DNA of 64,000 bases from Pseudobacteriovorax antillogorgiicola (GCF_900177345.1 NZ_FWZT01000015.1:124001-188000), one strand, 5' to 3'. Numbered from the stretch's first letter, positions 1-64,000 are shown. Numbers and translations: made by a program. The notes: generated from the letters alone by a model not told the origin.

Positions 1-281
1 AAGAGCCATGGATTCGTATCGAGTGTCAAACCACTCCAGATCGGGTCGATATTCTTATTGTCGATAGCGGTAAGGGTATTCCCACGGTTGTGCAAGAGAA
101 GATGATGCAGCCGTTCTTCACAACTAAGGAACTAGGGCAGGGGACAGGTTTAGGGCTCAGCATTTCAAAAGGTATCGCCGATCAGCATGGTGGTAGCCTC
201 GACTACGAACTGTTTGAAAATCATACGTGTTTTCGACTCAGTTTGCCACGGAAGAAGCAGCTGGGAGAGCGAGTGGCTTGA
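1..281 (+). CDS. Sensor histidine kinase, C-terminal ATPase domain (5' truncated)
   Basis: The frame is open from the left edge (codons begin at base 3) to the stop at 281, so only the last ~92 residues are visible. They form the nucleotide-binding half of a HATPase_c domain: a G1-type box DSGKGIP, an F-box PFFTTK and a G2-box GQGTGLGLSIS in the usual order, ending about 30 residues after the G2-box. No receiver or HPt domain follows, so the protein ends as a plain sensor kinase. The sensor region and the phospho-accepting His box lie outside the window, so its signal is unknown. It faces the convergent tdh gene 54 bases away; a short inverted repeat (292-306) lies between them but has no T-run. 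Confidence 0.9.
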   Translation, partial: EPWIRIECQTTPDRVDILIVDSGKGIPTVVQEKMMQPFFTTKELGQGTGLGLSISKGIADQHGGSLDYELFENHTCFRLSLPRKKQLGERVA

Positions 282-335
282 TGGATGGAGCTGGCTTGTT
301 AAGCCAAGCCCCCAATGAGGTAAGTACCAATGAAG

Positions 336-1370
336 CTACCAGGAAAGAACAACCTTGCCTGATAATCCTTCGTTCATAATGGCAAAACCCTTCTCATAGT
401 CATCCACATTCATGCGGTGTGTGATGATAGGCTCAAGATCCAAGCCACTTTGCAGCATGGATGCCATCTTGTACCAGGTTTCAAACATCTCACGGCCATA
501 GATGCCTTTGATTTGCAAACCTTTGAATACTACCAAACTCCAATCAATGGCCACTTGATCTGGAAAGATCCCAAGAAGAGCAATTTTGCCGCCATGGTTC
601 AAGCTTTCGAGCATGCTGTTAAAGGCATGGGCATTGCCAGACATCTCTAGGCCAACATCAAAGCCTTCCGTCATCTTCAATTCACGCATGACATCATAGA
701 GCTGACGATCTTTTACATTAACGGTGCATGTTGCGCCCATTTTTTGAGCGAGGTCGAGACGGTAATTATTGATATCTGTAACGACCACATGTCGCGCACC
801 AGCATGGCGAGCTACGGCAGCAGCCATAATTCCAATGGGACCTGCACCAGTAATCAAGACGTCTTCGCCCACTAGATCGAATGATAAGGCCGTGTGAACG
901 GCATTACCATATGGATCAAAAATTGAAGCGATATCATCGCTGATATCGTCTGGAATCTTAAAGGCATTCCGTGCCGGAATAACAAGATACTCCGCAAAGC
1001 TACCTTGGCGATTGACTCCGACTCCAACGGTGTTTCGGCAAAGGTGGCGAGTGCCAGCGCGGCAGTTGCGACAATGGCCACAGGTTATGTGACCTTCTCC
1101 AGATACGCGATCGCCCTTTTGATAACCCTTGACATGGCTACCAACCTTTTCCACAACACCTAAAAACTCATGTCCGGTTACCATAGGAACAGGAATGGTT
1201 TTCTGAGACCACTGATCCCAGTTATAGATGTGGAGGTCAGTGCCACATATTGCGGTCTTTTTGATCTTGATGAGCAAGTCATCCGGGCCCATTTCGGGGA
1301 TCTTAACTTCTTCCATCCACAAGCCTGGCTTACGATGACGTTTTACCAGTGCTTTCATTAATGTCGACAT
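336..1370 (-). CDS. tdh: L-threonine 3-dehydrogenase
   Basis: Zinc-dependent medium-chain dehydrogenase that oxidises L-threonine with NAD+ to 2-amino-3-ketobutyrate in the cytoplasm. The 344-residue length matches the family. Visible marks are the catalytic-zinc Cys in [13 protein letters not shown] (about residue 42) with GHE at 67-68, the structural-zinc loop of four Cys (about 98-118, beginning GHITCGHC), the NAD-binding GAGPIG motif and the family signature [14 protein letters not shown]. It follows kbl by 11 bases on the same strand, so the two enzymes of the threonine-to-glycine route form an operon with kbl first. The start is set by an AGGAG site seven bases before the ATG. The similarity to the E. 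coli enzyme runs along the whole chain, so the call is firm. Confidence 0.97.
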
Positions 1371-1381
1371 AAGTGTCTCCT

Positions 1382-2569
1382 CTACTGAATGATGCCGAGC
1401 TTTCGCCCTACCTTGGCAAAGGCATCAACAGCTTGTTGTAGTTCTTCGAGCGTATGGGCAGCACTCATCTGGGTGCGAATACGAGCTTCCCCTTTGGGAA
1501 CGACTGGGAAAGAAAAGCCTATCACGTAAATTCCTTCATCCATCAAAGCATCAGCCATCTCGGAAGCTAGCTTGGCATCTCCGAGCATGACAGGAATAAT
1601 GGGGTGTTCTCCTGGCAAGAGTTTGAATCCAAGTTCGGTCATCTTCTCACGGAAGTATTGACTGTTGCGACGGAGAGTTTCAATCAAGGTACGATCGGTT
1701 TCCAGCATATCCAACACCTTAATCGTCGTTGCCGCAATCACTGGGGCCAGCGAGTTTGAAAAAAGATACGGGCGCGACCGCTGGCGTAACCAAGCAATGA
1801 TCTCTTTCCGACCGGAGGTATAGCCGCCGGACGCTCCCCCCAGTGCCTTACCCAAGGTGCCCGTGATGATATCGATGCGATCCATCACCTGGCAGTGTTC
1901 GTGAGTCCCGCGACCGCTCTCACCAACAAATCCAACAGCATGGGAATCGTCGACCATCACCATTGCTCCATACTTATCTGCCAGGTCACAGATCTCGTTT
2001 AGCTTGGCAATGTAGCCGTCCATAGAGAACACACCATCGGTGGCAATTAGAATATTTTTTGCGCCCTGTGCATCCTTCAACTTGTCTTCCAAGTCTTTCA
2101 TGTCGTTATTTGCGTAGCGAAACCGCTTTGCCTTGCAAAGTCGAACGCCGTCAATGATGCTGGCGTGGTTAAGTGCGTCACTGATGATAGCGTCCTCAGG
2201 ACCGAGTAGCGTTTCAAACAGGCCACCATTGGCATCGAAGCAGCTGCTATAGAGTATGGTGTCTTCGGTGCCTAGGAATTGTGATAGTTTGTCTTCTAGC
2301 TGCTTATGGATATCCTGGGTCCCGCAAATAAATCGGACTGACGAGAGTCCGAAGCCATATTGGTCGATGGACTTTTTTGCAGTTTCCACAAGATCTGGGT
2401 GATTGGATAAGCCTAGGTAATTATTGGCACACAGGTTGATAACCGACTTGCCTTCTGATTCGATTCGCGACTGCTGGGGAGTCGTGATCACTCTTTCTTT
2501 TTTAAAAAGGCCATTTCCCTTTAGCTCTTCGGTTTGCTGGTGGAGAGCTTGGAGAAAATCTTGTTTCAT
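1382..2569 (-). CDS. kbl: 2-amino-3-ketobutyrate CoA ligase (glycine C-acetyltransferase)
   Basis: PLP-dependent alpha-oxoamine synthase that splits 2-amino-3-ketobutyrate, the product of Tdh, with CoA to glycine and acetyl-CoA. The 395-residue chain has the family's usual length. It contains the N-terminal [12 protein letters not shown] motif, the PLP-contacting [10 protein letters not shown] segment and the PLP-lysine motif [14 protein letters not shown]. It is the first gene of a kbl-tdh pair, with an AAGGAG site nine bases before the ATG. Close relatives by fold (BioF, HemA) are less likely because of the tdh partner and the match to Kbl-specific sequence throughout. Confidence 0.97.
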
Positions 2570-2664
2570 GGGGTTCGACTCCTTTAGTTAAAATGACCGG
2601 TTAGGCTGTTTTAGCAGAGAATATCCCCCGGAAAAACCAAAACCTTCCATTTGGTCTCGCCGTC

Positions 2665-3699
2665 CTATTTCTCCATGAGCACCGTGATTTCCTCCCGATC
2701 GTGATAGAGGTGCTTTGCCCTCAAAATCCTTGGCTGCAAAGCTCCCAGGGTGTCGAGACATTGCTGGGCTTCCTGGAAGCGCTTCTTCATTGGTAGCTTC
2801 AGATTGAAGATTGCCAGATCGCACCAGCCCTCTGAGAACCACTTGTAAATTAGGTTAGTTACCTGGGAAGGTTGGTCGACCATGTCACACACCAGGATAT
2901 CAGCCCTCCCCCTGGGTCTGAACTTATAGGCATCCTCCTGGCAGTGCTCGACTAAGCCAGATGCCAGTAGGTCGGGGCTCATGGGGCCGTTATCTACCGA
3001 GTAGGTAAAAATATTGTGTTTAACTAACTGGTAGGTCCAGCCTCCTGGTGCTGCACCGAGATCGACACCTGTGCAACTGTCCTTTGTAAAAAGAGGGTGC
3101 TTCAGGCCGCCGGGCAGTAGGTCTAAGAAAGCCTCTTCGAGTTTTAATGTCGAGCGTGACGGACCATCTTTGGGAAACTTAAGCCGATGGATACCACCTG
3201 GATAAGGTGACTGATTACCACGCCATGATATTCCTGCGATCGCTTCTTGGTAGCTTAGAAAGCAGACGTGCAGACAGGGGGCGTCTTTGTCTTGGCTTGC
3301 CCTCGTGATCCCCTCCTGCTTAAGTCCTTTGGCCAAAGGGTGAATGAACTTCTTTAGAAATCGAGATAGGGCCTTGCCATCATTGGTATCGGGTGATTCC
3401 AGAATGATGTCTTGAAATCGATCCACCTCTTGGGATTGAAACCAGCGAACGATGGGAGTGACTCGGTCGTGATCTGGAAGGTCTTTGATGTTTTCGGCAG
3501 TTTCGTAAAGCTGGCGGGCGAAGATGAGATCACCGAGCAATAGTCGGAATGCATGAGGTCTATTGACCAAAACCAGCCCTAAACCGTCTAGGGTTTGGCA
3601 GTACGCTCCCTGCTGCTGATGGCTAGCGTGGTTCATGGTCTCCGCTGCCAGGTCTTTTTCAAAGCCAGGTCGGCAAAATAATAAGGTTTTACCATCCAT
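2665..3699 (-). CDS. rlmM: 23S rRNA 2'-O-ribose methyltransferase RlmM
   Basis: S-adenosylmethionine-dependent enzyme of the FtsJ/RrmJ fold that in E. coli methylates the ribose of C2498 in 23S rRNA. The N-terminal THUMP-like part begins with the family motif LLFCRPGFEKD. The C-terminal catalytic part has the SAM motif DLGAAPGGWTYQLV, the VYSVDNGPM-type segment (here TYSVDNGPMS), CDMVDQP and the NLKLPMKKR motif with the catalytic Lys. I start it at the ATG at 3699, which has a GGGAGGG site upstream, rather than at an in-frame codon 18 bases earlier. It is divergent from the receiver-GGDEF gene. Its 3' end is about 95 bases upstream of kbl on the same strand, so co-transcription with kbl-tdh is possible. 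Confidence 0.95.
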   Translation of the reverse strand: MDGKTLLFCRPGFEKDLAAETMNHASHQQQGAYCQTLDGLGLVLVNRPHAFRLLLGDLIFARQLYETAENIKDLPDHDRVTPIVRWFQSQEVDRFQDIILESPDTNDGKALSRFLKKFIHPLAKGLKQEGITRASQDKDAPCLHVCFLSYQEAIAGISWRGNQSPYPGGIHRLKFPKDGPSRSTLKLEEAFLDLLPGGLKHPLFTKDSCTGVDLGAAPGGWTYQLVKHNIFTYSVDNGPMSPDLLASGLVEHCQEDAYKFRPRGRADILVCDMVDQPSQVTNLIYKWFSEGWCDLAIFNLKLPMKKRFQEAQQCLDTLGALQPRILRAKHLYHDREEITVLMEK

Positions 3700-3866
3700 C
3701 GTGACTCCCTCCCGCACGGTTTAAAGCGATGTATCTACCTCATATCATCGCGAACTGAAAGCCAAATCCTGGGCTTTCGGGCCAGGCCGAAACAATACAA
3801 GAAAAACAGATTTTGGATCAAAAAATATCCGATTCCTTTATTAGGAGTCCGCAACGGGAGATAAGG

Positions 3867-4844
3867 ATGACGAAAGAGGCCCGCCACACAGTTTTGGTCG
3901 TGGAAGACAGTGATGTAGATGCAAAAATTCTACAAAAGTGTCTTGCGCGGGCGTTTGATGTAATTCGATGTAGTACTGGTGAACAGGCTCTGAAGATGCT
4001 CAAGCAGCAAAAGATTGATGTTCTCGTACTGGATATCAACCTCCCCGGGATGTCTGGTATCGATGTGCTACGGAAAGTCCGATCCCGAGCGAGAAAGGAC
4101 TACCTAGGGGTTGTCGTGCTCACTGCAGGTAGCGAGTCTGGAACCACCGAACTCGCCCTGAGTATGGGTGCCGATGGCTTCGGCACGAAGAGCGATGCGG
4201 TTCATCATATCGTGCCTTTGACTCATGCAGCTTTGCGAGTGAAAGCGATGACGGATGAGTTGAGAGATCTCAATCGCAAACTGCGACGAGCCAACTCTAG
4301 ACTCACTCGCCTTTCCAATACGGATCATCTCACCGGGCTCTACAACATGAGATATATCAACCAACAGCTAGAGCAGGAGTTCCGTCGTGCGAAGCGTTAT
4401 GGGACCTTCTTTTCTGTGATCATGATTGATATTGATCACTTTAAGACGGTCAACGACGACTGTGATCATCTTATGGGGTCCTTTGTGATTAGCGAGCTAG
4501 GGAGACAAATCAGACGTGTGACCCGTGACGTAGATTTTGCAGGGCGGTACGGCGGTGATGAGTTCATCATTCTACTACCTGAGACCAATGCTGAAGGGGC
4601 CCATCAGGTGGCCATGAGGCTGCGAGATATGGTTAATCATACAATTTACGATAATGGGACGAATCGCAAACGCATTACCTTGTCGCAAGGGATTCACTGC
4701 TTTCGACCAGAAATCGATCGTGTGAATGAAGGTGTTCAGGAAGCGCTTCGTTCCGCCGATGCAGGTCTGTATGAAGCGAAAGAAGGAGGGCGGGATCGGA
4801 TCGTGATTATCCCAAGTTCCAAATCTGTAAAAAAAGCATCGTAG
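3867..4844 (+). CDS. Response regulator diguanylate cyclase (receiver-GGDEF)
   Basis: A PleD-like c-di-GMP synthase of about 325 residues. The N-terminal receiver domain (about 1-120) has the acidic pair in VVEDSD, the phospho-acceptor Asp in VLDINLPG and the switch Thr in VLTAG; the conserved Lys is in GTKSDA, without the usual following Pro. A short charged helix leads to a GGDEF domain that begins DHLTGLYN and contains the metal-binding DIDHFK, the active-site GGDEF itself and an intact inhibitory-site RDVD five residues upstream, so it should be catalytic and product-inhibited. A TTG at 3813 is also in frame, but the ATG at 3867 has GGGAG six bases before it. No kinase is adjacent. A hairpin (3757-3778) lies upstream of the start. 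Confidence 0.93.
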   Translation: MTKEARHTVLVVEDSDVDAKILQKCLARAFDVIRCSTGEQALKMLKQQKIDVLVLDINLPGMSGIDVLRKVRSRARKDYLGVVVLTAGSESGTTELALSMGADGFGTKSDAVHHIVPLTHAALRVKAMTDELRDLNRKLRRANSRLTRLSNTDHLTGLYNMRYINQQLEQEFRRAKRYGTFFSVIMIDIDHFKTVNDDCDHLMGSFVISELGRQIRRVTRDVDFAGRYGGDEFIILLPETNAEGAHQVAMRLRDMVNHTIYDNGTNRKRITLSQGIHCFRPEIDRVNEGVQEALRSADAGLYEAKEGGRDRIVIIPSSKSVKKAS

Positions 4845-4875
4845 ATCCGCTCGTTTTTGGATACAGGGAGGTATC

Positions 4876-5742
4876 ATGCTGGGATCATTCTTGCTAACTT
4901 TGGCTCTGCAAGGAGAGGTCGTATCCTTTCAATGTCGTGCTGCCCGAGAGTATATTACAACCTACCGTTACCTCAAGGATCATAAGGAGTTTTCTCTGAA
5001 TGACGAGCAGGTCGAGCGAATCGCCTTCGAAGTGACGAAAGGATGCAACGGAGCGGCCTATCGCTTTACGGAAGCAGTGAATACTCTGGTGAAGGCGCAG
5101 TTAGATACAGCTTCCGCTATTCGAACCGGCCGTGATCTAGCTCAGAGAAACGATGGTGCTGCCGAAACCTTCCTGACAGTTTTTAAAGCTTCGTATGCCT
5201 CCGATGTGCTGGACTTGCCCCTCATTGACGCTCTGGCTAAGGCGAAGCAGCTATCTCTAAACCTAAACTCTATTCCGCCATGGCTCGAAGAAGACTTTCG
5301 GGACCTAGCGTTTACCTGCGTGGAGGTGTTGCAGCTACCGAGACCTAAGTGTGCAAACTTTGTAACGAAGCTAGTCTATGCTGCAGCTCGGTTGCAGAAT
5401 GATCAAGGAGACCATCTCGACAAGGGAGTTGCCAAAGCATTTCACGAAGGCTTGGACTTTCTTACCCAGAAGGATGCTGGACCCAAGCTTGCCCGGTTCG
5501 ATGCTCTTGGAATCCTAGAAGAAATCCTATTAGTTTCTCCTTATGCCCTAGCAGAATTTGTCGATTTGTATCGGTTTGCAGTTGACAAGAAAGACCGACC
5601 TTTACCACGAGGTGATGCCGTAGAGTTTGCCAAGGGTATTTCAAAGCTTGTGGTTCAAAGGTCTAAGGTTAGAAACGCCAAGCCAGGCTCAGAGCCGGTT
5701 GAAGAACCCCAGCTTCCGGAAGCATCTGAAGCTCGACAATAG
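4876..5742 (+). CDS. Conserved-looking protein of unknown function
   Basis: A 288-residue protein I do not recognise. It starts at an ATG with a good GGGAGG site, 31 bases after the GGDEF gene, so the two may be co-transcribed. The first 12 residues are hydrophobic (MLGSFLLTLALQ) but lack a basic N-terminus, so export is uncertain. The rest is soluble, helix-rich and contains four Cys (FQC, GC, FTC, KC). The last 35 residues are rich in Pro, Glu and Ser and look disordered. Its 3' end overlaps the convergent gene by 74 bases. The neighbours (GGDEF, and a membrane protein facing it) suggest an envelope or signalling role, but that is only context. Confidence 0.75.
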   Translation: MLGSFLLTLALQGEVVSFQCRAAREYITTYRYLKDHKEFSLNDEQVERIAFEVTKGCNGAAYRFTEAVNTLVKAQLDTASAIRTGRDLAQRNDGAAETFLTVFKASYASDVLDLPLIDALAKAKQLSLNLNSIPPWLEEDFRDLAFTCVEVLQLPRPKCANFVTKLVYAAARLQNDQGDHLDKGVAKAFHEGLDFLTQKDAGPKLARFDALGILEEILLVSPYALAEFVDLYRFAVDKKDRPLPRGDAVEFAKGISKLVVQRSKVRNAKPGSEPVEEPQLPEASEARQ

Positions 5743-6391
5743 GGCTGTAGATTTTTTTCTTGTAGTCTAGATGGCGCTGGTAGGTGATGGACCAGCTATA
5801 GTCAAAAATCAATGGTAATGCGCAAGATAGAAGTGCAAAAGCACCCTGGGCCCGAGTCTGTTGGTCTTCCGTAGCGCTTAGTACTGAGACCGCAGCTCCA
5901 AAATTTACAACGGCACCGATATAACGGAGCCTCTTGGCCATCCTTGCGGCTGACTCAAGGCTTTCCTCAGCTCGACGCTCGCGGATGAGCTGTTCCCGTT
6001 TGCTCTTTCCCGGCAGTTTTCGAACTCGAAAATAATCGTTGCGATAAGGCGAGTAGAAAAGCGACATACCTATTGTCACTCCAAGCCAGCCTCCACCAAT
6101 AGAAGCAGCGACGAGCCCGGAGTTGTTGATTTCGGTGGCACGTGTCTCAGGCTCTCCCTCTGGAGCGCCTTCTCCCATCGCTCTGATTCCCGTAAAAAGA
6201 TTGATGATCGCGGGCACCTGTGTTTGGGCGTGAACAAGCCAGCGCTCGTTATTCTCTTCGCGAGCTTCCTGTTCTAGAGTCTCTAAGGCACTGGGCGATA
6301 CAAGTAGTTCGGGGTAATCGAACTTGGTTTGACCATAAGATGGAGCTGTTAGGGGAATGGTCATGGCAACCGTAAGGAGTTTGGACTTCAT
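5669..6391 (-). CDS. Exported membrane protein of unknown function
   Basis: A 240-residue protein with a signal peptide (MKSKLLTVAMTIPLTAPSYG, cleavage likely near residue 20) and three later hydrophobic stretches: a Gly-rich segment ending GVTIGMSLFYS, one around VVNFGAAVSVLSA, and one around FALLSCALPLIF. A basic, Glu/Arg-rich loop (KREQLIRERRAEESLE) lies between them. The start is at 6391, where a GAGG site precedes the ATG; an in-frame start at 6502 would add 37 residues that hide the signal peptide. The 3' end overlaps the convergent gene ending at 5742. I do not recognise the family. Confidence 0.7.
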   Translation of the reverse strand: MKSKLLTVAMTIPLTAPSYGQTKFDYPELLVSPSALETLEQEAREENNERWLVHAQTQVPAIINLFTGIRAMGEGAPEGEPETRATEINNSGLVAASIGGGWLGVTIGMSLFYSPYRNDYFRVRKLPGKSKREQLIRERRAEESLESAARMAKRLRYIGAVVNFGAAVSVLSATEDQQTRAQGAFALLSCALPLIFDYSWSITYQRHLDYKKKIYSPIVELQMLPEAGVLQPALSLAWRF

Positions 6392-6553
6392 AGCAAACCT
6401 CGTCTTTGACGATTTGGCGAGCCTCATAGCCTGACAAGGCCCACTAAGAACATAAGTTTTCGAAGCTTTGGCATATAGGTTACAATAAAAGCTGTCATCC
6501 ATAGTTTAGCATATGAATACCGAGGTTTTGTTTTGGGGGAGGGCATCTTCGTG

Positions 6554-7555
6554 ATGAGCTTGCGATCAGTTGGGCTGTGCTTTATCTTAGTGGCAGGAGT
6601 TGGCCTGGCTAAGGGGCGAAACGAAGCGACCTTAACCAAGTTCTATGGCAAGGTTAGGCTATTCAAGAACCCTAGTCAAAACAAGGATGGTCCGGGGCCT
6701 TTTGCCAAAGTCGGAGGCACTTATTTCACCGTTGTAAAGGCCGCAAAAGGAGCGACGCTTAAACCTTTTGAGCGAATTCAGACTGGATCACGATCCAAGG
6801 CCAAGCTTGTTTATAGCAATGGCGATCAGATCACGGTTTCGGCAAACACCGCCTACGAAGTCTCTCTGGAAGGAGAGTCCGGGGTCAAAAAGCCAGTTTA
6901 TGACATGATTTTTGGAAAAATTCGAGGTCTAATCAGGGGTGATGGACCACGCCATGGCATGAAGGTGCGATCGAATACAATGGTCATGGGCGTCCGCGGA
7001 ACCGATTTCTTTGTTGCCGCTAGGGGAAAGTCAGGCCATACTGAGGTCTCTGTACTTCGTGGACAGGTGGAGGTGACTCCGCGACAACCCAATGCCAAGC
7101 CAGTCAAGGTAGACTCTGGATTCACTATTTCTGTGCCCAAGGTTCAGCCAAAACCCAAAGGCCAGGCGAATGATCCCCTTTCTGATCTAAAAGTTTCAAC
7201 GGTGAAAGTTGAGCCGACGACAAAGGCAGCCGTGGCAGAAATTTATCAAGAAACGATTATAACTGCCAAGCAAAGTCAGGAGGAACAAGAGATCGTGCCA
7301 CCCAAGGTGAAGGCTCAGCTAGAGCAGCTAGAGCGTAAGGCGGTGGAGGCCACCCGAGATGATATTAAAAAACACGACCCCGTGCTGTTCGAAAAAATTA
7401 GGAATATTCCAGTCCAGAAAATTGAAAGTGCAGACGATCTCCAAGCTATCACAACGAAGAAGGCCTTTGATGCGGCACCGAAGGCCAAGGCATCAAAGGC
7501 TCGTTTTAAGGATCTGGAAAATTCAGATATTTATGATAAGTATTTCAGTGACTAA
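6554..7555 (+). CDS. FecR-domain periplasmic protein
   Basis: A 333-residue protein with a signal peptide (hydrophobic core CFILVAGVGLA) followed by a FecR domain at about 50-190. The domain shows the typical steps: a segment around QTGSRSKAKLVYSNGD, the beta strand around ITVSANT, then the diagnostic VMGVRGTDF and a VSVLRGQVEV strand. The C-terminal third is charged, Lys- and Glu-rich and probably helical. FecR is best known as an anti-sigma sensor, but no sigma factor or TonB-dependent receptor is nearby and there is no transmembrane helix after the signal peptide, so it belongs to the stand-alone secreted class of unknown role. The ATG at 6554 (or the GTG just before it) is preceded by a GGGGGAGGG site. 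It overlaps the convergent DUF885 gene by four bases. Confidence 0.85.
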   Translation: MSLRSVGLCFILVAGVGLAKGRNEATLTKFYGKVRLFKNPSQNKDGPGPFAKVGGTYFTVVKAAKGATLKPFERIQTGSRSKAKLVYSNGDQITVSANTAYEVSLEGESGVKKPVYDMIFGKIRGLIRGDGPRHGMKVRSNTMVMGVRGTDFFVAARGKSGHTEVSVLRGQVEVTPRQPNAKPVKVDSGFTISVPKVQPKPKGQANDPLSDLKVSTVKVEPTTKAAVAEIYQETIITAKQSQEEQEIVPPKVKAQLEQLERKAVEATRDDIKKHDPVLFEKIRNIPVQKIESADDLQAITTKKAFDAAPKAKASKARFKDLENSDIYDKYFSD

Positions 7556-9351
7556 GTCTTCTTGGGTGTTTTCTTAGATGCGAGCCACTGATCAAATTCT
7601 TGCTCCAATATATCAAGGGGGAGTGGCCCGTTCTTTAATATCTGGTCATGAAAATCAGAAAGTTTGAAGTCCTTGCCAAGATTTTTCTTGGCCTTTTCCC
7701 GAAGTTCTAAGATTTTCAGCATTCCAATCTTATATGCAGTTGCCTGGGCTGGCATCACAATATAACGGTCAATGGCTTTAACAACCTCGCCCTTATCGGA
7801 AGGTGTATTGTCCATCAGGTAGTCAATGGCTTCTTGCCGTGACCATTTTTTCCAGTGAATCCCAGTATCGACAACCAATCGTGTAGCTCGCCAGAGTTCC
7901 ATTGAAAGGCGTCCAAAATCAGAGTAGGGGTCTTTATAGAAGCCCATCTCCTTTGGTAATTTCTCGCTGTAGAGTCCCCAGCCTTCAGTATAAGCAGTGT
8001 AGCCGCTCAATCGCCTAAACTTTGGCAGGCTTTCAAGCTCTTGGCTGATACTCCGTTCAAAGTGATGACCAGGAATCGCTTCATGGTAGGCAAGAGCTTC
8101 CATCTCATAGCGCGGAACCTGCTTGAGGTCATAAAGGTTCACGTAATAAATCCCAGGACGCTTGCCGTCAAGGGACGGAGAATTATAAAAGGCGATTCCC
8201 GCCGAAGCCTCACGAAAAGATTCTACAGGTTTCACCTCAAGCCCTGCTTTTGGTAAAATACCAAAGACTTTGGGGACAGCTTTTTCGATTTCAGAGATGA
8301 TACGCCTGGTTTCGTTGAGGTACTGCTGTTTGCCTTTCTCGCTTTGGGGAAAGTAGAACTTGTCATCAGTCCGTATGTAGGTGAAGAATCTATTGAGATC
8401 TCCTCTAAATTTGACCTTTTTTCGGATCTGATCCATTTCTTTGTGAATGCGAGCGACCTCATTCAAGCCGATTTTGTGAACCTGCTCGGGGCTTAGATCT
8501 GTGGTCGTCATGGTCTTGAGCCGGAAGCGGTAAAACTCATCGCCATTGGGGAGTGTCCAGGCACCAACGTTTTTCGGGGCCTTGCTCTTAAGCTGGGTCA
8601 TATAGCTAATAAGGGATCTATATCCATTAGCAACATCATTCTCCAAGGCACTTTGGGCAGCCTTGAGAAGACTAGCTTTTTGATCATTGCTTAGCTGAAG
8701 CTTCTTAACCTTGCCTTTGAAGTCTTGGAATAGGGTCGAAGGAGTCGCCGTCCGTTCGAATGGATAGCCTTTCAAAAGATTTTGGGAGTCTGTGATGACT
8801 TTGTCGTACACAAAGGCCGGGGGAATGATGCCCTTGGTTTCACGAATCTTCAAGTTGGTGATGAGTTGGGTAAATTGTTCGTCGACCTGCTTGAGGCGGG
8901 ATATATAGGCATTGGCATCATCTTCGCTAGCGATTTGGTGCATGTTGATCATAAAAGCTGGGAGTTGCGACTGCAATCCGAACATCTGATTTACGGGGTA
9001 ATTATGGTGGCGATACTGGTAGCCTTCAATATCGTTTTCAAGGTCAGCCTCAAAAAGCTGATAGGAAAGCCTATCTTGACCGTTAAGTGAGGTAAGTGAA
9101 AAGTACTTTCTAAGTGCCGCGAGTCTAGCTAAGCGCCTCTGATACTCTTTTTTGGAGCTAGCTTCTGATATATCATCTAACTTATCGTAATCGGTTTTGA
9201 TTCCGAGATAGGTCATTCTCTGTGGGGATTCTTGCAGGTCTTCTTGAAAACTAGTCTCGAAAAATTCAGCGAGAGAAGCTGGTGTTTCTGGGGTGCTTTG
9301 ACACCCAGTTAGTCCCACTAGAAGAGGAAAAATGAAGGGGGAAAATCTCAT
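7552..9351 (-). CDS. DUF885 family lipoprotein (predicted zinc metallopeptidase)
   Basis: A 599-residue lipoprotein. The N-terminus MRFSPFIFPLLVGLTGCQS is a signal peptide with the lipobox LTGC, so the mature protein is lipid-anchored. The rest matches the DUF885 family: it has the metal-binding signature YHEAIPGHHFE and, about 45 residues later, the segment YTEGWGLYSEKL, whose Glu is the expected third ligand. Members resemble gluzincin peptidases; no substrate is established for this one. The short residues after the lipid Cys (QSTPETP) do not tell inner from outer membrane with certainty. It is a single gene, convergent with the FecR gene and downstream of a histidine kinase on the same strand with a 114-base gap. 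Confidence 0.9.
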   Translation of the reverse strand: MRFSPFIFPLLVGLTGCQSTPETPASLAEFFETSFQEDLQESPQRMTYLGIKTDYDKLDDISEASSKKEYQRRLARLAALRKYFSLTSLNGQDRLSYQLFEADLENDIEGYQYRHHNYPVNQMFGLQSQLPAFMINMHQIASEDDANAYISRLKQVDEQFTQLITNLKIRETKGIIPPAFVYDKVITDSQNLLKGYPFERTATPSTLFQDFKGKVKKLQLSNDQKASLLKAAQSALENDVANGYRSLISYMTQLKSKAPKNVGAWTLPNGDEFYRFRLKTMTTTDLSPEQVHKIGLNEVARIHKEMDQIRKKVKFRGDLNRFFTYIRTDDKFYFPQSEKGKQQYLNETRRIISEIEKAVPKVFGILPKAGLEVKPVESFREASAGIAFYNSPSLDGKRPGIYYVNLYDLKQVPRYEMEALAYHEAIPGHHFERSISQELESLPKFRRLSGYTAYTEGWGLYSEKLPKEMGFYKDPYSDFGRLSMELWRATRLVVDTGIHWKKWSRQEAIDYLMDNTPSDKGEVVKAIDRYIVMPAQATAYKIGMLKILELREKAKKNLGKDFKLSDFHDQILKNGPLPLDILEQEFDQWLASKKTPKKT

Positions 9352-9465
9352 ATAGACTCCTTGGAAGGTTTGCTAACACTGGCTGAGAATAACCTGCTTT
9401 CGGTAACTTTTCGATATGCCATTCAGTGTGGAGTCGCAGGCGTAGCAAAGCTTCGAGCATCTTCA

Positions 9466-10749
9466 TCAACTGGCCAAGTTGTCTATGATTGCGTTTTCGT
9501 CTTGAATCATCGGTAGGGTGATGGTGAACTTGGTCTGACCGGGGGCACTCTCCACTTCTATGGTCCACTTTAAGGAGCTACATAAGCGGGCTACCAATGC
9601 GAGGCCTACACCGCTGCCTTTGCCAGCCTCCTTGGTGGTGAAAAAAGGGTCGAAGACGTTTTGAATGATGTTCTCTGGGATGCCGGGTCCGTTATCCTCT
9701 ATGGTGACCACAACATCATCGTTGTTGATGCAGCTATCAATGATTATACGTTTGTCAGCGATCGCGGCAATTTCTAAGGCATCAATAGCATTATCAATAA
9801 TGATGCGGAGCATAATCCTTAGGTGGTTCGCCGAACCCTCGCCTAAAAGATCACTTACCACACGATTTTCAATGACCAGGTTTTTACAGCGATCGATCTT
9901 GCCTCTGATGATATCTTGAGCTTCCTCAACAACGTTTCTCACTGAAAAGGCTGTCAGCATTGTCCCGCTCAGCGGAGTGTGGTGACCAAGCGCTAGTAGG
10001 CTGTGCACGATATCAGTGATTCGTTGAACATTGAGGCTTAGTCGCTCCAGTTTTTCCTGGATATCATTGGCAACCTGTTCTTTTAACATCCACCGTTTGA
10101 GCTGGCTGATGTAGCCTTTGATCACTGCTAGTGGGTTATTGATCTCATGAGAGATACCCCCAGCAAAGACACCTAGCGCAGCTAGCTTTTCCTGGAGCCT
10201 CAGCTTTTGTTCATCCTCGCGGATCTTATCAAGCGCTAAGATTGTGGTGTGCTCTGCATAAACCGTGATCCCATAAATTAATATGATGGTGGCGAATCTC
10301 ACTACAAATATGTCGGGTGTTTGCTGGAGGTAGATTTGAGAACTCGGAAAAACTCCAAAAATGAGCGCTAATTTGAATAAGATAACGATCCCTAGGGTCA
10401 AAGCTCCCCAATAGCGGCCCAGAAGAATTACGGCCACAGCGATAATGACTGGAAATAGGTTGTGTGAACCGGCAGCAGTGGGGTACTTCGAATCTAAAAC
10501 AATAGCGCAGATCGCAATAGTACTTGCAGCGACAATGATAAAACCACCAAGTTTTTGCAAGCGATGGCGACCAATGAGCCATTGACTGAGAATGAGTGCG
10601 ATTCCAAGAGTGAGGCATAAACCTCTCACGGTGGCGTTGGCATGCCCTAAAACAAAGAGCATAGACACAGATACGACCCCACCCATCGTCATGATAAGTC
10701 GGGTGAGTCGAAGTTTTTGGTCAGCGATGGTGCCTTCAAAATTTATCAT
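9466..10749 (-). CDS. Membrane sensor histidine kinase
   Basis: A 427-residue inner-membrane kinase. The first ~165 residues hold about six hydrophobic segments with short loops, so the sensor is the membrane domain itself rather than a periplasmic domain. A short linker leads to the HisKA dimerisation helix with the phospho-acceptor His201 in GGISHEINNPLAVIKGY. The HATPase_c domain has the N-box IIDNAID, the G1 box DNGPGIP, the F-box DPFFTTK and the G2 box GKGSGVGLALV. There is no receiver or HPt domain, and no response regulator beside it, so it is an orphan whose partner must lie elsewhere. The ATG at 10749 follows an AAGG site. Confidence 0.93.
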   Translation of the reverse strand: MINFEGTIADQKLRLTRLIMTMGGVVSVSMLFVLGHANATVRGLCLTLGIALILSQWLIGRHRLQKLGGFIIVAASTIAICAIVLDSKYPTAAGSHNLFPVIIAVAVILLGRYWGALTLGIVILFKLALIFGVFPSSQIYLQQTPDIFVVRFATIILIYGITVYAEHTTILALDKIREDEQKLRLQEKLAALGVFAGGISHEINNPLAVIKGYISQLKRWMLKEQVANDIQEKLERLSLNVQRITDIVHSLLALGHHTPLSGTMLTAFSVRNVVEEAQDIIRGKIDRCKNLVIENRVVSDLLGEGSANHLRIMLRIIIDNAIDALEIAAIADKRIIIDSCINNDDVVVTIEDNGPGIPENIIQNVFDPFFTTKEAGKGSGVGLALVARLCSSLKWTIEVESAPGQTKFTITLPMIQDENAIIDNLAS

Positions 10750-10848
10750 GGAGCGCCTTAAGACTCCTTGGTTAGCGTGGAGTAGCCTACAGGTAGTCTA
10801 TCATCCTTCACTAGGCAAAGATGTCTCAGAGGCTATAGGTCCCGACAC

Positions 10849-12363
10849 TCACTGATCGAGGTAGGGCTTGATCATGTCCCAAGCGTCAAACCGAGCGTCC
10901 AGAGTCTTTAGAATGATGAAAACACCACCTATTTTGCGATCGAGGAAGATGACTTCCCTTGGAGGTGGTCTGAGTTTGAAAGTCAGAGCATATTCTGTGG
11001 CCTTCTTGGTAATTCGATTGGGTAGCTCCGATTCGCCCCAGCGGTAGCGATTGTTTTCGTCGAGAAGGTCGTGATTGGTCCTAGGGTCATCAAGGGGCAA
11101 CCATGGCTCCACTGCCAGCGATGCTAGGTCCATGAAGCAGTTGAGCAACTCAGGGCCGTCGGAGTCTTTGAGAAAGCCGACAGCCTTCGCTCCTGCAATG
11201 CACATCTCCTTGTCGTTCAGCATGGCCCCAGTGAGAAGCGTGCGGTAGTGACCCACAAAAGTCTTGGAAAATTTTCGTAGGGCTCCAAAGTCCAGCAGAA
11301 TAATCTGATCTGAGCCATCCTGATTTAGGCGAACTTTGTAGTTGCCGAAGTGGGGATCAGTTTGAACGTGATGGTGGACAAATAACTCCTCCAAGAAAAG
11401 CTTAGCGAAAGCCTGACCTAAATAGCTACGGCGGTCGCCGGATAACCGAGCAACCTCGGGACTATCGAGGTTCACTCCCTGTTCATAGGACGTCGAAATG
11501 ATTTTCGGTCCCGAAAACTCTGGAAAGGTTCTCGGGACGATATAATCCTGCTGCCCCTCCAGCATACTGGCCATTTGATCGGTGTATTTCAGCTCCCGAG
11601 TATAATCCATCTCTTGCTTCAATACGGCATTGATTTCTTTAAACATGGCCTCGAAGCCTTCGTTATGAGTTGGTAGCACCTTGAACATGGCTAAGAGAGA
11701 GCGGAGTGTTTTGACATCACTGTCGATGGCGTTGGCGACGCCCGGATATTGGACTTTGACACAGATTCGCTCACCGGTTTCTTTGATGGTTGCCAAGTGA
11801 ACCTGACCCATGGAGGCAGCCGCGAGTGCTTCCTCTTCGATATCAAGTTGAGCGAGTTGCTCTTCGGTGAATCTCTTCCGGATGATTGGCTCAAGGGATT
11901 CCCAATTGAGAGGAGGGCTGCTTTCATTCAGGGACTTGAGAGCTGTGACAACCTCCTCTGGGAAGAAATGCTCCCCATAAAGGGCTAGCATCTGACCAAC
12001 TTTCATCAGGCTACCTTTGAGCTGTCCTAGCTCTTTGGCTAGGCGATGGGCCTGCACCTCTAGGAGGGCTTTGAACGAACTCTTTTTGGTATCCTTGTCT
12101 GACAAGGCGTGCTTGAGGCTATTGGCTGCGATGGATGCTCCAGATTGCAAGGCAACCTTTGTCATGGAAAGGCTTCGATTTAGAAATCCAGATTTGATTT
12201 TCTTAAGCTTTTTATCGGACAAGAATTCACCTCGGCTGTGGGTCCTGATAGTCGCTTTCAGGGATTTTGGCAATCGGCTGGGGCCGACTTCAATTGTCCG
12301 CCTATTATAATTAGAGTTTCTTAAAAAATGGAGCCCTCTCCGGAGGCGCCTAAGAAAAATCAC
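10849..12363 (-). CDS. ABC1/UbiB family atypical kinase-like protein
   Basis: A 504-residue member of the ABC1 (UbiB/ADCK/AarF) family. Visible motifs are the N-terminal family motif KGSLMKVGQM, the Ala-rich nucleotide loop AAASMGQVH, the catalytic Lys in CVKVQYPGV, the QTDPHFGNY catalytic loop and the LLDFGALR metal-binding motif. These proteins are ATPases needed for ubiquinone or lipid-related processes; the substrate here is unknown, and there is no ubiquinone gene nearby. The C-terminus lacks an obvious membrane anchor. The GTG at 12363 has no convincing ribosome site and the first ~65 residues are basic and poorly conserved, so the true start may lie downstream. It is divergent from the VWA lipoprotein gene. 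Confidence 0.87.
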   Translation of the reverse strand: MIFLRRLRRGLHFLRNSNYNRRTIEVGPSRLPKSLKATIRTHSRGEFLSDKKLKKIKSGFLNRSLSMTKVALQSGASIAANSLKHALSDKDTKKSSFKALLEVQAHRLAKELGQLKGSLMKVGQMLALYGEHFFPEEVVTALKSLNESSPPLNWESLEPIIRKRFTEEQLAQLDIEEEALAAASMGQVHLATIKETGERICVKVQYPGVANAIDSDVKTLRSLLAMFKVLPTHNEGFEAMFKEINAVLKQEMDYTRELKYTDQMASMLEGQQDYIVPRTFPEFSGPKIISTSYEQGVNLDSPEVARLSGDRRSYLGQAFAKLFLEELFVHHHVQTDPHFGNYKVRLNQDGSDQIILLDFGALRKFSKTFVGHYRTLLTGAMLNDKEMCIAGAKAVGFLKDSDGPELLNCFMDLASLAVEPWLPLDDPRTNHDLLDENNRYRWGESELPNRITKKATEYALTFKLRPPPREVIFLDRKIGGVFIILKTLDARFDAWDMIKPYLDQ

Positions 12364-12512
12364 CCATGGGGAAGCTTGCGGAAGGGCTCCACATGCCTGA
12401 TTATACTGGACTTAAAAATATTTTTTGTGGGGGCTTAAGAGAGCTTCCCATCGATCCGATAAGACAGTTTGGTGAGACACGTGCGTCAAAGCACTTCGTG
12501 AGGGGATTGAGA

Positions 12513-13871
12513 ATGAGAAAGCTTCTGATAGCCAGCATGCTTGGCTTTCTGTCGTTTGGCGCGTGCAAGACGACAGAGTTCAAAACTAATGGTGGCCAAA
12601 GAGCCATCGGCACTGAGACTGAAACCTTCTTTCAAGATGAGTATCCAACCAAAGCCCTAAATCTTGTAACCGGTGACGAAAGACTGGCTGCCATCGAACA
12701 ATTTAATCAAAGCCCGATTCCACTTGATATTCTTATCGTTATCGACAATTCAGGGTCGATGGCAGAGGAGCAACAAGGCCTGGCCGATAAAATCGAGCCC
12801 TTGCTCTCTGAGGTGAATGATAGCAACTGGCGGGTGAATATTATCAATACGGATGCTGGCGATCCTCAGTGTTCCCGGGCATTGATCGTTAAAGGCGATC
12901 CACAAGCTGCTGAAAAGTTCAAGGCAGGGATCAACGCAGGAACCGATGGAGCTGGCTTAGAGCGGGGTGTGCTGCGGTCAGTTCAGGGGCTCGAATGCAA
13001 CAACAACTGGCTTCGCACCGAATCTGTGGTTGCTGTCTTAGTTGTCAGCGATGAAGATAACTGCTCGATTGCCAATGGCAACTATGGCTGTGAAGATGAC
13101 CCTAAAGAGTTAAACGGTGAGATGCTCCTAGAGAAATTATCCAGCATCCGCACTGTGGGTGAAACAGCTCGGGTTTATGGAATCCTCTTCGGGCCTGACG
13201 ATGATATTGCCGAGTGTGTTGGTAATAACAATGTGACAGCGACGATCTACGACGACGTTATCCAAAAGACCAATGGTGTTCGGGGCAAGATCTGTTCTAA
13301 CGACTACACTCAGACCCTACAAACGATTTCAAGAGACTTGGCGAGCCTTCTAAAAAACCAATTTTCATTGGCAGCACAGCCCCACGATGGCTCTGCTAGA
13401 GTATATCTTGACGGTGAGCGCTATGAAAACTTCACAGTTGAAGATAACAAGGTAGTCTTGGCAGATAGACTAGCCCAAGGGCAAACAGTCACGATTGACT
13501 ATCTCTATGGCGAAGTGTCGGGGCTCCAGACTGTAGCGATTGATTCACAGCCGAACCCTGGATCGATCCAGGTGATCATTGATGGTGAGGTTGTCGACCC
13601 ATCTCGATTTACCTTTGATGACCAGCAGGGTTACAAGATCAAATTGGCAGATCCTCTGGTTGGAGTTCACGACATTACTGTAAGTTATAAGGAAGAAATT
13701 CCTCTTAAAAAACAATTTGCCTTGACGAGAAGAAATTTTACCGGTGTCGAAGTTACGGTAAATGGGCAAAATGTTACCTTCACGGCGGACCCTTTGAACG
13801 GATCGGTAAGTTTGGATGAGACTCCTGCTCCCGGTTCGGAGATTGTGGTAAGCTACGATTACATCAAATAA
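12513..13871 (+). CDS. VWA-domain lipoprotein with C-terminal beta repeats
   Basis: A 452-residue lipoprotein. The start is the ATG at 12513, preceded by GAGGGG; its signal peptide ends in the lipobox FGAC. After ~65 residues comes a von Willebrand A-type domain with a near-canonical MIDAS motif (DNSGSM in DILIVIDNSGSM). The domain is Cys-rich (for example DPQCSRA, GLECNN, DEDNCSIANGNYGCED), which suggests disulphides and an extracytoplasmic site. From about residue 285 there are three similar ~75-residue units, each built like ITVSYxYG-type beta strands (VTIDYLYG, ITVSYKEE, IVVSYDYI), so repeats of a beta-sandwich fold. An adhesion or surface-binding role is inferred from VWA biology. A 147-base in-frame upstream extension is rejected for want of a signal sequence. 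Confidence 0.85.
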   Translation: MRKLLIASMLGFLSFGACKTTEFKTNGGQRAIGTETETFFQDEYPTKALNLVTGDERLAAIEQFNQSPIPLDILIVIDNSGSMAEEQQGLADKIEPLLSEVNDSNWRVNIINTDAGDPQCSRALIVKGDPQAAEKFKAGINAGTDGAGLERGVLRSVQGLECNNNWLRTESVVAVLVVSDEDNCSIANGNYGCEDDPKELNGEMLLEKLSSIRTVGETARVYGILFGPDDDIAECVGNNNVTATIYDDVIQKTNGVRGKICSNDYTQTLQTISRDLASLLKNQFSLAAQPHDGSARVYLDGERYENFTVEDNKVVLADRLAQGQTVTIDYLYGEVSGLQTVAIDSQPNPGSIQVIIDGEVVDPSRFTFDDQQGYKIKLADPLVGVHDITVSYKEEIPLKKQFALTRRNFTGVEVTVNGQNVTFTADPLNGSVSLDETPAPGSEIVVSYDYIK

Positions 13872-14041
13872 TACGACGATCGTAGGGGCTTAGGGAAGCA
13901 CCAAGCCCCGAAGCCCCTCCGCCAAGCCACTCCCACAACAGTCTCATTGATAAAACTTGATAAGAATAAATAATTTCAAATACGAGCCTTTTGCGTGTTT
14001 AATTCCTTCATGACTCCTTCGAGTTATTTGATCCCCTCTAT

Positions 14042-14084
14042 GGCCAGGTAAGCAAGGGCGTGCTTCCTGGCCTATAGCTTTTTT
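14042..14084 (+). terminator. Rho-independent terminator
   Basis: A long hairpin: GGCCAGG (14042-14048) pairs with CCTGGCC (14066-14072) and AAGCA (14050-14054) with TGCTT (14061-14065), with one bulged base and a six-base loop. Six bases later comes a run of six T (14079-14084). It probably ends the transcript of the VWA lipoprotein gene, although it lies 170 bases after that stop codon. Confidence 0.6.
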
Positions 14085-14234
14085 CTCCTATAGCAATTTT
14101 CCAAGATTCTCATTACAAGAAAGAAAAGGCAGCAGCCTCTAGCCGTTTGCAAATTTTTTTAACATGACTCGCCGGAATTTTCCCTCTAGAACGTAGACAA
14201 CCGTCAGGTTGTTGAGGCTTAGGAGGAGATGGAT

Positions 14235-14357
14235 ATGCGAAAAATGAATGTCGAGAGAACCGCTAGGTTTCTTATCGACATGAGTTTTCTTTTCTTCTAT
14301 GATCCCCGTATCTTGGGAGGTTTGCGAGTACGCACCCAAGTGTATCGAGTTCTTTGA
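14235..14357 (+). CDS. Possible 40-residue small protein
   Basis: A 40-codon frame starting at an ATG six bases after a strong AGGAGGAG site (14221-14228). The product begins MRKMNVERTARFLIDMSF and has a short hydrophobic centre with basic residues at both ends. I recognise no family. The ribosome site is the only positive evidence; the frame lies just upstream of the IS200/IS605-like right end, so it could be a relic of the element rather than a live gene. Confidence 0.3.
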   Translation: MRKMNVERTARFLIDMSFLFFYDPRILGGLRVRTQVYRVL

Positions 14358-14389
14358 AAAGTCGGTATTGGGTTGCATGGATGAATCCT

Positions 14390-14600
14390 TCCATGTGTAA
14401 AACCGTAAAGGTTTGTGAACTCAAGTACTACAGGGGGAGGCTAACGCCTGTGAAGCCTGTATGTCTAAGGAGCTGGTTGCCTTGTGCTGAACAGCTCCCG
14501 ATTCGGGCGGGAATCGCTGTGGCTGAAGTGCTACAGGAATCCCCCACTAGAAACGCGCAAGCGATTTAGTGGCGGGAGGCCGTCAATATATTGTGGTTTC
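14390..14600 (+). mobile_element. Remnant of an IS200/IS605-family element: TnpB tail and right-end hairpin
   Basis: The right-hand part carries a subterminal hairpin: CCCACTA (14543-14549) faces TAGTGGCGGG in the right arm, with AAACGCG/CGCAAGCGATTT as an inner loop-stem, preceded by CAGGAATCCC and followed by GGGAGGCCGTCA. This layout is the one I associate with right ends of IS200/IS605 (IS1341-type) elements. The in-frame translation before it contains RGRLTPVKP and ends LQESPTRNAQAI, like the C-terminal tail of TnpB proteins of that group. No zinc ribbon or RuvC motifs are present upstream, so tnpB itself is missing. In intact elements this 3' stretch also encodes the TnpB guide RNA. The boundaries are approximate; the identification is from pattern memory and needs a search. 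Confidence 0.5.
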
Positions 14601-14649
14601 CAAAGAAGCTCTCTCAAAAGCTCAATTTTAAGAGGTTCTACCTAGTTTT

Positions 14650-15591
14650 ATGAGATATCTCCTTTCGCTCGTTCTTATGATCTCGCTGGCCCCATTCAGT
14701 TTTTCAGGGTCACTAAAACGTGTCGTCCTGGTTCTTGATCGCGAGGAGTCCCAGGGGTTTGGGGTTGTCCCCCTTGCGGTAGAAGGTTTGAAAAAGGCTG
14801 AGCGTCAATTTAATATTTTCTATCAAATCGTTGAGACCGATGCTGCAAACCGCTACGAGGCAACCCTCCAGGGGTTGGCCCTCAAAGGCTTCGATCTTAT
14901 GATCGGGGTTGGGCCCCGTGCTAATGATAGCCTTTGCGACTTAGCTTTTTTGCATAGTCATATCCATGTGTCCCATGTGTCACTCATCGAGGGAGCCTGT
15001 GACAAAGGTCGCAATGTGTCCCTCCTAAAGTTTGATCAGGACGCCATGAGCCAAGCGTTTCAGCAGTTCATCCGAACGGCACGTCAGTCCAAGGAGCCCC
15101 GATTTGCTTGGATCGAGGAGCAATCAGATCCCCAGGCCCTAGAGATTCAGAAGCAGGTCATCCAGGGCTTACGGGGTGACAAACCAGCGCCAACGATCGA
15201 GGTTTACGATTTGGATCAAGATCTATTTTCCCCCCTAAGTGCCCGCGTCCAATCCGGGACTTACGATGGGGTGATCCTGATGGCAAACCCAGAGTTGCAA
15301 AGGCGCTGGCTTGAGCAATGGAGCCGTGATGTGCCATTGATGCTCTCTGGGAAAGGGGCAGGGGGAGCAGCTTTCCGTCTTGTGAAGCGGACTGATGAGT
15401 TGGTCTTTCGAGAGATTGGTAAGCTTGTCACGGATCGAGTCCTGGCTCGGGAGACGGTCTACGGCTTTGCCGATGGAGCCTTAGAACTAAAATTCCCTGA
15501 AGGCAAGGCACGGATTTCTAAAGACGTTCGGCAGGCATTTGATGTGGTGATACGGCCCCGGAACCCGCGGCTTGACACAGCTACTGAGTAA
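14650..15591 (+). CDS. BMP-family-like periplasmic binding protein
   Basis: A 313-residue exported protein: a signal peptide (MRYLLSLVLMISLAPFSFSG), then an alpha/beta fold that reads like the basic membrane protein (BMP/PnrA) class of periplasmic binding proteins, with alternating strands such as VVLVLDREESQGFG, FDLMIGVG and YDGVILMANPE, and a C-terminal ADGALELKFPEGKA segment. BMP proteins usually bind nucleosides for ABC uptake, but no permease or ATPase lies nearby and the ligand motifs are divergent, so a sensory or scavenging role is as likely. It precedes the SNF2 helicase gene by 41 bases on the same strand. Confidence in the fold is moderate and in the ligand is low. Confidence 0.65.
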   Translation: MRYLLSLVLMISLAPFSFSGSLKRVVLVLDREESQGFGVVPLAVEGLKKAERQFNIFYQIVETDAANRYEATLQGLALKGFDLMIGVGPRANDSLCDLAFLHSHIHVSHVSLIEGACDKGRNVSLLKFDQDAMSQAFQQFIRTARQSKEPRFAWIEEQSDPQALEIQKQVIQGLRGDKPAPTIEVYDLDQDLFSPLSARVQSGTYDGVILMANPELQRRWLEQWSRDVPLMLSGKGAGGAAFRLVKRTDELVFREIGKLVTDRVLARETVYGFADGALELKFPEGKARISKDVRQAFDVVIRPRNPRLDTATE

Positions 15592-15632
15592 TCCAACCCT
15601 TATTAATTTTTGCTTTTCCTAACTGAGCGTTT

Positions 15633-18600
15633 ATGAAATACGACAACCTCCTGATTCCCGATGAATACCTCGAAGATCTGATATCGCTCTTAGAGCGAGA
15701 GCTTGAAAAAGAATACCCCAAGACCAAGGTCAATAAAGGGCGACGGCTCCTCGACAACGGCATTCAAAGTTTAGGCTTTGAAGGGGAGGAGGGGTTTGCT
15801 GAGATCTCCGAGAGAGGCGAGATCCATCAGGTTTCTATGACATTGCCAATCTTTGATCTCGCTGGGGGCTATAGCGTGATCAAGTGTACTTGCCTTCAGG
15901 ATCACTTTCAGCTTGAGCCAGAGCGTTGTCACCATATGTGGGCGGCCCAACACGGCTTGCTCGATGGAGCGAAAGCACGTCTTGAAGAGAAACAAGGTAC
16001 TGGCAATTCGGTTGAGTCTCTCTTTGCAACCTTGGAAGCCGTAGTCGAAGCCGAGGATAATATTGAGGACGAAACTTTAAAGCCAAGGCTTCTGTGGCAG
16101 CTGAGTAAAGATTTCGAGCTAAGTCCAGTGGCATTATCAGCAGGTCGTGGGAGAGCAAAAAAGAAGGTACTAGGCTGGAGCGAACTTTTACGCCGCAATG
16201 ATCTGTGGCAAGGAACAGTACACCAGCCTTTGATGACATATGTTCGTGTCGATCCTGGCTCAGGGCATGCCCTTGTTGACCACTTTAGTATCCTGCTAGA
16301 CCTAGCAAAAATGTTAGATGCTCCGGTTCAGAATGAGGATGGCGATAGCATTAGCGTCGATGTCATGGGTACGGCACTCATCGGCAAGAATCAAGAAGAC
16401 GGCTTGATCGTTCAGCCCCGCTTTCATGATGGAACGGAGATTCAGCATCTGGATGCAGAAGGTGGTGCTGTGAGCTTTGCCACTGCTACACAAGTTCTCC
16501 TAGCCCCTCTCAACCCTAAGCAATTTACCTTGATGCAGAAGCTGATTGAACAGCCTGTTGCGGTTCCTTCCAGTGACAAAGATCGGCTTTTCCAGTATTT
16601 ATCAAAACTTAGCGATCAGATTCCAGTATCGATGGATCGTATGGCAGAGGGTGAGGCAGCTGACGATCGATTGATCCTCAGGCTTATTCCTTTCGAATCC
16701 GGTGCGATTAAGGGCGAAGTCTGGGTGAAGCCCAGCCCTACCGGAGCTTATATGATTCCAGGAGTTGGAATGGAGTCGGTGCTAGATCTTAGCGATCCTG
16801 AGCAGCCATACTCACGGCCACGAGATCTTTGGCGGGAGCAAGAGGTAGCCCAGGAGCTAGCTGAAGATCTCGGGCTCGATCGAATGCCACGTCACGGACC
16901 CAATGACTTCATTCTCGCTGATGTGCAAAGAGCCTTGGGGTTGATCGAGGCCTTAAAGCAAAGTCGACTGCGGGAGCGGTGCTTGATCGAATGGCCCAAA
17001 AACGGTGCCCAGAGTCTTGAAGGTAAGCTCGAACTCGGTGACAAGCTTGAAGAACAGGCCATCTCCATTGCGATTGGCGAACCACAGGACTGGTTTCAAG
17101 TCAAAGGCCAAGTGGAGGTTCAGGGAGAGTCCCTGCGCCTTGAGGAGCTACTCGCTGCGCTTAAGAAGCAGCGCCGCTTCATTCAATTGCCTTCTGGTAA
17201 ATGGGCCACCATCACGGACGTTTTCCGCAAGAGAATGGAGGCAGTCCAAGGAGTTTTAGAAGAGGACCAAGAGGAGGTTTTTGTCAGCCCTGGGCAAGCA
17301 GAAGAACTTGAGCGCCAAGTGGAGCAAGACAATATCCAGATTGAGCAAGCCTCCCAGGCCTGGTGGCGCTTAAAAAAACGAATCGTTCGCAAAGATATCC
17401 TGGACGAAAATCCTCCCAGAGACTTCAAGGCAACCTTACGGCCGTATCAGCTAGAGGGCTTTCGCTGGCTCCATCGCTTGGCTGTTTGGGGTATGGGAGC
17501 CTGTCTGGCCGATGATATGGGACTTGGCAAGACGATCCAAACTCTGGCTATTCTGCAAAAACACGCTCGCAAAGGGCCATCGCTGGTGGTGGCACCGGTG
17601 TCAGTGGCGAGCAACTGGCAGAAGGAGTGTGAGAAATTCTGCCCTAATCTTCAGGCCATGATCTATCGAGATCGAGATCGGCAGGATTTGCTTGATAACC
17701 TGATGCCTGAGGATATTCTTATTACAAGCTACGGCCTCCTGCTTCGAGACGTTGAATATCTGAAGGAAGTTGACTGGAATTGTCTCATTTTAGACGAAGC
17801 ACAGAGCATCAAGAATGCTAAGAGCAAAACTGCGAAAGCAGTTCAATCCCTTTCGAGTCAGTGGACCCTAGCCCTATCAGGCACCCCTATCGAAAATCAC
17901 TTGGGTGATCTATGGAGTTTGTTCCGCACAATCAACCCAGGATTGCTTGGTTCGTGGGAGCGTTTCAAGCGATCCTACGGATTTCCTATTAGTCGTGACA
18001 ACAGTGAGGAGGCGCGCGCGCGCCTAGAAAAGCGTATCAAGCCCTTTATCTTACGCCGTTTGAAGAAGGATCATTTAAAGGAATTGCCGCCAAAATCAGA
18101 AATCAATCTCGATGTGGAGATGTCGTCGGATGAGATGGATGTTTACCAAGCCATTCGCCTTGAGGCGGTGCAAAAGATTGAAGGTGGCGATGAAGGCCAA
18201 ACCGAGGCTCAGAAACGGGTGGCGATCCTTGGGGCATTGACCCGCTTGAGGCAGGCAGCCTGTCACCCCAAGCTAGTCATGGATACTTGGAATGATAGCT
18301 CCTCCAAACTAGAGCTATTTGCGAGCCTTGCTGAACAAGTTCACGAAAATAGACATAAAGCTTTGGTATTCAGTCAGTTTACCAGTCATCTAGCTCTGGT
18401 TCGCGAGAAGCTTGATGACCTAGGCTATACCTATGCCTATCTTGACGGCAGCACTCCCGTCACGGCACGTCAACGACAGGTGGACGCCTTTCAAGAAGGT
18501 GGTTTGGACTTCTTCTTGATTTCCTTGAAGGCTGGGGGTACCGGAATCACACTTACAGAAGCAGACTTTGTTATCCATATGGACCCTTGGTGGAATCCAG

Positions 18601-18809
18601 CGGTGGAGGACCAGGCCACCGATCGAGCCTACCGCATCGGCCAGACAAAGCCTGTTACGGTATACCGCCTGGTGAGCCGGGGTACCGTGGAGGATATGAT
18701 CTTGAATGTGCACCGCGAGAAGAGGCAGTTAGCGGCATCCCTCTTAGAACACAGTGATAAAGTGGGCTCTCTTGGTAGCCAGGATTTGATGGCCTTGATC
18801 CAATCATAA
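15633..18809 (+). CDS. SNF2/RAD54-type helicase with N-terminal SWIM zinc finger
   Basis: A 1058-residue Swi2/Snf2 DNA translocase. A SWIM zinc finger sits at the N-terminus (C85-T-C87, then C99-x-H101). A long, variable middle region (about 120-560) corresponds to the bacterial SNF2-associated part. The ATPase starts near 590: motif I ADDMGLGKTIQT (about 627), motif II LDEAQ (about 722), motif III ALSGTPIEN, then the C-terminal lobe with FSQFTSHL, ISLKAGGTGITLT and the DQATDRAYRIGQ motif VI. All ATPase motifs look intact. Bacterial members of this type (HepA-like and others) remodel DNA-protein complexes; some sit in defence loci, but there is no nuclease, methylase or phospholipase partner here. 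The convergent DUF457 gene ends four bases after its stop. Confidence 0.92.
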   Translation: MKYDNLLIPDEYLEDLISLLERELEKEYPKTKVNKGRRLLDNGIQSLGFEGEEGFAEISERGEIHQVSMTLPIFDLAGGYSVIKCTCLQDHFQLEPERCHHMWAAQHGLLDGAKARLEEKQGTGNSVESLFATLEAVVEAEDNIEDETLKPRLLWQLSKDFELSPVALSAGRGRAKKKVLGWSELLRRNDLWQGTVHQPLMTYVRVDPGSGHALVDHFSILLDLAKMLDAPVQNEDGDSISVDVMGTALIGKNQEDGLIVQPRFHDGTEIQHLDAEGGAVSFATATQVLLAPLNPKQFTLMQKLIEQPVAVPSSDKDRLFQYLSKLSDQIPVSMDRMAEGEAADDRLILRLIPFESGAIKGEVWVKPSPTGAYMIPGVGMESVLDLSDPEQPYSRPRDLWREQEVAQELAEDLGLDRMPRHGPNDFILADVQRALGLIEALKQSRLRERCLIEWPKNGAQSLEGKLELGDKLEEQAISIAIGEPQDWFQVKGQVEVQGESLRLEELLAALKKQRRFIQLPSGKWATITDVFRKRMEAVQGVLEEDQEEVFVSPGQAEELERQVEQDNIQIEQASQAWWRLKKRIVRKDILDENPPRDFKATLRPYQLEGFRWLHRLAVWGMGACLADDMGLGKTIQTLAILQKHARKGPSLVVAPVSVASNWQKECEKFCPNLQAMIYRDRDRQDLLDNLMPEDILITSYGLLLRDVEYLKEVDWNCLILDEAQSIKNAKSKTAKAVQSLSSQWTLALSGTPIENHLGDLWSLFRTINPGLLGSWERFKRSYGFPISRDNSEEARARLEKRIKPFILRRLKKDHLKELPPKSEINLDVEMSSDEMDVYQAIRLEAVQKIEGGDEGQTEAQKRVAILGALTRLRQAACHPKLVMDTWNDSSSKLELFASLAEQVHENRHKALVFSQFTSHLALVREKLDDLGYTYAYLDGSTPVTARQRQVDAFQEGGLDFFLISLKAGGTGITLTEADFVIHMDPWWNPAVEDQATDRAYRIGQTKPVTVYRLVSRGTVEDMILNVHREKRQLAASLLEHSDKVGSLGSQDLMALIQS

Positions 18810-18812
18810 GAG

Positions 18813-19850
18813 CTATGGCGATGCCTTGTGGGCATCGTCCACATCGAAAAACATGAAGCGATCGAAGAACTCAGAACCAGCACTTTTTCGGTCTGGAGGG
18901 ATGAAAGCAAGCTCACCGTTGTTCTTGATCTTAACACTACCGAAATATGGCTCGTGAGCGTTTAAATTGAACGCATAGCGCATGGAATGACAATGGCAGC
19001 CGCCATCGTCGGTGTTCTCACAAATAGTCCAGGTAGCCCATCGCTGGTATTGACGATAGGCTGTGTCCGCCTCTGGAGTGCCGGACAGGTTGGAGCAGAG
19101 CTGGTCAGAAACGTACCTGTTATCGAGAGGTTGGGGAATGATCCGCGCTTCATCATCGGTCATGTAACTAATGATGCTTGAATTATAGCCATCGGGATGA
19201 TCGTGCACCACCAGCCATACCAATGGAGATAAGGGTCCTGGAAAGGATAAGATCTCCTGTCTTGGTTCATTTGGAAACGCAAGTTTTTCGCCCTTATACT
19301 TAGCAATGCCAATGATCGTCCACCAGCTCACCATTACTGAGAAGACTGCAAAACCTATGGCTCTGACACGTGAGCAAGGTAGATCAAGATTTCGCCAGAC
19401 CTGTATAAGTCCAATGGCGCAGATCAACCAAAACATGGGATCGATAATAAACATCATGGGCCAGGCATATCGGGCAAAGCTAGCAGGGTACCAGAACATC
19501 ACGCCGTAACTAGTTAGGTAGTCTAGCAGAAAGTGGCTAATTAAAAGCTGTGAGCTGGCCCAGATGAGCGAGTCTTTCCAGGTGAAAATAGGGTTTTTGC
19601 GACAAATAAATCGTTGGATCAGGGCACCTAATACGACCATGAAGGGTAGGCCCAGGAATGAATGTGTGAAGCCACGATGATGGAAGTGGTAGGTCTCTTG
19701 CCCTAGGGCCGCCAGAAGAATATCGATGTCCGGGATATTCGCAACGATGGCCGAGGATAAGAGGAGAGCCTTGGGGCTTTTCTTTAAGGCGCGGGGATGA
19801 GTGGCGGCTGAGGTTGCGGCTGAAGCCAGAGCATGTGCAAGATTGTCCAT
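18813..19850 (-). CDS. Membrane-bound metal-dependent hydrolase, DUF457/YdjM family
   Basis: A 345-residue inner-membrane protein. It opens with MDNLAHALASAATS, and has NIPDIDILLA and HHRGFTHSFLGLP, the His/Asp motifs of the DUF457 (YdjM/YbcI) family of predicted metal-dependent hydrolases, followed by several transmembrane segments (about 80-215). The C-terminal ~130 residues are soluble and Cys-containing (LCSNLSG, TICENTDDGGCHCH), longer than in YdjM, and probably periplasmic. In E. coli ydjM is LexA-controlled, but I see no SOS box here. It is a single gene between two terminator-like sites, with its 3' end almost touching the SNF2 gene. Confidence 0.82.
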   Translation of the reverse strand: MDNLAHALASAATSAATHPRALKKSPKALLLSSAIVANIPDIDILLAALGQETYHFHHRGFTHSFLGLPFMVVLGALIQRFICRKNPIFTWKDSLIWASSQLLISHFLLDYLTSYGVMFWYPASFARYAWPMMFIIDPMFWLICAIGLIQVWRNLDLPCSRVRAIGFAVFSVMVSWWTIIGIAKYKGEKLAFPNEPRQEILSFPGPLSPLVWLVVHDHPDGYNSSIISYMTDDEARIIPQPLDNRYVSDQLCSNLSGTPEADTAYRQYQRWATWTICENTDDGGCHCHSMRYAFNLNAHEPYFGSVKIKNNGELAFIPPDRKSAGSEFFDRFMFFDVDDAHKASP

Positions 19851-19928
19851 GAGTCGGTTCCTAAAGAATTTTAACTACGGGATATTAGCAGAGGTAGGAG
19901 GTGTTGGCTAGAAACCATTCGTAGCTGG

Positions 19929-19952
19929 AAAGGGGCCTAGCGCCCCTTTTTT
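19929..19952. terminator. Terminator hairpin, probably two-way
   Basis: The stem AAAGGGGC (19929-19936) pairs with GCCCCTTT (19942-19949) around a five-base loop; six T follow on the + strand and a shorter T-run (three T) on the - strand. It lies 40 bases beyond the stop of the solute-binding protein gene (- strand), which it could end, although the better T-run is on the other strand. Confidence 0.55.
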
Positions 19953-19992
19953 CAATCTGTTGAAGCATAGTCTGGAAGGCAAAGCCTATGCC

Positions 19993-20736
19993 CTACATGG
20001 CATTGACGCCCCACTTTTGTTTTAGAGCAGCCACATCACCTTGATTCTTCTTCATCCACTTGTTGAAGTCTTCGAGTACTTTAGGGTGCTTGATCGTTGA
20101 GAGGTGATAGGCTGATTTTGTATGAGGAAGATTGGGATCAAAAACTACTGCTCCTGGCTGCTTAAGTTGATTTGCTAGATGGTAGCGCGCGACTGCGATA
20201 TTGATGTAAGCACCATCTACTCGACCCGAGATAACTTGCTTTAGCAAACCAGCGAAGCTGTTGTTTTCTTTGACAGTAATAGCCTTGGATTTAATATCTC
20301 CTAAGTAGTCCCAGGCTGTAAAACCGCGGGCTGTGCCCAGCTTCTTGAGAGCTTGCTTGCCTTTGCCCATATTTCCTGGAGTAACAACAACACCATCGAT
20401 ATAGTCTACAACTGCATCACTGTAAGTGACGTTTTTGCCTTTCTTCATGTCTTGTTGCCAGTAAGAGTTGTCGGGGTACTTAAAATCGAGCTCCGAATTA
20501 GGCTTAAGAAGCTCTTTGAAAAGTCGTGAGATGGGGAGGATCTTGTATTCTACAGTATGATTGTTGTCCTTGGCCCACATGTCAAGGAATTGTCGGGCAA
20601 AGCCTCCGTACTCACCCGCATCATGGGTATATTGAGGCAAGTATTGAATACGCTCGACTCCAACGACGAAGTGCTTTGCGTAACTGCTGGCAGAAAATAA
20701 AAGGGTAACACTGATTAGAAATAATCGAGTAAGCAT
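19993..20736 (-). CDS. Periplasmic solute-binding protein, PBPb (SBP_bac_3) type
   Basis: A 247-residue exported protein. The ATG at 20736 has an AAGGAAGG site and gives a clean signal peptide (MLTRLFLISVTLLFSASSYA); an in-frame start 171 bases upstream is rejected. The mature part reads as a type 2 periplasmic binding protein: HFVVGVERIQYLPQ at the N-terminus, PISRLFKELL in lobe 1, GRVDGAYINIAVARYHL in the hinge-lobe 2 region and a C-terminal KWMKKNQGDVAALKQKWG helix. No ABC transporter genes follow. It is divergent from a large sensor kinase whose periplasmic loop could receive it, and the two share a promoter region with a perfect palindrome. The ligand is not evident. Confidence 0.85.
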   Translation of the reverse strand: MLTRLFLISVTLLFSASSYAKHFVVGVERIQYLPQYTHDAGEYGGFARQFLDMWAKDNNHTVEYKILPISRLFKELLKPNSELDFKYPDNSYWQQDMKKGKNVTYSDAVVDYIDGVVVTPGNMGKGKQALKKLGTARGFTAWDYLGDIKSKAITVKENNSFAGLLKQVISGRVDGAYINIAVARYHLANQLKQPGAVVFDPNLPHTKSAYHLSTIKHPKVLEDFNKWMKKNQGDVAALKQKWGVNAM

Positions 20737-21111
20737 AACGGCCTTCCTTAGTGATAAATTCCTCTCTATACATTTTTTTTCATTGGAGATCATTTGTCTA
20801 CACCCAGGCTCTTTTTTTGAGAACTTTCTCGTTGGGAATAGCCTCGCTCTGTTTAAAAAACTTACTTTCTGCAATAATAGGCTGCTCGAAATCACACTTT
20901 TCGTCATTAGCTGCTAATGAAACAGCTTAAATGAGATAGTCCTCGTGAGTGTGTCCAATAATTTTACAGTTCTTTAGTTAGGTTTATTAGGTGCTTATCC
21001 CTACCTTTTCCGAGGGGCTGGGTGCAAGTCAGCAGACTCCGTAAAAAACTAAAGATATTTTTGACAATCACGTTAAGGAGACCATGGTATGACTACGTCC
21101 AGGAGTTGGTA
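20737..21111. other. Divergent promoter region
   Basis: 375 bases between the solute-binding protein gene (- strand) and the CheA-like kinase gene (+ strand), so both promoters should lie here. The only clear signal is the 17-bp palindrome at 20904-20920. I could not settle -35/-10 elements for either gene. Confidence 0.5.
20904..20920. promoter_or_regulatory. 17-bp perfect palindrome, candidate operator
   Basis: TCATTAGCTGCTAATGA reads the same on both strands apart from the central base. It sits about 170 bases from the solute-binding protein start and 190 from the kinase start, the place for an operator acting on both. I see no second copy in the window and cannot name the regulator. Confidence 0.4.
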
Positions 21112-23829
21112 ATGGCGAACCTTAACCGTTCCGAGTCGATCGCACGAAAGCTCAATCTCAGGTTGCTGATCCTTGTGACCTTAGCGATGACTGTGTTCTC
21201 AGGGATTTTAGGGCTCCGTAATTACCAAAAAATTGAGAGCACCCTGAAAGCGAGAAGCCATAGCATACTTCAACTAGCATCCATAGCTTTCAGCGAACCT
21301 CTTTGGAACTATGACCAGGAAAGCATCGAAAAATTTTCGGAATCGATTATCAACGACGATGTCGTTGAAGCCTTGGAAGTCATCGATCAAGATGGCAATA
21401 CAAATTACTCCTACTCCAAGACAGGTAACTCAGATGAGATCGCAGCGTTCTCTGGCAATAGTGATTATCTCTATCACGAGGCCAATGTCATCCGTGAAGA
21501 TAATCCTATTGGCTTGATTAAACTTGTGGTGTCTACTAAGTCAGCAAAAGAAGGGATTAAAGAAAGCCTTACGGCACTAGCCGGTCTCACGACAATCCTT
21601 CTCATTTCATTGGCGTTCACACTAAAAGTTACATTAACTGCACTAATCAAGAAACCTATCAATTATCTTACGGGCAGAGCTGCTGAGCTAGCTGGTGGTG
21701 ATCTTTCGCAGTCAATCAAAACCGATCGCAACGACGAACTGGGTATCTTAGCGGGGGCCTTCGATACCATGAGGGTTTCGATTAAGAAGAAAATTGAGGA
21801 TCTGGACTTTCTCAATTTGATGGGTGAGACGGTGAACCAATTACCGAGTCGGAAGCACGTTCTGAAGCATGTATTGCGGGGTTTGGAAACTCACACCGAT
21901 GCTCAGGCAGCGGTTATGTACAATCGTTTTGATGGTCGCTTAGTATCTGAGAAAGACTTCCATAATCACAACTTCTATGAAGAAATAGATCTCAGTCACC
22001 CCGAACTTCAAGAGAAACTAGGCACCAATGAGTCTGTGAACTTTGCTTGTTGTGGGCTTTTTCTCTCTCGCGATCACGGGGGGCAAGTCTTCGTTCTGCC
22101 GCTAATAGACGAAGGAGAGCTTGTGGGCGTCATTGCTCTGTGGAACGCTGAGGGCTTCGAGCAGGGACAAGATGAGATCGGTCACACCCTAGACACCTTA
22201 GCTCGCATCGTGACTACGCGGCTCAAGAATCTCAACATGATTGAGATCATTGAAGATCAGAATCGAAACTTGGAACGTAAGGTTGAAGAAAGAACAGCAG
22301 AGTTAGCAGAGAAAACCAATGACATCAACGCGATGTTGCAGAATATTCCTCAGGGTATTTTTACCATTGTTGACGGCAATCAAATCCATCATGAGTATTC
22401 ACACCACTTGGAAGATATTCTGGGTCGAAAAGATATCGCTCAGCACAATGCGATGGACCTTATCTTTGCCCGATCAAATCTATCAGGGGACGCCTGTAGC
22501 CAGATCGGAAGCTTCCTGGATTTTGCGATTGGGGAAGACGATATCAATTATTCAGCAAACCAGGATCTATTGGCCAGTGAGATTGAATTTCGAGATTACC
22601 ACGATGAGAAAAAAGTACTGCAAATTGATTGGTCTCCGATTCTAAACGACTCTGATGAGGTTAGTAAGATACTTGTCAGTTTGAAGGACGTCACGGATCT
22701 CAAAGCATTGGAAGCCCAGAATGAAGCCCAAAAAAGGGAGTTGGCAATGATTGGCCAAATCCTGAATGTGGGGCCTAGCAAATTCCGCGAATTCTTGACC
22801 ACTGCCGATTCTCTAATTGAAGAGATCAAAGGCTTAGCTATTGGCAATATGGGAGAGAGAGCGATTGCCGAGGTCAAGCGAGACCTTCATACTTTGAAGG
22901 GCAATGCTCGGATTCGTGGGATATCTTATCTTTCCGAAGTGGTTCACGAGGTGGAAGATCGCTTTGCCAATGGTTTGGAACTCAACAGCGCTAACGTGAT
23001 TCAGGAAGTTGACCATATCGAAACCTGTGTTGCTTCTTATTCCTCAATCTTGAATGACAAGCTTAGCTCGCAAAATTCGGAATCAGCTGTAAGTGCGGAT
23101 ATGGTACATCGCTTGGTCGCTATTCAGAAGATGTGCAAGGAGACGGCGAACTGCTCCCAGGATGTGGTTGATGCCATCGATGATGTTTGCAACAAGGTGC
23201 AGGGGAATCATTCGATTGATGACGTTATCAACGAAATGCGAGGCAACCTGAAATCGATCGCATCGAGTCTCGCTAAGCCAGAGCCTGTGTTTCGGGTTAA
23301 GGTGCCTTACTTTGAAATGAAGCCTGAATTAAAGCAGGCCTTGGGTAATGTCTTCCCTCACCTGATTAATAATGCCTTAGATCATGGCATTGAATCTCCC
23401 GAAGTTCGGCTCGGAAAGAATAAGGATCAGCGGGGAACAATTTTCGTGAATGGCCGCCAAGCTGGAAATGATATGCAGATCGAATTTTATGATGATGGTC
23501 AGGGTCTCGATATCTCTCGGATTAGAGATAAGCTCTCTCAGCAACGGGGAGTTGACGCTAGCCAGATCAATGAGATCGAAGTCGCGGATTCCATATTCGC
23601 GTCTGGCTTTAGTACAGCCCAGAAAATTACTGATATATCTGGTCGTGGTGTGGGCTTGGATGCGGTCAAACAAGCATTGATCAAGTTAGGTGCCAATATT
23701 GAAGTTCGACTGATCGGAGATCCCACGGACGATGGCTTCCGGCAGTTTAAGTTTATTATGAAAATACCCATCGAAGTTTCAGAAGAAGCAGGATCGGATG
23801 CCAGCAACAAGCTGGAAAAGCTTTCCTAA
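21112..23829 (+). CDS. CheA-like hybrid sensor kinase: TM-HAMP-GAF-PAS-HPt-HATPase
   Basis: A 905-residue membrane kinase. The start is the ATG at 21112 (site AGGAG). The first helix (about 10-37), a periplasmic loop, and a second helix (about 150-178) are followed by a HAMP domain, a GAF-like region (about 235-375), a coiled coil with ERKVEERTAELAEKT, a PAS-like region (about 400-530) and an HPt-type helix with RDLHTLKGNAR, where His593 is the likely phospho-acceptor. The ATPase is of the CheA type: LINNALDHGIESPEVR, DDGQGLD, FASGFSTA and GRGVGLDAV. It stops right after the ATPase with no CheW-like domain and no receiver. It shares its PAS-HPt-ATPase half with the kinase at 55311-58136. Divergent from a periplasmic binding protein. 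A clear terminator follows. Confidence 0.92.
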   Translation: MANLNRSESIARKLNLRLLILVTLAMTVFSGILGLRNYQKIESTLKARSHSILQLASIAFSEPLWNYDQESIEKFSESIINDDVVEALEVIDQDGNTNYSYSKTGNSDEIAAFSGNSDYLYHEANVIREDNPIGLIKLVVSTKSAKEGIKESLTALAGLTTILLISLAFTLKVTLTALIKKPINYLTGRAAELAGGDLSQSIKTDRNDELGILAGAFDTMRVSIKKKIEDLDFLNLMGETVNQLPSRKHVLKHVLRGLETHTDAQAAVMYNRFDGRLVSEKDFHNHNFYEEIDLSHPELQEKLGTNESVNFACCGLFLSRDHGGQVFVLPLIDEGELVGVIALWNAEGFEQGQDEIGHTLDTLARIVTTRLKNLNMIEIIEDQNRNLERKVEERTAELAEKTNDINAMLQNIPQGIFTIVDGNQIHHEYSHHLEDILGRKDIAQHNAMDLIFARSNLSGDACSQIGSFLDFAIGEDDINYSANQDLLASEIEFRDYHDEKKVLQIDWSPILNDSDEVSKILVSLKDVTDLKALEAQNEAQKRELAMIGQILNVGPSKFREFLTTADSLIEEIKGLAIGNMGERAIAEVKRDLHTLKGNARIRGISYLSEVVHEVEDRFANGLELNSANVIQEVDHIETCVASYSSILNDKLSSQNSESAVSADMVHRLVAIQKMCKETANCSQDVVDAIDDVCNKVQGNHSIDDVINEMRGNLKSIASSLAKPEPVFRVKVPYFEMKPELKQALGNVFPHLINNALDHGIESPEVRLGKNKDQRGTIFVNGRQAGNDMQIEFYDDGQGLDISRIRDKLSQQRGVDASQINEIEVADSIFASGFSTAQKITDISGRGVGLDAVKQALIKLGANIEVRLIGDPTDDGFRQFKFIMKIPIEVSEEAGSDASNKLEKLS

Positions 23830-23832
23830 ACG

Positions 23833-23862
23833 AAAAAGTCGGGCGATGGACCCGACTTTTTT
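23833..23862 (+). terminator. Rho-independent terminator
   Basis: AAAAAGTCGGG (23833-23843) pairs perfectly with CCCGACTTTTT (23851-23861) around a seven-base loop, three bases after the kinase stop codon. The A-run and T-run make it able to act in both directions, so it may also serve the convergent Tsx-like gene. Confidence 0.85.
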
Positions 23863-23913
23863 CCGAACTGCAGAATTTCTGAACTAAAGTGAAATTAGTT
23901 GAATCTCAGTACT

Positions 23914-24624
23914 TTAGAGAGTCCAGCGAATCATGGCTTGAGGGACCTGCTCGGTATCAGCATCTTTAACAGCTAGCTTGGGGTCCCAGTATTGAAACTC
24001 CACACCGAGTGCAATTTCCTTTGTAACTTGGTAAAGAAGTTGGGGCTGCATGAGCAGGTTGGCTTCTTTCTTTCCGGTGTCATCACCTTCTTCACCGGCG
24101 TAGTCAAGAAAGCCACCAAAGCTCAGCTTATCGATAATATTAAGACCCCAAACCAAAGTGACTTGGAAGCCTGTACCCTCAACGCTTAAATCATCACGTA
24201 CGTAAAAGTGTGATTGGAAAAAGTTGAATCCAGGAATTTTTAGATCAACATAGAATCCATACAGGTAAATTCTTCTAAACCCAACTGGAATATTAATCTG
24301 TGCTGCAATACCAAAATCAGCAACAAGGCCATCAGATTGCTGGCCCATAATTTTATTATAGCTAAAGCGAGGGTTCCACTCTAGGTACATGGACTGATCG
24401 TCTTTAGTATCAGCCTTTTCAACGTCTACAAAGAAAAAATTGTCACCATAGGTCCAACCGCTGACATGTTCAAACGTGATAATTGTTTGATCGTAATCCT
24501 CTCCAAAAGGATTCACGTAGTCGGTACCGCTTAAGAGACTGATCGAAGTATTACTCCAGTCAGCAGCGACGGCGGAGCCGGAAAGTAGAATAGAGCTTAA
24601 AGCAAGATTTTTTAGCAAACCCAT
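23914..24624 (-). CDS. Tsx/OmpK-like nucleoside-specific outer-membrane channel
   Basis: A 236-residue outer-membrane beta barrel of the Channel_Tsx family. It has a signal peptide ending SGSAVAAD, the family's N-terminal WSNTSISLLSGTDYVNPFG, the strongly diagnostic FEHVSGWTYGDNFFFVDVEK, alternating amphipathic strands, and the closing WTL with an aromatic-hydrophobic end typical of barrels. Tsx lets nucleosides cross the outer membrane. There is no nucleoside transporter beside it, though a BMP-like protein (a class that often binds nucleosides) is encoded at 14650-15591. The ATG at 24624 has AGGAG eight bases before it; a GTG nine bases upstream sits too near that site. Confidence 0.88.
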   Translation of the reverse strand: MGLLKNLALSSILLSGSAVAADWSNTSISLLSGTDYVNPFGEDYDQTIITFEHVSGWTYGDNFFFVDVEKADTKDDQSMYLEWNPRFSYNKIMGQQSDGLVADFGIAAQINIPVGFRRIYLYGFYVDLKIPGFNFFQSHFYVRDDLSVEGTGFQVTLVWGLNIIDKLSFGGFLDYAGEEGDDTGKKEANLLMQPQLLYQVTKEIALGVEFQYWDPKLAVKDADTEQVPQAMIRWTL

Positions 24625-24726
24625 CGATGACACTCCTACGACGTTATTATTGATTTTCTCCAGAATAACGTGTCATTGGTAATTCATCTACAGAATTTGC
24701 CAAAAAACCTAGGTTTTTTTTAGGCC

Positions 24727-26445
24727 TTAGCTGCCAAAGTCTCCTTGGCTAAGGCCCATAGCTGCATTCCATTGCTGGCATAAGCCCTGAAAACGCCTGC
24801 CATCAGCTTGAAGGCTGTAGTCTAGCTCAACAATATATTCTTGAATAGCCAAGTCTTTCATAGCAAAGCAAGAATCTTCCTGGCAGTTGATAGCCGTATC
24901 GTAGGACAACACGCCAGATTCCGAGGTGCCCTTACACGGCTCGTAGGCCGGTGCGTCGAAGTCATGCTCACGACCGATTGCATGTAAATTCTCATGGAGG
25001 GCTGTCACAGCAATTAGCATCAATACCAGAGGTGATCGTTGTTCACTAAGGTCTTGCTGCCTAACTCCGGCCAGCTCACACCAGAAGATCTCGTCGGTAT
25101 CGAGGCTGGTGACATAGGCCAGAACCCCTTGCTCCGCACAAGCCTGCGTGTTGCCAAGGTAGGTTATTTTAGAAATATTGCCTTCCCAAAACGTAGCATA
25201 GGACGTGGGGCTTGCACCCAACCAAAAGTCGAAGGCACGTTGTAGAGAGTCGACCTGAGGGGTGCTGAAGGTTGTCACATCTAAGGTGTTCAATGTGATT
25301 GGGTTCTTGTCTTGGGCTTCGATGACTTTTAAAGCCCCAACGGGATTCCCAATATCGATCGTTTCAAACGGCGTTGGAGACATCCGTAGGCCCACCGAAA
25401 CTGTATTTTTTGGGTCATTGGGGTTACTTGCACTTGCTGCCCAACCACAGGTATCGCCCTGGCCCTGAGTTTGGATTTCCATATACGACTCACAGGAGAT
25501 GCCTAAGGAAAACCCCGACTCAAGGGGCGTTGGAGATGCTACCTGACAAGCCTCCAAACTTCGTCCGCCAGAACTAGTAGGTATAATCTCGCCCACGTCG
25601 ACCCCGTCCGGTGCTGAAAAATTATATGCAAAGGACTGGAGGTCTTCAGGGTTGCCGAGCTTCGTCTCGCCATTCAAGCTATGGTAGCGGCAAGTTGTTT
25701 GGCTGTCTTGGGGAGTCACCTGGATGTCTTCTTGGTGTAAGCCTTCGACTCCGAGGATGATGTCGCTGGGTTCGTCGATAGCGATCACTTCATAGCTATG
25801 ATTACCAGCAAGGCGGGTACCACTAGCGGAAGAATCGATCATCATCAAAATTTCATCGATCGCAGCATCAGCCTGCTTCGTGCCTAGGATTTCTCCAGCC
25901 ACAGTGGGAACGGGATTAAAAACAATATCCACAGCCTCGTCACCAATAGAAATGCTTAGGCTACACTGAATTCGACCAGAAATAATGAAGTCGGCGAGAT
26001 TTGATTTAAGTTTCGCTGGATAGTGAGAACGCCAAAAAACATAGAGCTCTTCGCCTTGAGAAATGGTGCTAGGGCTTAGACTTGGGTCTGTGCTGCTTGT
26101 TGAGATTTCTAGGTCACGACAAAGCTCAGTGAGCATAGGGCGATTTTCTTCAGACACCTGTGAACGGTCGATCAGTGCTGATTTCTGAATGCTGATAGCG
26201 CCCCCCTGATCGAACTTCATAGGAACCACACCGAAGGTGTATTCGAAGGCGTCTTGTTGTGGCTCACTAGCAAAATTTAGAGAGACTTTAGCTGGTTCCC
26301 GGCCAATATCGAGATCGGCAGAGGTTTGTGTGCCTCGACGAGATTGAATCTTAGGAGCCTGTGAGCAGGAACTTAAGAAAACCAATAGCCCTAAACTGAA
26401 AAACATAACTTTTGAAACATCCTTGTACATAGCAACTACCCTCAT
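24727..26445 (-). CDS. Lipoprotein zinc metalloprotease with a metzincin-type motif
   Basis: A 572-residue lipoprotein. The signal peptide ends in the lipobox LSSC (MFFSLGLLVFLSSCSQA). Near residue 485 is TALHENLHAIGREHDFD, which fits the extended zinc motif HExxHxxGxxHD of metzincins, with Glu as the catalytic base. The ~450 residues in front have many Cys and a beta-rich character, so a secreted pro- or binding region is likely. The preceding gene's stop overlaps this start as ATGA (26442-26445), so the two are translationally coupled; an alternative ATG five codons on (MYKDVSK) is also possible. No peptidase subfamily can be named from the motif alone. Confidence 0.8.
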   Translation of the reverse strand: MRVVAMYKDVSKVMFFSLGLLVFLSSCSQAPKIQSRRGTQTSADLDIGREPAKVSLNFASEPQQDAFEYTFGVVPMKFDQGGAISIQKSALIDRSQVSEENRPMLTELCRDLEISTSSTDPSLSPSTISQGEELYVFWRSHYPAKLKSNLADFIISGRIQCSLSISIGDEAVDIVFNPVPTVAGEILGTKQADAAIDEILMMIDSSASGTRLAGNHSYEVIAIDEPSDIILGVEGLHQEDIQVTPQDSQTTCRYHSLNGETKLGNPEDLQSFAYNFSAPDGVDVGEIIPTSSGGRSLEACQVASPTPLESGFSLGISCESYMEIQTQGQGDTCGWAASASNPNDPKNTVSVGLRMSPTPFETIDIGNPVGALKVIEAQDKNPITLNTLDVTTFSTPQVDSLQRAFDFWLGASPTSYATFWEGNISKITYLGNTQACAEQGVLAYVTSLDTDEIFWCELAGVRQQDLSEQRSPLVLMLIAVTALHENLHAIGREHDFDAPAYEPCKGTSESGVLSYDTAINCQEDSCFAMKDLAIQEYIVELDYSLQADGRRFQGLCQQWNAAMGLSQGDFGS

Positions 26446-27224
26446 GGTGTTCTTGACGAAAGTCGTGTATAGAGTTGATCTGTCTTATCGATTCGAGTCA
26501 TAACTTTTAGATATGCATTGGGGTCTGATTCACCGAGTATCTTGAGAGCATGTTCGCGATGAACTAAAGACACAGGGTTCGGTGACAAGCCAAGGGCTGT
26601 ATCAAACAAGATCCCTTTGGCGACATGGTTATCAAATGCTAGTTGTCCCAGTTTGCGGATCGCCTGCATCTGCTCAACCGCAATCAATCGTGATTCCAAA
26701 GTTGGATGAGATTGAAGTTGAATTAGTTCTTCATTTTCAAATCGGGGCGTCTCGCGATAGAGAATGTCCTGCCAAAGGGGGAGAAGTTCAGGATCTTCGA
26801 TCTTCCCCGCGAGAAATAGTATCTTATCCCGACGGAGCTCTTGTCCTGGTATGGTTTTCTTAAACTTTGAAACTAATATTGTTGCTGACTCAGGAGTTTC
26901 TCTAATGCTTCTTAAAGCTCGAAGGAATGACTCTTTATCCTCAAGATCCACGGTTTCCAAACTGCTTTGAACGAGTTTTAGGCTTTCTTCTGGAAACGAA
27001 TCGCTGTCGTCTTCAGAAAATTCCTCTGCAGTTGACTCTGAATCCAGTTCTAACTCTGCAGCGTATTGTGGGCCTTTGATAACCATCACCTCAGCCGGTT
27101 CAACCTGTGGCTCGCTTAAAACATGCTGTGCAAGCTCAGGCGGGATATCCCGGAGCACAAATGTCCAGCAAAGAAACAAAGAAACTGCTGTCAACGCACA
27201 AATCGTGATGAGTCTAGAGATCAT
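26442..27224 (-). CDS. Membrane-anchored protein of unknown function, coupled to the metalloprotease
   Basis: A 260-residue protein with a single N-terminal hydrophobic helix (ITICALTAVSLFLCWTFVL) that serves as an anchor or uncleaved signal, an acidic linker rich in Glu and Ser (about 55-85), and a helical C-terminal half with HEAT-like spacing (AVEQMQAIRKLGQLAFDN and HREHALKILGESDPNAYL). It is the first gene of a two-gene operon: its stop overlaps the start of the lipoprotein protease by four bases, and an AGGG site precedes its own ATG. A partner, chaperone or regulator of the protease is a reasonable guess from the coupling, nothing more. Confidence 0.7.
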   Translation of the reverse strand: MISRLITICALTAVSLFLCWTFVLRDIPPELAQHVLSEPQVEPAEVMVIKGPQYAAELELDSESTAEEFSEDDSDSFPEESLKLVQSSLETVDLEDKESFLRALRSIRETPESATILVSKFKKTIPGQELRRDKILFLAGKIEDPELLPLWQDILYRETPRFENEELIQLQSHPTLESRLIAVEQMQAIRKLGQLAFDNHVAKGILFDTALGLSPNPVSLVHREHALKILGESDPNAYLKVMTRIDKTDQLYTRLSSRTP

Positions 27225-27743
27225 ATTCCACCCTACCTGAAGTCCATAGGTATGAAATGCAAACTCTGGGCCGAGCTAAGATGTTAGAATAAAATGGCTT
27301 TGTGTGGCTATACTATAGATAGTGTAAGAATCTTACGCACTCTAAAGGATTTGTTCTGCTGAAGGTTGCTGATCGATATCTCGTTATCCCCGGGGTGAGT
27401 TTTAGTAGTTTCTTTAATGTTCGTTAGATGATCTACATTATAACATTCATTTAAAAAACCTATATCGCTTAAAGTTCGCTCATGAAACGCCAAAGCAGCG
27501 GTTAGGCAAATTTATAAGATTTTTTATCTTTTCGTATCAGTTATTCATGAAGTAACATGACCCTGCAATCAATCGATCATCACGGATTCAACAGAACTTA
27601 AGTCTGATAAGGCTTCTGGGAAACTTACCCAGAAGTTTTTAGAAGATCACAAGAACTTTGAAGTAGGGGGCCTAAGGCCTACATAGCGTGGGGCTTGAAG
27701 CCCGAGACCACTATGCAATACACGCGAATAGGGACCAGAACTT
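27225..27743. other. Intergenic region with a structured leader before the response regulator
   Basis: 519 bases between divergent genes. Left part: the promoter side of the metalloprotease operon, AT-rich, with an imperfect inverted repeat around 27321-27341. Right part: a clear terminator (27613-27640), then two small hairpins (27663-27682 with GTAGG/CCTAC, and 27691-27703 with GGGCTT/AAGCCC) before the response-regulator ATG. A 61-codon frame on the - strand (27308-27493) has no coding signs and is not called. Confidence 0.5.
27613..27640 (+). terminator. Rho-independent terminator with no assigned gene
   Basis: CTTCTGGG (27613-27620) pairs with CCCAGAAG (27628-27635) around a seven-base loop and is followed by five T. 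No + strand gene lies upstream within this interval, so it ends either an unseen small RNA or a leader of the response-regulator gene that starts 104 bases later. Confidence 0.7.
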
Positions 27744-28154
27744 ATGAGCAACAGCACATTGAAAGTCTTGATCGTGGATGACGAACCCGAACTTTTGGAG
27801 CTTTTAGAAACTCATTTGGAGCTACACGGTTACTTGGTTAAGAAGGCCAGTAATGGTCTTACAGCTTGGCAAATCATCCAAGCAGAGCCCATCGATGTGG
27901 TCGTTACAGACGTTTATATGCCATGCAGAACTGGTCTTGAACTTCTCGACGACGTTAGACATAGGCCTTGTCACAAGCCGAGGATGATTGTGACATCAGG
28001 CTCGTATCATTTATCGGAAAGCTTAATTCTTGCGAAGGGGGCTGAGGCTTTTTTGCCAAAGCCTACGAACCTTCGAACTCTGCTATCACATATCGAAGAC
28101 TCGATTCGCTTTGACCTCACTGTACAACATCAGGTCTTGCAGTCCATAGGCTAG
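27744..28154 (+). CDS. Stand-alone response regulator receiver protein
   Basis: A 136-residue single receiver domain with no output domain. It has the acidic pair in LIVDDEPEL, the phospho-acceptor Asp in VVTDVYMP, the switch Ser/Thr in IVTSGSYH and the conserved Lys-Pro in FLPKPTN, all intact. Such CheY/Spo0F-like proteins act by protein contact or relay phosphate to or from HPt domains; the window's two HPt-bearing kinases lack receivers of their own and are candidate partners, but nothing links them by position. It is convergent with the Fur-family gene (10 bases apart). The 5' region carries a terminator and two hairpins. Confidence 0.92.
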   Translation: MSNSTLKVLIVDDEPELLELLETHLELHGYLVKKASNGLTAWQIIQAEPIDVVVTDVYMPCRTGLELLDDVRHRPCHKPRMIVTSGSYHLSESLILAKGAEAFLPKPTNLRTLLSHIEDSIRFDLTVQHQVLQSIG

Positions 28155-28164
28155 ACCCACGGGC

Positions 28165-28641
28165 TCAAGCCTTGTCGGCGCAATCTGAGCACTGGCCAGA
28201 TAGCTCCATAAGCATGCCCTTAGACTCAAAGCTAGGATTGATCTGTTTGGTCATGAAGAAAAATGATCCCACCAACTCTTGGTCAAGTTGATGCTCTTCG
28301 ACTTTGCTGCACTCTTCACAGCGATAGATAATATGGACCAATTTATCGTGACAAATATGCTCTGAATTGCACTTGATGTATCTTCCTGATTGACCCACCA
28401 AATGAATCAACTCAAGGTCTGAATAAGTTTGGAGGGTGCGGTAGACGGTTGCAAAATCAAAGGAGGTTTGCCCTTGGTCGATGAGTCGCTGGTGAACATC
28501 CTTGGCAGTAAATGGAATATTAAGTTCTTGCAAGGTCTCGGAAATAGTCATCCGTGTGCGTGTGATGCGATGCCCCTGATCTTTAAGCTTTTCAGCGCAC
28601 TTCTCTTTAAAAGAGTGGCAACAATCTAGACTGGCTTCCAT
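28165..28641 (-). CDS. Fur-family metal-dependent repressor (candidate Zur)
   Basis: A 158-residue Fur-superfamily regulator. The winged helix at the N-terminus has GHRITRTRM and the recognition segment FDFATVYRTLQTY. The dimerisation half has the metal-binding HDKLVHIIYRCEECSKVEEH and a C-terminal CSDC, giving the two CxxC pairs of a structural zinc site. Fur, Zur and PerR cannot be separated safely from motifs alone. I lean to Zur because a Znu-type transporter, an AztD-like chaperone and four copies of one AT-rich palindrome lie within the next 10 kb. The start follows an AAGGGA site. It is a single gene, convergent with the receiver gene. Confidence 0.88.
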   Translation of the reverse strand: MEASLDCCHSFKEKCAEKLKDQGHRITRTRMTISETLQELNIPFTAKDVHQRLIDQGQTSFDFATVYRTLQTYSDLELIHLVGQSGRYIKCNSEHICHDKLVHIIYRCEECSKVEEHQLDQELVGSFFFMTKQINPSFESKGMLMELSGQCSDCADKA

Positions 28642-29017
28642 TTTTGTCCCTTTGGCGGTTCACGGGTGCAGGTCTCCGCTTCCGAAAATATAGGAAAAAA
28701 GCCATTTTGGCAACACTCAACAAAATTGAATTCGGCCTCTGACGGCTGACTTGCTTTACAGGTGCTTCGGTTTTATTCGAGATTGAAAAACATCCTATCT
28801 TGCTTCTATGAGAATAGCGTTTTTAAAAGTGATTCAACCGTCGCTTGACATCCAAAAGACATACTTCATGGGCTGTGCTGCATCGTATAAGTTGCTAGTA
28901 ACACGTATTTATATTCGGTCTATGCCAAGCCCCAAGGCCGTATCTCTTGACAAGAGATGGCGAGATTAGCTAGATTGGCTAGAGGTGGCTAATCTAGCTT
29001 GATTTTGGAGGGCCCGA
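28642..29017. other. Divergent promoter region of the Fur-family gene and the toxin-antitoxin pair
   Basis: 376 bases. The right end holds two nested-looking inverted repeats (28942-28999) before the antitoxin start. The left end is the upstream region of the Fur-family gene; I found no copy of the TGCAAATATTTGCA palindrome in it, so the candidate Zur gene does not appear to control itself through that site. Confidence 0.5.
28942..28999. promoter_or_regulatory. Inverted repeats upstream of the antitoxin gene, candidate autoregulatory operator
   Basis: Two inverted repeats lie side by side: ATCTCTT/AAGAGAT (28942-28958, three-base spacer) and AGCTAGATT/AATCTAGCT (28968-28999). They end 18 bases before the antitoxin start. 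Phd/YefM-type antitoxins bind palindromes at this position to repress their own operon, which makes this the expected operator. Confidence 0.55.
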
Positions 29018-29260
29018 GTGGATAAGAAAGAGGTAAAACTGAACCTTAGCGAGGTGAAAAACAATCTGTCCAAGATAGTTTCTGACTTAGAAATGGGTAT
29101 TACATCGAAGGTCATCCTGACCAAAAATGGGAAACCTGCAGTAGTCCTAGAAGTCTACAGCGAGCCGAAGACATCAGTTCGTGGCCTCTGGAAAGGGAAA
29201 GCTCAGGTTAGCGATGACTTTGATGAGATTCCAGATGAGTTCTCAGACTATATCAAGTGA
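29018..29260 (+). CDS. Antitoxin of the Phd/YefM family
   Basis: An 80-residue antitoxin. The N-terminal half has the Phd/YefM look: a short strand, then LSEVKNNLSKIVSDLEMG, then the ILTKNGKPAVVLE strand that builds the DNA-binding dimer. The acidic C-terminus (DDFDEIPDEFSDYIK) is the kind of tail that wraps around and blocks a toxin. It starts at a GTG preceded by GGAGG. It is followed after 12 bases by a PIN-domain toxin, which makes the pairing firm. Autoregulation through the upstream inverted repeats is likely. Confidence 0.9.
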   Translation: MDKKEVKLNLSEVKNNLSKIVSDLEMGITSKVILTKNGKPAVVLEVYSEPKTSVRGLWKGKAQVSDDFDEIPDEFSDYIK

Positions 29261-29272
29261 CTGGAGGAGATT

Positions 29273-29662
29273 TTGCGCTACCTTTTGGACACATGTGCTC
29301 TGATATTCTACCTCCAAGATGAGGGAAGTATTGCTGAGGAGATTGAGTCATTGATCGCTCGCCATGAAGTAAGTTATTCGGTGATCAATATTTGGGAAAT
29401 GTCTCTCAAACGACGCCTGGGAAAGCTAAATTCTCCGCCTATTGATCGTGAATTCACTGATCAGCTGGCAAAATGCTTTAGGTCTAGCGTGTCAGTAGAG
29501 GATGCTCACATTGTAGCCATGGATAACCTTCCCGTATTTGATGATCATAAAGATCCTTTTGATAGATTGATTATTGCTCAGGCAATCTCTGAAAATCTCA
29601 CAGTTGTAACCTCCGATGACAAGTTTAGCCGATACGATGGTCTCAACCTTTATAGCCTTTGA
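29273..29662 (+). CDS. PIN-domain toxin (VapC-like ribonuclease)
   Basis: A 129-residue PIN-domain protein, second gene of a toxin-antitoxin pair. The metal-binding acids are in place: LLDTCAL at the N-terminus, the Glu in INIWEMSLK, the Asp pair in DPFDRLIIAQA and the Asp in VVTSDDKF. PIN toxins cut RNA, often tRNA or rRNA sites, when the antitoxin is lost. It starts at a TTG five bases after a strong GGAGGAG site, a weak codon that would keep toxin output below antitoxin output. It belongs to the PIN subgroup that pairs with Phd-type rather than VapB-type antitoxins. Confidence 0.92.
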   Translation: MRYLLDTCALIFYLQDEGSIAEEIESLIARHEVSYSVINIWEMSLKRRLGKLNSPPIDREFTDQLAKCFRSSVSVEDAHIVAMDNLPVFDDHKDPFDRLIIAQAISENLTVVTSDDKFSRYDGLNLYSL

Positions 29663-29839
29663 GTGCGAGAGGGTCTAATGCCATCGAGTTTAATGATCCT
29701 TAGTCACTAGCAATGAGGGCTTTTCTATCGAGATCGAAAGGAGAGGGCTGCCCTGGGATGATATGAAGCCATTAATGCTGGAACTCAGAATGCCTGCATA
29801 ATTTCACCAGGGTGCTTTCTTGTTCCAGAAGGGTGATGA

Positions 29840-30172
29840 CTAACCAGATTTAAGTGTGTCTAGAATTTTCTGGACACCCTCCCTACGCTCTCCGTCGATT
29901 TCAAGCGATAATTCCTTCAAACAGGCCTTGTGATACATATCCCAGATACCATTCGATTTATCTTCAGGTTCTAAATGAATCAATTGACCTTGTATTGCAG
30001 CACTAGCGACGGCAACCCTAGTCATTTCATATCTAGGGATTTTGTGAGGCATTTCAGGGCTGAAGTCTTTGTCTTCCAAGTCTTCATCAACGTAGATCAC
30101 AAAATCCAGCATCTCTAGTCTTGTTCCGTAAAACTCATTCCTATAAACGGGAATTGTTTTTTCTTTTACCAT
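29840..30172 (-). CDS. Small protein at the end of the metal-uptake operon
   Basis: A 110-residue soluble protein I do not recognise. It begins VKEKTIPVYRNEFYGTRL after the start Met, contains VDEDLEDKDFSPEMPHK and ends in a charged helix. It has no signal peptide. It follows the permease gene by seven bases on the same strand with a GAGG site before its ATG, so it is the last gene of the six-gene metal-uptake operon. An accessory or regulatory role in that uptake is inferred from position only. Confidence 0.65.
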   Translation of the reverse strand: MVKEKTIPVYRNEFYGTRLEMLDFVIYVDEDLEDKDFSPEMPHKIPRYEMTRVAVASAAIQGQLIHLEPEDKSNGIWDMYHKACLKELSLEIDGERREGVQKILDTLKSG

Positions 30173-30179
30173 TCCAGCC

Positions 30180-31052
30180 TCACTTGAGAGTTTTCATACT
30201 TTGAACAAAAGTAAAGAGTAACGCAATAGCTCCCATCATTAGAACGATTACAGAAATTGTTGGTAGACTAGGAACTACCAGGCTCAAAATGAATCCAGAT
30301 GGAACTCCGATGGTAATTAAGAGAGATACTGCTCGTAAGTGGTTGCGAATATTCGAGACATTCCAAGATTTCACCAATACCGTTGGTAGGAATAAAAGTG
30401 CCAATGTGCTCACGAAGCCCAATGTTTGTATGCATAAACATATATAGGCTAGTACTGAAAATTCGAAGACCGTTCTCTTGAGCTTTGAACCTCTATCGTG
30501 AACGAAACCAAAGAAGGCGTATTCGAAGGTTTCCCCCGCATAGGTTTTCCATCTCTTAAGGTAAGCACCGCCAAGGAGGAGAGTCGCTAAGCCGAGAATC
30601 TCTAGGGTATGAATACTGGCTGTCGTAAAATTTCCGAAAAAAACCCTACTGAACTGCTGTTCCAGAGCTGGAAATAGACGGCTAATCAAAGAGTTCATAG
30701 AAATTAGGCATATGAATATAGCTATGAAAATCGTATTACGAGATTCGGCTAGGTTCCTACTGATTTTAGCTAGTAATAGACTTAAACAGGCAGCAAAACC
30801 CAGGGCGGCTAAACTTGGAACAAGGGAGTGGCCTTCCACGCTAGCATGTAACGCCTCCTGTCCCCCTACAGATAGAATCCCCAGAAGTCCCAGAAGAACT
30901 CCTGACAAGGCTCCTTGTGACAGGCAAAAAACTTGTAGAGACTGGTCGCGACCAGCAAGATGGCTCCCTAGTTGGGCCAAAAGAATCCCAGAGAAACTGG
31001 CCACTACGATTGAAATCCAATATACATCCAGTAGGATTAAGAGATCTTTCAT
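30180..31052 (-). CDS. Metal ABC transporter permease, ZnuB-like (ABC-3 family)
   Basis: A 290-residue inner-membrane permease with about eight hydrophobic segments. It fits the ABC-3 family that imports Zn2+ or Mn2+: the GALSGVLLG stretch after the second helix, the FGNFTTAS loop and the long helical segments near the C-terminus (LVVPSLPTISVIVLMMGAIALL). It begins at an ATG that overlaps the stop of the ATPase gene by one base, with GGAG before it. It would form the channel for the binding protein and ATPase encoded just upstream in the same operon. Confidence 0.88.
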   Translation of the reverse strand: MKDLLILLDVYWISIVVASFSGILLAQLGSHLAGRDQSLQVFCLSQGALSGVLLGLLGILSVGGQEALHASVEGHSLVPSLAALGFAACLSLLLAKISRNLAESRNTIFIAIFICLISMNSLISRLFPALEQQFSRVFFGNFTTASIHTLEILGLATLLLGGAYLKRWKTYAGETFEYAFFGFVHDRGSKLKRTVFEFSVLAYICLCIQTLGFVSTLALLFLPTVLVKSWNVSNIRNHLRAVSLLITIGVPSGFILSLVVPSLPTISVIVLMMGAIALLFTFVQSMKTLK

Positions 31053-31687
31053 TACGAACTCCTCTCGACTGGCTTTAAATCAACAAGTTTTGGGTTAAAG
31101 GCATCCACAAGCATTTGCCTTTCTTCCCCATGAGCGATGATAACCATACTAGGAAGTCCTGGTGTTTCGAAGTAATCTCCAAGACGTTTAAGCACCAAAC
31201 CAGCATGGTTCACATCCAAGTGATTAAAGGGTTCATCCAGCAAAAGGAGCCTGGGGTGAGAGAGCATCGATCGACTAATAAGGGCTCTTTGGCGCTCACC
31301 ACCACTTGCAAAATTCCACTTTCTCTTTGCGAGGGCTACGTCGACTAGTCCCAACTCAATCATCTTCTCGAATTCGATTCCGGTGCCCATAGTTACCACA
31401 TCGCCAATTGTGTACGGTAGGTGGGAACTAATGTTGTGGCTTTGAGCTTGGTATACAAACTCATCACTTGAAACATATTTCTTAAGGGTTCCGCTGTAAT
31501 TTTGTTGTAAGCCGGCAATGGCTCGCATGAGGGTTGTTTTACCGGACCCATTGGGGCCTTGGACGATCGCCACCTCACCCTCATAAAGCTGGAGATTCAC
31601 CGGCTGAAATAAAGGATGATGTGCAATGTGGGCTTGGAAAGAATCTAGCTCAAGGATGAGCTTTGTGTGTTCTTGGGAGCTTATCAA
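31052..31687 (-). CDS. Metal ABC transporter ATP-binding protein, ZnuC-like
   Basis: A 211-residue ABC ATPase. Walker A is GPNGSGKTTL, the Q-loop is in EFVYQAQSH, the signature is FASGGERQRALISR (SGGE instead of SGGQ), Walker B is LLLLDEPFNHLD, and the switch His is in VIIAHGEE. The order and size suit the ZnuC/MntB type. It starts at a TTG inside the last codons of the binding-protein gene (38-base overlap), so the genes are translationally coupled. It works with the permease at 30180-31052. Confidence 0.9.
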   Translation of the reverse strand: MISSQEHTKLILELDSFQAHIAHHPLFQPVNLQLYEGEVAIVQGPNGSGKTTLMRAIAGLQQNYSGTLKKYVSSDEFVYQAQSHNISSHLPYTIGDVVTMGTGIEFEKMIELGLVDVALAKRKWNFASGGERQRALISRSMLSHPRLLLLDEPFNHLDVNHAGLVLKRLGDYFETPGLPSMVIIAHGEERQMLVDAFNPKLVDLKPVERSS

Positions 31688-32600
31688 TAATTGTATCCAC
31701 CAGGCTTTGCTGTAATAGTAGCGGGGTTTTTATGGACTCACGACCTGGTTGAGCCATGTCGCTATGAATTATGGCAGGGATCTTAGCAATTTTGGCAAAC
31801 TTTTCAACTACCGATCTGGAGTTGAATGGCACCGCTAAAACAGCTGAGACCTTGGCCTTCTTTGCGTCCATTGCTTTCAAAGCAACTGCGCCAGCAGATG
31901 GTGCAACACCTGGAGTTTCCTCCACATTGCCGAATAACTTAAATCCGTAGGACTTGAAGAAATAGGTGAAGTTGCCATGGTACTGCGCTAAAGTCGGCAA
32001 CTGGTCTCCAAAATGCTCCAGTAGCTTAGCTTTCAGTTCAACGTGCTTGGTTTGTAACCGTTTCTTAAGCCGCTCAAGGTTTCCCTGCATGCGCACCATT
32101 CCTGCCTCGTCAAGGTTGGCTGCGAAATGAATGGCCATCTTTTCCGCTGCCTTACTTAAGTCAGGAAGGCTCGCATAGTAGTGAGGGTTTCCCTCAGGGT
32201 GAACATCACCCATACTTCGATCGATGGGGCCTTTGGGCTTTTCCAAGGTCTCAATTGAAGCTCCCACATCGCAATAACCATCGCGACCGAATTGAATCTT
32301 TTGGTTTGCTGTTTTCTCGATAACTTTAGGTACCCAGCCAACCTCAAGAGATACACCAACAAAGCAGAATACATCAGCTTTGGAGGCAGCCAAGATAAAG
32401 CTCGGGACAGCATCCACGGCATGGGCATCTTCGTACCCATTTAGTAGGGTTGTGACGCTTCCATCCTTTTGGAGCAGTTCCGAAGCAACCCATGCGATAT
32501 CAGGGGTGGTCGCCACAACATTCAAAACTTTTCCATAAAGGGAAGATGTCACGATCAGAGACGTTAGCAGTAGCCATAAGGAAAGTTTTCGCAATTTCAT
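31650..32600 (-). CDS. Metal-binding ABC solute-binding protein, ZnuA/TroA family
   Basis: A 316-residue cluster A-I periplasmic binding protein with a signal peptide ending around SLYGKVLNVVATTPD. Metal-ligand positions can be seen: the first His in GYEDAHAVDAVPS, the second in EGNPHYYASLPD, the third in AQYHGNFTYFFKSYGF, and an acid in HSDMAQPGRES. There is no long His-rich loop as in ZnuA of enterobacteria; GDVHPEGNPHYY is a short equivalent. The ligand is probably Zn2+ (Mn2+ possible); the AztD-like gene nearby favours zinc. It follows the outer-membrane gene by five bases with an AGGAG site. Confidence 0.88.
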   Translation of the reverse strand: MKLRKLSLWLLLTSLIVTSSLYGKVLNVVATTPDIAWVASELLQKDGSVTTLLNGYEDAHAVDAVPSFILAASKADVFCFVGVSLEVGWVPKVIEKTANQKIQFGRDGYCDVGASIETLEKPKGPIDRSMGDVHPEGNPHYYASLPDLSKAAEKMAIHFAANLDEAGMVRMQGNLERLKKRLQTKHVELKAKLLEHFGDQLPTLAQYHGNFTYFFKSYGFKLFGNVEETPGVAPSAGAVALKAMDAKKAKVSAVLAVPFNSRSVVEKFAKIAKIPAIIHSDMAQPGRESIKTPLLLQQSLVDTIIDKLPRTHKAHP

Positions 32601-32605
32601 GTCTC

Positions 32606-33715
32606 CTAAAAATCATGACTGGGGTGAGCGCCCAGAATGAAGGCAGTTTGCATTAGCACTTGAGTGGTTTCTTCTTTGTCTCGACCTTCCTGATCCCTTT
32701 GATTGTGGTAGTAGGCCAGCCCAACCCTTGCAAACTCGCTGCTGAAATAAAGTAAGTTTATTTCGTAGCCGCCGCGGCTGTTGTCATTCTCAGTGGAAGT
32801 TACAGTACTGTAGTCATAGCGTGCACCAACAGCTAGGTCACGTGTCAGATAGTGCTGAAGGTAGGCATAGCCTCCCAGCAACTCATCAGTTGTTCCCGAA
32901 AGAGTTAACTCTCTCTTCCATAGTTCAGCCTGTAGCAGCCAGGTCAGGTGGCCGTATGTTCGGATCTTACTGGTAAGATCGAAACCATAAAGCTGCATTT
33001 TCTCGCCAATGGCACTGGTGCGTCCCACGTAGTTAAAGCCTATCTGAGTCGGTGCAACGATGTCGTTGTAGGTTACGATACGGCTATAGTGGGTTGGACT
33101 CTTGGGAAGGTCGTCTTCCACGTGGCTATGACCAAAGTCGCGGCCATTAGTTACACCAATCGTTACATCCATGTAGAAAGGTAGTGGCAGAAGTGAAGAC
33201 ACTTCGAGGCCAGTGTCAATGATTCCTTCGTTGGAACCGAACAATTCTTTCTGCATGATAGTTGGTGTTATGAATGGCCAGTCATGCTGATGAATCTGGT
33301 TTATGCGGCCGATCCCCAAGAAGAACTGCCCGGCTTTGAATCGAAAACCATCCAAAAGCTTAACAGAGCTTAGGTAAGCTTCGTGAACTTCAGGTTCTCC
33401 ATAGGCCTGACTTCCCTCAGGGTGGGCAGCGAAGCTTAGAACACCGTCGAACCTTGGGTCGATAGGTGCATAAAGCATGAATTCAGCGGAACGCAGTTTG
33501 TAGGACTCTTTAGATTGATACTGGACAGATGATGTTTCTTCACCAACAGGAAAAGAGCCGACAAGGTCAACAGCCAAGCTGGTTTTGAGCCCACCTTGGT
33601 CTGCTAACGCGGTGGATCTTAATATCGGGCTTAAGGCTGAAAGAAGAAAAAACCCCAGCGACATAAGTCGAGCTGGGTTTCGGTTTTGCTTAGTTCTTAT
33701 CAAGGGAAATCTCAC
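32606..33715 (-). CDS. Outer-membrane beta-barrel protein of the metal-uptake operon
   Basis: A 369-residue exported protein with a signal peptide (hydrophobic core MSLGFFLLSALSPIL) and an alternating beta-strand pattern throughout, ending in an aromatic residue (PSHDF) as outer-membrane barrels do. It has several His-containing loops (QIHQHDWPF, GHSHVEDD, AHPSHD), fitting a metal porin. It lacks a TonB plug, so it would be a passive channel. It starts at a GTG that overlaps the stop of the lipoprotein gene (33712-33715) and lies directly before the binding-protein gene. Zinc-linked porins of this kind are known in proteobacteria, but I cannot name a family with certainty. Confidence 0.75.
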   Translation of the reverse strand: MRFPLIRTKQNRNPARLMSLGFFLLSALSPILRSTALADQGGLKTSLAVDLVGSFPVGEETSSVQYQSKESYKLRSAEFMLYAPIDPRFDGVLSFAAHPEGSQAYGEPEVHEAYLSSVKLLDGFRFKAGQFFLGIGRINQIHQHDWPFITPTIMQKELFGSNEGIIDTGLEVSSLLPLPFYMDVTIGVTNGRDFGHSHVEDDLPKSPTHYSRIVTYNDIVAPTQIGFNYVGRTSAIGEKMQLYGFDLTSKIRTYGHLTWLLQAELWKRELTLSGTTDELLGGYAYLQHYLTRDLAVGARYDYSTVTSTENDNSRGGYEINLLYFSSEFARVGLAYYHNQRDQEGRDKEETTQVLMQTAFILGAHPSHDF

Positions 33716-34335
33716 TCTTCATCTTCGGCTTCAGCAGCGCCAACTGTGAAAGCGGTGACTGTTGCATTGTTGAGATTGAGTCCCACGAATTTACCGGCGC
33801 CGTAAATCCCGTCTGTTTTTTCAGCGGGCTCCGCGGATTCTGGGAAGTCATCTCCAATCCAAGCAATCACATGAGAACCATTATCTTCTCCGTTGTGTAC
33901 TTCGACGCTAATTGTGAAGCTTGTCGAGGTGTCCGCAGTACTGTTGAAGGTAGTAACGGTATCTTCTGTACCGCTACCAGTGGTATAGTTCATCGCTAGG
34001 TTACCGTCGTTCTTACCAAGGGTGACAATTTGTCCGCCAGTTAAGTCCGATTCAGAGAAGCTGTGAAGAGCTACGGAGCTGTCATCAGCAGCACTTAGAT
34101 CGATGGTTAGAAGGAAGTTAGTTTCTTCGGCGCGTTCTTGTACGAGGGTGTCTCCGAAATTCAGGGTGCCTGTGCCCGAAACGGAATTACCCTCTACTGT
34201 GGGCGATCCTGAGATAACAGTATAAGCCTTGCCGAAAACACTGGTGGTCGCCACTGGGTCGTCATCATCGCTACCACAGCCCGTGAAAACTACTACAGCC
34301 AATCCGGCGAATGCGAGTTTAGTCATAACTTTCAT
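33712..34335 (-). CDS. Acidic lipoprotein, first gene of the metal-uptake operon
   Basis: A 207-residue lipoprotein of unknown family. The signal peptide ends in the lipobox FTGC, followed by SDDDD. The mature protein is acidic, rich in Thr, Ser and Gly, poor in Lys, and probably all beta. There are only three His, so it is not an obvious metal sponge. The ATG follows a GGGAG site and its stop overlaps the start of the outer-membrane gene (GTGA). Being first in the operon, about 250 bases after a palindromic box, it should be the gene most strongly induced with the transporter. It may form a surface partner of the porin; this is inference. Confidence 0.75.
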   Translation of the reverse strand: MKVMTKLAFAGLAVVVFTGCGSDDDDPVATTSVFGKAYTVISGSPTVEGNSVSGTGTLNFGDTLVQERAEETNFLLTIDLSAADDSSVALHSFSESDLTGGQIVTLGKNDGNLAMNYTTGSGTEDTVTTFNSTADTSTSFTISVEVHNGEDNGSHVIAWIGDDFPESAEPAEKTDGIYGAGKFVGLNLNNATVTAFTVGAAEAEDEE

Positions 34336-34585
34336 TTTCTATTCTCCCTTAATTTTAACCTCGGCTTATTGGCTAGTGATGGAGCATCCAGCAGCTTTTC
34401 CAAGGTTTTGTAAAAAACAGTTATCCGCAACTATAGGCAGATCAGACCCAGGTAGAGTTAACCTAAAAGCAACTATGAGGCAACGCACTATACACACCTA
34501 GTAGCTATCCTAGAGAACTGAGCTAAGGGCATAACGCCTTTAGACTCAATCCGTATTGACACCGACTCTACACGTATCGCACCAT

Positions 34586-34605
34586 TATTGCAACTATTTG
34601 CAATA
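34586..34605. promoter_or_regulatory. Palindromic box 1, candidate Zur operator
   Basis: TATTGCAACTATTTGCAATA, a 20-bp near-perfect palindrome with one mismatched pair. It lies 250 bases upstream of the first gene of the metal-uptake operon. It shares the core TGCAAATATTTGCA with three further copies in the next 3.7 kb. Confidence 0.65.
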
Positions 34606-35131
34606 GATAGGAAATAATTGAAGCAGGAGCTGAGAGTTGAAGGCTGTGGGCAGAAACCAGGAAGTGAAGGAGCGGCGACGCTAATACGGATTCAGAAAGA
34701 TCTATAGACTCATCTAAAGTGTTTTGTCAACAGTATAGAGCTTGAAAGATTTCCAGACTTTCCCGTCTTACCCGCAGGTGGTTGGTATCCATATTTATGC
34801 CCATAAATAGCAGATATTATTGCTTTTATGTGAGTCCGGGTTTTGGTAGTAAGTGTGATCTCCTGCAGCTCGTCGAATGATGATGACACTCCAAATGGCC
34901 TTCGATAGTATCAAGTACACGACGACCAATGCAGGCGATGCGAGCCTCGCAAGCGAGGATCAAGCCTTAGCTAGCTCAGGAAGTCTTCTTTTTCGCGATG
35001 TGTTTGCTTGTTCAGTAACCGAAGGTGGTCAGATCGAACTAGGTTTTAGTCCCGTAGAAGGGGGGATCTAGGCTTTTGTGAGCTTCTCAGATATTGGCAT
35101 TCACTCGCACACTCTTTTCAAAGACAGCATA

Positions 35132-35151
35132 TAATACAAATATTTGCAATA
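35132..35151. promoter_or_regulatory. Palindromic box 2, candidate Zur operator
   Basis: TAATACAAATATTTGCAATA. The right half is the full consensus; the left half has two mismatches. It lies 236 bases upstream of the EAL-gene start and may be a weaker companion of box 3. Confidence 0.6.
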
Positions 35152-35239
35152 TAGGCTTAGTTTTTAGCTTTGGATAAGGATAAAATGACTAGTATATATT
35201 TACAGTATTCGGTTACAACAGTATCGATGTCAAAATTTT

Positions 35240-35259
35240 TAATGCAAATATTTGCAATA
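35240..35259. promoter_or_regulatory. Palindromic box 3, candidate Zur operator
   Basis: TAATGCAAATATTTGCAATA, with a perfect 14-bp core. It lies about 128 bases upstream of the GTG start of the EAL gene and 89 bases after box 2, so that gene has two boxes. Confidence 0.7.
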
Positions 35260-35386
35260 AAAATCATTTTGATGTCAAAATATAATAAAAGGTCTGTGCC
35301 TGTGGGGATTAAGACCGGCTCTAGCCAGCAGTGTCGACGCTAATCAGTTAATAAATCTCCGTCGGCCTTTGTATAGTGGGAGCAGC

Positions 35387-36619
35387 GTGCTGGGAACGAC
35401 TAAAAAACGTCGCTATTCTCCTGGGGAAGTTATTTTTTCTCAAGGCGATAGTGGAAACTGTGCTTTTATTATTGAGATGGGGCGGGTCGAAGTATTCGTT
35501 ACTTCAGATTTAGAAAAAGTCGTTCTTGCTAATTTAGGTGTCGGAGAAATTTTTGGCGAGATGTCTGTTCTCGACGGTTCCCCTCGCTCCGCTTCGGCAG
35601 TTGCACTGGAGAGCGCTGAACTAGCGATTGTTTCGAATGAAGCGATCTCAGAAAGATTCGAAGCCGCTGATCCAATTGTTCGCCTTCTGATAACTATGCT
35701 GTTGAAACATGTTCGATTTTCAAATCGTTCTGTATTAAATCAAACAGATGTTTCGAGGTCCGTATCGAGACTACTAGAGGCAGACGCAATAGCGAAGCAG
35801 AAACATGAAGCTCTAGATCGCCTGAGGTTGGAATCTGACTTGAAGCAAGGGTTGCAAGAAGGGCAGTTTCAGCTCCATTTTCAACCTATCGTTAATATGC
35901 TGGATCGTCAGTTGGTGGGGTTTGAATCCTTGATACGCTGGCATAGCCCCAATAGAGGGCTAGTAAGGCCTGATGTTTTCATTGGTATTGCGGAGGAGAC
36001 GAGTCTCATAGTTCCCATTGGTAGATGGGTTATAGAGCAGGCATGTAAGCATCTCTCCTTATTCAAAAAGCAGCTTGAAAAACATCGTTTCCCACAGGCA
36101 CTATTTATGAGTATCAATATATCAGGCCGTCAGTTCCAAGACCCACACTTCTTTAATCACCTCTTAGAGGCTATAAAAGAAACTTGTACTTCCCCAAAAG
36201 ATATTAAGCTAGAAGTTACAGAAAGAACACTCATGCAAGGTGCTTCCGCACTTCATATGATCAACAAGTCTAGAAAGCTTGGGTTTCAGGTTGCACTTGA
36301 TGACTTTGGAACAGGTTATTCTAGTTTGAGTTATTTAAGCCGATTCGAGGTTGATAACTTGAAGGTTGATCAATCATTCGTGAGAAATATGAATAAAGAT
36401 AGGAAAGTGCAAGTTATCACAAAAGCTATCATCGATATGGCAATGGGTATGGGGCTGCCTTCGATTGCAGAGGGAATTGAAACAGAGGGAGACTTTGAGA
36501 CACTTAAACAGATGGGGTGTGAATTTGGTCAAGGGTATCTGTTCGCAAAACCACTGTCATATCCTCAGGCGATATCGTACCTCTTGAAACAAAAAGAAAC
36601 ATATGGATTCACGGGATAG
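35387..36619 (+). CDS. c-di-GMP phosphodiesterase: cNMP-binding domain fused to EAL
   Basis: A 410-residue cytoplasmic protein. An N-terminal cyclic-nucleotide-binding (CAP_ED) domain (about 10-110) has SPGEVIFSQGD, GEIFGEMSVLDGSPRSASAV and the phosphate-binding Arg in that last stretch. A short linker leads to an EAL domain (about 160-400) with the catalytic Glu in the variant FESLIRW (ESL for EAL), metal ligands in SINISGRQF, EVTERTLM, DDFGTGYSSLSYL, the Lys in LKVDQSFV, and QGYLFAKPL. All expected catalytic residues seem present, so it should degrade c-di-GMP under control of a bound cyclic nucleotide. The GTG at 35387 has GGGAG five bases before it. Two copies of the zinc-island palindrome lie in its promoter region. 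Confidence 0.9.
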   Translation: MLGTTKKRRYSPGEVIFSQGDSGNCAFIIEMGRVEVFVTSDLEKVVLANLGVGEIFGEMSVLDGSPRSASAVALESAELAIVSNEAISERFEAADPIVRLLITMLLKHVRFSNRSVLNQTDVSRSVSRLLEADAIAKQKHEALDRLRLESDLKQGLQEGQFQLHFQPIVNMLDRQLVGFESLIRWHSPNRGLVRPDVFIGIAEETSLIVPIGRWVIEQACKHLSLFKKQLEKHRFPQALFMSINISGRQFQDPHFFNHLLEAIKETCTSPKDIKLEVTERTLMQGASALHMINKSRKLGFQVALDDFGTGYSSLSYLSRFEVDNLKVDQSFVRNMNKDRKVQVITKAIIDMAMGMGLPSIAEGIETEGDFETLKQMGCEFGQGYLFAKPLSYPQAISYLLKQKETYGFTG

Positions 36620-36875
36620 CCCTTCTCGAATTACTGGAAAAACCTATAAAACAAGCTACTTTCCTGCCGTCATCGGGAATGGTGAAGTGCATTCAGATTC
36701 CTAGCTGAGTGCTAATTTAGGATCAAAATCTTGCAATGTATCGAGGCTCCACTCCTGATCGGTTGAAAACAGATTTTTTTCAAGTTTCTCGATCAAAAGC
36801 GGCATCTCAGTAAGAAGATTCTCAGATATACTCTTCCGTGGAGTTGTCCTCCGTAGTTTGCCAATTCTCAACAGT

Positions 36876-38093
36876 CTACTGGGAACCAAAACTAGTCAAC
36901 ATAGTGGGAGTTCCACCAATCTGGATAACTTTCTTAATGGAGAGAGATATCAGGTCAAAGACAACCACTTCACCATCCCTTGGGTTGCTGATGAAGACAA
37001 ACCCTTGGCCAACAGTTATCTGAGGGTCTATAGCCCCATGGTTCTCCCCGGTGGACTCTGATGTGACTTTCGATTGGTGAATAAGTTCTCGGGTTTCTAC
37101 ATCAAGGACTCCAAGTGTGCCATCACGACCTAAGAAGATAAGATAGCGACCATCACTTGAAAATTTAAAGCGGCTATAGTCCATCGACATCTCGCGAATA
37201 GTCATTGCCTTAGTACTTGGGTCGATCTCAACATAGCGATTTTTACCGAAGTTACCCACTATGTAAGGGGCCTTGTTATGGGCTACCAAGGTACCCACCC
37301 GCCCCTTATCCTCAGGGCCTAGCTCACTCGGGGCAACTTTATAACTCTTCAGCCCTTCATCTGCTTCTTCAATCATCAACACGCCATCACCGCAACCGAA
37401 GGCTACCACTTTATCTGTCGCAGCTTCTCCGTGTAACGCTGGGCAGTCTTCAAAATTTTGGCCTACCCGATTGCCTGTCTGATTGAACACCTGAATGCCG
37501 ACAGGAAGCCCTCCTTCCTGTGCCTCCTCAATCAATGGTTTTGATACCAAAAAATGATCTCCGAAGGCAAGTGCTACGCCGTGGTGGGGAGCCCCTGAAT
37601 CTATGGTTATTGGGTCGTTTCCAAGGCCATCTTCTAACGATTCAGGGATGAACTGAGCGATTCCTCCTTCATCGAAGAAGATCGCTGCATAGCCAGCTTT
37701 GGCGACGAAATGGATGGGAAGAGGGCCTTCAAGGCTTGTTTCCATGAGGCGAGGGTTGTCTTGAACTTGCACTCCATTTTCAAACCATAGCCCCCCATCG
37801 ACAATGTTCACCTTATTTTCCGTCATCTGTATAGCATAGGCGAATCGTCCAGTTTCTCCGGTATAGACCCTAGAAGTTCCAGAGGTTGGAATGCTTTGTA
37901 GAACCTTCCCTTCACCTAGGTCCACGACCTTAAGAATAGGCTCCAAACCGTCTGCTACGAGAATTCTACTAGCAACTGGACCTTGAAGGTTTAAAGGGTT
38001 TTGCTGATCCTGATCATCTTTGCTATCCGAGCAGGATAAGATCAAGAGGAGTGAAAATATTGGTAGTGATACTTTATTCAAAATGGACTGCAC
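36876..38093 (-). CDS. AztD-like zinc-chaperone lipoprotein (beta-propeller)
   Basis: About 405 residues. The signal peptide ends in the lipobox LILSC, then a linker and about seven WD-like repeats of a beta-propeller. It resembles AztD, the periplasmic zinc metallochaperone that loads the AztC binding protein: RILVADGLEPILKVVDL at the start, the His pair in SGAPHHGVALAFGDHFLVS, LPVGIQVFNQTG, and CPALHGEAATDKVVAFGC with further His. AztD is normally soluble; here it would be lipid-anchored. The neighbouring gene is the EAL phosphodiesterase (convergent) rather than a transporter. The GTG at 38093 sits six bases after AAGGAG; a GTG at 38111 and ATG at 38099 are in frame. A palindromic box lies 111 bases upstream. 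Confidence 0.68.
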   Translation of the reverse strand: MQSILNKVSLPIFSLLLILSCSDSKDDQDQQNPLNLQGPVASRILVADGLEPILKVVDLGEGKVLQSIPTSGTSRVYTGETGRFAYAIQMTENKVNIVDGGLWFENGVQVQDNPRLMETSLEGPLPIHFVAKAGYAAIFFDEGGIAQFIPESLEDGLGNDPITIDSGAPHHGVALAFGDHFLVSKPLIEEAQEGGLPVGIQVFNQTGNRVGQNFEDCPALHGEAATDKVVAFGCGDGVLMIEEADEGLKSYKVAPSELGPEDKGRVGTLVAHNKAPYIVGNFGKNRYVEIDPSTKAMTIREMSMDYSRFKFSSDGRYLIFLGRDGTLGVLDVETRELIHQSKVTSESTGENHGAIDPQITVGQGFVFISNPRDGEVVVFDLISLSIKKVIQIGGTPTMLTSFGSQ

Positions 38094-38203
38094 GATCATC
38101 TCCTTTTCCACCCATAAGGGTCAGTGGCAACGTACTGCCTATTGATACACACCCCACATGAGAGCGCTTTGGTCATTGCCGATATATGTCACAACCAAAT
38201 TTT

Positions 38204-38223
38204 ATTTGCAAATACTTGCATTA
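38204..38223. promoter_or_regulatory. Palindromic box 4, candidate Zur operator
   Basis: ATTTGCAAATACTTGCATTA, with one mismatch in the 14-bp core. It lies about 111 bases upstream of the AztD-like gene. With boxes 1-3 this ties three transcription units to one regulator. Confidence 0.65.
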
Positions 38224-38464
38224 TACCTAGGTGGAGAGTCATTACAGCTCACCTACGTTGTTGTGTAGTTTATGGCGTGTTTCGCAGGTCGTCGTCTTCG
38301 GCTCCGGTAGTTCACGTCCTGCTAATCCTGGCTTACTTTCATCACCATTGGGCAGGAGCTACCATTCGGGCGCTGATATGAACTGACGTGGGTTCCAAAA
38401 CTTGTCTTTACGAGGTTTTCATCGTAAGCTCTTCCAGCTTTCGAACTAAATCTAGGGATCCCCT

Positions 38465-38827
38465 ACGAGTAAATATGTCGACGGTTTTTTAATTCCTTTT
38501 CCCCAAAATAAGCTTGATGAATACAAAAAATTAGCTCAGATTTCAGCGGATGTTTGGAAGGAGCATGGGGCTATAGACTACTTTGTGTGTATTGCTGATG
38601 ACGCTCCTATTGGTGAAATTACCTCATTTCCTGGGAGTGTAAACTTAAAGGAAGATGAAATCGTGGTTTATGCTTGCATAACTTATAGAGACAGAGAACA
38701 CAGGGACCAAGTAAATAAAAAATGCATGGAAGACTCTAGACTAAGCTACATGACAGATCCAAGTGTTCTCCCCTTTGATGGCAAAAGAATGATTTGGGAT
38801 GGTTTCAAAAGTTCATTGATTGAATAG
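38465..38827 (+). CDS. DUF1428 family protein with an apparent ACG start
   Basis: A 120-residue DUF1428 (YbaA-like) protein, an alpha-beta barrel family of unknown role. The frame is in step with family members from its first residues: SKYVDGFLIPFPQNKLDEY, KEHGAIDYFVCIADD, ITSFPGSVNLKEDEIVVYA, FDGKRMIWDGFK. The expected N-terminus is MxKYVDGF, but the codon at the Met position (38465-38467) is ACG, and a stop lies 12 bases upstream, so there is no other full-length start. The first standard start codon in frame is a GTG at 38585, which would remove 40 conserved residues. AGGG lies eight bases before the ACG. Either ACG is used as a start or one base change has silenced the gene. Confidence 0.7.
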   Translation, partial: TSKYVDGFLIPFPQNKLDEYKKLAQISADVWKEHGAIDYFVCIADDAPIGEITSFPGSVNLKEDEIVVYACITYRDREHRDQVNKKCMEDSRLSYMTDPSVLPFDGKRMIWDGFKSSLIE

Positions 38828-38908
38828 CAGTTAAACTACTGTAGTAGGTAGTTAGTGTTGACTAATAGAGATCGGCTTCATCCAGCTAGGAATCAGGCGC
38901 ATTCAGGG

Positions 38909-39604
38909 CTAAGTAATTTTTACCCACTTTTGGAAGGTCTCGTTCTTGGAAAGCTCTTGCTTGGTGATCGAGTCGAACTCAAAGCCAGCTTTGGTAGAAT
39001 CAGAATCGATACTTTTCCATCGACAGTGCATATAACCTTGAACAGTCTCGTTATCTTTGCTTAATTGAAACGATACCGTAGAAATCGGCACAACAGGTGA
39101 TTCCAGCTCGACTCCCAATCCACCGGTACTCAGGTTGAGCAAGTCCCCCCGCGAGGACTGTCTGCCGTTTGATACCATCACATCGAGCTGCAATTGGGAA
39201 GGCTTTCGGCGCAGAAATTTCCGTTGGTAGGTGTTTAATTCGTTGGCGAGATGAATGTCGTTGTTTTTTAGAAACTCGATAAAGCCTTCCGAGTCTATTG
39301 GTTTGGCAAGAATACCAGAAATCCCAGAGCTGTATAGTTTCTCAAAGGATATGTTCGCGTCTCCAGTCATGATCATCACAGGAATATCGTACTGGTGCTT
39401 GATGCTGAGGGCGAGTTCATCGCCTCTCATTTCCGGCATAAAATAATCAGTTAAGATGCAGTCGATATCTTTGTTCTGTTTGACGATGGCCAGTGCTTCA
39501 ACTCCTCCACCAGCAATTACGGTGTTAAAGCCAGCGTCGTCGAGAGTTACTTTTAGCACTTCAAGAAACTCTGGTTCGTCATCAACAAGTAGTACCTTAC
39601 CCAT
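38909..39604 (-). CDS. Response regulator with receiver and PilZ domains
   Basis: A 231-residue two-domain protein. The receiver (about 1-120) has VLLVDDEPEF, phospho-acceptor Asp in CILTDYFMPE, switch Thr in IMTGDA and Lys-Pro in LAKPIDS. The C-terminal PilZ domain has the c-di-GMP motif RKFLR (RxxxR) followed about 25 residues later by NLSTGG (NxSxxG). It therefore joins phosphorelay and c-di-GMP input in one protein, probably acting by contact with partners. It is 17 bases downstream of the HDOD gene on the same strand, so the two form an operon with HDOD first. Confidence 0.9.
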   Translation of the reverse strand: MGKVLLVDDEPEFLEVLKVTLDDAGFNTVIAGGGVEALAIVKQNKDIDCILTDYFMPEMRGDELALSIKHQYDIPVMIMTGDANISFEKLYSSGISGILAKPIDSEGFIEFLKNNDIHLANELNTYQRKFLRRKPSQLQLDVMVSNGRQSSRGDLLNLSTGGLGVELESPVVPISTVSFQLSKDNETVQGYMHCRWKSIDSDSTKAGFEFDSITKQELSKNETFQKWVKIT

Positions 39605-39621
39605 TTGGCTATCCTTTCAGC

Positions 39622-40698
39622 CTAGCTAGCCGCTTTTTCGCGGAACTCCATTAGAGAGGTCCCCACTTCGTCCCGTTTTTTCTCATCGAAGCCAAAGATT
39701 TTCGCGTATTTCTCAAACAGAGTTTCATCCATGCGATGAGGCTGCAACATCACCCAATGGGTGTACTGGTTCGCAAGAGCAACCACTTGCTGAAGTGTCG
39801 GGCCTTCATGCTCTGGTTTATCATCATCCTCGTCAAGGAAATCGGTATCATCTTCAGCGAGGTCATCCACATCATTTGGCTTGAGGTGGTGGCTCGAAAG
39901 GCTATGAACGATGTATTCTGGGAATCCCCATAAAGCTGCCGCGACTTCTCCCAGAACAATGTGAGAAATCGAGCGCAGCTGATCTTCCGCCTCTTGATAA
40001 GTCTTGGGTCGACGAGGATTGTCTGATGTTCGGGTTATGTCATCGGTAGTTTCTGGAAAACAAATCGCAGAAACCACTTTGCCCACGTTACACAGGGAAC
40101 CAGCGATATAAGCCTCATCTTTATTCACTGAGGGAGCATAATTTTTTGCGATATATTCTGCAATGCGACCTGTTAATATAGCTTCTTGCCAGTACTTATC
40201 TTTACTAAACTCATTGGTTTTAAAATCGAACTCTTGAAGTGTTTCAGCGAGAATCATGTCGCTCAGTGTTTTGCGGCCCACGTAAGAAACTGCATGCTCT
40301 AGGCTGGTGATCTCAGGAACGGATGCGGCTCTGATATTATTCGCTGAATTAATGATCGCTAATGCTATGTTGGGAGCCATTTTTAGGGCTTCTTTGATAT
40401 CTTTAGTAGACGAGTTTTCGTCAGCAATCAGCGACTGCAGCTTGATTACAGCAGAGGGAATCAAAGGGATATTTTTAATCTCTTGGACGCTGGAGAAGAC
40501 GGTTTTCGCAGCATCAGACATATTTAGGGTTGGGGAATACCACTCAAATTCACCCTTCTTTAAGATCATTCCACTGCCACAGGAGCATTCGAACCAAAGA
40601 TTGCCTCTTGAGCAAACCCGGAACTTCGAGGTGCCCTTAAGATAATCTTCGGGGGTCACGTACTGACGATTGCAACATTGGCAGAAAGTTGGTTTCAT
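39622..40698 (-). CDS. HDOD-domain signalling protein with N-terminal zinc ribbon
   Basis: A 358-residue cytoplasmic protein. The first ~45 residues contain six Cys (FCQCCNRQY, VCSRG, ECSCGSG) that look like a zinc ribbon. An HDOD domain (about 70-270) follows: IKNIPLIPSAVIKLQSLI, APNIALAIINSANN, AVSYVGRKTLSDMI, HIVLGEVAAALWGFP. HDOD proteins are relatives of HD-GYP without the catalytic metals and act in signalling. An acidic loop (DLAEDDTDFLDEDDD, about 280-295) precedes the C-terminal helices. It is encoded directly upstream of a receiver-PilZ protein, so a joint signalling complex is likely. The zinc ribbon is an uncommon addition. Confidence 0.87.
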   Translation of the reverse strand: MKPTFCQCCNRQYVTPEDYLKGTSKFRVCSRGNLWFECSCGSGMILKKGEFEWYSPTLNMSDAAKTVFSSVQEIKNIPLIPSAVIKLQSLIADENSSTKDIKEALKMAPNIALAIINSANNIRAASVPEITSLEHAVSYVGRKTLSDMILAETLQEFDFKTNEFSKDKYWQEAILTGRIAEYIAKNYAPSVNKDEAYIAGSLCNVGKVVSAICFPETTDDITRTSDNPRRPKTYQEAEDQLRSISHIVLGEVAAALWGFPEYIVHSLSSHHLKPNDVDDLAEDDTDFLDEDDDKPEHEGPTLQQVVALANQYTHWVMLQPHRMDETLFEKYAKIFGFDEKKRDEVGTSLMEFREKAAS

Positions 40699-40887
40699 CG
40701 ACTCACTCCGGAGGGTACCAGGTTAAAAAGGTTCACCATGTTATCGTAAAAAAATGGGCCAACTTAAGAGATGATTTGTCTTCGAGTTAAATGATTGAAT
40801 TTATATTCAATTTTTTTGGAATAGAGCCAAAGGAAAGTAATTTTTGTAGGACCTTCAATGGTGGGTGAGGGAATTTATGTGGAAATA

Positions 40888-40908
40888 GGAGGGTCGGAAA
40901 CGCCCTCC
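40888..40908 (-). terminator. Terminator-like hairpin after the SH3-type lipoprotein gene
   Basis: GGAGGG (40888-40893) and CCCTCC (40903-40908) pair around a nine-base loop, about 30 bases beyond the stop of the lipoprotein gene on the - strand. The T content after the stem is low (TATTTCC), so it is a weak candidate. Confidence 0.4.
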
Positions 40909-40937
40909 TCAAAATACCGCTCAATGGTCTTAAAGAA

Positions 40938-41732
40938 CTAATTCCAACCGGGTTGTCCCATCTCACGACCCACCGGGCTCATACTTAGTTGTGAAAGTAG
41001 GATATAGCCTCGGTTTACAACATTGGCCCAATCTCCTTCTACTGTTACCAGGCAAGGGTCGCCTTGGGGAAGGTTTTGAATCGTAGTACCGTTCGGTGTA
41101 TCTTTAAGTTCGGCACCGCCGGCCATCACAAAGTAAACTCTTGCGCCTCCAGGGGGCGCCATGGCCGGGGCTGCTGGGGCTGCTGTTGCGCCTGCAGCGT
41201 TATTCATCATACCAGCGTCCATTCCCATATTTGCTCCCATCCCCGGGTCCATGGGCACACCTCCAGCAGCGTTGCCGGTATTCATGCTATTCATCATTGC
41301 GTTGAGATCTTCCATCTCATTGCCCATTCCCATGGCGCTGTTAGCCATGTTGTCCATGCCTATGGAATTATCAGCACCAGGGATACCAGTACCCGCACCG
41401 AGATCATCTGAGATGACGGGATCGGTATTGGTTAGATTCGAGAGAGTGTCGTTTGCGGTATTGTCCATTCCCTCCATACCCAGGGAATTTGCTTCGTTAA
41501 ATTGATTCGACTCTTGGCTTTGTTGATTCTCTTCTTGGTTCTCAAAGTTATCATCTTCTTGCTCTTGCTGATCCTCATCACCCTCTTGTTCGTCATCTTC
41601 GTCTTCCTGATCGTCAAACGATTCGAACTCTTCTTGCTGCTGATCACCCCCACCAAAGAGAGCGCAGCCCTGAAGGCTCATGAGCCCGAAGAACATTATA
41701 AGAATCCCGATGTATGAGCGGCTTAGTTTCAT
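40938..41732 (-). CDS. Low-complexity lipoprotein with a C-terminal SH3-like domain
   Basis: A 264-residue lipoprotein. The signal peptide ends in the lipobox LQGC. It then has an extremely acidic Gln/Glu/Asp stretch (about 28-75), a Met/Asn/Gly-rich region with repeated short motifs such as MGMDAGM and NSMNTGNA (about 90-185), and an Ala/Pro linker. The last ~65 residues look like a bacterial SH3-type domain (ARVYFVMAGGAELKD, PQGDPCLVTVEGDWANV). SH3b domains often bind peptidoglycan or peptides. The low-complexity middle is probably a flexible spacer across the periplasm or outside the cell. No close family is known to me. It is a single gene. Confidence 0.78.
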   Translation of the reverse strand: MKLSRSYIGILIMFFGLMSLQGCALFGGGDQQQEEFESFDDQEDEDDEQEGDEDQQEQEDDNFENQEENQQSQESNQFNEANSLGMEGMDNTANDTLSNLTNTDPVISDDLGAGTGIPGADNSIGMDNMANSAMGMGNEMEDLNAMMNSMNTGNAAGGVPMDPGMGANMGMDAGMMNNAAGATAAPAAPAMAPPGGARVYFVMAGGAELKDTPNGTTIQNLPQGDPCLVTVEGDWANVVNRGYILLSQLSMSPVGREMGQPGWN

Positions 41733-41981
41733 GGTTTAACACCTTCCCGAAAATGGATGTTAGATTTAGACCTGGCATTTCATTCGGGTAAGTTTCGCGG
41801 GATACTCAATGAGCAGGTCTATCTGCCCGAAAATATTGTATTAAAATTTGAGGTGGACACAATATTTTGCCCGTGGAGGATGGTCTCCTTTTTAGTTTCT
41901 TTTACGAATCAATTCTTGTTACCTTAAGAAATTCGTGGCAAAAGCCATTGGAATTAACATCCTAAATGGGGACTACCATCA

Positions 41982-43013
41982 TTGGCTGAGTCAGAATCAC
42001 CATGGGGTCAGAAGGAAACGCAGTTTTTCTATGAGTTAACCCCAGATAAGATTCTCGATGCAATCGAGAGTGTGTTAGATGTGCGATGTACCGGTCGGGC
42101 ATTTGCCCATAATAGTATGGAGAACCGGGTCTACGAACTAGAACTCGACCTGGAACATGATCCTGCCCATCCCTACGATAAGCATAAGATTGTTAAGTTT
42201 TACCGTCCGGGTCGTTGGAATCGTGAGCAGATCGCCGAAGAGCATCGCTTTTTATTGGCATTACGGGAAGATGACATTCCTGTGGTGGCCCCTGAGATTT
42301 TATCAGATGGATCAACTCTGGCGAGGCTTGAAGGTTCAGGACTGTTTTATTGTGTGTTTCCGAAGGTAGGTGGGCGCTCACCTCATGAGCTGAGTGGGGA
42401 ACAGATCGATCAGGTTGGTCGGCTGTTGGCGCGGCTCCATAATGTGGGGGCTGCTCAGAACGCTGAGCACCGCATTCGCATATCCGCGGAAGCTTACGGC
42501 CGTCAAAATCTAAGCTATCTTATGGACCATCAGCATCTGCCGCCTCACCTAGAGTCCACTTATCGTGATTTGGTCCAGGAGATTTGTGACCAGGCTGAAA
42601 GCAAGCTGGAATCCGCAGAGCAGATTCAAATTCATGGCGACTGTCATCTCGGCAATCTGCTGTGGGGAGCTGAAGGACCTTTTTGGGTTGACTTCGATGA
42701 TTCGGTGATCGGACCCCCTGTGCAGGATCTATGGCTCATGGTGTTGGGGCGAGGGGCAGAATACAAGCAGCAAATGGATCGCCTGATCCGCAGCTACGAG
42801 ATGATGCGAGAGTTTGATTGGGCGAGCCTTGATCTGATTGAGCCGTTGCGAGCTTTACGAATGATTCACTTTCATGGTTGGATCGCACGAAGAGCCAAAG
42901 ATCCAGCCTTTCAAAGGGCATTTCCAGACTTTGGCACTGAGCTGTATTGGGCAACGCAAATCCATGATCTGCAAGAACAGAAAAGTTTTATGGATCAGAA
43001 AGGCGTCTGGTAA
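41982..43013 (+). CDS. srkA: Stress response kinase A (YihE/SrkA), aminoglycoside-phosphotransferase fold
   Basis: A 343-residue Ser/Thr kinase of the APH fold. It matches YihE/SrkA from end to end: FYELTPDKILDAIESV near the start, NSMENRVYELE, the catalytic Lys in HKIVKFYRPGRW, FPKVGGRSPHEL, the catalytic loop IHGDCHLGNLLW and the metal-binding WVDFDDSVIGPP. In E. coli it protects against stress-induced death and may counter MazF-type toxicity. The start is a TTG at 41982 with a GGGGA site upstream; no ATG or GTG start gives the full domain. A single gene, convergent with nadA. Confidence 0.92.
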   Translation: MAESESPWGQKETQFFYELTPDKILDAIESVLDVRCTGRAFAHNSMENRVYELELDLEHDPAHPYDKHKIVKFYRPGRWNREQIAEEHRFLLALREDDIPVVAPEILSDGSTLARLEGSGLFYCVFPKVGGRSPHELSGEQIDQVGRLLARLHNVGAAQNAEHRIRISAEAYGRQNLSYLMDHQHLPPHLESTYRDLVQEICDQAESKLESAEQIQIHGDCHLGNLLWGAEGPFWVDFDDSVIGPPVQDLWLMVLGRGAEYKQQMDRLIRSYEMMREFDWASLDLIEPLRALRMIHFHGWIARRAKDPAFQRAFPDFGTELYWATQIHDLQEQKSFMDQKGVW

Positions 43014-43043
43014 GGCGCCTTCCATGTCTATAAAGGCTGTTAG

Positions 43044-43064
43044 CTAAGGTTTGACGGACCTTAG
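43044..43064 (+). terminator. Terminator-like hairpin between srkA and nadA
   Basis: CTAAGGT (43044-43050) pairs with ACCTTAG (43058-43064) around a seven-base loop, 30 bases after the srkA stop; TTAATTT follows. Its right arm overlaps the nadA stop codon, so it could serve the convergent pair. Confidence 0.45.
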
Positions 43065-44101
43065 TTAATTTCCATCATCCGATCGATAGACAGTTTCGCT
43101 TTCGCGGCGACATCTTCTGGAACCGTGACTTCGTAGTGGAGTTCCTCTAAGGCTAGTTTGGTATCTTCCAAAGTAATCTGCGCCATATGAGGACAGCGGT
43201 GGCTGCACAGTCTTAGAATATCTTTGTCATTGGTTTCCGCAATGATGTTGTCGGCCATCGAGCATTCGGTAAGAAGTAGATACCGTGGTGCGTTCACTTC
43301 TTTCACGTACTTAATCATAGCTGACGTACTACCGGAAAAGTCTGCTGCTTGGGCGACTTCAGGAGGGCACTCGGGGTGTGCTAAAACTACCACATCTGGG
43401 TACTGACTCCGAACTGACTCGATATCCTGAACAGTGAAGAGGTCGTGAACCTCGCACTTGCCGTGCCAGCCGATGAAGACTTTTTCTATGGACTCCTGGC
43501 CAGTGGCTGAAGCCATATGAGTATCGGGGAAGATAATCGTTTTGCCAGTCTCTCGGGCGACATTTCGGGCTAGGTATTCATCCGGGATGAATATGACCTT
43601 GTCTGAGTCCAAGGACGCAACGACCTTAGCAGCATTGCCTGAAGTACAGCAAACATCGGTTTCAGCCTTCACATCAGCATAGGTGTTGATATAGGTAACC
43701 ACTGGCACCCCTGGATACTTCTCTTTCAGCTGGCGAACATCGGCAGCCGTAATCGAGGACGCCAGTGAGCAGCCGGCCTTTTTCGAGGGTATCAGAACCT
43801 TACGATCGGGGTTTAAAATCTTTGCGGTCTCAGCCATGAATTCGACGCCGCAGAAGACTATCACATCCTTATCAGCCTCTTTTGCGCGGTGACAGAGTTC
43901 TAGGGAGTCACCGGTATAATCGGCTACGCCATGGTAGAGGGCTGGTTCCATATAGTTATGGCCTAGAATGACGGCATTCTTTTCTACCTTCAAGCGGTTG
44001 ATTTCATGAATCAACTTTGCCTTTTCCTGAAGCTCAAAGTCAGGAATAAGATCTGCCATTTTTGATTTTAGTCTTTGATAGGTTTCTTCAACGGTAGTCA
44101 T
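43061..44101 (-). CDS. nadA: Quinolinate synthase A
   Basis: A 346-residue [4Fe-4S] enzyme that condenses iminoaspartate with dihydroxyacetone phosphate to quinolinate in NAD biosynthesis. Family motifs are plain: VILGHNYMEPA near the start, DYTGDSLELC, FCGVEFMAETAKILNP, the cluster Cys in KAGCSLAS, HPECPPEV with the second, and LCSHRCPHM with the third, plus TYINTYADVKAETDVCCTSGNA. All three cluster ligands are present. No nadB or nadC is close. It is a single gene, and a strong hairpin separates it from the next gene on the same strand. Confidence 0.97.
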   Translation of the reverse strand: MTTVEETYQRLKSKMADLIPDFELQEKAKLIHEINRLKVEKNAVILGHNYMEPALYHGVADYTGDSLELCHRAKEADKDVIVFCGVEFMAETAKILNPDRKVLIPSKKAGCSLASSITAADVRQLKEKYPGVPVVTYINTYADVKAETDVCCTSGNAAKVVASLDSDKVIFIPDEYLARNVARETGKTIIFPDTHMASATGQESIEKVFIGWHGKCEVHDLFTVQDIESVRSQYPDVVVLAHPECPPEVAQAADFSGSTSAMIKYVKEVNAPRYLLLTECSMADNIIAETNDKDILRLCSHRCPHMAQITLEDTKLALEELHYEVTVPEDVAAKAKLSIDRMMEIN

Positions 44102-44228
44102 GACTTACTCCAGGCGCGTTACGAGGAATCAAGCAGTTTGTCTAATTTTTGGGAAAAATTCAATGTTAAATGTAGAGCGCTAGGTAGCAGCTTTTCCTGG
44201 CTTGAAACATGAGGTCATGGAGAGACAG

Positions 44229-44253
44229 CCCGCTACCTTTACAGGGTAGCGGG
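44229..44253 (-). terminator. Strong hairpin downstream of the small exported protein
   Basis: CCCGCTACC (44229-44237) and GGTAGCGGG (44245-44253) form a perfect nine-pair stem with a seven-base loop. It lies 23 bases beyond the stop of the exported-protein gene. No T-run follows on either strand, so it may be a stability or Rho-type element rather than an intrinsic terminator. Confidence 0.45.
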
Positions 44254-44275
44254 TGGAGTTAATCTTAGATTAAAC

Positions 44276-44728
44276 TTACTCGCTGACGCTGAACTTAAGT
44301 TCGCGAGCGGCACGGCCGTTGATGATGGCAGCTGTTCCTTCGAATAGCTGGTATCCCTGGCTTGCCTTGCTCAATAGGCCATCGAGAACGATCCGAGACG
44401 TTCCGGCTTCGCCGATGACGATTCTGTCACCAAGATTGACGCTGGTCGCGCAAATTGTGGTGACGGTATATTCCACACCAGCAACAGTGATGGTACCACC
44501 GAAGTCATAGTACTCCATGTTGCTCGGGCAGTTGCTCGCTTCCCGCGCATCAAGGGGCTGAGTGAAGTTGCGAGGTTCGAAGTTGAGCAGCAGTTGCTCC
44601 GTTGTTCCATTATCGAACACCTGACCGCTCATGGCATAAGCGCCAAAGGGCAGGGTACCCTCGCCACCAATGGCTAGGCTGTTGATAAGAATGGTCATGC
44701 CGAACAAGCATCGCATTACAAGTTTCAT
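44276..44728 (-). CDS. Small exported protein of unknown function
   Basis: A 150-residue exported protein. The ATG at 44728 (site GGGAGG) gives a signal peptide with the core LFGMTILINSLAIGG. The mature part is beta-rich with two Cys (SNCPSNM and TICATS), which may form a disulphide. Repeated Gly-Val-Thr strands (GGTITVAGVEYTVTT) suggest a small periplasmic or surface beta domain. I do not recognise the family. It lies 40 bases downstream of the TPR-regulator gene on the same strand, so it may be its target or operon partner. An in-frame start 39 bases upstream is rejected because it masks the signal peptide. Confidence 0.72.
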   Translation of the reverse strand: MKLVMRCLFGMTILINSLAIGGEGTLPFGAYAMSGQVFDNGTTEQLLLNFEPRNFTQPLDAREASNCPSNMEYYDFGGTITVAGVEYTVTTICATSVNLGDRIVIGEAGTSRIVLDGLLSKASQGYQLFEGTAAIINGRAARELKFSVSE

Positions 44729-44768
44729 GATATGGGGCCTCCCGTGTAATATTCTGTGCCCATCCAAC

Positions 44769-45881
44769 TCAAAGATGTGCAGCGCTTTGAGTTGGTGCTG
44801 CAGGGCTGTGGTTTACGTTGACTTCAATATTTCGATCTTTCGAAGCTAATTTATACCCAAATCGGCCTGAAAGTAAGCACACTGGTTGATTCTCATAGGG
44901 CTCGATCAAAGCCCTAATCCGCCTGGCTAGGTCAAATATCCGAGGGTCGTGGGTTCTCGGTTTGTATTGTTGGTCAGGCCAGAGCTGAGCTGCGATCTGC
45001 TCCTTGTTCACAAATCCTTCTTTGCGATGGAGCACATCAAGAAAGTTGTAAATCAGAGGCTTGTCGTGCAGAGGAATCCACTTGCCTTGCACCGCAATTC
45101 GTTTGAACTCATGGTCAAACTGAAGCGGTGAACTCAGAGTGAAATTATTGTCCTTGAACCTCTCATTGACCAGGTAGGTGAGATAAACTGATTCGTCTGT
45201 ATTAAGGTAGCAATGCATCAAATCGAGTGTTGCTTCGAGAGATTCTGATCGCCCTGTTTCCTGATACATAGATGAAAGTCCGAACAAGCTTTTAATGATG
45301 AAGTAATTCCATTGGTGCGGAATCGACTTGCGGATCACCTCTTGAAAGATTCGCTTCGCCTTCTGAATATTGTTATCGACGCTATAAAAAACGTTGGCTT
45401 TTAGCAAGCGGAAGCTTAAGTCTTGGTCTAATGGAACAACATCGAGTAGTTCTTCCAACTCAGGTAGTAATCGTTTAATTTCTGAGGTCTTGCGGATGGA
45501 AAAGTAGGAGTTCGTCAAACCGAGAATTGCCTTAAAGTACTCCCGAACCGATTCACTTTTGTCGGCCAAGAGCCGAAATAATCGAATCGCTTTTTCCCAC
45601 TCTTTGTCAGAATAATGAAGTTTCGCCATCACATAGAGGTAGAAATCGGATTGCTTTTCTTCGTGCTCGGTAAGGTGCCGGAGGAGGGCCTTTGCATCGT
45701 TAACTTTATGCATTTCAAATAGAGCCTGGGATTTATAAAGCTGCATTTTGAAAAAAGGATCGGAACCAGGGTCCATCACCAGGCTTCGATCGACAGCTTC
45801 AACCACTTTTCTGAATTCGCATTGATAACAGAGATTCTTAATCTCATCGACTTTACTGTTCCAGTCCATTAGCCATCCCAT
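44769..45881 (-). CDS. TPR-repeat regulator with a C-terminal winged-helix DNA-binding domain
   Basis: A 370-residue cytoplasmic protein. Residues ~5-240 are helical repeats of TPR type (for example KMQLYKSQALFEMHKVNDAK and AKLHYSDKEWEKAIRLF). The C-terminal ~110 residues look like an OmpR-type winged helix: NKEQIAAQLWPDQQ, then the recognition-helix stretch DPRIFDLARRIRALIE and the wing CLLSGRFGYKLAS. The domain order (sensor repeats first, DNA-binding last) differs from common SARP or MalT regulators. An ATG at 45869 is an alternative start. A repressor or activator of the small exported protein next to it is an inference from position. Confidence 0.78.
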   Translation of the reverse strand: MGWLMDWNSKVDEIKNLCYQCEFRKVVEAVDRSLVMDPGSDPFFKMQLYKSQALFEMHKVNDAKALLRHLTEHEEKQSDFYLYVMAKLHYSDKEWEKAIRLFRLLADKSESVREYFKAILGLTNSYFSIRKTSEIKRLLPELEELLDVVPLDQDLSFRLLKANVFYSVDNNIQKAKRIFQEVIRKSIPHQWNYFIIKSLFGLSSMYQETGRSESLEATLDLMHCYLNTDESVYLTYLVNERFKDNNFTLSSPLQFDHEFKRIAVQGKWIPLHDKPLIYNFLDVLHRKEGFVNKEQIAAQLWPDQQYKPRTHDPRIFDLARRIRALIEPYENQPVCLLSGRFGYKLASKDRNIEVNVNHSPAAPTQSAAHL

Positions 45882-46138
45882 TTATAGTCATTTGCACTCG
45901 AGCAGATATTGCTGCACAAACCGTGCCTTGCTAAAATAGGTTATAATGGCTCGAATTGCCGCCTATTTCGTGAAATTCCGGCAATCATGGCGGGGGTGTT
46001 GGTATACAATTGTTACCGCTAGCCAAATTATTGATACCATAGCAATGGATCTAGTTGCGCTTGTGACTTATGTCTTGATTCGGGGATTGACGCTGATACT
46101 ATACCTTGCTTTTTAACCAACTATCTTCCGAGGTTGCT

Positions 46139-46600
46139 TTGATCGATCAAATGTCCCGGGCTCCTATCGTCGTTGATATCATGGCTGTCGTTTTAGTCTT
46201 AGTGCTTCCTGCCATAGTTTTAAGTATTGTTCTTGCTAAAAGGCGGCAATATCTTCTGCATAAAAGAATTCAGCAGGTGATCGCTGTGGTCATGGGAATT
46301 TTGATTATTGGTTTTGAATACGAAATGCGAACCATGGGCTGGAGACAGATAGCAGAGGACTCACCATATTACGATTCTTATGTTATGCCCGCGCTGATCG
46401 TTCATCTACTATTCGCTATTCCCACGTTTGTATTGTGGATATTGGTGGTTTATGGCGCTGCTAAAAATTTCGGGACCCCACCAAAACCTTCCAAATATAG
46501 TATGATACATAAGAGGATGGGGCGTGCCGCGTCCTACCTTTCCTTTGGCACAGGTATTACCGCTTGGTTGTTCTACTGGCTGGCGTTTGTCGTAGGATAA
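46139..46600 (+). CDS. DUF420 family integral membrane protein
   Basis: About 153 residues with four transmembrane helices. It fits DUF420 (YozB-like): LLHKRIQQVIAVVMGI, a loop with YEMRTMGWRQ, HLLFAIPTFVLWILVV and the closing HKRMGRAASYLSFGTGI, with conserved His in helices 2, 3 and 4. DUF420 proteins often accompany cytochrome oxidase assembly, but no such gene is near. The start is uncertain: the TTG at 46139 has CGAGG five bases upstream; a TTG at 46106 and the ATG at 46151 are in the same frame. Upstream lies an inverted repeat (45955-45985). Confidence 0.78.
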   Translation: MIDQMSRAPIVVDIMAVVLVLVLPAIVLSIVLAKRRQYLLHKRIQQVIAVVMGILIIGFEYEMRTMGWRQIAEDSPYYDSYVMPALIVHLLFAIPTFVLWILVVYGAAKNFGTPPKPSKYSMIHKRMGRAASYLSFGTGITAWLFYWLAFVVG

Positions 46601-46667
46601 GCCTGAAATCCATAGGCGGCGAATCATCCATGCAGTCGCGGTTGAGATCAGAAGGGGATGGTCGAAG

Positions 46668-47399
46668 ATGACTCAAACGGGTTCGAATAAGGACAAGCGC
46701 GGAGTCCTGGTTTGTATATCTGGGAAAAGAAAGGATGAGATCGTCAAACTTCGCCGCGACAATACGATCTTTGGCCGCGAAAAAGCCGATGTGATCGTGA
46801 GCGATGCGGAGGTTTCAGCCACTCATTTTCAAGTCCAGAACATTGATGATGTTTACCATATATTCGATATGAATAGCAGCAATGGCACCTACGTCAATGG
46901 CGAGCGAATCGTCAAGGCTAAGCTTCGGGAAGGGGATGTGATTGAGATTGGCAAGACCAGTTTTCGATTTGCCCTGGAAGATGAGAAGAATGTTCGTCAT
47001 ATCCCAACTCTCTTTTCTGCAAGTCGTAAAGGCAAGGATCGCACCAATAGCTTGGTGGATACGCTGATTGAAGATGAACTAAAATCTGCAAAGCATATTC
47101 AGATGGTTATCCAAGTCACATATGGCGATCAGTCTAGCGAAACCATTGAGCTTCAGCAAAAGGTGGCATTTATCGGCCGAGCATCGAGTTTTGGTCACTT
47201 CGACCAGGACACCGAGATTTCTCGCAAGCATCTCATGATTAAGCTCAATGACACTGGTGAGATTTTTGTCGAAGACCAAGGCTCTACGAATGGCTCCTTC
47301 ATCAACGGCAAGAGGATTACTGGTATGCACCTCGTCAAGAAATCCGACAAGATCACGGTTGGTCAGTGCCACCTGTATATCTACCCAAAAGGAATCTGA
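46668..47399 (+). CDS. Protein with two FHA domains
   Basis: A 243-residue cytoplasmic protein made of two forkhead-associated domains. Domain 1 (about 20-105) has FGREKADVIV, SATHFQV and NSSNGTYVNG; domain 2 (about 145-240) has IGRASSFGHF, EISRKHLMI and GSTNGSFINGKRI. Both keep the Arg, Ser/His and Asn residues that bind phosphothreonine. FHA proteins scaffold phospho-dependent complexes, often with Ser/Thr kinases or secretion systems; neither is nearby (SrkA at 42-43 kb is the only kinase of that kind). The ATG at 46668 follows a GGGGA site. Confidence 0.9.
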   Translation: MTQTGSNKDKRGVLVCISGKRKDEIVKLRRDNTIFGREKADVIVSDAEVSATHFQVQNIDDVYHIFDMNSSNGTYVNGERIVKAKLREGDVIEIGKTSFRFALEDEKNVRHIPTLFSASRKGKDRTNSLVDTLIEDELKSAKHIQMVIQVTYGDQSSETIELQQKVAFIGRASSFGHFDQDTEISRKHLMIKLNDTGEIFVEDQGSTNGSFINGKRITGMHLVKKSDKITVGQCHLYIYPKGI

Positions 47400-47609
47400 C
47401 CTCGCTATCCATCCTTGTACCAACAGAACGCTAGGGTTCATCGTGTCGAAACCGTCTATAATCAGACGGTGCTAGTTGACTCTATCAAATTTTGCTTTCG
47501 GAATTATTTCATCCTGAAAAAACTTTGATTATCCCCGATTTAAAGGCTTCGGATAAGTCTGTGTGAAGGTGGTGCGATCGTGTACTTAGACCTTCTAACG
47601 GAGCGAAAG

Positions 47610-48572
47610 ATGAATTACCTGAAGTATGTTTGGATCGCTGTATTATGTAGCTGTGTCCACCAGCCAGAAGATAGTGCGGACCACGAAATATTTGTTAAAC
47701 CAAAGGGCAGTCTTCAAGTAGAACGATCAAAGGCCAGTGCAACGTTTGCTGGGGTTCAGGTTGTCGTCGAGCCGTCTCTAAAAAGTTCTGAATTCTCCTT
47801 CTTAGTAAGAAAACCGCATCGGATGGATTTGATGGATGACCTCATAGACATCGTCGTCGACTCCGCCATGCTCAAAGTAAACTATACCAACGGTACGATT
47901 TATATTTCTAAGCAGCCTAAATACCAGCCTCAAAGAAGCCAGCACAGGCGGCGGGCATTTAGTCTCGCTTCCATAAGAGACTCACTTGGAGTCATGGTGA
48001 GCTCAAATGGAATGAAATCCTATTCGTGCAATGGATTTTTTATTGACTCTCGACACTTTGTTTCTAACCATCACTGCCTTGTCGGGTCTGAACCTTGCGA
48101 TGGAATTCAAATCACAGCAAGCAACAGGAAAGTCTTCTCCTGCAAGAAAATCATTGGGACCGATCAAGAGATGGACTATGTGGTCATTGAAACCAATCGG
48201 CCCAGATCGGCGAAGAACCAATTTCTCGAATTTGATACCAAGCTCTACTCCTTCGAACAAACAGACAAGCTATGGGTTGTCAGCGTCAGAGACAACATGG
48301 AACTTGTCAGCCCTTGCTCGGCGTTAGGCAATGGTATTTCCACAAATGCGGGAGTTCTTTGTAGTAGCCAGAAGGGCTGCCGCTTGGCGAGTTTGCTAAG
48401 CCAGTGCTCTAATCGGACGATTGCTTTGGGAGATTCTGGAAGTCCAGTTCTCAATAGCAAGGGAGAGGTTATTGGGCTGCTTTGGGGGTATGTTCATGGC
48501 GGAGAAAAAAACTTGCCAGCGTTTGTACCATCACGTCTGCTAAAGCAAGAATTTAAGAATATGGATATATGA
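47610..48572 (+). CDS. Trypsin-like serine protease, probably a lipoprotein
   Basis: A 320-residue exported protease of the chymotrypsin/trypsin fold. The ATG at 47610 has GGAG eight bases upstream; the N-terminus MNYLKYVWIAVLCSCVHQ is a short signal peptide whose Cys may be lipidated. The catalytic triad is visible: His in FVSNHHCLV, Asp in MDYVVIE and Ser in GDSGSPVLN, followed by the VIGLLWGYVHGG strand. The ~120 residues before the protease domain are probably a pro-region or spacer. Cys pairs (HHCLVGSEPC, CSSQKGC) suggest disulphides. It differs from HtrA in lacking a PDZ domain. A hairpin terminator follows. Confidence 0.88.
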   Translation: MNYLKYVWIAVLCSCVHQPEDSADHEIFVKPKGSLQVERSKASATFAGVQVVVEPSLKSSEFSFLVRKPHRMDLMDDLIDIVVDSAMLKVNYTNGTIYISKQPKYQPQRSQHRRRAFSLASIRDSLGVMVSSNGMKSYSCNGFFIDSRHFVSNHHCLVGSEPCDGIQITASNRKVFSCKKIIGTDQEMDYVVIETNRPRSAKNQFLEFDTKLYSFEQTDKLWVVSVRDNMELVSPCSALGNGISTNAGVLCSSQKGCRLASLLSQCSNRTIALGDSGSPVLNSKGEVIGLLWGYVHGGEKNLPAFVPSRLLKQEFKNMDI

Positions 48573-48589
48573 AGTTGCCTTATGGTGTA

Positions 48590-48624
48590 AATGATGATCG
48601 CCTCGATCATCATTCCCCTTTTTT
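48590..48624 (+). terminator. Rho-independent terminator
   Basis: AATGATGATCG (48590-48600) and CGATCATCATT (48604-48614) pair fully around a three-base loop. Four C then six T follow. It lies 17 bases after the protease stop. The C-spacer makes it slightly unusual, but position and T-run fit a terminator. Confidence 0.6.
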
Positions 48625-48629
48625 CCGAT

Positions 48630-50033
48630 CTATCTATTGTTAATCAGCGTGACAGCTTTTGACTTGTGCTCGGAGTTGATCCAATTCACGCGACAAGTAA
48701 TGGTATGGTCATGGCTTTCTTCCGACTGCTCATCACCTTCCACCCGCTTTTTGGGAGTGGTCGAGCCAACAACTTTGGCAAATAGAGTTTGACCATCCTT
48801 GAGAATCAACTTTACCAGACCATAATTAGCTAGCCCCATGGGAATTCGGATCTGAAAGAAGTCACCGCCCACTCGTTCCAGCCTGGCATCAAGATTGATT
48901 TCACAAAAGGTGTAGCGATGGCTCCGCGAGATATGAATGTTTTGTCCTGAGCTGCCATTCTTTGTTTTAAGGTATTTTGATTGGATCAAATCTGGAAGGT
49001 TTTTGGGAATCTGAAACAAAGCTTCGATATTTCTGCCGAGGGCAAAGTTGTGAAACTTAGCGACATCCTCTTTTTTTGCCCCTACCAAAACCACTGTGGA
49101 GTGATCAGGTGTTTGCGCAACCATATCTTGGAAGCGGCCCATGGCTTCTCCTTCACAAAGGCGATATTCAATGAAAACCAGTGACGGGGTAAAGTATTTA
49201 GGTTCACTGATAAGGCTCTTCTTTTGTAAGGCGGAGTGAACGTCAAATAATTTGGGATCTAAGTACTTCATGATCGCGTTGCGCAATGCTGGAGATTGCA
49301 TCGCTAAAAATACCTTTTTCTTATCCCCTCGATTATTCTTCTTTAGCTCGTTGATGACGTGTTCGACGTTTTCGGGAGGTGCGTCTTGATCTGCTTCCCA
49401 GCTGCAAACCGCGGCTTCCGAAAATCGGTAGGCTAGATTTTTACTTTCTTGAGATTTTACCTTTAGATTTAAAACTTGGCTGCCCATCTCATCAGCGAGG
49501 GGGCCGCTAACGCGCAGTCCATCGCCAAGATAAGGTCTGGCTTTCGATTCAAGCCATATCTCCTCACCGTTGATCCAGGTGATCCGAGCTGGGATACCCA
49601 CGGCTATCGAGTCATTGACGGTTGAGCCCTGCTGTGCAGATAGCTGCGACATTTCATTATTGCTGGCTGTGGAAAACTGGAATCGGTGCAACCAGTCGCT
49701 TTCATCCAGGGAAAGAGGAATGATGTCACGGAAGCCGTAGCAAGACGCATAAAAGCACAGCTCATCGTTCGCTTTAGACAAAGATAGTAGAAGGCGTGCC
49801 CCTTGGATGTCTGGCATGCCTGCTAATTGATCCATGGCCTGCCTAACTTGCTCCGGATCAAGTTCGTCACCAATAAGAATAATTGACACTCGTTTGACGA
49901 GCAGGTCCTTATACATATCTTCGAAGTTACTATAGAATGTGACGACAAAGTCGAGTTCTTCGAGAAGGGCAGATCTTTCCTCGTGCAAGGGGCTTGGGTG
50001 ATCGACGAGCCAATAAATGCCCTGGCGCTTCAT
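48630..50033 (-). CDS. PilZ-like protein with degenerate receiver domains
   Basis: A 467-residue cytoplasmic protein. The N-terminal ~115 residues have a receiver-like pattern of alternating strands (IYWLVDHPSP, IILIGDELD, ARLLLSLSK) but lack the acidic pair and a normal phospho-Asp site. A middle segment (GIPARITWINGEEIWLESKARPY is split around 145-180) looks like a divergent PilZ beta barrel, a second receiver-like region follows (VFLAMQSPALRNAIMKYL), and a second PilZ-like barrel is at the end (HIHISRSH-type strands, FFQIRIPMG). The duplicated plan is the main evidence. I do not know this family; a role in binding c-di-GMP or protein contacts is inferred. The ATG follows GGGAGG. Confidence 0.65.
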   Translation of the reverse strand: MKRQGIYWLVDHPSPLHEERSALLEELDFVVTFYSNFEDMYKDLLVKRVSIILIGDELDPEQVRQAMDQLAGMPDIQGARLLLSLSKANDELCFYASCYGFRDIIPLSLDESDWLHRFQFSTASNNEMSQLSAQQGSTVNDSIAVGIPARITWINGEEIWLESKARPYLGDGLRVSGPLADEMGSQVLNLKVKSQESKNLAYRFSEAAVCSWEADQDAPPENVEHVINELKKNNRGDKKKVFLAMQSPALRNAIMKYLDPKLFDVHSALQKKSLISEPKYFTPSLVFIEYRLCEGEAMGRFQDMVAQTPDHSTVVLVGAKKEDVAKFHNFALGRNIEALFQIPKNLPDLIQSKYLKTKNGSSGQNIHISRSHRYTFCEINLDARLERVGGDFFQIRIPMGLANYGLVKLILKDGQTLFAKVVGSTTPKKRVEGDEQSEESHDHTITCRVNWINSEHKSKAVTLINNR

Positions 50034-50100
50034 GTGTCCTCCCTGGCGCTAAATGTCCAGCATATTTGATAATGCATCGGCTTGTCTAAGGCAGAATTAA

Positions 50101-50128
50101 GAATCCTTCTGCCATAGCCGAAGGATTC
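50101..50128 (-). terminator. Terminator after the DAHP synthase gene
   Basis: GAATCCTTC (50101-50109) and GAAGGATTC (50120-50128) form a nine-pair stem with a ten-base loop, 33 bases beyond the stop of the aro gene on the - strand. The - strand continues TTAATTC, a weak T-run. Confidence 0.5.
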
Positions 50129-50160
50129 AGAATAACATATTGTAATTCTTGGAGAAAGGC

Positions 50161-51204
50161 TTATATATGCAGGCTGCTATGGGCCTTGCGAAGGAGTGCT
50201 TCTGTGGTTTCAAAATCAATACAGCCGTCGGTCACAGACTGGCCATAGGTTAGCGGACGTTGATCCAAGCTCTGCTTGCCCCCAACCAAAAAGCTTTCCA
50301 GCATCAGCCCTAGGATGGATTGCTCGCCTTGGTTAATGGTTTCGATGACCTCTTCGAATACCTCTGGCTGGCGCCGATAGTCTTTATTGCTGTTACCGTG
50401 ACTACAATCGATCATGATGCGTCGTGCGTTAGGCTCAGCCTTTAGCAAGGATTTCGCTGTTTGTATGGACTTGCGATCGTAGTTTGGTTGCCCTCCACCA
50501 CCTCGCAAGATGATATGGACATCTTTATTGCCCTTGGTTCGAACAATACTGGTGTGCCCTTGGCTATCGATGCCTAGAAAGGCGTGAGGAGCTTGTGCTG
50601 AAACCATAGCATTGGCGGCAATGTCGAGACTGCCGTCAGTTGCGTTTTTGAAACCGACGGGCATAGAGAGGCCGCTTGCCATCTCTCGGTGGGTCTGACT
50701 TTCGGTTGTCCGAGCACCGATTGCTGCCCATGAAACAAGGTCGCTGGTATATTGTGGAACGATCGGATCCAAGAACTCCGTAGCTGCAGGAAGCCCTAGT
50801 TCTGCAATTGATATCAGTGCCTGGCGAGCCTTGCGGATGCCGGCAGCCATATCTTGGGAGTCATCGAGGTGAGGATCGTTGATCAAGCCTTTCCAGCCAA
50901 CGGTGGTACGTGGTTTTTCAAAATAGACCCGCATGATGATGAACAGCTTATCTTCTAATTCCTGGCGTAGCTTATTTAGTTTATTGGCGTACTCTAGGCC
51001 TGCTTTCTGATCATGGAATGAGCATGGGCCGACGATTACTAGGAGCCGTGGGTCGTCTCCCTGTAGTGCACTGCGAATCTGTGATCGGTAGTCTAATACT
51101 TGGTCGATAACAGTATTCGGTGCTGGGTGAGCCTTTCTCATCTCGACCGGGGATATGAGGGCTTCGAACTCGCGGATATGGGTGTTACTACTTTTCTGAG
51201 ACAT
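50161..51204 (-). CDS. 3-deoxy-7-phosphoheptulonate synthase (DAHP synthase, class I)
   Basis: A 347-residue type I-alpha DAHP synthase (AroF/G/H family) that joins phosphoenolpyruvate and erythrose 4-phosphate as the first step of the shikimate pathway. Motifs: LLVIVGPCSFHD, RVYFEKPRTTVGWKGL, ARTTESQTHRE, VGFKNATDGS, the metal His in MIDCSHGNSNKD, and LMLESFLVGGKQ. The N-terminal extension typical of the feedback-regulated forms is present, but which aromatic amino acid inhibits it cannot be read from sequence by eye. It is a single gene; an inverted repeat (51237-51263) lies in its upstream region and could be a regulatory hairpin. Confidence 0.94.
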   Translation of the reverse strand: MSQKSSNTHIREFEALISPVEMRKAHPAPNTVIDQVLDYRSQIRSALQGDDPRLLVIVGPCSFHDQKAGLEYANKLNKLRQELEDKLFIIMRVYFEKPRTTVGWKGLINDPHLDDSQDMAAGIRKARQALISIAELGLPAATEFLDPIVPQYTSDLVSWAAIGARTTESQTHREMASGLSMPVGFKNATDGSLDIAANAMVSAQAPHAFLGIDSQGHTSIVRTKGNKDVHIILRGGGGQPNYDRKSIQTAKSLLKAEPNARRIMIDCSHGNSNKDYRRQPEVFEEVIETINQGEQSILGLMLESFLVGGKQSLDQRPLTYGQSVTDGCIDFETTEALLRKAHSSLHI

Positions 51205-51421
51205 GATATTTCTTTCCTAGGTGACCGGATACTTGTAGCCCTGAGTTGCTTGCCAGCAGGGCTTAAATCTTGATCATTTAGGCATATTCCAGCCGGGTGA
51301 GCAAGGCCCAATGCCTTGATAGCCAACGACAGGGAAAAATTTGCTACCATCGAGTGCTGTGAATTATCTTCGCAAACATGTTATCCTTGGCAGTGAGCGG
51401 TGGACTGTCGTAGAGGGTAAC

Positions 51422-51892
51422 ATGAGTGTTTCTATTGATGTTTTGAGAGGCTACAGGCTGTTTTCTGAGCTTTCGGAAAGCGAGCTGAAATCCCTATCAG
51501 ATAAATTTAGAATGAAAACGGTTCCCGACAAAGAAGTCTTTATTCATGCCAACGAGATTTCCCACAATATATATCTGATCGTTGAAGGTGGGGTTAGCGT
51601 GGAAGTAGCTACTCCCGATCAGTCCATGGAAGAGCTGGCTAAGCTTCACAAAGGCCAAACAGTAGGCGAGTTTATTCTAGCTAAAGAAACCCGTCGATCT
51701 GCCACGGTACGCGCCATTGGCGAACTAACTCTATATGAGACTAGCAAAGATGAGCTTACGGATCTTTTTGAAAACCACCCTAGGCTAGGTTATCTGGTTT
51801 ACCGCAATCTATCCGAAGTACTCGTCGATCGCATCCGCGACACCAATATGTTGGCAAGAAACGCCTTGGGGTTAATTTCGCAGCAATTCTGA
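51422..51892 (+). CDS. Stand-alone cyclic-nucleotide-binding domain protein
   Basis: A 156-residue protein made of one CAP_ED-type beta barrel (about 8-120) and two C-terminal helices. It has LFSELSESELKSL at the start, the barrel strands VFIHANEI and IYLIVEGGVSVEV, and GQTVGEFILAKETRRSATV, where the Glu and Arg of the phosphate-binding cassette fall in the right places. There is no HTH domain, so it is not a CRP-type transcription factor; it must act by binding other proteins. The ATG at 51422 has GAGGG upstream. A short inverted repeat lies before it. A second cNMP domain is fused to EAL at 35387-36619. Confidence 0.85.
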   Translation: MSVSIDVLRGYRLFSELSESELKSLSDKFRMKTVPDKEVFIHANEISHNIYLIVEGGVSVEVATPDQSMEELAKLHKGQTVGEFILAKETRRSATVRAIGELTLYETSKDELTDLFENHPRLGYLVYRNLSEVLVDRIRDTNMLARNALGLISQQF

Positions 51893-52020
51893 AGCCCCAT
51901 TTGTAGAGGCTGTGTAAGATTAGTTCTAATTGCGGGTCTCCTGTAAATCTTTAGATGAGAAAAGACTTACCGCGGCTTTTACTCCTTTTATCGTGCCGAA
52001 TCGCTGAATACGGCTAGCCA

Positions 52021-52542
52021 CTAGTTCTTACTAAGCTCGCGACGGATAGCTTGAATATATGCCTTTTGGAAAGACTCGTGGCCAGCGAAGTAGTGAGAAA
52101 TAAAGCGTATAAACGGATTCTTAATCGTTCCACTTTCTTGAATCGTGATGGTCGTTGCAGATGGGCCAGCTTCCTCTAGTTCAATCTCCCAAGTAACTTG
52201 AAAGGGAGCCATATCATCGGCAACTCGCCGGACAAAGCGATGAGGTGCTTCCGATTCAATAATTTCATAGGTCACAGCTTCACCGCTACTATAACTTTCC
52301 TCGAAACGTTGCACCCCATTCTCTTCGAATAGACGTACCGAGGCAATAGACGGATTCCATGATGCCTGTGCCTCTACATCAGATACTTTCTGCCAAACAA
52401 GATCCCTAGAAAAGGCCAGGTGCTCTTGGGTTGTTACCTTATGTTCTTCAGGTAAGCTTGTGCCAAACAAGGTGATTCCACCGAGAATTGTAAGAAAGAC
52501 TCCAGACAAAATGCCCATCAGGATCAATGGCTTTCGCAGCAT
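52021..52542 (-). CDS. Membrane-anchored SRPBCC (START-like) protein
   Basis: A 173-residue protein with an N-terminal hydrophobic anchor (ILMGILSGVFLTILGGITLFG) followed by a SRPBCC/polyketide-cyclase-2-like domain: VWQKVSDVEAQASWNPSIAS, FEESYSSGEAVTYEI, FVRRVAD, FQVTWEIELEEAG, ITIQESGTIKNP and the long C-terminal helix SHYFAGHESFQKAYI. These domains hold hydrophobic ligands, but the ligand here is unknown. It is eight bases downstream of a DUF1820 gene on the same strand, so the two are co-transcribed. The ATG has AGGAAT ahead of it. Confidence 0.82.
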   Translation of the reverse strand: MLRKPLILMGILSGVFLTILGGITLFGTSLPEEHKVTTQEHLAFSRDLVWQKVSDVEAQASWNPSIASVRLFEENGVQRFEESYSSGEAVTYEIIESEAPHRFVRRVADDMAPFQVTWEIELEEAGPSATTITIQESGTIKNPFIRFISHYFAGHESFQKAYIQAIRRELSKN

Positions 52543-52550
52543 GCTGATTC

Positions 52551-52877
52551 CTATTGCTGTGGTTGTGGATTCTGAGAATCTTTCTTGATTTCAGATAGAA
52601 ATGGCAAGTTCTTTAGGTCCACTGGCTCGTCGAGCAGCTCTTCAACGAAGAGTATATTGTGATAGGGAATGTGGATCGCTAAGGTCTTGCGAAAACGCTT
52701 ACTGGTAGCATCTTCTTCAGGCATGATGATTTTTTTAGTGTTGTCTCTAAAAACGAATTCGCTAAGGGTCACAAGACCAGGAATATCCGATGGATAAACC
52801 TCGCGGACCAAAGCCTCACGGATATCGCCCTTGTCGTTTTCACGGAATCTAACCTTATATATCGACTGATCGTCCAT
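52551..52877 (-). CDS. DUF1820 family protein
   Basis: A 108-residue cytoplasmic protein of the DUF1820 family, known from gamma- and delta-proteobacteria. Shared features are IYKVRFREN at the start, YPSDIPGLVTLSEFVFRDN in the middle, IIMPEEDA and the HIPYHNILFVEEL segment near the end. Its function is not known. It is the first gene of a pair with the SRPBCC protein. The final Gln/Pro-rich residues (NPQPQQ) look disordered. Confidence 0.8.
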   Translation of the reverse strand: MDDQSIYKVRFRENDKGDIREALVREVYPSDIPGLVTLSEFVFRDNTKKIIMPEEDATSKRFRKTLAIHIPYHNILFVEELLDEPVDLKNLPFLSEIKKDSQNPQPQQ

Positions 52878-53151
52878 AGTATGTCATTTCGCTTGGGGTT
52901 CACATCTCAACCTCCTAAATTTAACCAGAGACGCAAGGATGTCAAGTTGTAAGCTACACGATAGTGAGGCACCATCGGTTTGTTCTCATGACGCTGTAAG
53001 CATCTTGCTCGTAGTTTCTTATTGATGCGCTCTACCTGCGTCATTGTATGATGAAACTAATGTTTTTATTGCCTGCCGCGACGACTATGGTAAAAGTACC
53101 GGACTATTTTGCCTGTTTTTTCCCGACACGGGAATCACTCTGGAGTTGGAC

Positions 53152-54729
53152 ATGAAGCCTTTAACGCCCCATTGGGCAGATCAAACAGCAGTTCGGATCA
53201 TCGGTGCCTGTGGCGACCGGGAATCCTATACCGTCGCGAGTGGTATAACCCCAAGTGGCACGGTACATATTGGCAACTTTCGAGAGGTTATTACGGTCGA
53301 GTTTGTTGCAAAGGCCCTTGAGTCTCTAGGCAAGAAGGTCCGTTTTATTTATAGCTGGGACGACTTTGATACCTTTCGTAAGGTGCCTGTCAATCTTCCG
53401 CAACAAGACATGCTGAAAGAGGAGCTTCGTCGGCCCATCAGTCGCGTGCCAGACCCCTATGGCGAAGACGCTAGCTATGCGGCTCACAACATCAGAGTTT
53501 TTGAAGAAGATCTCGCTCAGATTGGAATCGAGCCAGAGTTTCTTTATCAGCACAAGCGCTACTCCGATGGTCTCTATGCTGAGGGCATTAAGAAGGCTCT
53601 TGAGAACAAGGACACCATCAAAACTATTCTAAATAAGCATCGCAGCACACCACTGGGAGATGATTGGCTGCCGACAGCTGTCTACTGCGAGGCATGTGAT
53701 CGTGATGAAATGGAATACGAGCGTTACGATGGTGGCTATGAATATTCCTACAAGTGTAGCTCCTGCGGTCACGAAGCAACCACAGACATTAGGACAACGA
53801 AGAACCTAAAGCTCAACTGGCGGACCGACTGGCCCATGCGCTGGGACTTCGAAAAAGTCGATTTCGAGCCAGGTGGTAAGGACCACTCCAGCGATGGTGG
53901 TTCTTATGATACGGGAAAGCGTATTGTTAAAGAGATCTATGGCTTTAAAGCTCCTCAGTACTTGCAGTATGACTTTGTCTCCATCAAAGGTGGCACCGGT
54001 AAGATGTCCTCATCGTCAGGTAAGCTACTGACTCTTAGGGAGGCATTTGCGGTTTACGAGCCTCAGATGGTGCGATGGATTTTCGCGAGCCAGAGGCCGA
54101 ATCATGACTTCTCTATTGCCTTCGACGTGGACGTTATCAAAGTTTACGACGAATTTGATCGGGCTGAAAAGCAAGCTCTAGGTCCAAAACCTGAAAAACT
54201 TGGCAAGTGGCCTATGGCTCGTCGCACTTACGAACTTTCTGCAATTGGTGAACTCTACCAGGAAGCGCCTTACCGTGCTCCTTTCCGCGAGCTTTGTAGT
54301 CGTCTCCAAATTTTCGATGGCGATGTTAACAAAACTTTGGAGCGCTACTACGCAGACGATGTTCGAACGGAACTTGACCGCCAACTATTCGAGCGGCGCT
54401 GTGAAAAGGCTTTAGCTTGGCTAGAGTTATACGCTCCAGACGAGTTCAAGTACAAAATCAATCAAGAGCCCGTAGAGATTGATCTTGACGATTCGCAGAA
54501 AGCTGCCTTAAGTGCGTTGCGCGCCCTGGTAGAATCTACTGACCTAGACGCAATTTTGCCGAAAGACCTCAATCAGAAGATTTATGACGATGTGATTCGC
54601 AAAGTCGATATCGAAGCCAAGCATTGCTTTCAGGCAGTGTATATGAAATTGATTAATCGCGAACAAGGGCCTCGCCTTCCTGGCTTCTTAAAAGAGTTAG
54701 GCAAAGAGCGGATCTTGAAGCTGATATAG
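53152..54729 (+). CDS. lysK: Lysyl-tRNA synthetase, class I
   Basis: A 525-residue class I LysRS, the archaeal-type enzyme found in few bacterial groups. It has the class I HIGN signature (SGTVHIGNFREV), a zinc-binding insert with Cys pairs (YCEACDRD and KCSSCGHE), WRTDWPMRWD, GGKDHSSDGGSYD and the KMSSS-type loop GKMSSSSGKLL. The C-terminal part is the helical anticodon-binding region. The ATG at 53152 (site GGAG) is the likely start; an in-frame extension of 36 codons upstream is rejected. A class II LysRS is not visible in the window. A stable hairpin and an LEA-type lipoprotein gene follow. Confidence 0.95.
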   Translation: MKPLTPHWADQTAVRIIGACGDRESYTVASGITPSGTVHIGNFREVITVEFVAKALESLGKKVRFIYSWDDFDTFRKVPVNLPQQDMLKEELRRPISRVPDPYGEDASYAAHNIRVFEEDLAQIGIEPEFLYQHKRYSDGLYAEGIKKALENKDTIKTILNKHRSTPLGDDWLPTAVYCEACDRDEMEYERYDGGYEYSYKCSSCGHEATTDIRTTKNLKLNWRTDWPMRWDFEKVDFEPGGKDHSSDGGSYDTGKRIVKEIYGFKAPQYLQYDFVSIKGGTGKMSSSSGKLLTLREAFAVYEPQMVRWIFASQRPNHDFSIAFDVDVIKVYDEFDRAEKQALGPKPEKLGKWPMARRTYELSAIGELYQEAPYRAPFRELCSRLQIFDGDVNKTLERYYADDVRTELDRQLFERRCEKALAWLELYAPDEFKYKINQEPVEIDLDDSQKAALSALRALVESTDLDAILPKDLNQKIYDDVIRKVDIEAKHCFQAVYMKLINREQGPRLPGFLKELGKERILKLI

Positions 54730-54733
54730 AGTT

Positions 54734-54757
54734 GGTGTCGCTCCCTGCGACACCTTC
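54734..54757 (+). terminator. Terminator after lysK
   Basis: GGTGTCGC (54734-54741) and GCGACACC (54747-54754) form an eight-pair GC-rich stem with a five-base loop, five bases after the lysK stop. TTCTTG follows, so the T-run is broken. It separates lysK from the lipoprotein gene 28 bases further on and may only partly block read-through. Confidence 0.55.
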
Positions 54758-54781
54758 TTGATTGAAGGAGAAGGAGCTAAT

Positions 54782-55237
54782 ATGGCTCAGAATGTTCTTG
54801 TTGTCTTATTCTGTGTGTTTTTGAGTTCTTGCTCCATGCTTGCAAAGTTCGTGGCTGAGCAACCGAAGGTTGAACTAAGTTCGATTAGCTTCAGTCACTT
54901 GAGCCTTAGCCGCGTTGAGCTGGCCTTTGAAGTATTGGTTGAAAATCCAAATTCCTTTGAGTTAGGCCTCAATCGTGTGGACTATGAGGTTTTTGTATCT
55001 GAACAGAAAATAGGCAAAGGCCATTACCAGGAAGCGTTTCGCGTAGCTGCTAAATCCAAAGCCTCACTTAGAATTCCATTTACGTTGGATACCCAAGCAG
55101 CCATCTCCGTTGCTAAGGAGTATTTTCAAAGGGGTGGTAAGTTAGAAGCTCGCGTCAAAGGTCAATCCGAATTTTCTACCCCAGTTGGGACCTTCAATAG
55201 CCCATTTGAAGCATCTAAAGCTATAGTGAAGCCTTAG
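54782..55237 (+). CDS. LEA14-like (WHy-domain) lipoprotein
   Basis: A 151-residue lipoprotein. The ATG at 54782 sits after GGAGAAGGAG; the signal peptide ends in the lipobox LSSC. The mature part matches the late-embryogenesis-abundant-14 (WHy) fold: VELSSISFSHLSLSRVELAFEV, the hallmark VENPNSFELGLNRVDYEV and a second half with IGKGHYQEAFRVAAKSK. In bacteria these proteins are linked to desiccation or envelope stress, without firm function. It is near the lysK gene and before the second CheA-like kinase gene, both on the same strand. Confidence 0.85.
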   Translation: MAQNVLVVLFCVFLSSCSMLAKFVAEQPKVELSSISFSHLSLSRVELAFEVLVENPNSFELGLNRVDYEVFVSEQKIGKGHYQEAFRVAAKSKASLRIPFTLDTQAAISVAKEYFQRGGKLEARVKGQSEFSTPVGTFNSPFEASKAIVKP

Positions 55238-55310
55238 GTATTTTTTACCTAGAGGCCTTGAAATCTCTCACCGATAACCCCTCAGAGAAAGATTTCTTTG
55301 TGGGATAGGT

Positions 55311-58136
55311 ATGAGTCGTCTACTTCTGACTATCGCGTTCATTCTTTTCAGCTTTGACGGAAAAGCCAAAACACGGCTTGCCCAAGATGGGATTATGGAT
55401 CTTGAAGGCTGGAATCCTAAAGGTGGTGAGAAGCTTCGCTTTGATGGCCAATGGATGTTTTTCTGGGATGAACTGCTGACCCCGATGCAAGTTTTAGAGC
55501 GCCTCCAGGAGTCTGACCAGGTACCTTTGGTGAGTCTTCCCCCTGGGCGCTTCACCCAAGGTGAGAACGGGGAACAAGCCTCCAAGAACCAGGGTGTGGC
55601 AACTTATGTGTTGCGCCTTAAGAACCTCGATTCCGACTTGAACCTAAGCCTCTATTTTGTAGACGCCTTTACTTCCACTAAAATGTACTTCTTTGGTGAT
55701 CATATTTTAGACAATCCCAAACCATTCTACGAGGCGGGAACTGTTTCAAAAGATCCCAAAGAAGCAGTGGCCTATGTAGGTAGAGGCAGGAGTCAGGCGT
55801 TCCAGCCTAGTATTCTGGCTGGCGATCATTTTCTTCTAGTTCAAGTTGCCAACTATAGCAGCTATTGGGGAGGGCTGTGGGTTGCGCCGGAGATCGGTGA
55901 TTATGAAGGCCTCTTAAAGCAGGAGCGCTTCGATATCATTCTCTACTACACGCTTCTTGGGTTTCTTGCTTTTATGAGCCTCTACAACTTTAGCCTGTTT
56001 CTGCAAAGGCGAGAGGACAAGGGAAGCCTCTACCTCAGTATTTTCATTTTCCTAGTGGTAATTCGTGATTTGGCAGCAACCAAATATGCGGAACTGATAG
56101 GAATACCTTCAAACCTTATGTTTGAAGTTAACTACAAGATCGACTACATCACGATTTTTCTGCCAGGAGCCTTCTTTGTAAGCTTTCTCGACTTCTATTT
56201 TACAGCCTATTCTTCTCGGAAGGTGGTGCGAACCATATGGTATGCAAACTTTATTTTTGTAAGTTTTATCCTTGCCACTAGAGTGATAAACTACAGCCCT
56301 CTTCTGCCGGTAGCCCAGATTTTTGTTTTGGTAAGTGCGAGCTTTGGGATGATTATTGTCCTTCGTGCGTTTTGGAACCGCGAGCAAGGTGCAGCTCTTT
56401 CCATGGTGGGTATGCTCGCCATCGCGCTTGGGCTAGTCAACGATGTGCTCTATTCAATAGGCTTTACCTTCCTACCTAGCAATTCTATTGCATATGCTGT
56501 GGTTTTCTTTTGTTTCTTTCAAGGCCAGATTGTGGGAATCAGATTTGCAGCTGCATTTCGTCAGGCGGAACGTCTCTCTCGTCACCTAAAAGCAGAGGTG
56601 GAGCGGCAAACCCGAGACATCCGATCCATATTGGCCAGTATTCGGCAAGGCATCTTCACGATCCGGCCCCAAGATTTACAAGTCGGTGAAGACTACTCAC
56701 AGCATCTTGAGCAAATTTTGAATACGAAAGACATCGCAGGCCGTGGAGTTATGGATCTTCTTTTCTCAGAGAGTAGCCTGAGTTCGGATCAAAAAAAACA
56801 GCTTCAAACGGCCCTTGATTTTACCATAGGTGAGGATGTCCTAGCATTTGAGTCGAACCTTCATTGTTTTGCTAGGGAGTTGCGGCTGAAGTCGACGTCA
56901 AGTGATGAGAAAATTGTTGAGCTTGACTGGAGCCCTATCGTGAATCAAGAGGACGAAGTTGAGAAGGTGCTTGTGGCAGTCCGAGATGTTACCCAATTAA
57001 AAGATCTTGAAGAAAAGGCCGCAGCAAGGGAAGAGGAACTTGAAATTGTCGAGCAACTTATCAACGTATCACCCCAGCGATTCTATCGTTTCCTACCCCA
57101 GGCACGAAATCTGATCGATGAAAACAATAGCTTGATTGCTACAACCGAAAGCTATCAAGAAAGAGTGGTTAAAGATCTGTTTGTCAGGATGCATACCCTT
57201 AAGGGCATCTCAAGAACCTTTGGCTTTGATGAGCTAACCGATCAAGTTCACTTGGCTGAGGACTATTATGTGCAGATTATGAATGGTCAAGAATCTTGGG
57301 ATCGTCAGCGCATTGAGGATGATTTAAATCGAGTCAGCGACGCATTGGAGCGCTATGATCGGATCAGTCGAGAAAAGCTTGGGCGCTCGGAAAATGACGA
57401 TAGCTTAAATCTGAGTCATGATGAACTTGTGGAAGTAGTGGAAGCTGTGCGCGCCCTAGAGTCGCAGGTGGGACCTATGGAACGGAAGGAATTATCAACT
57501 ATCTCTCGGGTAATCAATCGTTGTTACTATCTGCCTTTCTCAGATGTGCTTGCTGATATTGAAAACTCTTTAGAATCATTGGCGAACGAATTAGGTAAGC
57601 CAGAGCCGAAGCTTTCTTGGAAGGATATCGGAATCGGAATGACCCGCGAAGGCGCTGAGTTGCTAGGCCACGTTCTAGTCCATTTGATTCGAAATAGTCT
57701 CGATCATGGCATAGAGAGTGGAGATGTTCGGGAGCAGAAGGGGAAGTCGCGATCAGGTGAAATATATATTGATATGTGTAGTAGAGACGATGGCAGTTTA
57801 GAAATTCGATTGTCTGATGATGGGCAGGGACTAAATCTAGGCAAAATAGAAAACCGGGCACGGGAGCAGGGTTTGATCGCTTCTGGAGATGTTTTAGAGC
57901 CAAATAAAGTTGCTGGGCTGATTTTTGAATCGGGCCTTTCCACCGCTGATAAGGTTTCTAATATTTCAGGTCGAGGAGTTGGTATGGAAGCGGTGCGTAC
58001 TTTCTTGCAGGACGTTGGGGGGGATATTCAAGTCGTTCTTCAAGGGCAGGTCAAGGATGGCTATGCAGCGGTGGCCTTCGTCTTACGAATACCGCTGAAG
58101 TACTACGGAAGTATTGACTTAGGTATGTCTGCTTAA
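55311..58136 (+). CDS. CheA-like hybrid sensor kinase with 7TMR-DISM sensor
   Basis: A 941-residue membrane kinase. It has a signal peptide, a periplasmic 7TMR-DISMED2-type beta domain (about 25-190, with YVLRLKNLDSDLNL), seven transmembrane helices (about 200-415, 7TMR-DISM_7TM), a PAS-like region (about 440-565), a short coiled coil, an HPt-type helix RMHTLKGISRTFGF with His628, and a CheA-type ATPase: RNSLDHGIESGDVR, DDGQGLNL, FESGLSTADKV and GRGVGMEAV. It ends there, with no CheW-like domain and no receiver. From the PAS region on it is a paralogue of the kinase at 21112-23829. The 7TMR-DISM module is thought to bind small carbohydrate-like ligands. Confidence 0.92.
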   Translation: MSRLLLTIAFILFSFDGKAKTRLAQDGIMDLEGWNPKGGEKLRFDGQWMFFWDELLTPMQVLERLQESDQVPLVSLPPGRFTQGENGEQASKNQGVATYVLRLKNLDSDLNLSLYFVDAFTSTKMYFFGDHILDNPKPFYEAGTVSKDPKEAVAYVGRGRSQAFQPSILAGDHFLLVQVANYSSYWGGLWVAPEIGDYEGLLKQERFDIILYYTLLGFLAFMSLYNFSLFLQRREDKGSLYLSIFIFLVVIRDLAATKYAELIGIPSNLMFEVNYKIDYITIFLPGAFFVSFLDFYFTAYSSRKVVRTIWYANFIFVSFILATRVINYSPLLPVAQIFVLVSASFGMIIVLRAFWNREQGAALSMVGMLAIALGLVNDVLYSIGFTFLPSNSIAYAVVFFCFFQGQIVGIRFAAAFRQAERLSRHLKAEVERQTRDIRSILASIRQGIFTIRPQDLQVGEDYSQHLEQILNTKDIAGRGVMDLLFSESSLSSDQKKQLQTALDFTIGEDVLAFESNLHCFARELRLKSTSSDEKIVELDWSPIVNQEDEVEKVLVAVRDVTQLKDLEEKAAAREEELEIVEQLINVSPQRFYRFLPQARNLIDENNSLIATTESYQERVVKDLFVRMHTLKGISRTFGFDELTDQVHLAEDYYVQIMNGQESWDRQRIEDDLNRVSDALERYDRISREKLGRSENDDSLNLSHDELVEVVEAVRALESQVGPMERKELSTISRVINRCYYLPFSDVLADIENSLESLANELGKPEPKLSWKDIGIGMTREGAELLGHVLVHLIRNSLDHGIESGDVREQKGKSRSGEIYIDMCSRDDGSLEIRLSDDGQGLNLGKIENRAREQGLIASGDVLEPNKVAGLIFESGLSTADKVSNISGRGVGMEAVRTFLQDVGGDIQVVLQGQVKDGYAAVAFVLRIPLKYYGSIDLGMSA

Positions 58137-58223
58137 GTGGATTCAGAGCCTCGACTATATTCTAGGTTTTGTAGTTTGACTCTGTTAGCATCAGAAAATT
58201 TGATGTTAACCACGAGGAAAATC

Positions 58224-58700
58224 ATGCCAAACATCTACGATTTCTCTGCGGAGACCATAACGGGCGAGCAACAGCCCTTAAGTGCATTCAAAGGCCAAGC
58301 TATGCTCATTGTTAACGTGGCCAGTGCGTGTGGGTTGACCCCTCACTATGAAGGGCTCCAGAGCCTTTACAGCGAATATAAAGATCAGGGTTTCACGGTT
58401 CTAGGTTTTCCGTGCAACCAGTTTGGGGCTCAGGAACCTGGCAGTCATGAAGAGATAAAATCTTTTTGCGAAACTAAGTTTGGCGTATCGTTTCCTATGT
58501 TTGCCAAAATCGATGTTAATGGCGATCAAGCCCATCCACTCTACAAATTCCTGAAGAATGAGAAAAAGGGGAACGAGGGTGATGATATCGAATGGAACTT
58601 TGCGAAGTTTTTAATCAACAAAGAAGGTGAGGTGGTGGAACGATTTCACCCCAAAGTAGAGCCGAAAGATATTAAACCGTCGATCAATTCGCTATTATAA
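58224..58700 (+). CDS. Glutathione peroxidase family (thiol peroxidase)
   Basis: A 158-residue peroxidase of the glutathione peroxidase family. It has the catalytic site NVASACGLTPHYEGLQ with Cys in place of selenocysteine, the resolving-Cys region GFPCNQFGAQEPG, and the Trp-Asn pair in IEWNFAKFLI. Like most bacterial Cys forms it probably uses thioredoxin rather than glutathione. The ATG at 58224 follows ACGAGGA; an in-frame start 87 bases upstream is rejected. It is cytoplasmic. It lies 87 bases downstream of the kinase gene, with a strong terminator after it. Confidence 0.93.
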   Translation: MPNIYDFSAETITGEQQPLSAFKGQAMLIVNVASACGLTPHYEGLQSLYSEYKDQGFTVLGFPCNQFGAQEPGSHEEIKSFCETKFGVSFPMFAKIDVNGDQAHPLYKFLKNEKKGNEGDDIEWNFAKFLINKEGEVVERFHPKVEPKDIKPSINSLL

Positions 58701-58702
58701 GA

Positions 58703-58727
58703 AAGGGGCTGTTGAAGCCCCTTTTTA
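58703..58727. terminator. Two-way terminator between the peroxidase gene and serS
   Basis: AAGGGGCT (58703-58710) pairs with AGCCCCTT (58716-58723) with a five-base loop. A T-run follows on the + strand. It lies right after the peroxidase stop and three bases from the serS stop, so it serves both convergent genes. Confidence 0.8.
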
Positions 58728-58729
58728 TT

Positions 58730-60001
58730 CTATTTCTTACCGATAAACTCTTGGCCATTGAGGTATGGACGGAGCGCTTCAGGAATAAAGATACTACCAT
58801 CAGCCTGTTGATGAACCTCAATAAATGGAATTAAGACCCGAGGTGTAGCAATCGCTGTGTTGTTCAGTGTATAGCAAAAGTTTTTCTTCTTGTTGCTATC
58901 CTTGTAGCGAATCTTCAAGCGACGGGCCTGAAAATCGTGAAACGTAGAGCAGCTATGAGTTTCACTATACGCATTGCGAGATGGCATCCAAGTTTCAATG
59001 TCATGCTTTCTCACCTGCCCTTGCCCTAGATCTCCCGTACAGACGTAAACAACCTGATAAGGAAGCTCCAGAGCCTGCATAATCTGCTCAGAATTATTGA
59101 GAAGTTCGTTGTGTAGGGCTTCAGAGTCCGCCTCGTCAGCTTTGGCAATAATCACCTGCTCTACTTTCTGAAATTGATGAACACGATAAAGCCCATGAGT
59201 GTCCTTACCGTAGGTTCCAGCCTCACGGCGAAAGCAGGAGCTTTGAGCCATGTAGCGAATCGGTAGATCTTGCTCCTTGAGCATCTCATCGCTGTGATAA
59301 GAAGCTACGGGTACTTCTGCTGTGCCGACGAGCGCAAGTTCATCCCGCTCGATGTAATAGGCTTGGTCTCGACCATTTGGGAAGTATCCGGTGCCAACCA
59401 TACAGTCTTCTTTCACCAGTACCGGCACAGAAAGCTGCTGATAACCCTTATTATAGAGATGATCGAGAGTGAATTTGAGTAAGGCTGACTCCAACCGAGC
59501 TGCGTCTCCTTTGAGAACATAAGAGCGGCTACCGGCTAGCTTTACGCCCCGTGGGATATCGATCCAGTCGTTGAGCTGGCCAAGTTCTACATGGTCGCGG
59601 ATTTTAAAATCAAAGCTTGGTAAGGTCCCCCAAGTTTTCACCTGAACATTTTCAGCGTCGTCCTTTCCGACAGGAACATCAGCACGTGCAGGCGCAGGAA
59701 CGGCGAGCATCTTTTCGTTGAATTGATCTTGCAATACTTTGACCTGCCCACCCAGTTCGTCCATCCGAGGTTTTAGCTCGGCGACCTCAGCTTTCAGGCT
59801 CTCCTGCTCCTCGGGCGGGACTTTTGGGATTTTCTTCGATACGGCGTTACGTCTGCTTTGTAGCTCTTCCAGTTGGGATTGCAGGGATTTAAGCTCATCA
59901 TCTAAGGATAAAATACTATCGAGATCGACTTTGAAGTGTTTGTCTTTTGCCGCTTTCTCAACTAAACCTTTGTTTTCTCTGATGAACTTTATGTCTAACA
60001 T
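58730..60001 (-). CDS. serS: Seryl-tRNA synthetase
   Basis: A 423-residue class II aminoacyl-tRNA synthetase. The N-terminal coiled-coil arm (about 20-105) is plain (LDDELKSLQSQLEELQSRRN), followed by the class II core: motif 1 region SVPVLVKEDCMVGTGYFPN, VGTAEVPVASYHSDEML, motif 2 FRREAGTYGKDTHGLYRVHQF, and motif 3 NNTAIATPRVLIPFIE. The length matches bacterial SerRS. The ATG at 60001 follows AGAGGAA; an in-frame start eight codons upstream is rejected. It is divergent from dusB across 195 bases. No T-box or other leader is visible. Confidence 0.97.
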   Translation of the reverse strand: MLDIKFIRENKGLVEKAAKDKHFKVDLDSILSLDDELKSLQSQLEELQSRRNAVSKKIPKVPPEEQESLKAEVAELKPRMDELGGQVKVLQDQFNEKMLAVPAPARADVPVGKDDAENVQVKTWGTLPSFDFKIRDHVELGQLNDWIDIPRGVKLAGSRSYVLKGDAARLESALLKFTLDHLYNKGYQQLSVPVLVKEDCMVGTGYFPNGRDQAYYIERDELALVGTAEVPVASYHSDEMLKEQDLPIRYMAQSSCFRREAGTYGKDTHGLYRVHQFQKVEQVIIAKADEADSEALHNELLNNSEQIMQALELPYQVVYVCTGDLGQGQVRKHDIETWMPSRNAYSETHSCSTFHDFQARRLKIRYKDSNKKKNFCYTLNNTAIATPRVLIPFIEVHQQADGSIFIPEALRPYLNGQEFIGKK

Positions 60002-60196
60002 GGATTCCTCTAATGCCTTCAGCAATACGTTTGAAAACTACTCAGCTACCACAGTCTGGCTACTGATGTCACTAACTTACGCCTAGTAGCCGGGATTTTC
60101 AAAAAGGATTCTGGACGAGCCAGGTAATTTCCAGTATTAAAGGGCGTCAGGCTGGCTAAAACAGCAACCCGTGAGTTTACCCAAGGATTTGATTTC

Positions 60197-61300
60197 ATGA
60201 CAAAAGTTTCTCCGTTCCAACGATTAGGTATCAGCGAAAATCCAGTCGTGCTTGCTCCTCTTGCAGGGGTGTCTGACCATCCGTTCCGCCGAATTTGCTC
60301 CCGCCATGGTGCAGATTTAACGTATGTTGAGATGATTTCAGCCACTGCCATGATCTATGAGAGTCGCCGGACCTATCGCATGCTAAAGCGCCATGAGTCG
60401 GAGTCTGTGCTTGGGGTTCAAATTACAGGCCGATCAGCGGAAGACGTGGGCAAGGCAGCGGAAATTCTTCATGATATGCCATTTGATACGATTGATATTA
60501 ATATGGGCTGCCCAGTCAAGAAAGTTGTCAAAACCGGCTGTGGGAGTGCGATCCTGAAAGAGCCAGATCGAGTCTACGACACGGTGAAAGCTCTTCGAAA
60601 TGCCACAGATAAAGTGATTTCAGCGAAGATTCGCATCGGGTGGGATCACAGCTCCATCAACGGTATCGAGATTGCTCGGGCCATCGAGGAAGCAGGTGCT
60701 GACTTTATGACAGTTCATGGCCGCACCCGGAATGATGACTACTCAAAGCCTGTGGATCTTGAATATATGGCTCAGCTGAAAACTGCTGTATCAATTCCTC
60801 TCATTGGCAACGGCAACTTATTTAGCGCTTTCGACGGGGACTACATGACCAAGGCTACCAAAGTCGACGGCTTGATGGTGAGTCGAGGAGCATTGGGCAA
60901 TCCGTGGATCTTCAACGACATCAAAAAAGTGCAAAACACGGTGAGTTTGGAAGACTGGCTTGATACGGTTTCTGATCACTTGAAATGGCAACAAGAAGAA
61001 TACGGAGATGTAGGAGCTGGTGCGGTGTGTATGCGTAAGCATCTTCTTTGGTATGCAAAGGGTTGGCCCGGTGTGAAGGCGCTCCGTGAAAAGATGAATG
61101 TCGCTGAAAGTCTTCAAAGTGCCTTGGCAATGGTGCAAGAATTCGCAGAACAGCTTGCCAGCCAAGGGATTACTCATCGCTTTGATGTAACAAACAGTGA
61201 TGCGGAAGGCCGATTTGTTTGGGACCCTAAGTACGATATGGATCGAAAACTTGATCGTGGTGTCGGTGACGACGGCCTAAGCACACCTCCCCAATTATAA
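60197..61300 (+). CDS. dusB: tRNA-dihydrouridine synthase, DusB type
   Basis: A 367-residue FMN-dependent TIM-barrel enzyme that reduces uridine to dihydrouridine in tRNA. It has the start NPVVLAPLAGVSDHPFRRI, DINMGCPVKKVVKTGCGSAI with the catalytic Cys, VSAKIRIGWD, VHGRTRNDDYSKP with FMN-binding residues, LIGNGNLFS and DGLMVSRGALGNPWIF. The chain follows DusB rather than DusA or DusC in the VVKTGCGSAIL stretch and length. It is followed by about 140 bases and then the glutamine synthetase gene. There is no fis gene after it, unlike in enterobacteria. Confidence 0.93.
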   Translation: MTKVSPFQRLGISENPVVLAPLAGVSDHPFRRICSRHGADLTYVEMISATAMIYESRRTYRMLKRHESESVLGVQITGRSAEDVGKAAEILHDMPFDTIDINMGCPVKKVVKTGCGSAILKEPDRVYDTVKALRNATDKVISAKIRIGWDHSSINGIEIARAIEEAGADFMTVHGRTRNDDYSKPVDLEYMAQLKTAVSIPLIGNGNLFSAFDGDYMTKATKVDGLMVSRGALGNPWIFNDIKKVQNTVSLEDWLDTVSDHLKWQQEEYGDVGAGAVCMRKHLLWYAKGWPGVKALREKMNVAESLQSALAMVQEFAEQLASQGITHRFDVTNSDAEGRFVWDPKYDMDRKLDRGVGDDGLSTPPQL

Positions 61301-61444
61301 ATTCATCGGCGAGCTAATCGGCTCGTCATCCCATGACTCTCTTGTTGACCTTCCGTATGGAAAGGTTCAATATTTCCACTGCTCATCCTTAAACAATTGA
61401 ACGGAGCTTGGCTTGTCCAAGACTTCTGTGTAGAGAGGTTTGTC

Positions 61445-62491
61445 ATGATTAAGCAGGCGGAATACATCTGGTTAGATGGAAGGCAACCCACCCAGAGGTT
61501 GCGATCAAAAACGCGGATCGTCAATGGCTTGAGTTCAAGCCCTGCGGTTGAGGACTTTCCTGAATGGAGTTTTGACGGTTCATCCACCTACCAATCACCG
61601 GGTGGCAACAGCGATCTACTGCTTCGTCCAGTAAGCTATGTGGATGATCCTGTTCGTGGCGCGGGTAATTACCTGGTCATGTGTGAAGTTATGAATGAAG
61701 ATGGTTCGCCCCATGAGTCAAATCACCGCGCGCGCCTCCGGGAAACCTTGGAAAAAGGTGCCGCCGATGTGGATCCTTGGTTTGGGTTTGAGCAAGAATA
61801 CGTATTGTTCGATGGCAATCGTCCTTTGGGCTGGCCGGAAAATGGCTACCCACCACCTCAAGGCCCTTTCTACTGCGGTGTTGGTCCGAATCAGGTTTAT
61901 GGCCGCGAGATTGTTGAGCAACATACCCAAGCCTGTATTAATGCGGGTATCATGATTTACGGTATCAACGCAGAAGTGATGCCTGCTCAGTGGGAGTTCC
62001 AAGTAGGATATCGGAGCATTAACGAAGAATCTGCCGATCCTCTCACCATTGGCGATCACCTATGGATGGCTCGCTGGCTTCTGTTTAGAATTGGTGAAGA
62101 CTACGGAGTCGAGGCCGTTCTTCACAGTAAGCCGATTCAGGGCGATTGGAATGGCTCTGGGCAGCATACTAACTTCTCTACCAAGCCGATGCGTGATGCC
62201 AAAACAGGAATGGCAACCATTGAAAAGTACATCCAATTGCTAGAGAAAAAGCACGAGGCGCATATTGCTGAGTACGGCGAGGGCTTGGACCAGCGTTTGA
62301 CTGGGCTTCACGAGACCTGTGCGATCCATGAATTTAAGTCAGGTGTCGCTGATCGTGGTGCTTCCATCCGGATTCCGAGACAGGTGGCCAATGAAGGTCA
62401 TGGCTATATCGAAGATCGTCGGCCGGGAGCCAATGCGAATCCTTATCGCATTGCCAATCGTATCCTGAAAACTGTTTGTGAATTAGATTAA
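61445..62491 (+). CDS. glnII: Glutamine synthetase type II (eukaryote-like)
   Basis: A 348-residue type II glutamine synthetase (GSII), the short octameric or decameric form shared with eukaryotes and found in some bacteria such as rhizobia and Frankia. It has the beta-grasp start YIWLDGRQ, WSFDGSSTYQS with the GSII-specific spacing, FGFEQEYVLFD, GINAEVMPAQWEFQVG, KPIQGDWNGSGQHTNFST and GVADRGASIRIPRQ. Catalytic Glu and Arg positions look intact. It lacks the adenylylation loop of GSI. The ATG at 61445 follows AGAGAGG; an in-frame start 48 bases upstream is rejected. Whether the organism also has GSI cannot be seen here. Nitrogen control is unknown. Confidence 0.95.
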   Translation: MIKQAEYIWLDGRQPTQRLRSKTRIVNGLSSSPAVEDFPEWSFDGSSTYQSPGGNSDLLLRPVSYVDDPVRGAGNYLVMCEVMNEDGSPHESNHRARLRETLEKGAADVDPWFGFEQEYVLFDGNRPLGWPENGYPPPQGPFYCGVGPNQVYGREIVEQHTQACINAGIMIYGINAEVMPAQWEFQVGYRSINEESADPLTIGDHLWMARWLLFRIGEDYGVEAVLHSKPIQGDWNGSGQHTNFSTKPMRDAKTGMATIEKYIQLLEKKHEAHIAEYGEGLDQRLTGLHETCAIHEFKSGVADRGASIRIPRQVANEGHGYIEDRRPGANANPYRIANRILKTVCELD

Positions 62492-62494
62492 GTG

Positions 62495-63061
62495 TTAAAG
62501 TCCTTCTAAAGGCTCTTGGTTGAGATCAGGAGCCTCTTGCTCGTCTCGCTGGATCAGTACTGCCGTTCGCTGCTCTTGTGGGGGCTTGGTATGGCTACGA
62601 AATGCTTTGATAAAGATGGTCGTGAACTGTGCAGTCCGAATCCCATCGCTATCGTTATTGCCAGCTTGGATCGTCGCGGGCTTGGATACGTACAGCAGCC
62701 TGCTATTAGGAACGTTGGTAATAGATGAAACTAAGCTCTCATCTTTTGGGGTGCCTTCAACAAAGATTTGACATGTTTGGCCAACGAGAGGAAGTCCCTC
62801 ACCTTGAAAAACCATCGTCATGGTTCGGTAGTTGCTGCTTAGAAGAACGTCCCCTGCGATATCCGCTTCCGGGCAAGTCAAGCGAGCTGTGAACGAATCT
62901 GCTTCAAATAGTCTTAGGTCTTGGTGATCGATAACGACCTCCATATCAGAACTGTTTGCTGCTGAAAGCGATGTAGGTTCCTCGTCGCTATTTTTACAAG
63001 CACTAGACCACAAGGCAAATGCCAATATCATCGTCATGACCTGTGAATAGAAAACCATCAT
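62495..63061 (-). CDS. Lipoprotein of unknown function
   Basis: A 188-residue lipoprotein. The signal peptide ends in the lipobox SSAC (LAFALWSSACKNS). The mature part is beta-rich with two Cys (LTCPEADIAGD and GQTCQIFVEG) and a Ser/Thr-rich linker. It ends in an acidic, Gln-rich tail that looks disordered. I do not recognise it. It is the downstream partner of the coiled-coil protein gene: only seven bases separate them and an AGGAG site precedes its start, so the two are co-transcribed and may form one envelope complex. Its 3' end faces the glutamine synthetase gene four bases away. Confidence 0.72.
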   Translation of the reverse strand: MMVFYSQVMTMILAFALWSSACKNSDEEPTSLSAANSSDMEVVIDHQDLRLFEADSFTARLTCPEADIAGDVLLSSNYRTMTMVFQGEGLPLVGQTCQIFVEGTPKDESLVSSITNVPNSRLLYVSKPATIQAGNNDSDGIRTAQFTTIFIKAFRSHTKPPQEQRTAVLIQRDEQEAPDLNQEPLEGL

Positions 63062-63068
63062 CCTGCTC

Positions 63069-64000
63069 CTAGAATTGACAACTTAGATCTTTGAGGTCGA
63101 GTTTTTGCCCCATGGGGCATGTTGTTATAGAAATGTCTTCAATCACCAACCGATCGAAAGTTCCACCAATGGCGTCAAGATCATTTTGATTCTGATTTTG
63201 CTGGTTTACAAGCAGCTCTTCCTTAGCGTTCAATGCGGTTTCTTGAAGTGCTCTTTCTTGCTTGAGTTGCTCGGCTATTCTACTGTTTCTTTGCCGAGAC
63301 TCGTCACTGTACTGGGCTTGTTGTTCATTGCTGAGACGCGCCCTTTTTTCAGCAACGACACCCTTTTCAGCTTCCAGCAGACGAATCTGATCATCGATTC
63401 TTGCTTTTTCGAGGCCTTGGGACTCGCTTTGAGAGAGCCTAGCGGCTGCGATTTGATCTTCGATTGCCTGGTAGTCTTTTTGAGCAGCGACCGACTCTCG
63501 TTCAAGTCGGATTTTTTCAGATTCTCGTTGTTGCAGCTCCCGTGCTAAACTCTGAGCAATAACTCCGGAAGAAGAAACAGAGATTGGTGAAAGTTGCAGG
63601 AGAGTTTGGGGCCTGGCCTCGGCAGGCTCAAATACAGGAACGTTCTCTGGAAGTATAACGGATTCATTGATGATTGTTTCGAAGTAGCGACTTTGTGAAT
63701 CAACCAAAACGATGCTATGGCAATGAGTCTGGCGTCCGAACATGCTTGCGTCAAACGCGATGATGTGATCCTGAGGCTGGTCTGTGCCAACAATCTGATG
63801 AGCTATGACATTGACTGCAGGGTTGCAGGAAACAACCACCAGCTTAAGCTCAGCTACGGACCCTTGATCAAAAAGATTCAGACTCGCCTGGAGCGTAAAT
63901 GAATATTCGTGAACATCTTTAATTTCGGAGTCTCGTGGGGCTTGCGTCCCTAAAATTGCCTCAATCGGAGCACTGGAACCTTGGCTCTGGTCGATTTCTA
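63069..64000 (-). CDS. Large coiled-coil exported protein, 5' truncated at the window edge
   Basis: The reading frame is open through the right edge, so only the C-terminal ~310 residues are visible and the start lies outside. The visible part has a beta-rich region (around FTLQASLNLFDQGS and VVVSCNPAVNVIAHQIV), then a long coiled coil of about 130 residues rich in Gln, Glu, Arg and Ala (RELQQRESEKIRLERES and DDQIRLLEAEKGVVAEKRA), then a short closing beta segment with two Cys (TTCPMGQKLDLKDLSC). No catalytic motif or membrane helix is seen. It is followed after seven bases by a lipoprotein gene, so a structural role in the envelope is likely. A GTG within the frame at 63839 is not the true start. 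Confidence 0.7.
   Translation of the reverse strand, partial: EIDQSQGSSAPIEAILGTQAPRDSEIKDVHEYSFTLQASLNLFDQGSVAELKLVVVSCNPAVNVIAHQIVGTDQPQDHIIAFDASMFGRQTHCHSIVLVDSQSRYFETIINESVILPENVPVFEPAEARPQTLLQLSPISVSSSGVIAQSLARELQQRESEKIRLERESVAAQKDYQAIEDQIAAARLSQSESQGLEKARIDDQIRLLEAEKGVVAEKRARLSNEQQAQYSDESRQRNSRIAEQLKQERALQETALNAKEELLVNQQNQNQNDLDAIGGTFDRLVIEDISITTCPMGQKLDLKDLSCQF

Follow-up and report, generated by a model that had tools for sequence, protein, structure and literature searches.

The window, by which we mean the whole stretch of 64,000 nucleotides of the Pseudobacteriovorax antillogorgiicola genome analyzed here, carries a ZnuABC-type operon, a gene for an EAL-domain protein, a gene for an AztD-like protein, a Fur-family gene, and four copies of a palindrome (Table 1). 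The operon starts with two conserved, unclassified proteins, the second of which has no Pfam or NCBIfam match and is possibly an outer-membrane protein. The ZnuB-type permease likewise has no Pfam match itself and is named from its orthologue. The EAL protein combines an N-terminal cyclic-nucleotide domain with an EAL domain in which all seven catalytic motifs were found (ESLIRW, NISGRQ, EVTE, DDFG, KVD, AEGIE, and GQGY), and it is apparently a catalytic c-di-GMP phosphodiesterase. AztABCD is a zinc import system of Paracoccus, and the likeness to it consists of an AztC-like binding protein and an AztD-like chaperone, which here have separate boxes within one neighborhood. The matches lie far under the curated cut-offs (69 against 350, and 183 against 400 bits for NF038015, which is matched nearly over its full length), and the latter protein is therefore called only AztD-like. 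The operon here also differs in its two leading unclassified proteins.

Table 1. Features of the window discussed in the text. Identities refer to orthologues in Pseudobacteriovorax sp. DT_89.
Feature	Coordinates	Strand	Evidence and remarks
Candidate Zur (Fur family)	28165..28641	-	PF01475 1.8e-11; Zur ligands H80, C91, E116 and four structural Cys
ZnuB-type permease	30180..31052	-	75% identical orthologue matches PF00950 ABC-3, 7e-7
ZnuC-type ABC ATPase	31052..31687	-	PF00005 4e-20; 72% identical orthologue
ZnuA/AztC-type zinc-binding protein	31650..32600	-	PF01297 5.8e-27; NF040870 5e-19; 78% identical orthologue
znu operon gene 2, 369 aa	32606..33715	-	77% identical orthologue, same operon position
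znu operon gene 1, predicted lipoprotein, 207 aa	33712..34335	-	65% identical orthologue, same operon position
Putative Zur box 1	34586..34605	.	TATTGCAACTATTTGCAATA; 251 bp upstream of first gene of znu operon; 30.3 bits
Putative Zur box 2	35132..35151	.	TAATACAAATATTTGCAATA; upstream of EAL gene; 28.5 bits
Putative Zur box 3	35240..35259	.	TAATGCAAATATTTGCAATA; upstream of EAL gene; exact core; 32.2 bits
cNMP-binding domain and EAL c-di-GMP phosphodiesterase	35369..36619	+	PF00563 8e-73; PF00027 1e-21
AztD-like periplasmic zinc chaperone (propeller)	36876..38111	-	NF038015 6.5e-54; 45% identical orthologue
Putative Zur box 4	38204..38223	.	ATTTGCAAATACTTGCATTA; ~93 bp upstream of AztD-like gene; 25.4 bits

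An earlier, sequence-only reading of this DNA had described four 20-bp near-palindromes upstream of a ZnuABC-type operon, an EAL gene, and an AztD-like gene. All four palindromes are present where they had been placed, with 18, 16, 18, and 12 of 20 positions self-complementary in boxes 1 to 4, respectively, and the identity of the neighbors is borne out by matches to ZnuA (PF01297), ABC ATPase, EAL, and NF038015 models. Of the core described as common to all four, the exact 14-bp form, TGCAAATATTTGCA, occurs a single time in the window, at 35243, and the other three boxes depart from it by one mismatch each. It had also been stated that the window holds no further full copy, and this stood: the core with up to two mismatches gave exactly these four matches against 0.25 expected in shuffles, and four were reached in 0 of 100 shuffles.

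Across the 7.28-Mb genome, the core with up to two mismatches occurs at 43 sites as compared to 11 for the reversed pattern, and ten sites carry zero or one mismatch against ∼1.6 expected. All ten are intergenic between plausible genes, two of them (L019 and L021) overlapping short ORFs from a naive caller. The two-mismatch class falls mostly within ORFs, and those sites look like chance. Scoring with a symmetric 20-bp matrix yielded nine genome sites of at least 25 bits (range 25–32 bits, box 3 being the top) against 0.02 expected per genome, a chance figure that presumes independent bases. The matrix was scored on loci from the mismatch searches, which may have passed over sites far from the core; the best further candidate among the 43 reached 19.3 bits. 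The site at L020 (16 bits) is treated as chance. Since the matrix was built from the same nine best sites, the independent test is a second genome.

Beyond the window, strong boxes lie upstream of a MerC-like gene followed by folE2, which encodes a zinc-independent GTP cyclohydrolase (L016), of a 74-aa gene that precedes a ZigA-type COG0523 GTPase (L017), and of another ZigA-type GTPase with DUF1826 after it (L018). A box also lies in a divergent locus (L021), between a lipoprotein gene and the genes for a secreted His-rich protein and a TonB receptor. Both GTPases score 553 to 570 bits with NF038288, just under the curated cut-off of 600, and are called ZigA-type. At L019, no protein gene is evident downstream of the strong site, and an Rfam search of the 110-nt candidate small RNA there (L019:5290-5400) gave no match. 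Regulation by Zur is standard for FolE2, COG0523 GTPases, and TonB receptors (PMC6103462; PMC2770081).

Pseudobacteriovorax sp. isolate DT_89 (G001) is listed as belonging to the same family as the window's genome and to another genus. The matrix from the first genome picked out at least 14 sites scoring 20 bits or more in DT_89, against 0.6 expected; these were drawn from about 50 of the 91 matches listed, and the regulon may be larger. Boxes precede the orthologues of the window operon, which have the same gene order, and the AztD-like orthologue, with the counterpart of box 1 kept at L096:18520 and that of box 4 at L100:4987. Boxes are also found before orthologues of folE2 (53% identity), zigA (59 and 67%), DUF1826 (49%), and the lipoprotein, His-rich, and TonB set (33, 38, and 55%), before a thioredoxin-like gene (37%), and before an operon that contains ZnuA and an FtsX/MacB-type permease. 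Contig C34 alone has at least eight boxes within one 31-kb stretch. A Fur-family gene is bracketed by two boxes, one of them 8 bp away from the start of its ORF, and the box is thereby linked to a regulator of the Fur family. At least seven boxed target sets are shared by the two genera, and the regulon comprises about eight promoters in P. antillogorgiicola and at least about 13 in DT_89, which is larger than the window alone suggested.

These data bear on the two comparisons proposed in the sequence-only reading. The genome-wide scan placed boxes before zinc genes (folE2, two zigA, DUF1826, the TonB receptor, the znu operon, and the aztD-like gene), and conservation before orthologous genes is seen in the recurrence of boxes before seven target sets in the second genus. 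Zinc-free ribosomal-protein paralogues, which the reading also proposed to look for and which are frequent but not obligatory members of Zur regulons, were not recognized in either genome beside those strong sites that were annotated.

The same reading had pointed to the Fur-family gene of the window as the local candidate regulator, a proposal that gains from the metal ligands of its product. The protein matches PF01475 with 44.7 bits against a cut-off of 23.1. In an alignment with E. coli Zur, whose metal sites include the sensing residues H77, C88, H96, and E111 (PMC4219657), H80, C91, and E116 correspond to H77, C88, and E111, and C108, C111, C151, and C154 correspond to the structural C103, C106, C143, and C146. 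The H96 column is occupied by Leu, with H95 and H103 nearby. Two Fur-family genes were recognized in the genome, the window gene and a canonical Fur (contig C21) that is without equivalents of E. coli Zur H77 and C88. Because the Zur metal ligands are present in the window protein and missing from the other Fur, the window protein is very probably Zur. Its score with NF008646, the model for enterobacterial Zur, is 23 bits against a cut-off of 167, and other Fur-family models are also far under theirs, which indicates a divergent Zur-like protein rather than an equivalog of E. coli Zur.

In a phylogenetic tree, the window protein groups with two Fur-family proteins of DT_89 (92/78 support, long branches), and the recognition-helix sequence DFATVYR is common to all three. 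The Tyr-Arg pair, kept as Y67-R68, contacts the half-site T and G in the Magnetospirillum Fur-operator complex (PMC4506495). The window protein is 30 to 32% identical to the box-flanked Fur-family protein of DT_89, which has a second paralogue in that genome at 56% identity. The product of the window gene is, with good confidence, the predicted regulator of the boxes. The matrix scan found no box at the window's own zur gene.

With occasional single-base departures, all 23 boxes listed for the two genera have the even-centered form TGCAA-N4-TTGCA, the half-site arrangement here being TTGCAA-N4-TTGCAA. The half-site TTGCAA is common with Magnetospirillum Fur, whose operator was crystallized with the sequence TTGCAAATCATTTGCAA (PMC4506495), and with Streptomyces Nur, whose box is tTGCaa-N5-ttGCAA (PMC3919588); however, those operators are N5 and serve other metals and genes. 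Thus, this lineage shares the half-site but sets its two copies one base closer together. The sequence-only reading had remarked that the motif differs from known Zur boxes, and indeed both sequence and centering differ from the palindromes in PMC6103462 (9-1-9, 7-1-7, and 23 bp), which are all odd-centered, although the odd centering of earlier boxes rests on few papers and not on a complete survey. Odd centering is usual for such operators and is not given as a requirement. The N5 form is represented in P. antillogorgiicola and DT_89 by just scattered two-mismatch matches; five of these in P. antillogorgiicola were the only matches to an odd-centered pattern tried as a second motif, which was rejected.

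Within the same order, Zur-like N5 boxes of the TTGCAAATAATTTGCAA type lie upstream of zigA, and also of a Fur-family gene that belongs to a different subgroup, in two genomes of another family (G020 and G024), and two more (G012 and G034) have N5 boxes before the regulator gene. In other families of the order, a search around fur-family, DUF1826, and folE2 genes did not recover the even-centered box, and strict palindromes before zigA there were absent or N5, from which we conclude that the box does not extend to the whole order. When 58 genomes of the phylum were searched with up to one mismatch, five sites were found here, three in DT_89, and zero to three elsewhere, and the box is therefore claimed for these two genera only.

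Taken together, the palindromes are very probably operators of the zinc-dependent repressor Zur, and the Zur regulon proposed in the sequence-only reading is backed by the zinc-gene targets, the conservation across genera, the boxes flanking a Fur-family gene in DT_89, and the Zur-type ligands. The sites, their targets, their conservation in two genera, the Zur-type regulator gene, and the flanking boxes in DT_89 are all established by computation. As a mechanism, we infer that Zur, encoded 6 kb from the boxes, would bind TTGCAA-N4-TTGCAA near the promoter as a zinc-bound dimer and block transcription, and that it would leave the DNA when zinc, the presumed effector, falls. Derepression would then extend to the zinc importer operon, the AztD-like chaperone, the TonB receptor with its His-rich partners, the two ZigA-type metallochaperone GTPases, DUF1826, and zinc-independent FolE2. 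The EAL phosphodiesterase would be derepressed as well, and c-di-GMP would probably be lowered in zinc-poor surroundings. Like the Zur regulons of E. coli, Pseudomonas, Xanthomonas, and Neisseria (PMC6103462), the proposed regulon has a Fur-family protein whose zinc ligands largely agree with theirs and includes znuABC, a TonB receptor, a COG0523 GTPase, and folE2; in contrast to them, its set holds the AztD-like gene, DUF1826, and c-di-GMP phosphodiesterases, and no ribosomal paralogue was found.

Several observations were counted against the Zur reading, namely that the window zur gene has no box of its own, that H96 is unaligned, that L019 has no evident protein gene, that identity to the box-flanked DT_89 protein is modest and that protein has a paralogue, and that N4 spacing is unlike the Fur-family boxes checked. 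Two of these, the spacing and the unboxed local zur, also speak for a metal regulon bound by a protein other than the window's Fur-family product, either an unrecognized regulator of another family, such as a MarR-type AdcR analogue, or canonical Fur; PMC6372160 describes zinc repressors of the AdcR type outside the Fur family. This is improbable, however, as in DT_89 the boxes lie on either side of a Fur-family gene of Zur type, Magnetospirillum Fur and Streptomyces Nur have the same half-site, and canonical Fur is without the Zur ligands. The half-site common with the nickel-associated Nur box (PMC3919588) could be taken to mean a Fur-family sensor of another metal, Nur-like for nickel or Mur-like for manganese, with zinc genes read into the set. 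The targets, however, are classic zinc-starvation genes (folE2, ZigA, DUF1826, AztD-like), the metal ligands largely match those of Zur, and neither nickel nor manganese genes were found among the box targets, which makes such a sensor very improbable. That the boxes are an ordinary AT-rich palindrome associated with these genes by chance has a negligible probability: most two-mismatch matches in the genome do lie inside ORFs and look random, but the strong sites are intergenic and outnumber the expectation more than 100-fold, and their recurrence before orthologues in the second genus already refutes this explanation.

Within the Zur reading, control of the EAL gene is likely. It is unlikely that the two boxes instead serve something else in the 34605–35369 gap or a distant promoter, an explanation that would fit their distance from the EAL ORF start (∼218 bp for box 2 and ∼110 bp for box 3, where promoter prediction was not decisive) and the lack of a box before an EAL gene among the DT_89 matches listed. 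Against it, two strong boxes stand directly upstream and the gap contains no further credible gene, and in DT_89 a box precedes a different c-di-GMP phosphodiesterase, an HD-GYP protein in which HD and HHE...GGGYP motifs are found. Moreover, V. cholerae ZpdA (VC0515) is an EAL phosphodiesterase experimentally shown to be repressed by Zur (PMC12607878), which is the likeness to the control proposed here; ZpdA differs in combining EAL with HDOD and in belonging to a horizontally acquired operon. As EAL and HD-GYP enzymes are unrelated, their recruitment in the two genera was probably independent. The even centering and the phosphodiesterase precedent are both absent from the sequence-only reading.

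The regulon itself is classic, but it is set apart by an operator spacing shorter than in the comparable operators checked, together with the apparent control of c-di-GMP-destroying enzymes. We give an even chance to the combined proposal that the half-sites moved 1 bp closer in the Zur lineage of these two genera, needing a changed dimer geometry or binding by two dimers, and that zinc starvation was independently wired to c-di-GMP breakdown, via EAL here and HD-GYP in DT_89, possibly with a small RNA as well. A literature search with the exact box strings returned no paper. The sites define a probable zinc-starvation regulon in a lineage on whose zinc regulation the literature search found none. 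Because relatives in the order use the same half-site at N5, the boxes provide a naturally occurring comparison for asking how dimers of the Fur family recognize the distance between half-sites. Zinc control of c-di-GMP is hinted to be a recurrent link outside Vibrio, and the two conserved proteins heading the znu operon are candidate parts of zinc uptake.

One of the strongest predicted Zur operators in the genome of P. antillogorgiicola (29.7 bits) precedes a candidate zinc-starvation small RNA. Downstream of this box, where no protein gene is evident, lies a stretch of about 110 nt that ends in a strong intrinsic terminator and folds much better than its shuffles (z -4.8). An Rfam search of this stretch returned no match.

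Within the window, the first two genes of the znu operon encode unclassified proteins of 207 and 369 aa that are kept in both P. antillogorgiicola and Pseudobacteriovorax sp. DT_89, a member of another genus of the family, with identities of 65 and 77%, respectively. Both proteins are candidate parts of zinc uptake. The PIN-domain protein encoded between zur and the znu operon probably acts as the toxin in a toxin-antitoxin system.

In DT_89, eight boxes fall within a 31-kb zinc island, some genes of which are less usual for zinc regulons. Elsewhere in this genome, a box precedes an operon that pairs a metal-binding protein with a MacB/FtsX-type permease, which is an unusual combination. DT_89 also carries a second Zur-type paralogue, which lacks a box of its own and shares 56% identity with the box-flanked one.

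Coordinates of the features described (L, excised loci; C, contigs)
Feature	Location	Detail
Box and candidate small RNA	L019:5270-5400	G000 (P. antillogorgiicola):C16 about 33270-33400
207- and 369-aa proteins	window 32606-34335	
PIN-domain protein	window 29273-29662	PF01850, 4e-13
Zinc island	L095 + L096	G001 (DT_89):C34 177-209 kb
Secreted protein	L096:8426-9349	zincin-like HEVGH motif; zinc island
ArsP_1 permease	L095/L096	zinc island
Transglutaminase-like protein	L095/L096	zinc island
Box, then operon	L099:712-4678	ZnuA-like protein, ABC ATPase, MacB/FtsX-type permease
Second Zur-type paralogue	L133	G001:C71:70553-70981
N5-spaced TTGCAA boxes	L172:2729, L173:2729, L121:1372, L122:1349, L124:2066, L127:1354	another family of the order

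The N5-spaced boxes, whose half-sites lie one base further apart, are found upstream of zigA and of a gene from another subgroup of the Fur family; they represent the related operator at its ordinary spacing. The N5 pattern also gave 19 matches at two mismatches, as compared to 0 for the control, in a genome of family f8 of the same order (G036), where it may represent a TTGCAA-type iron Fur box.
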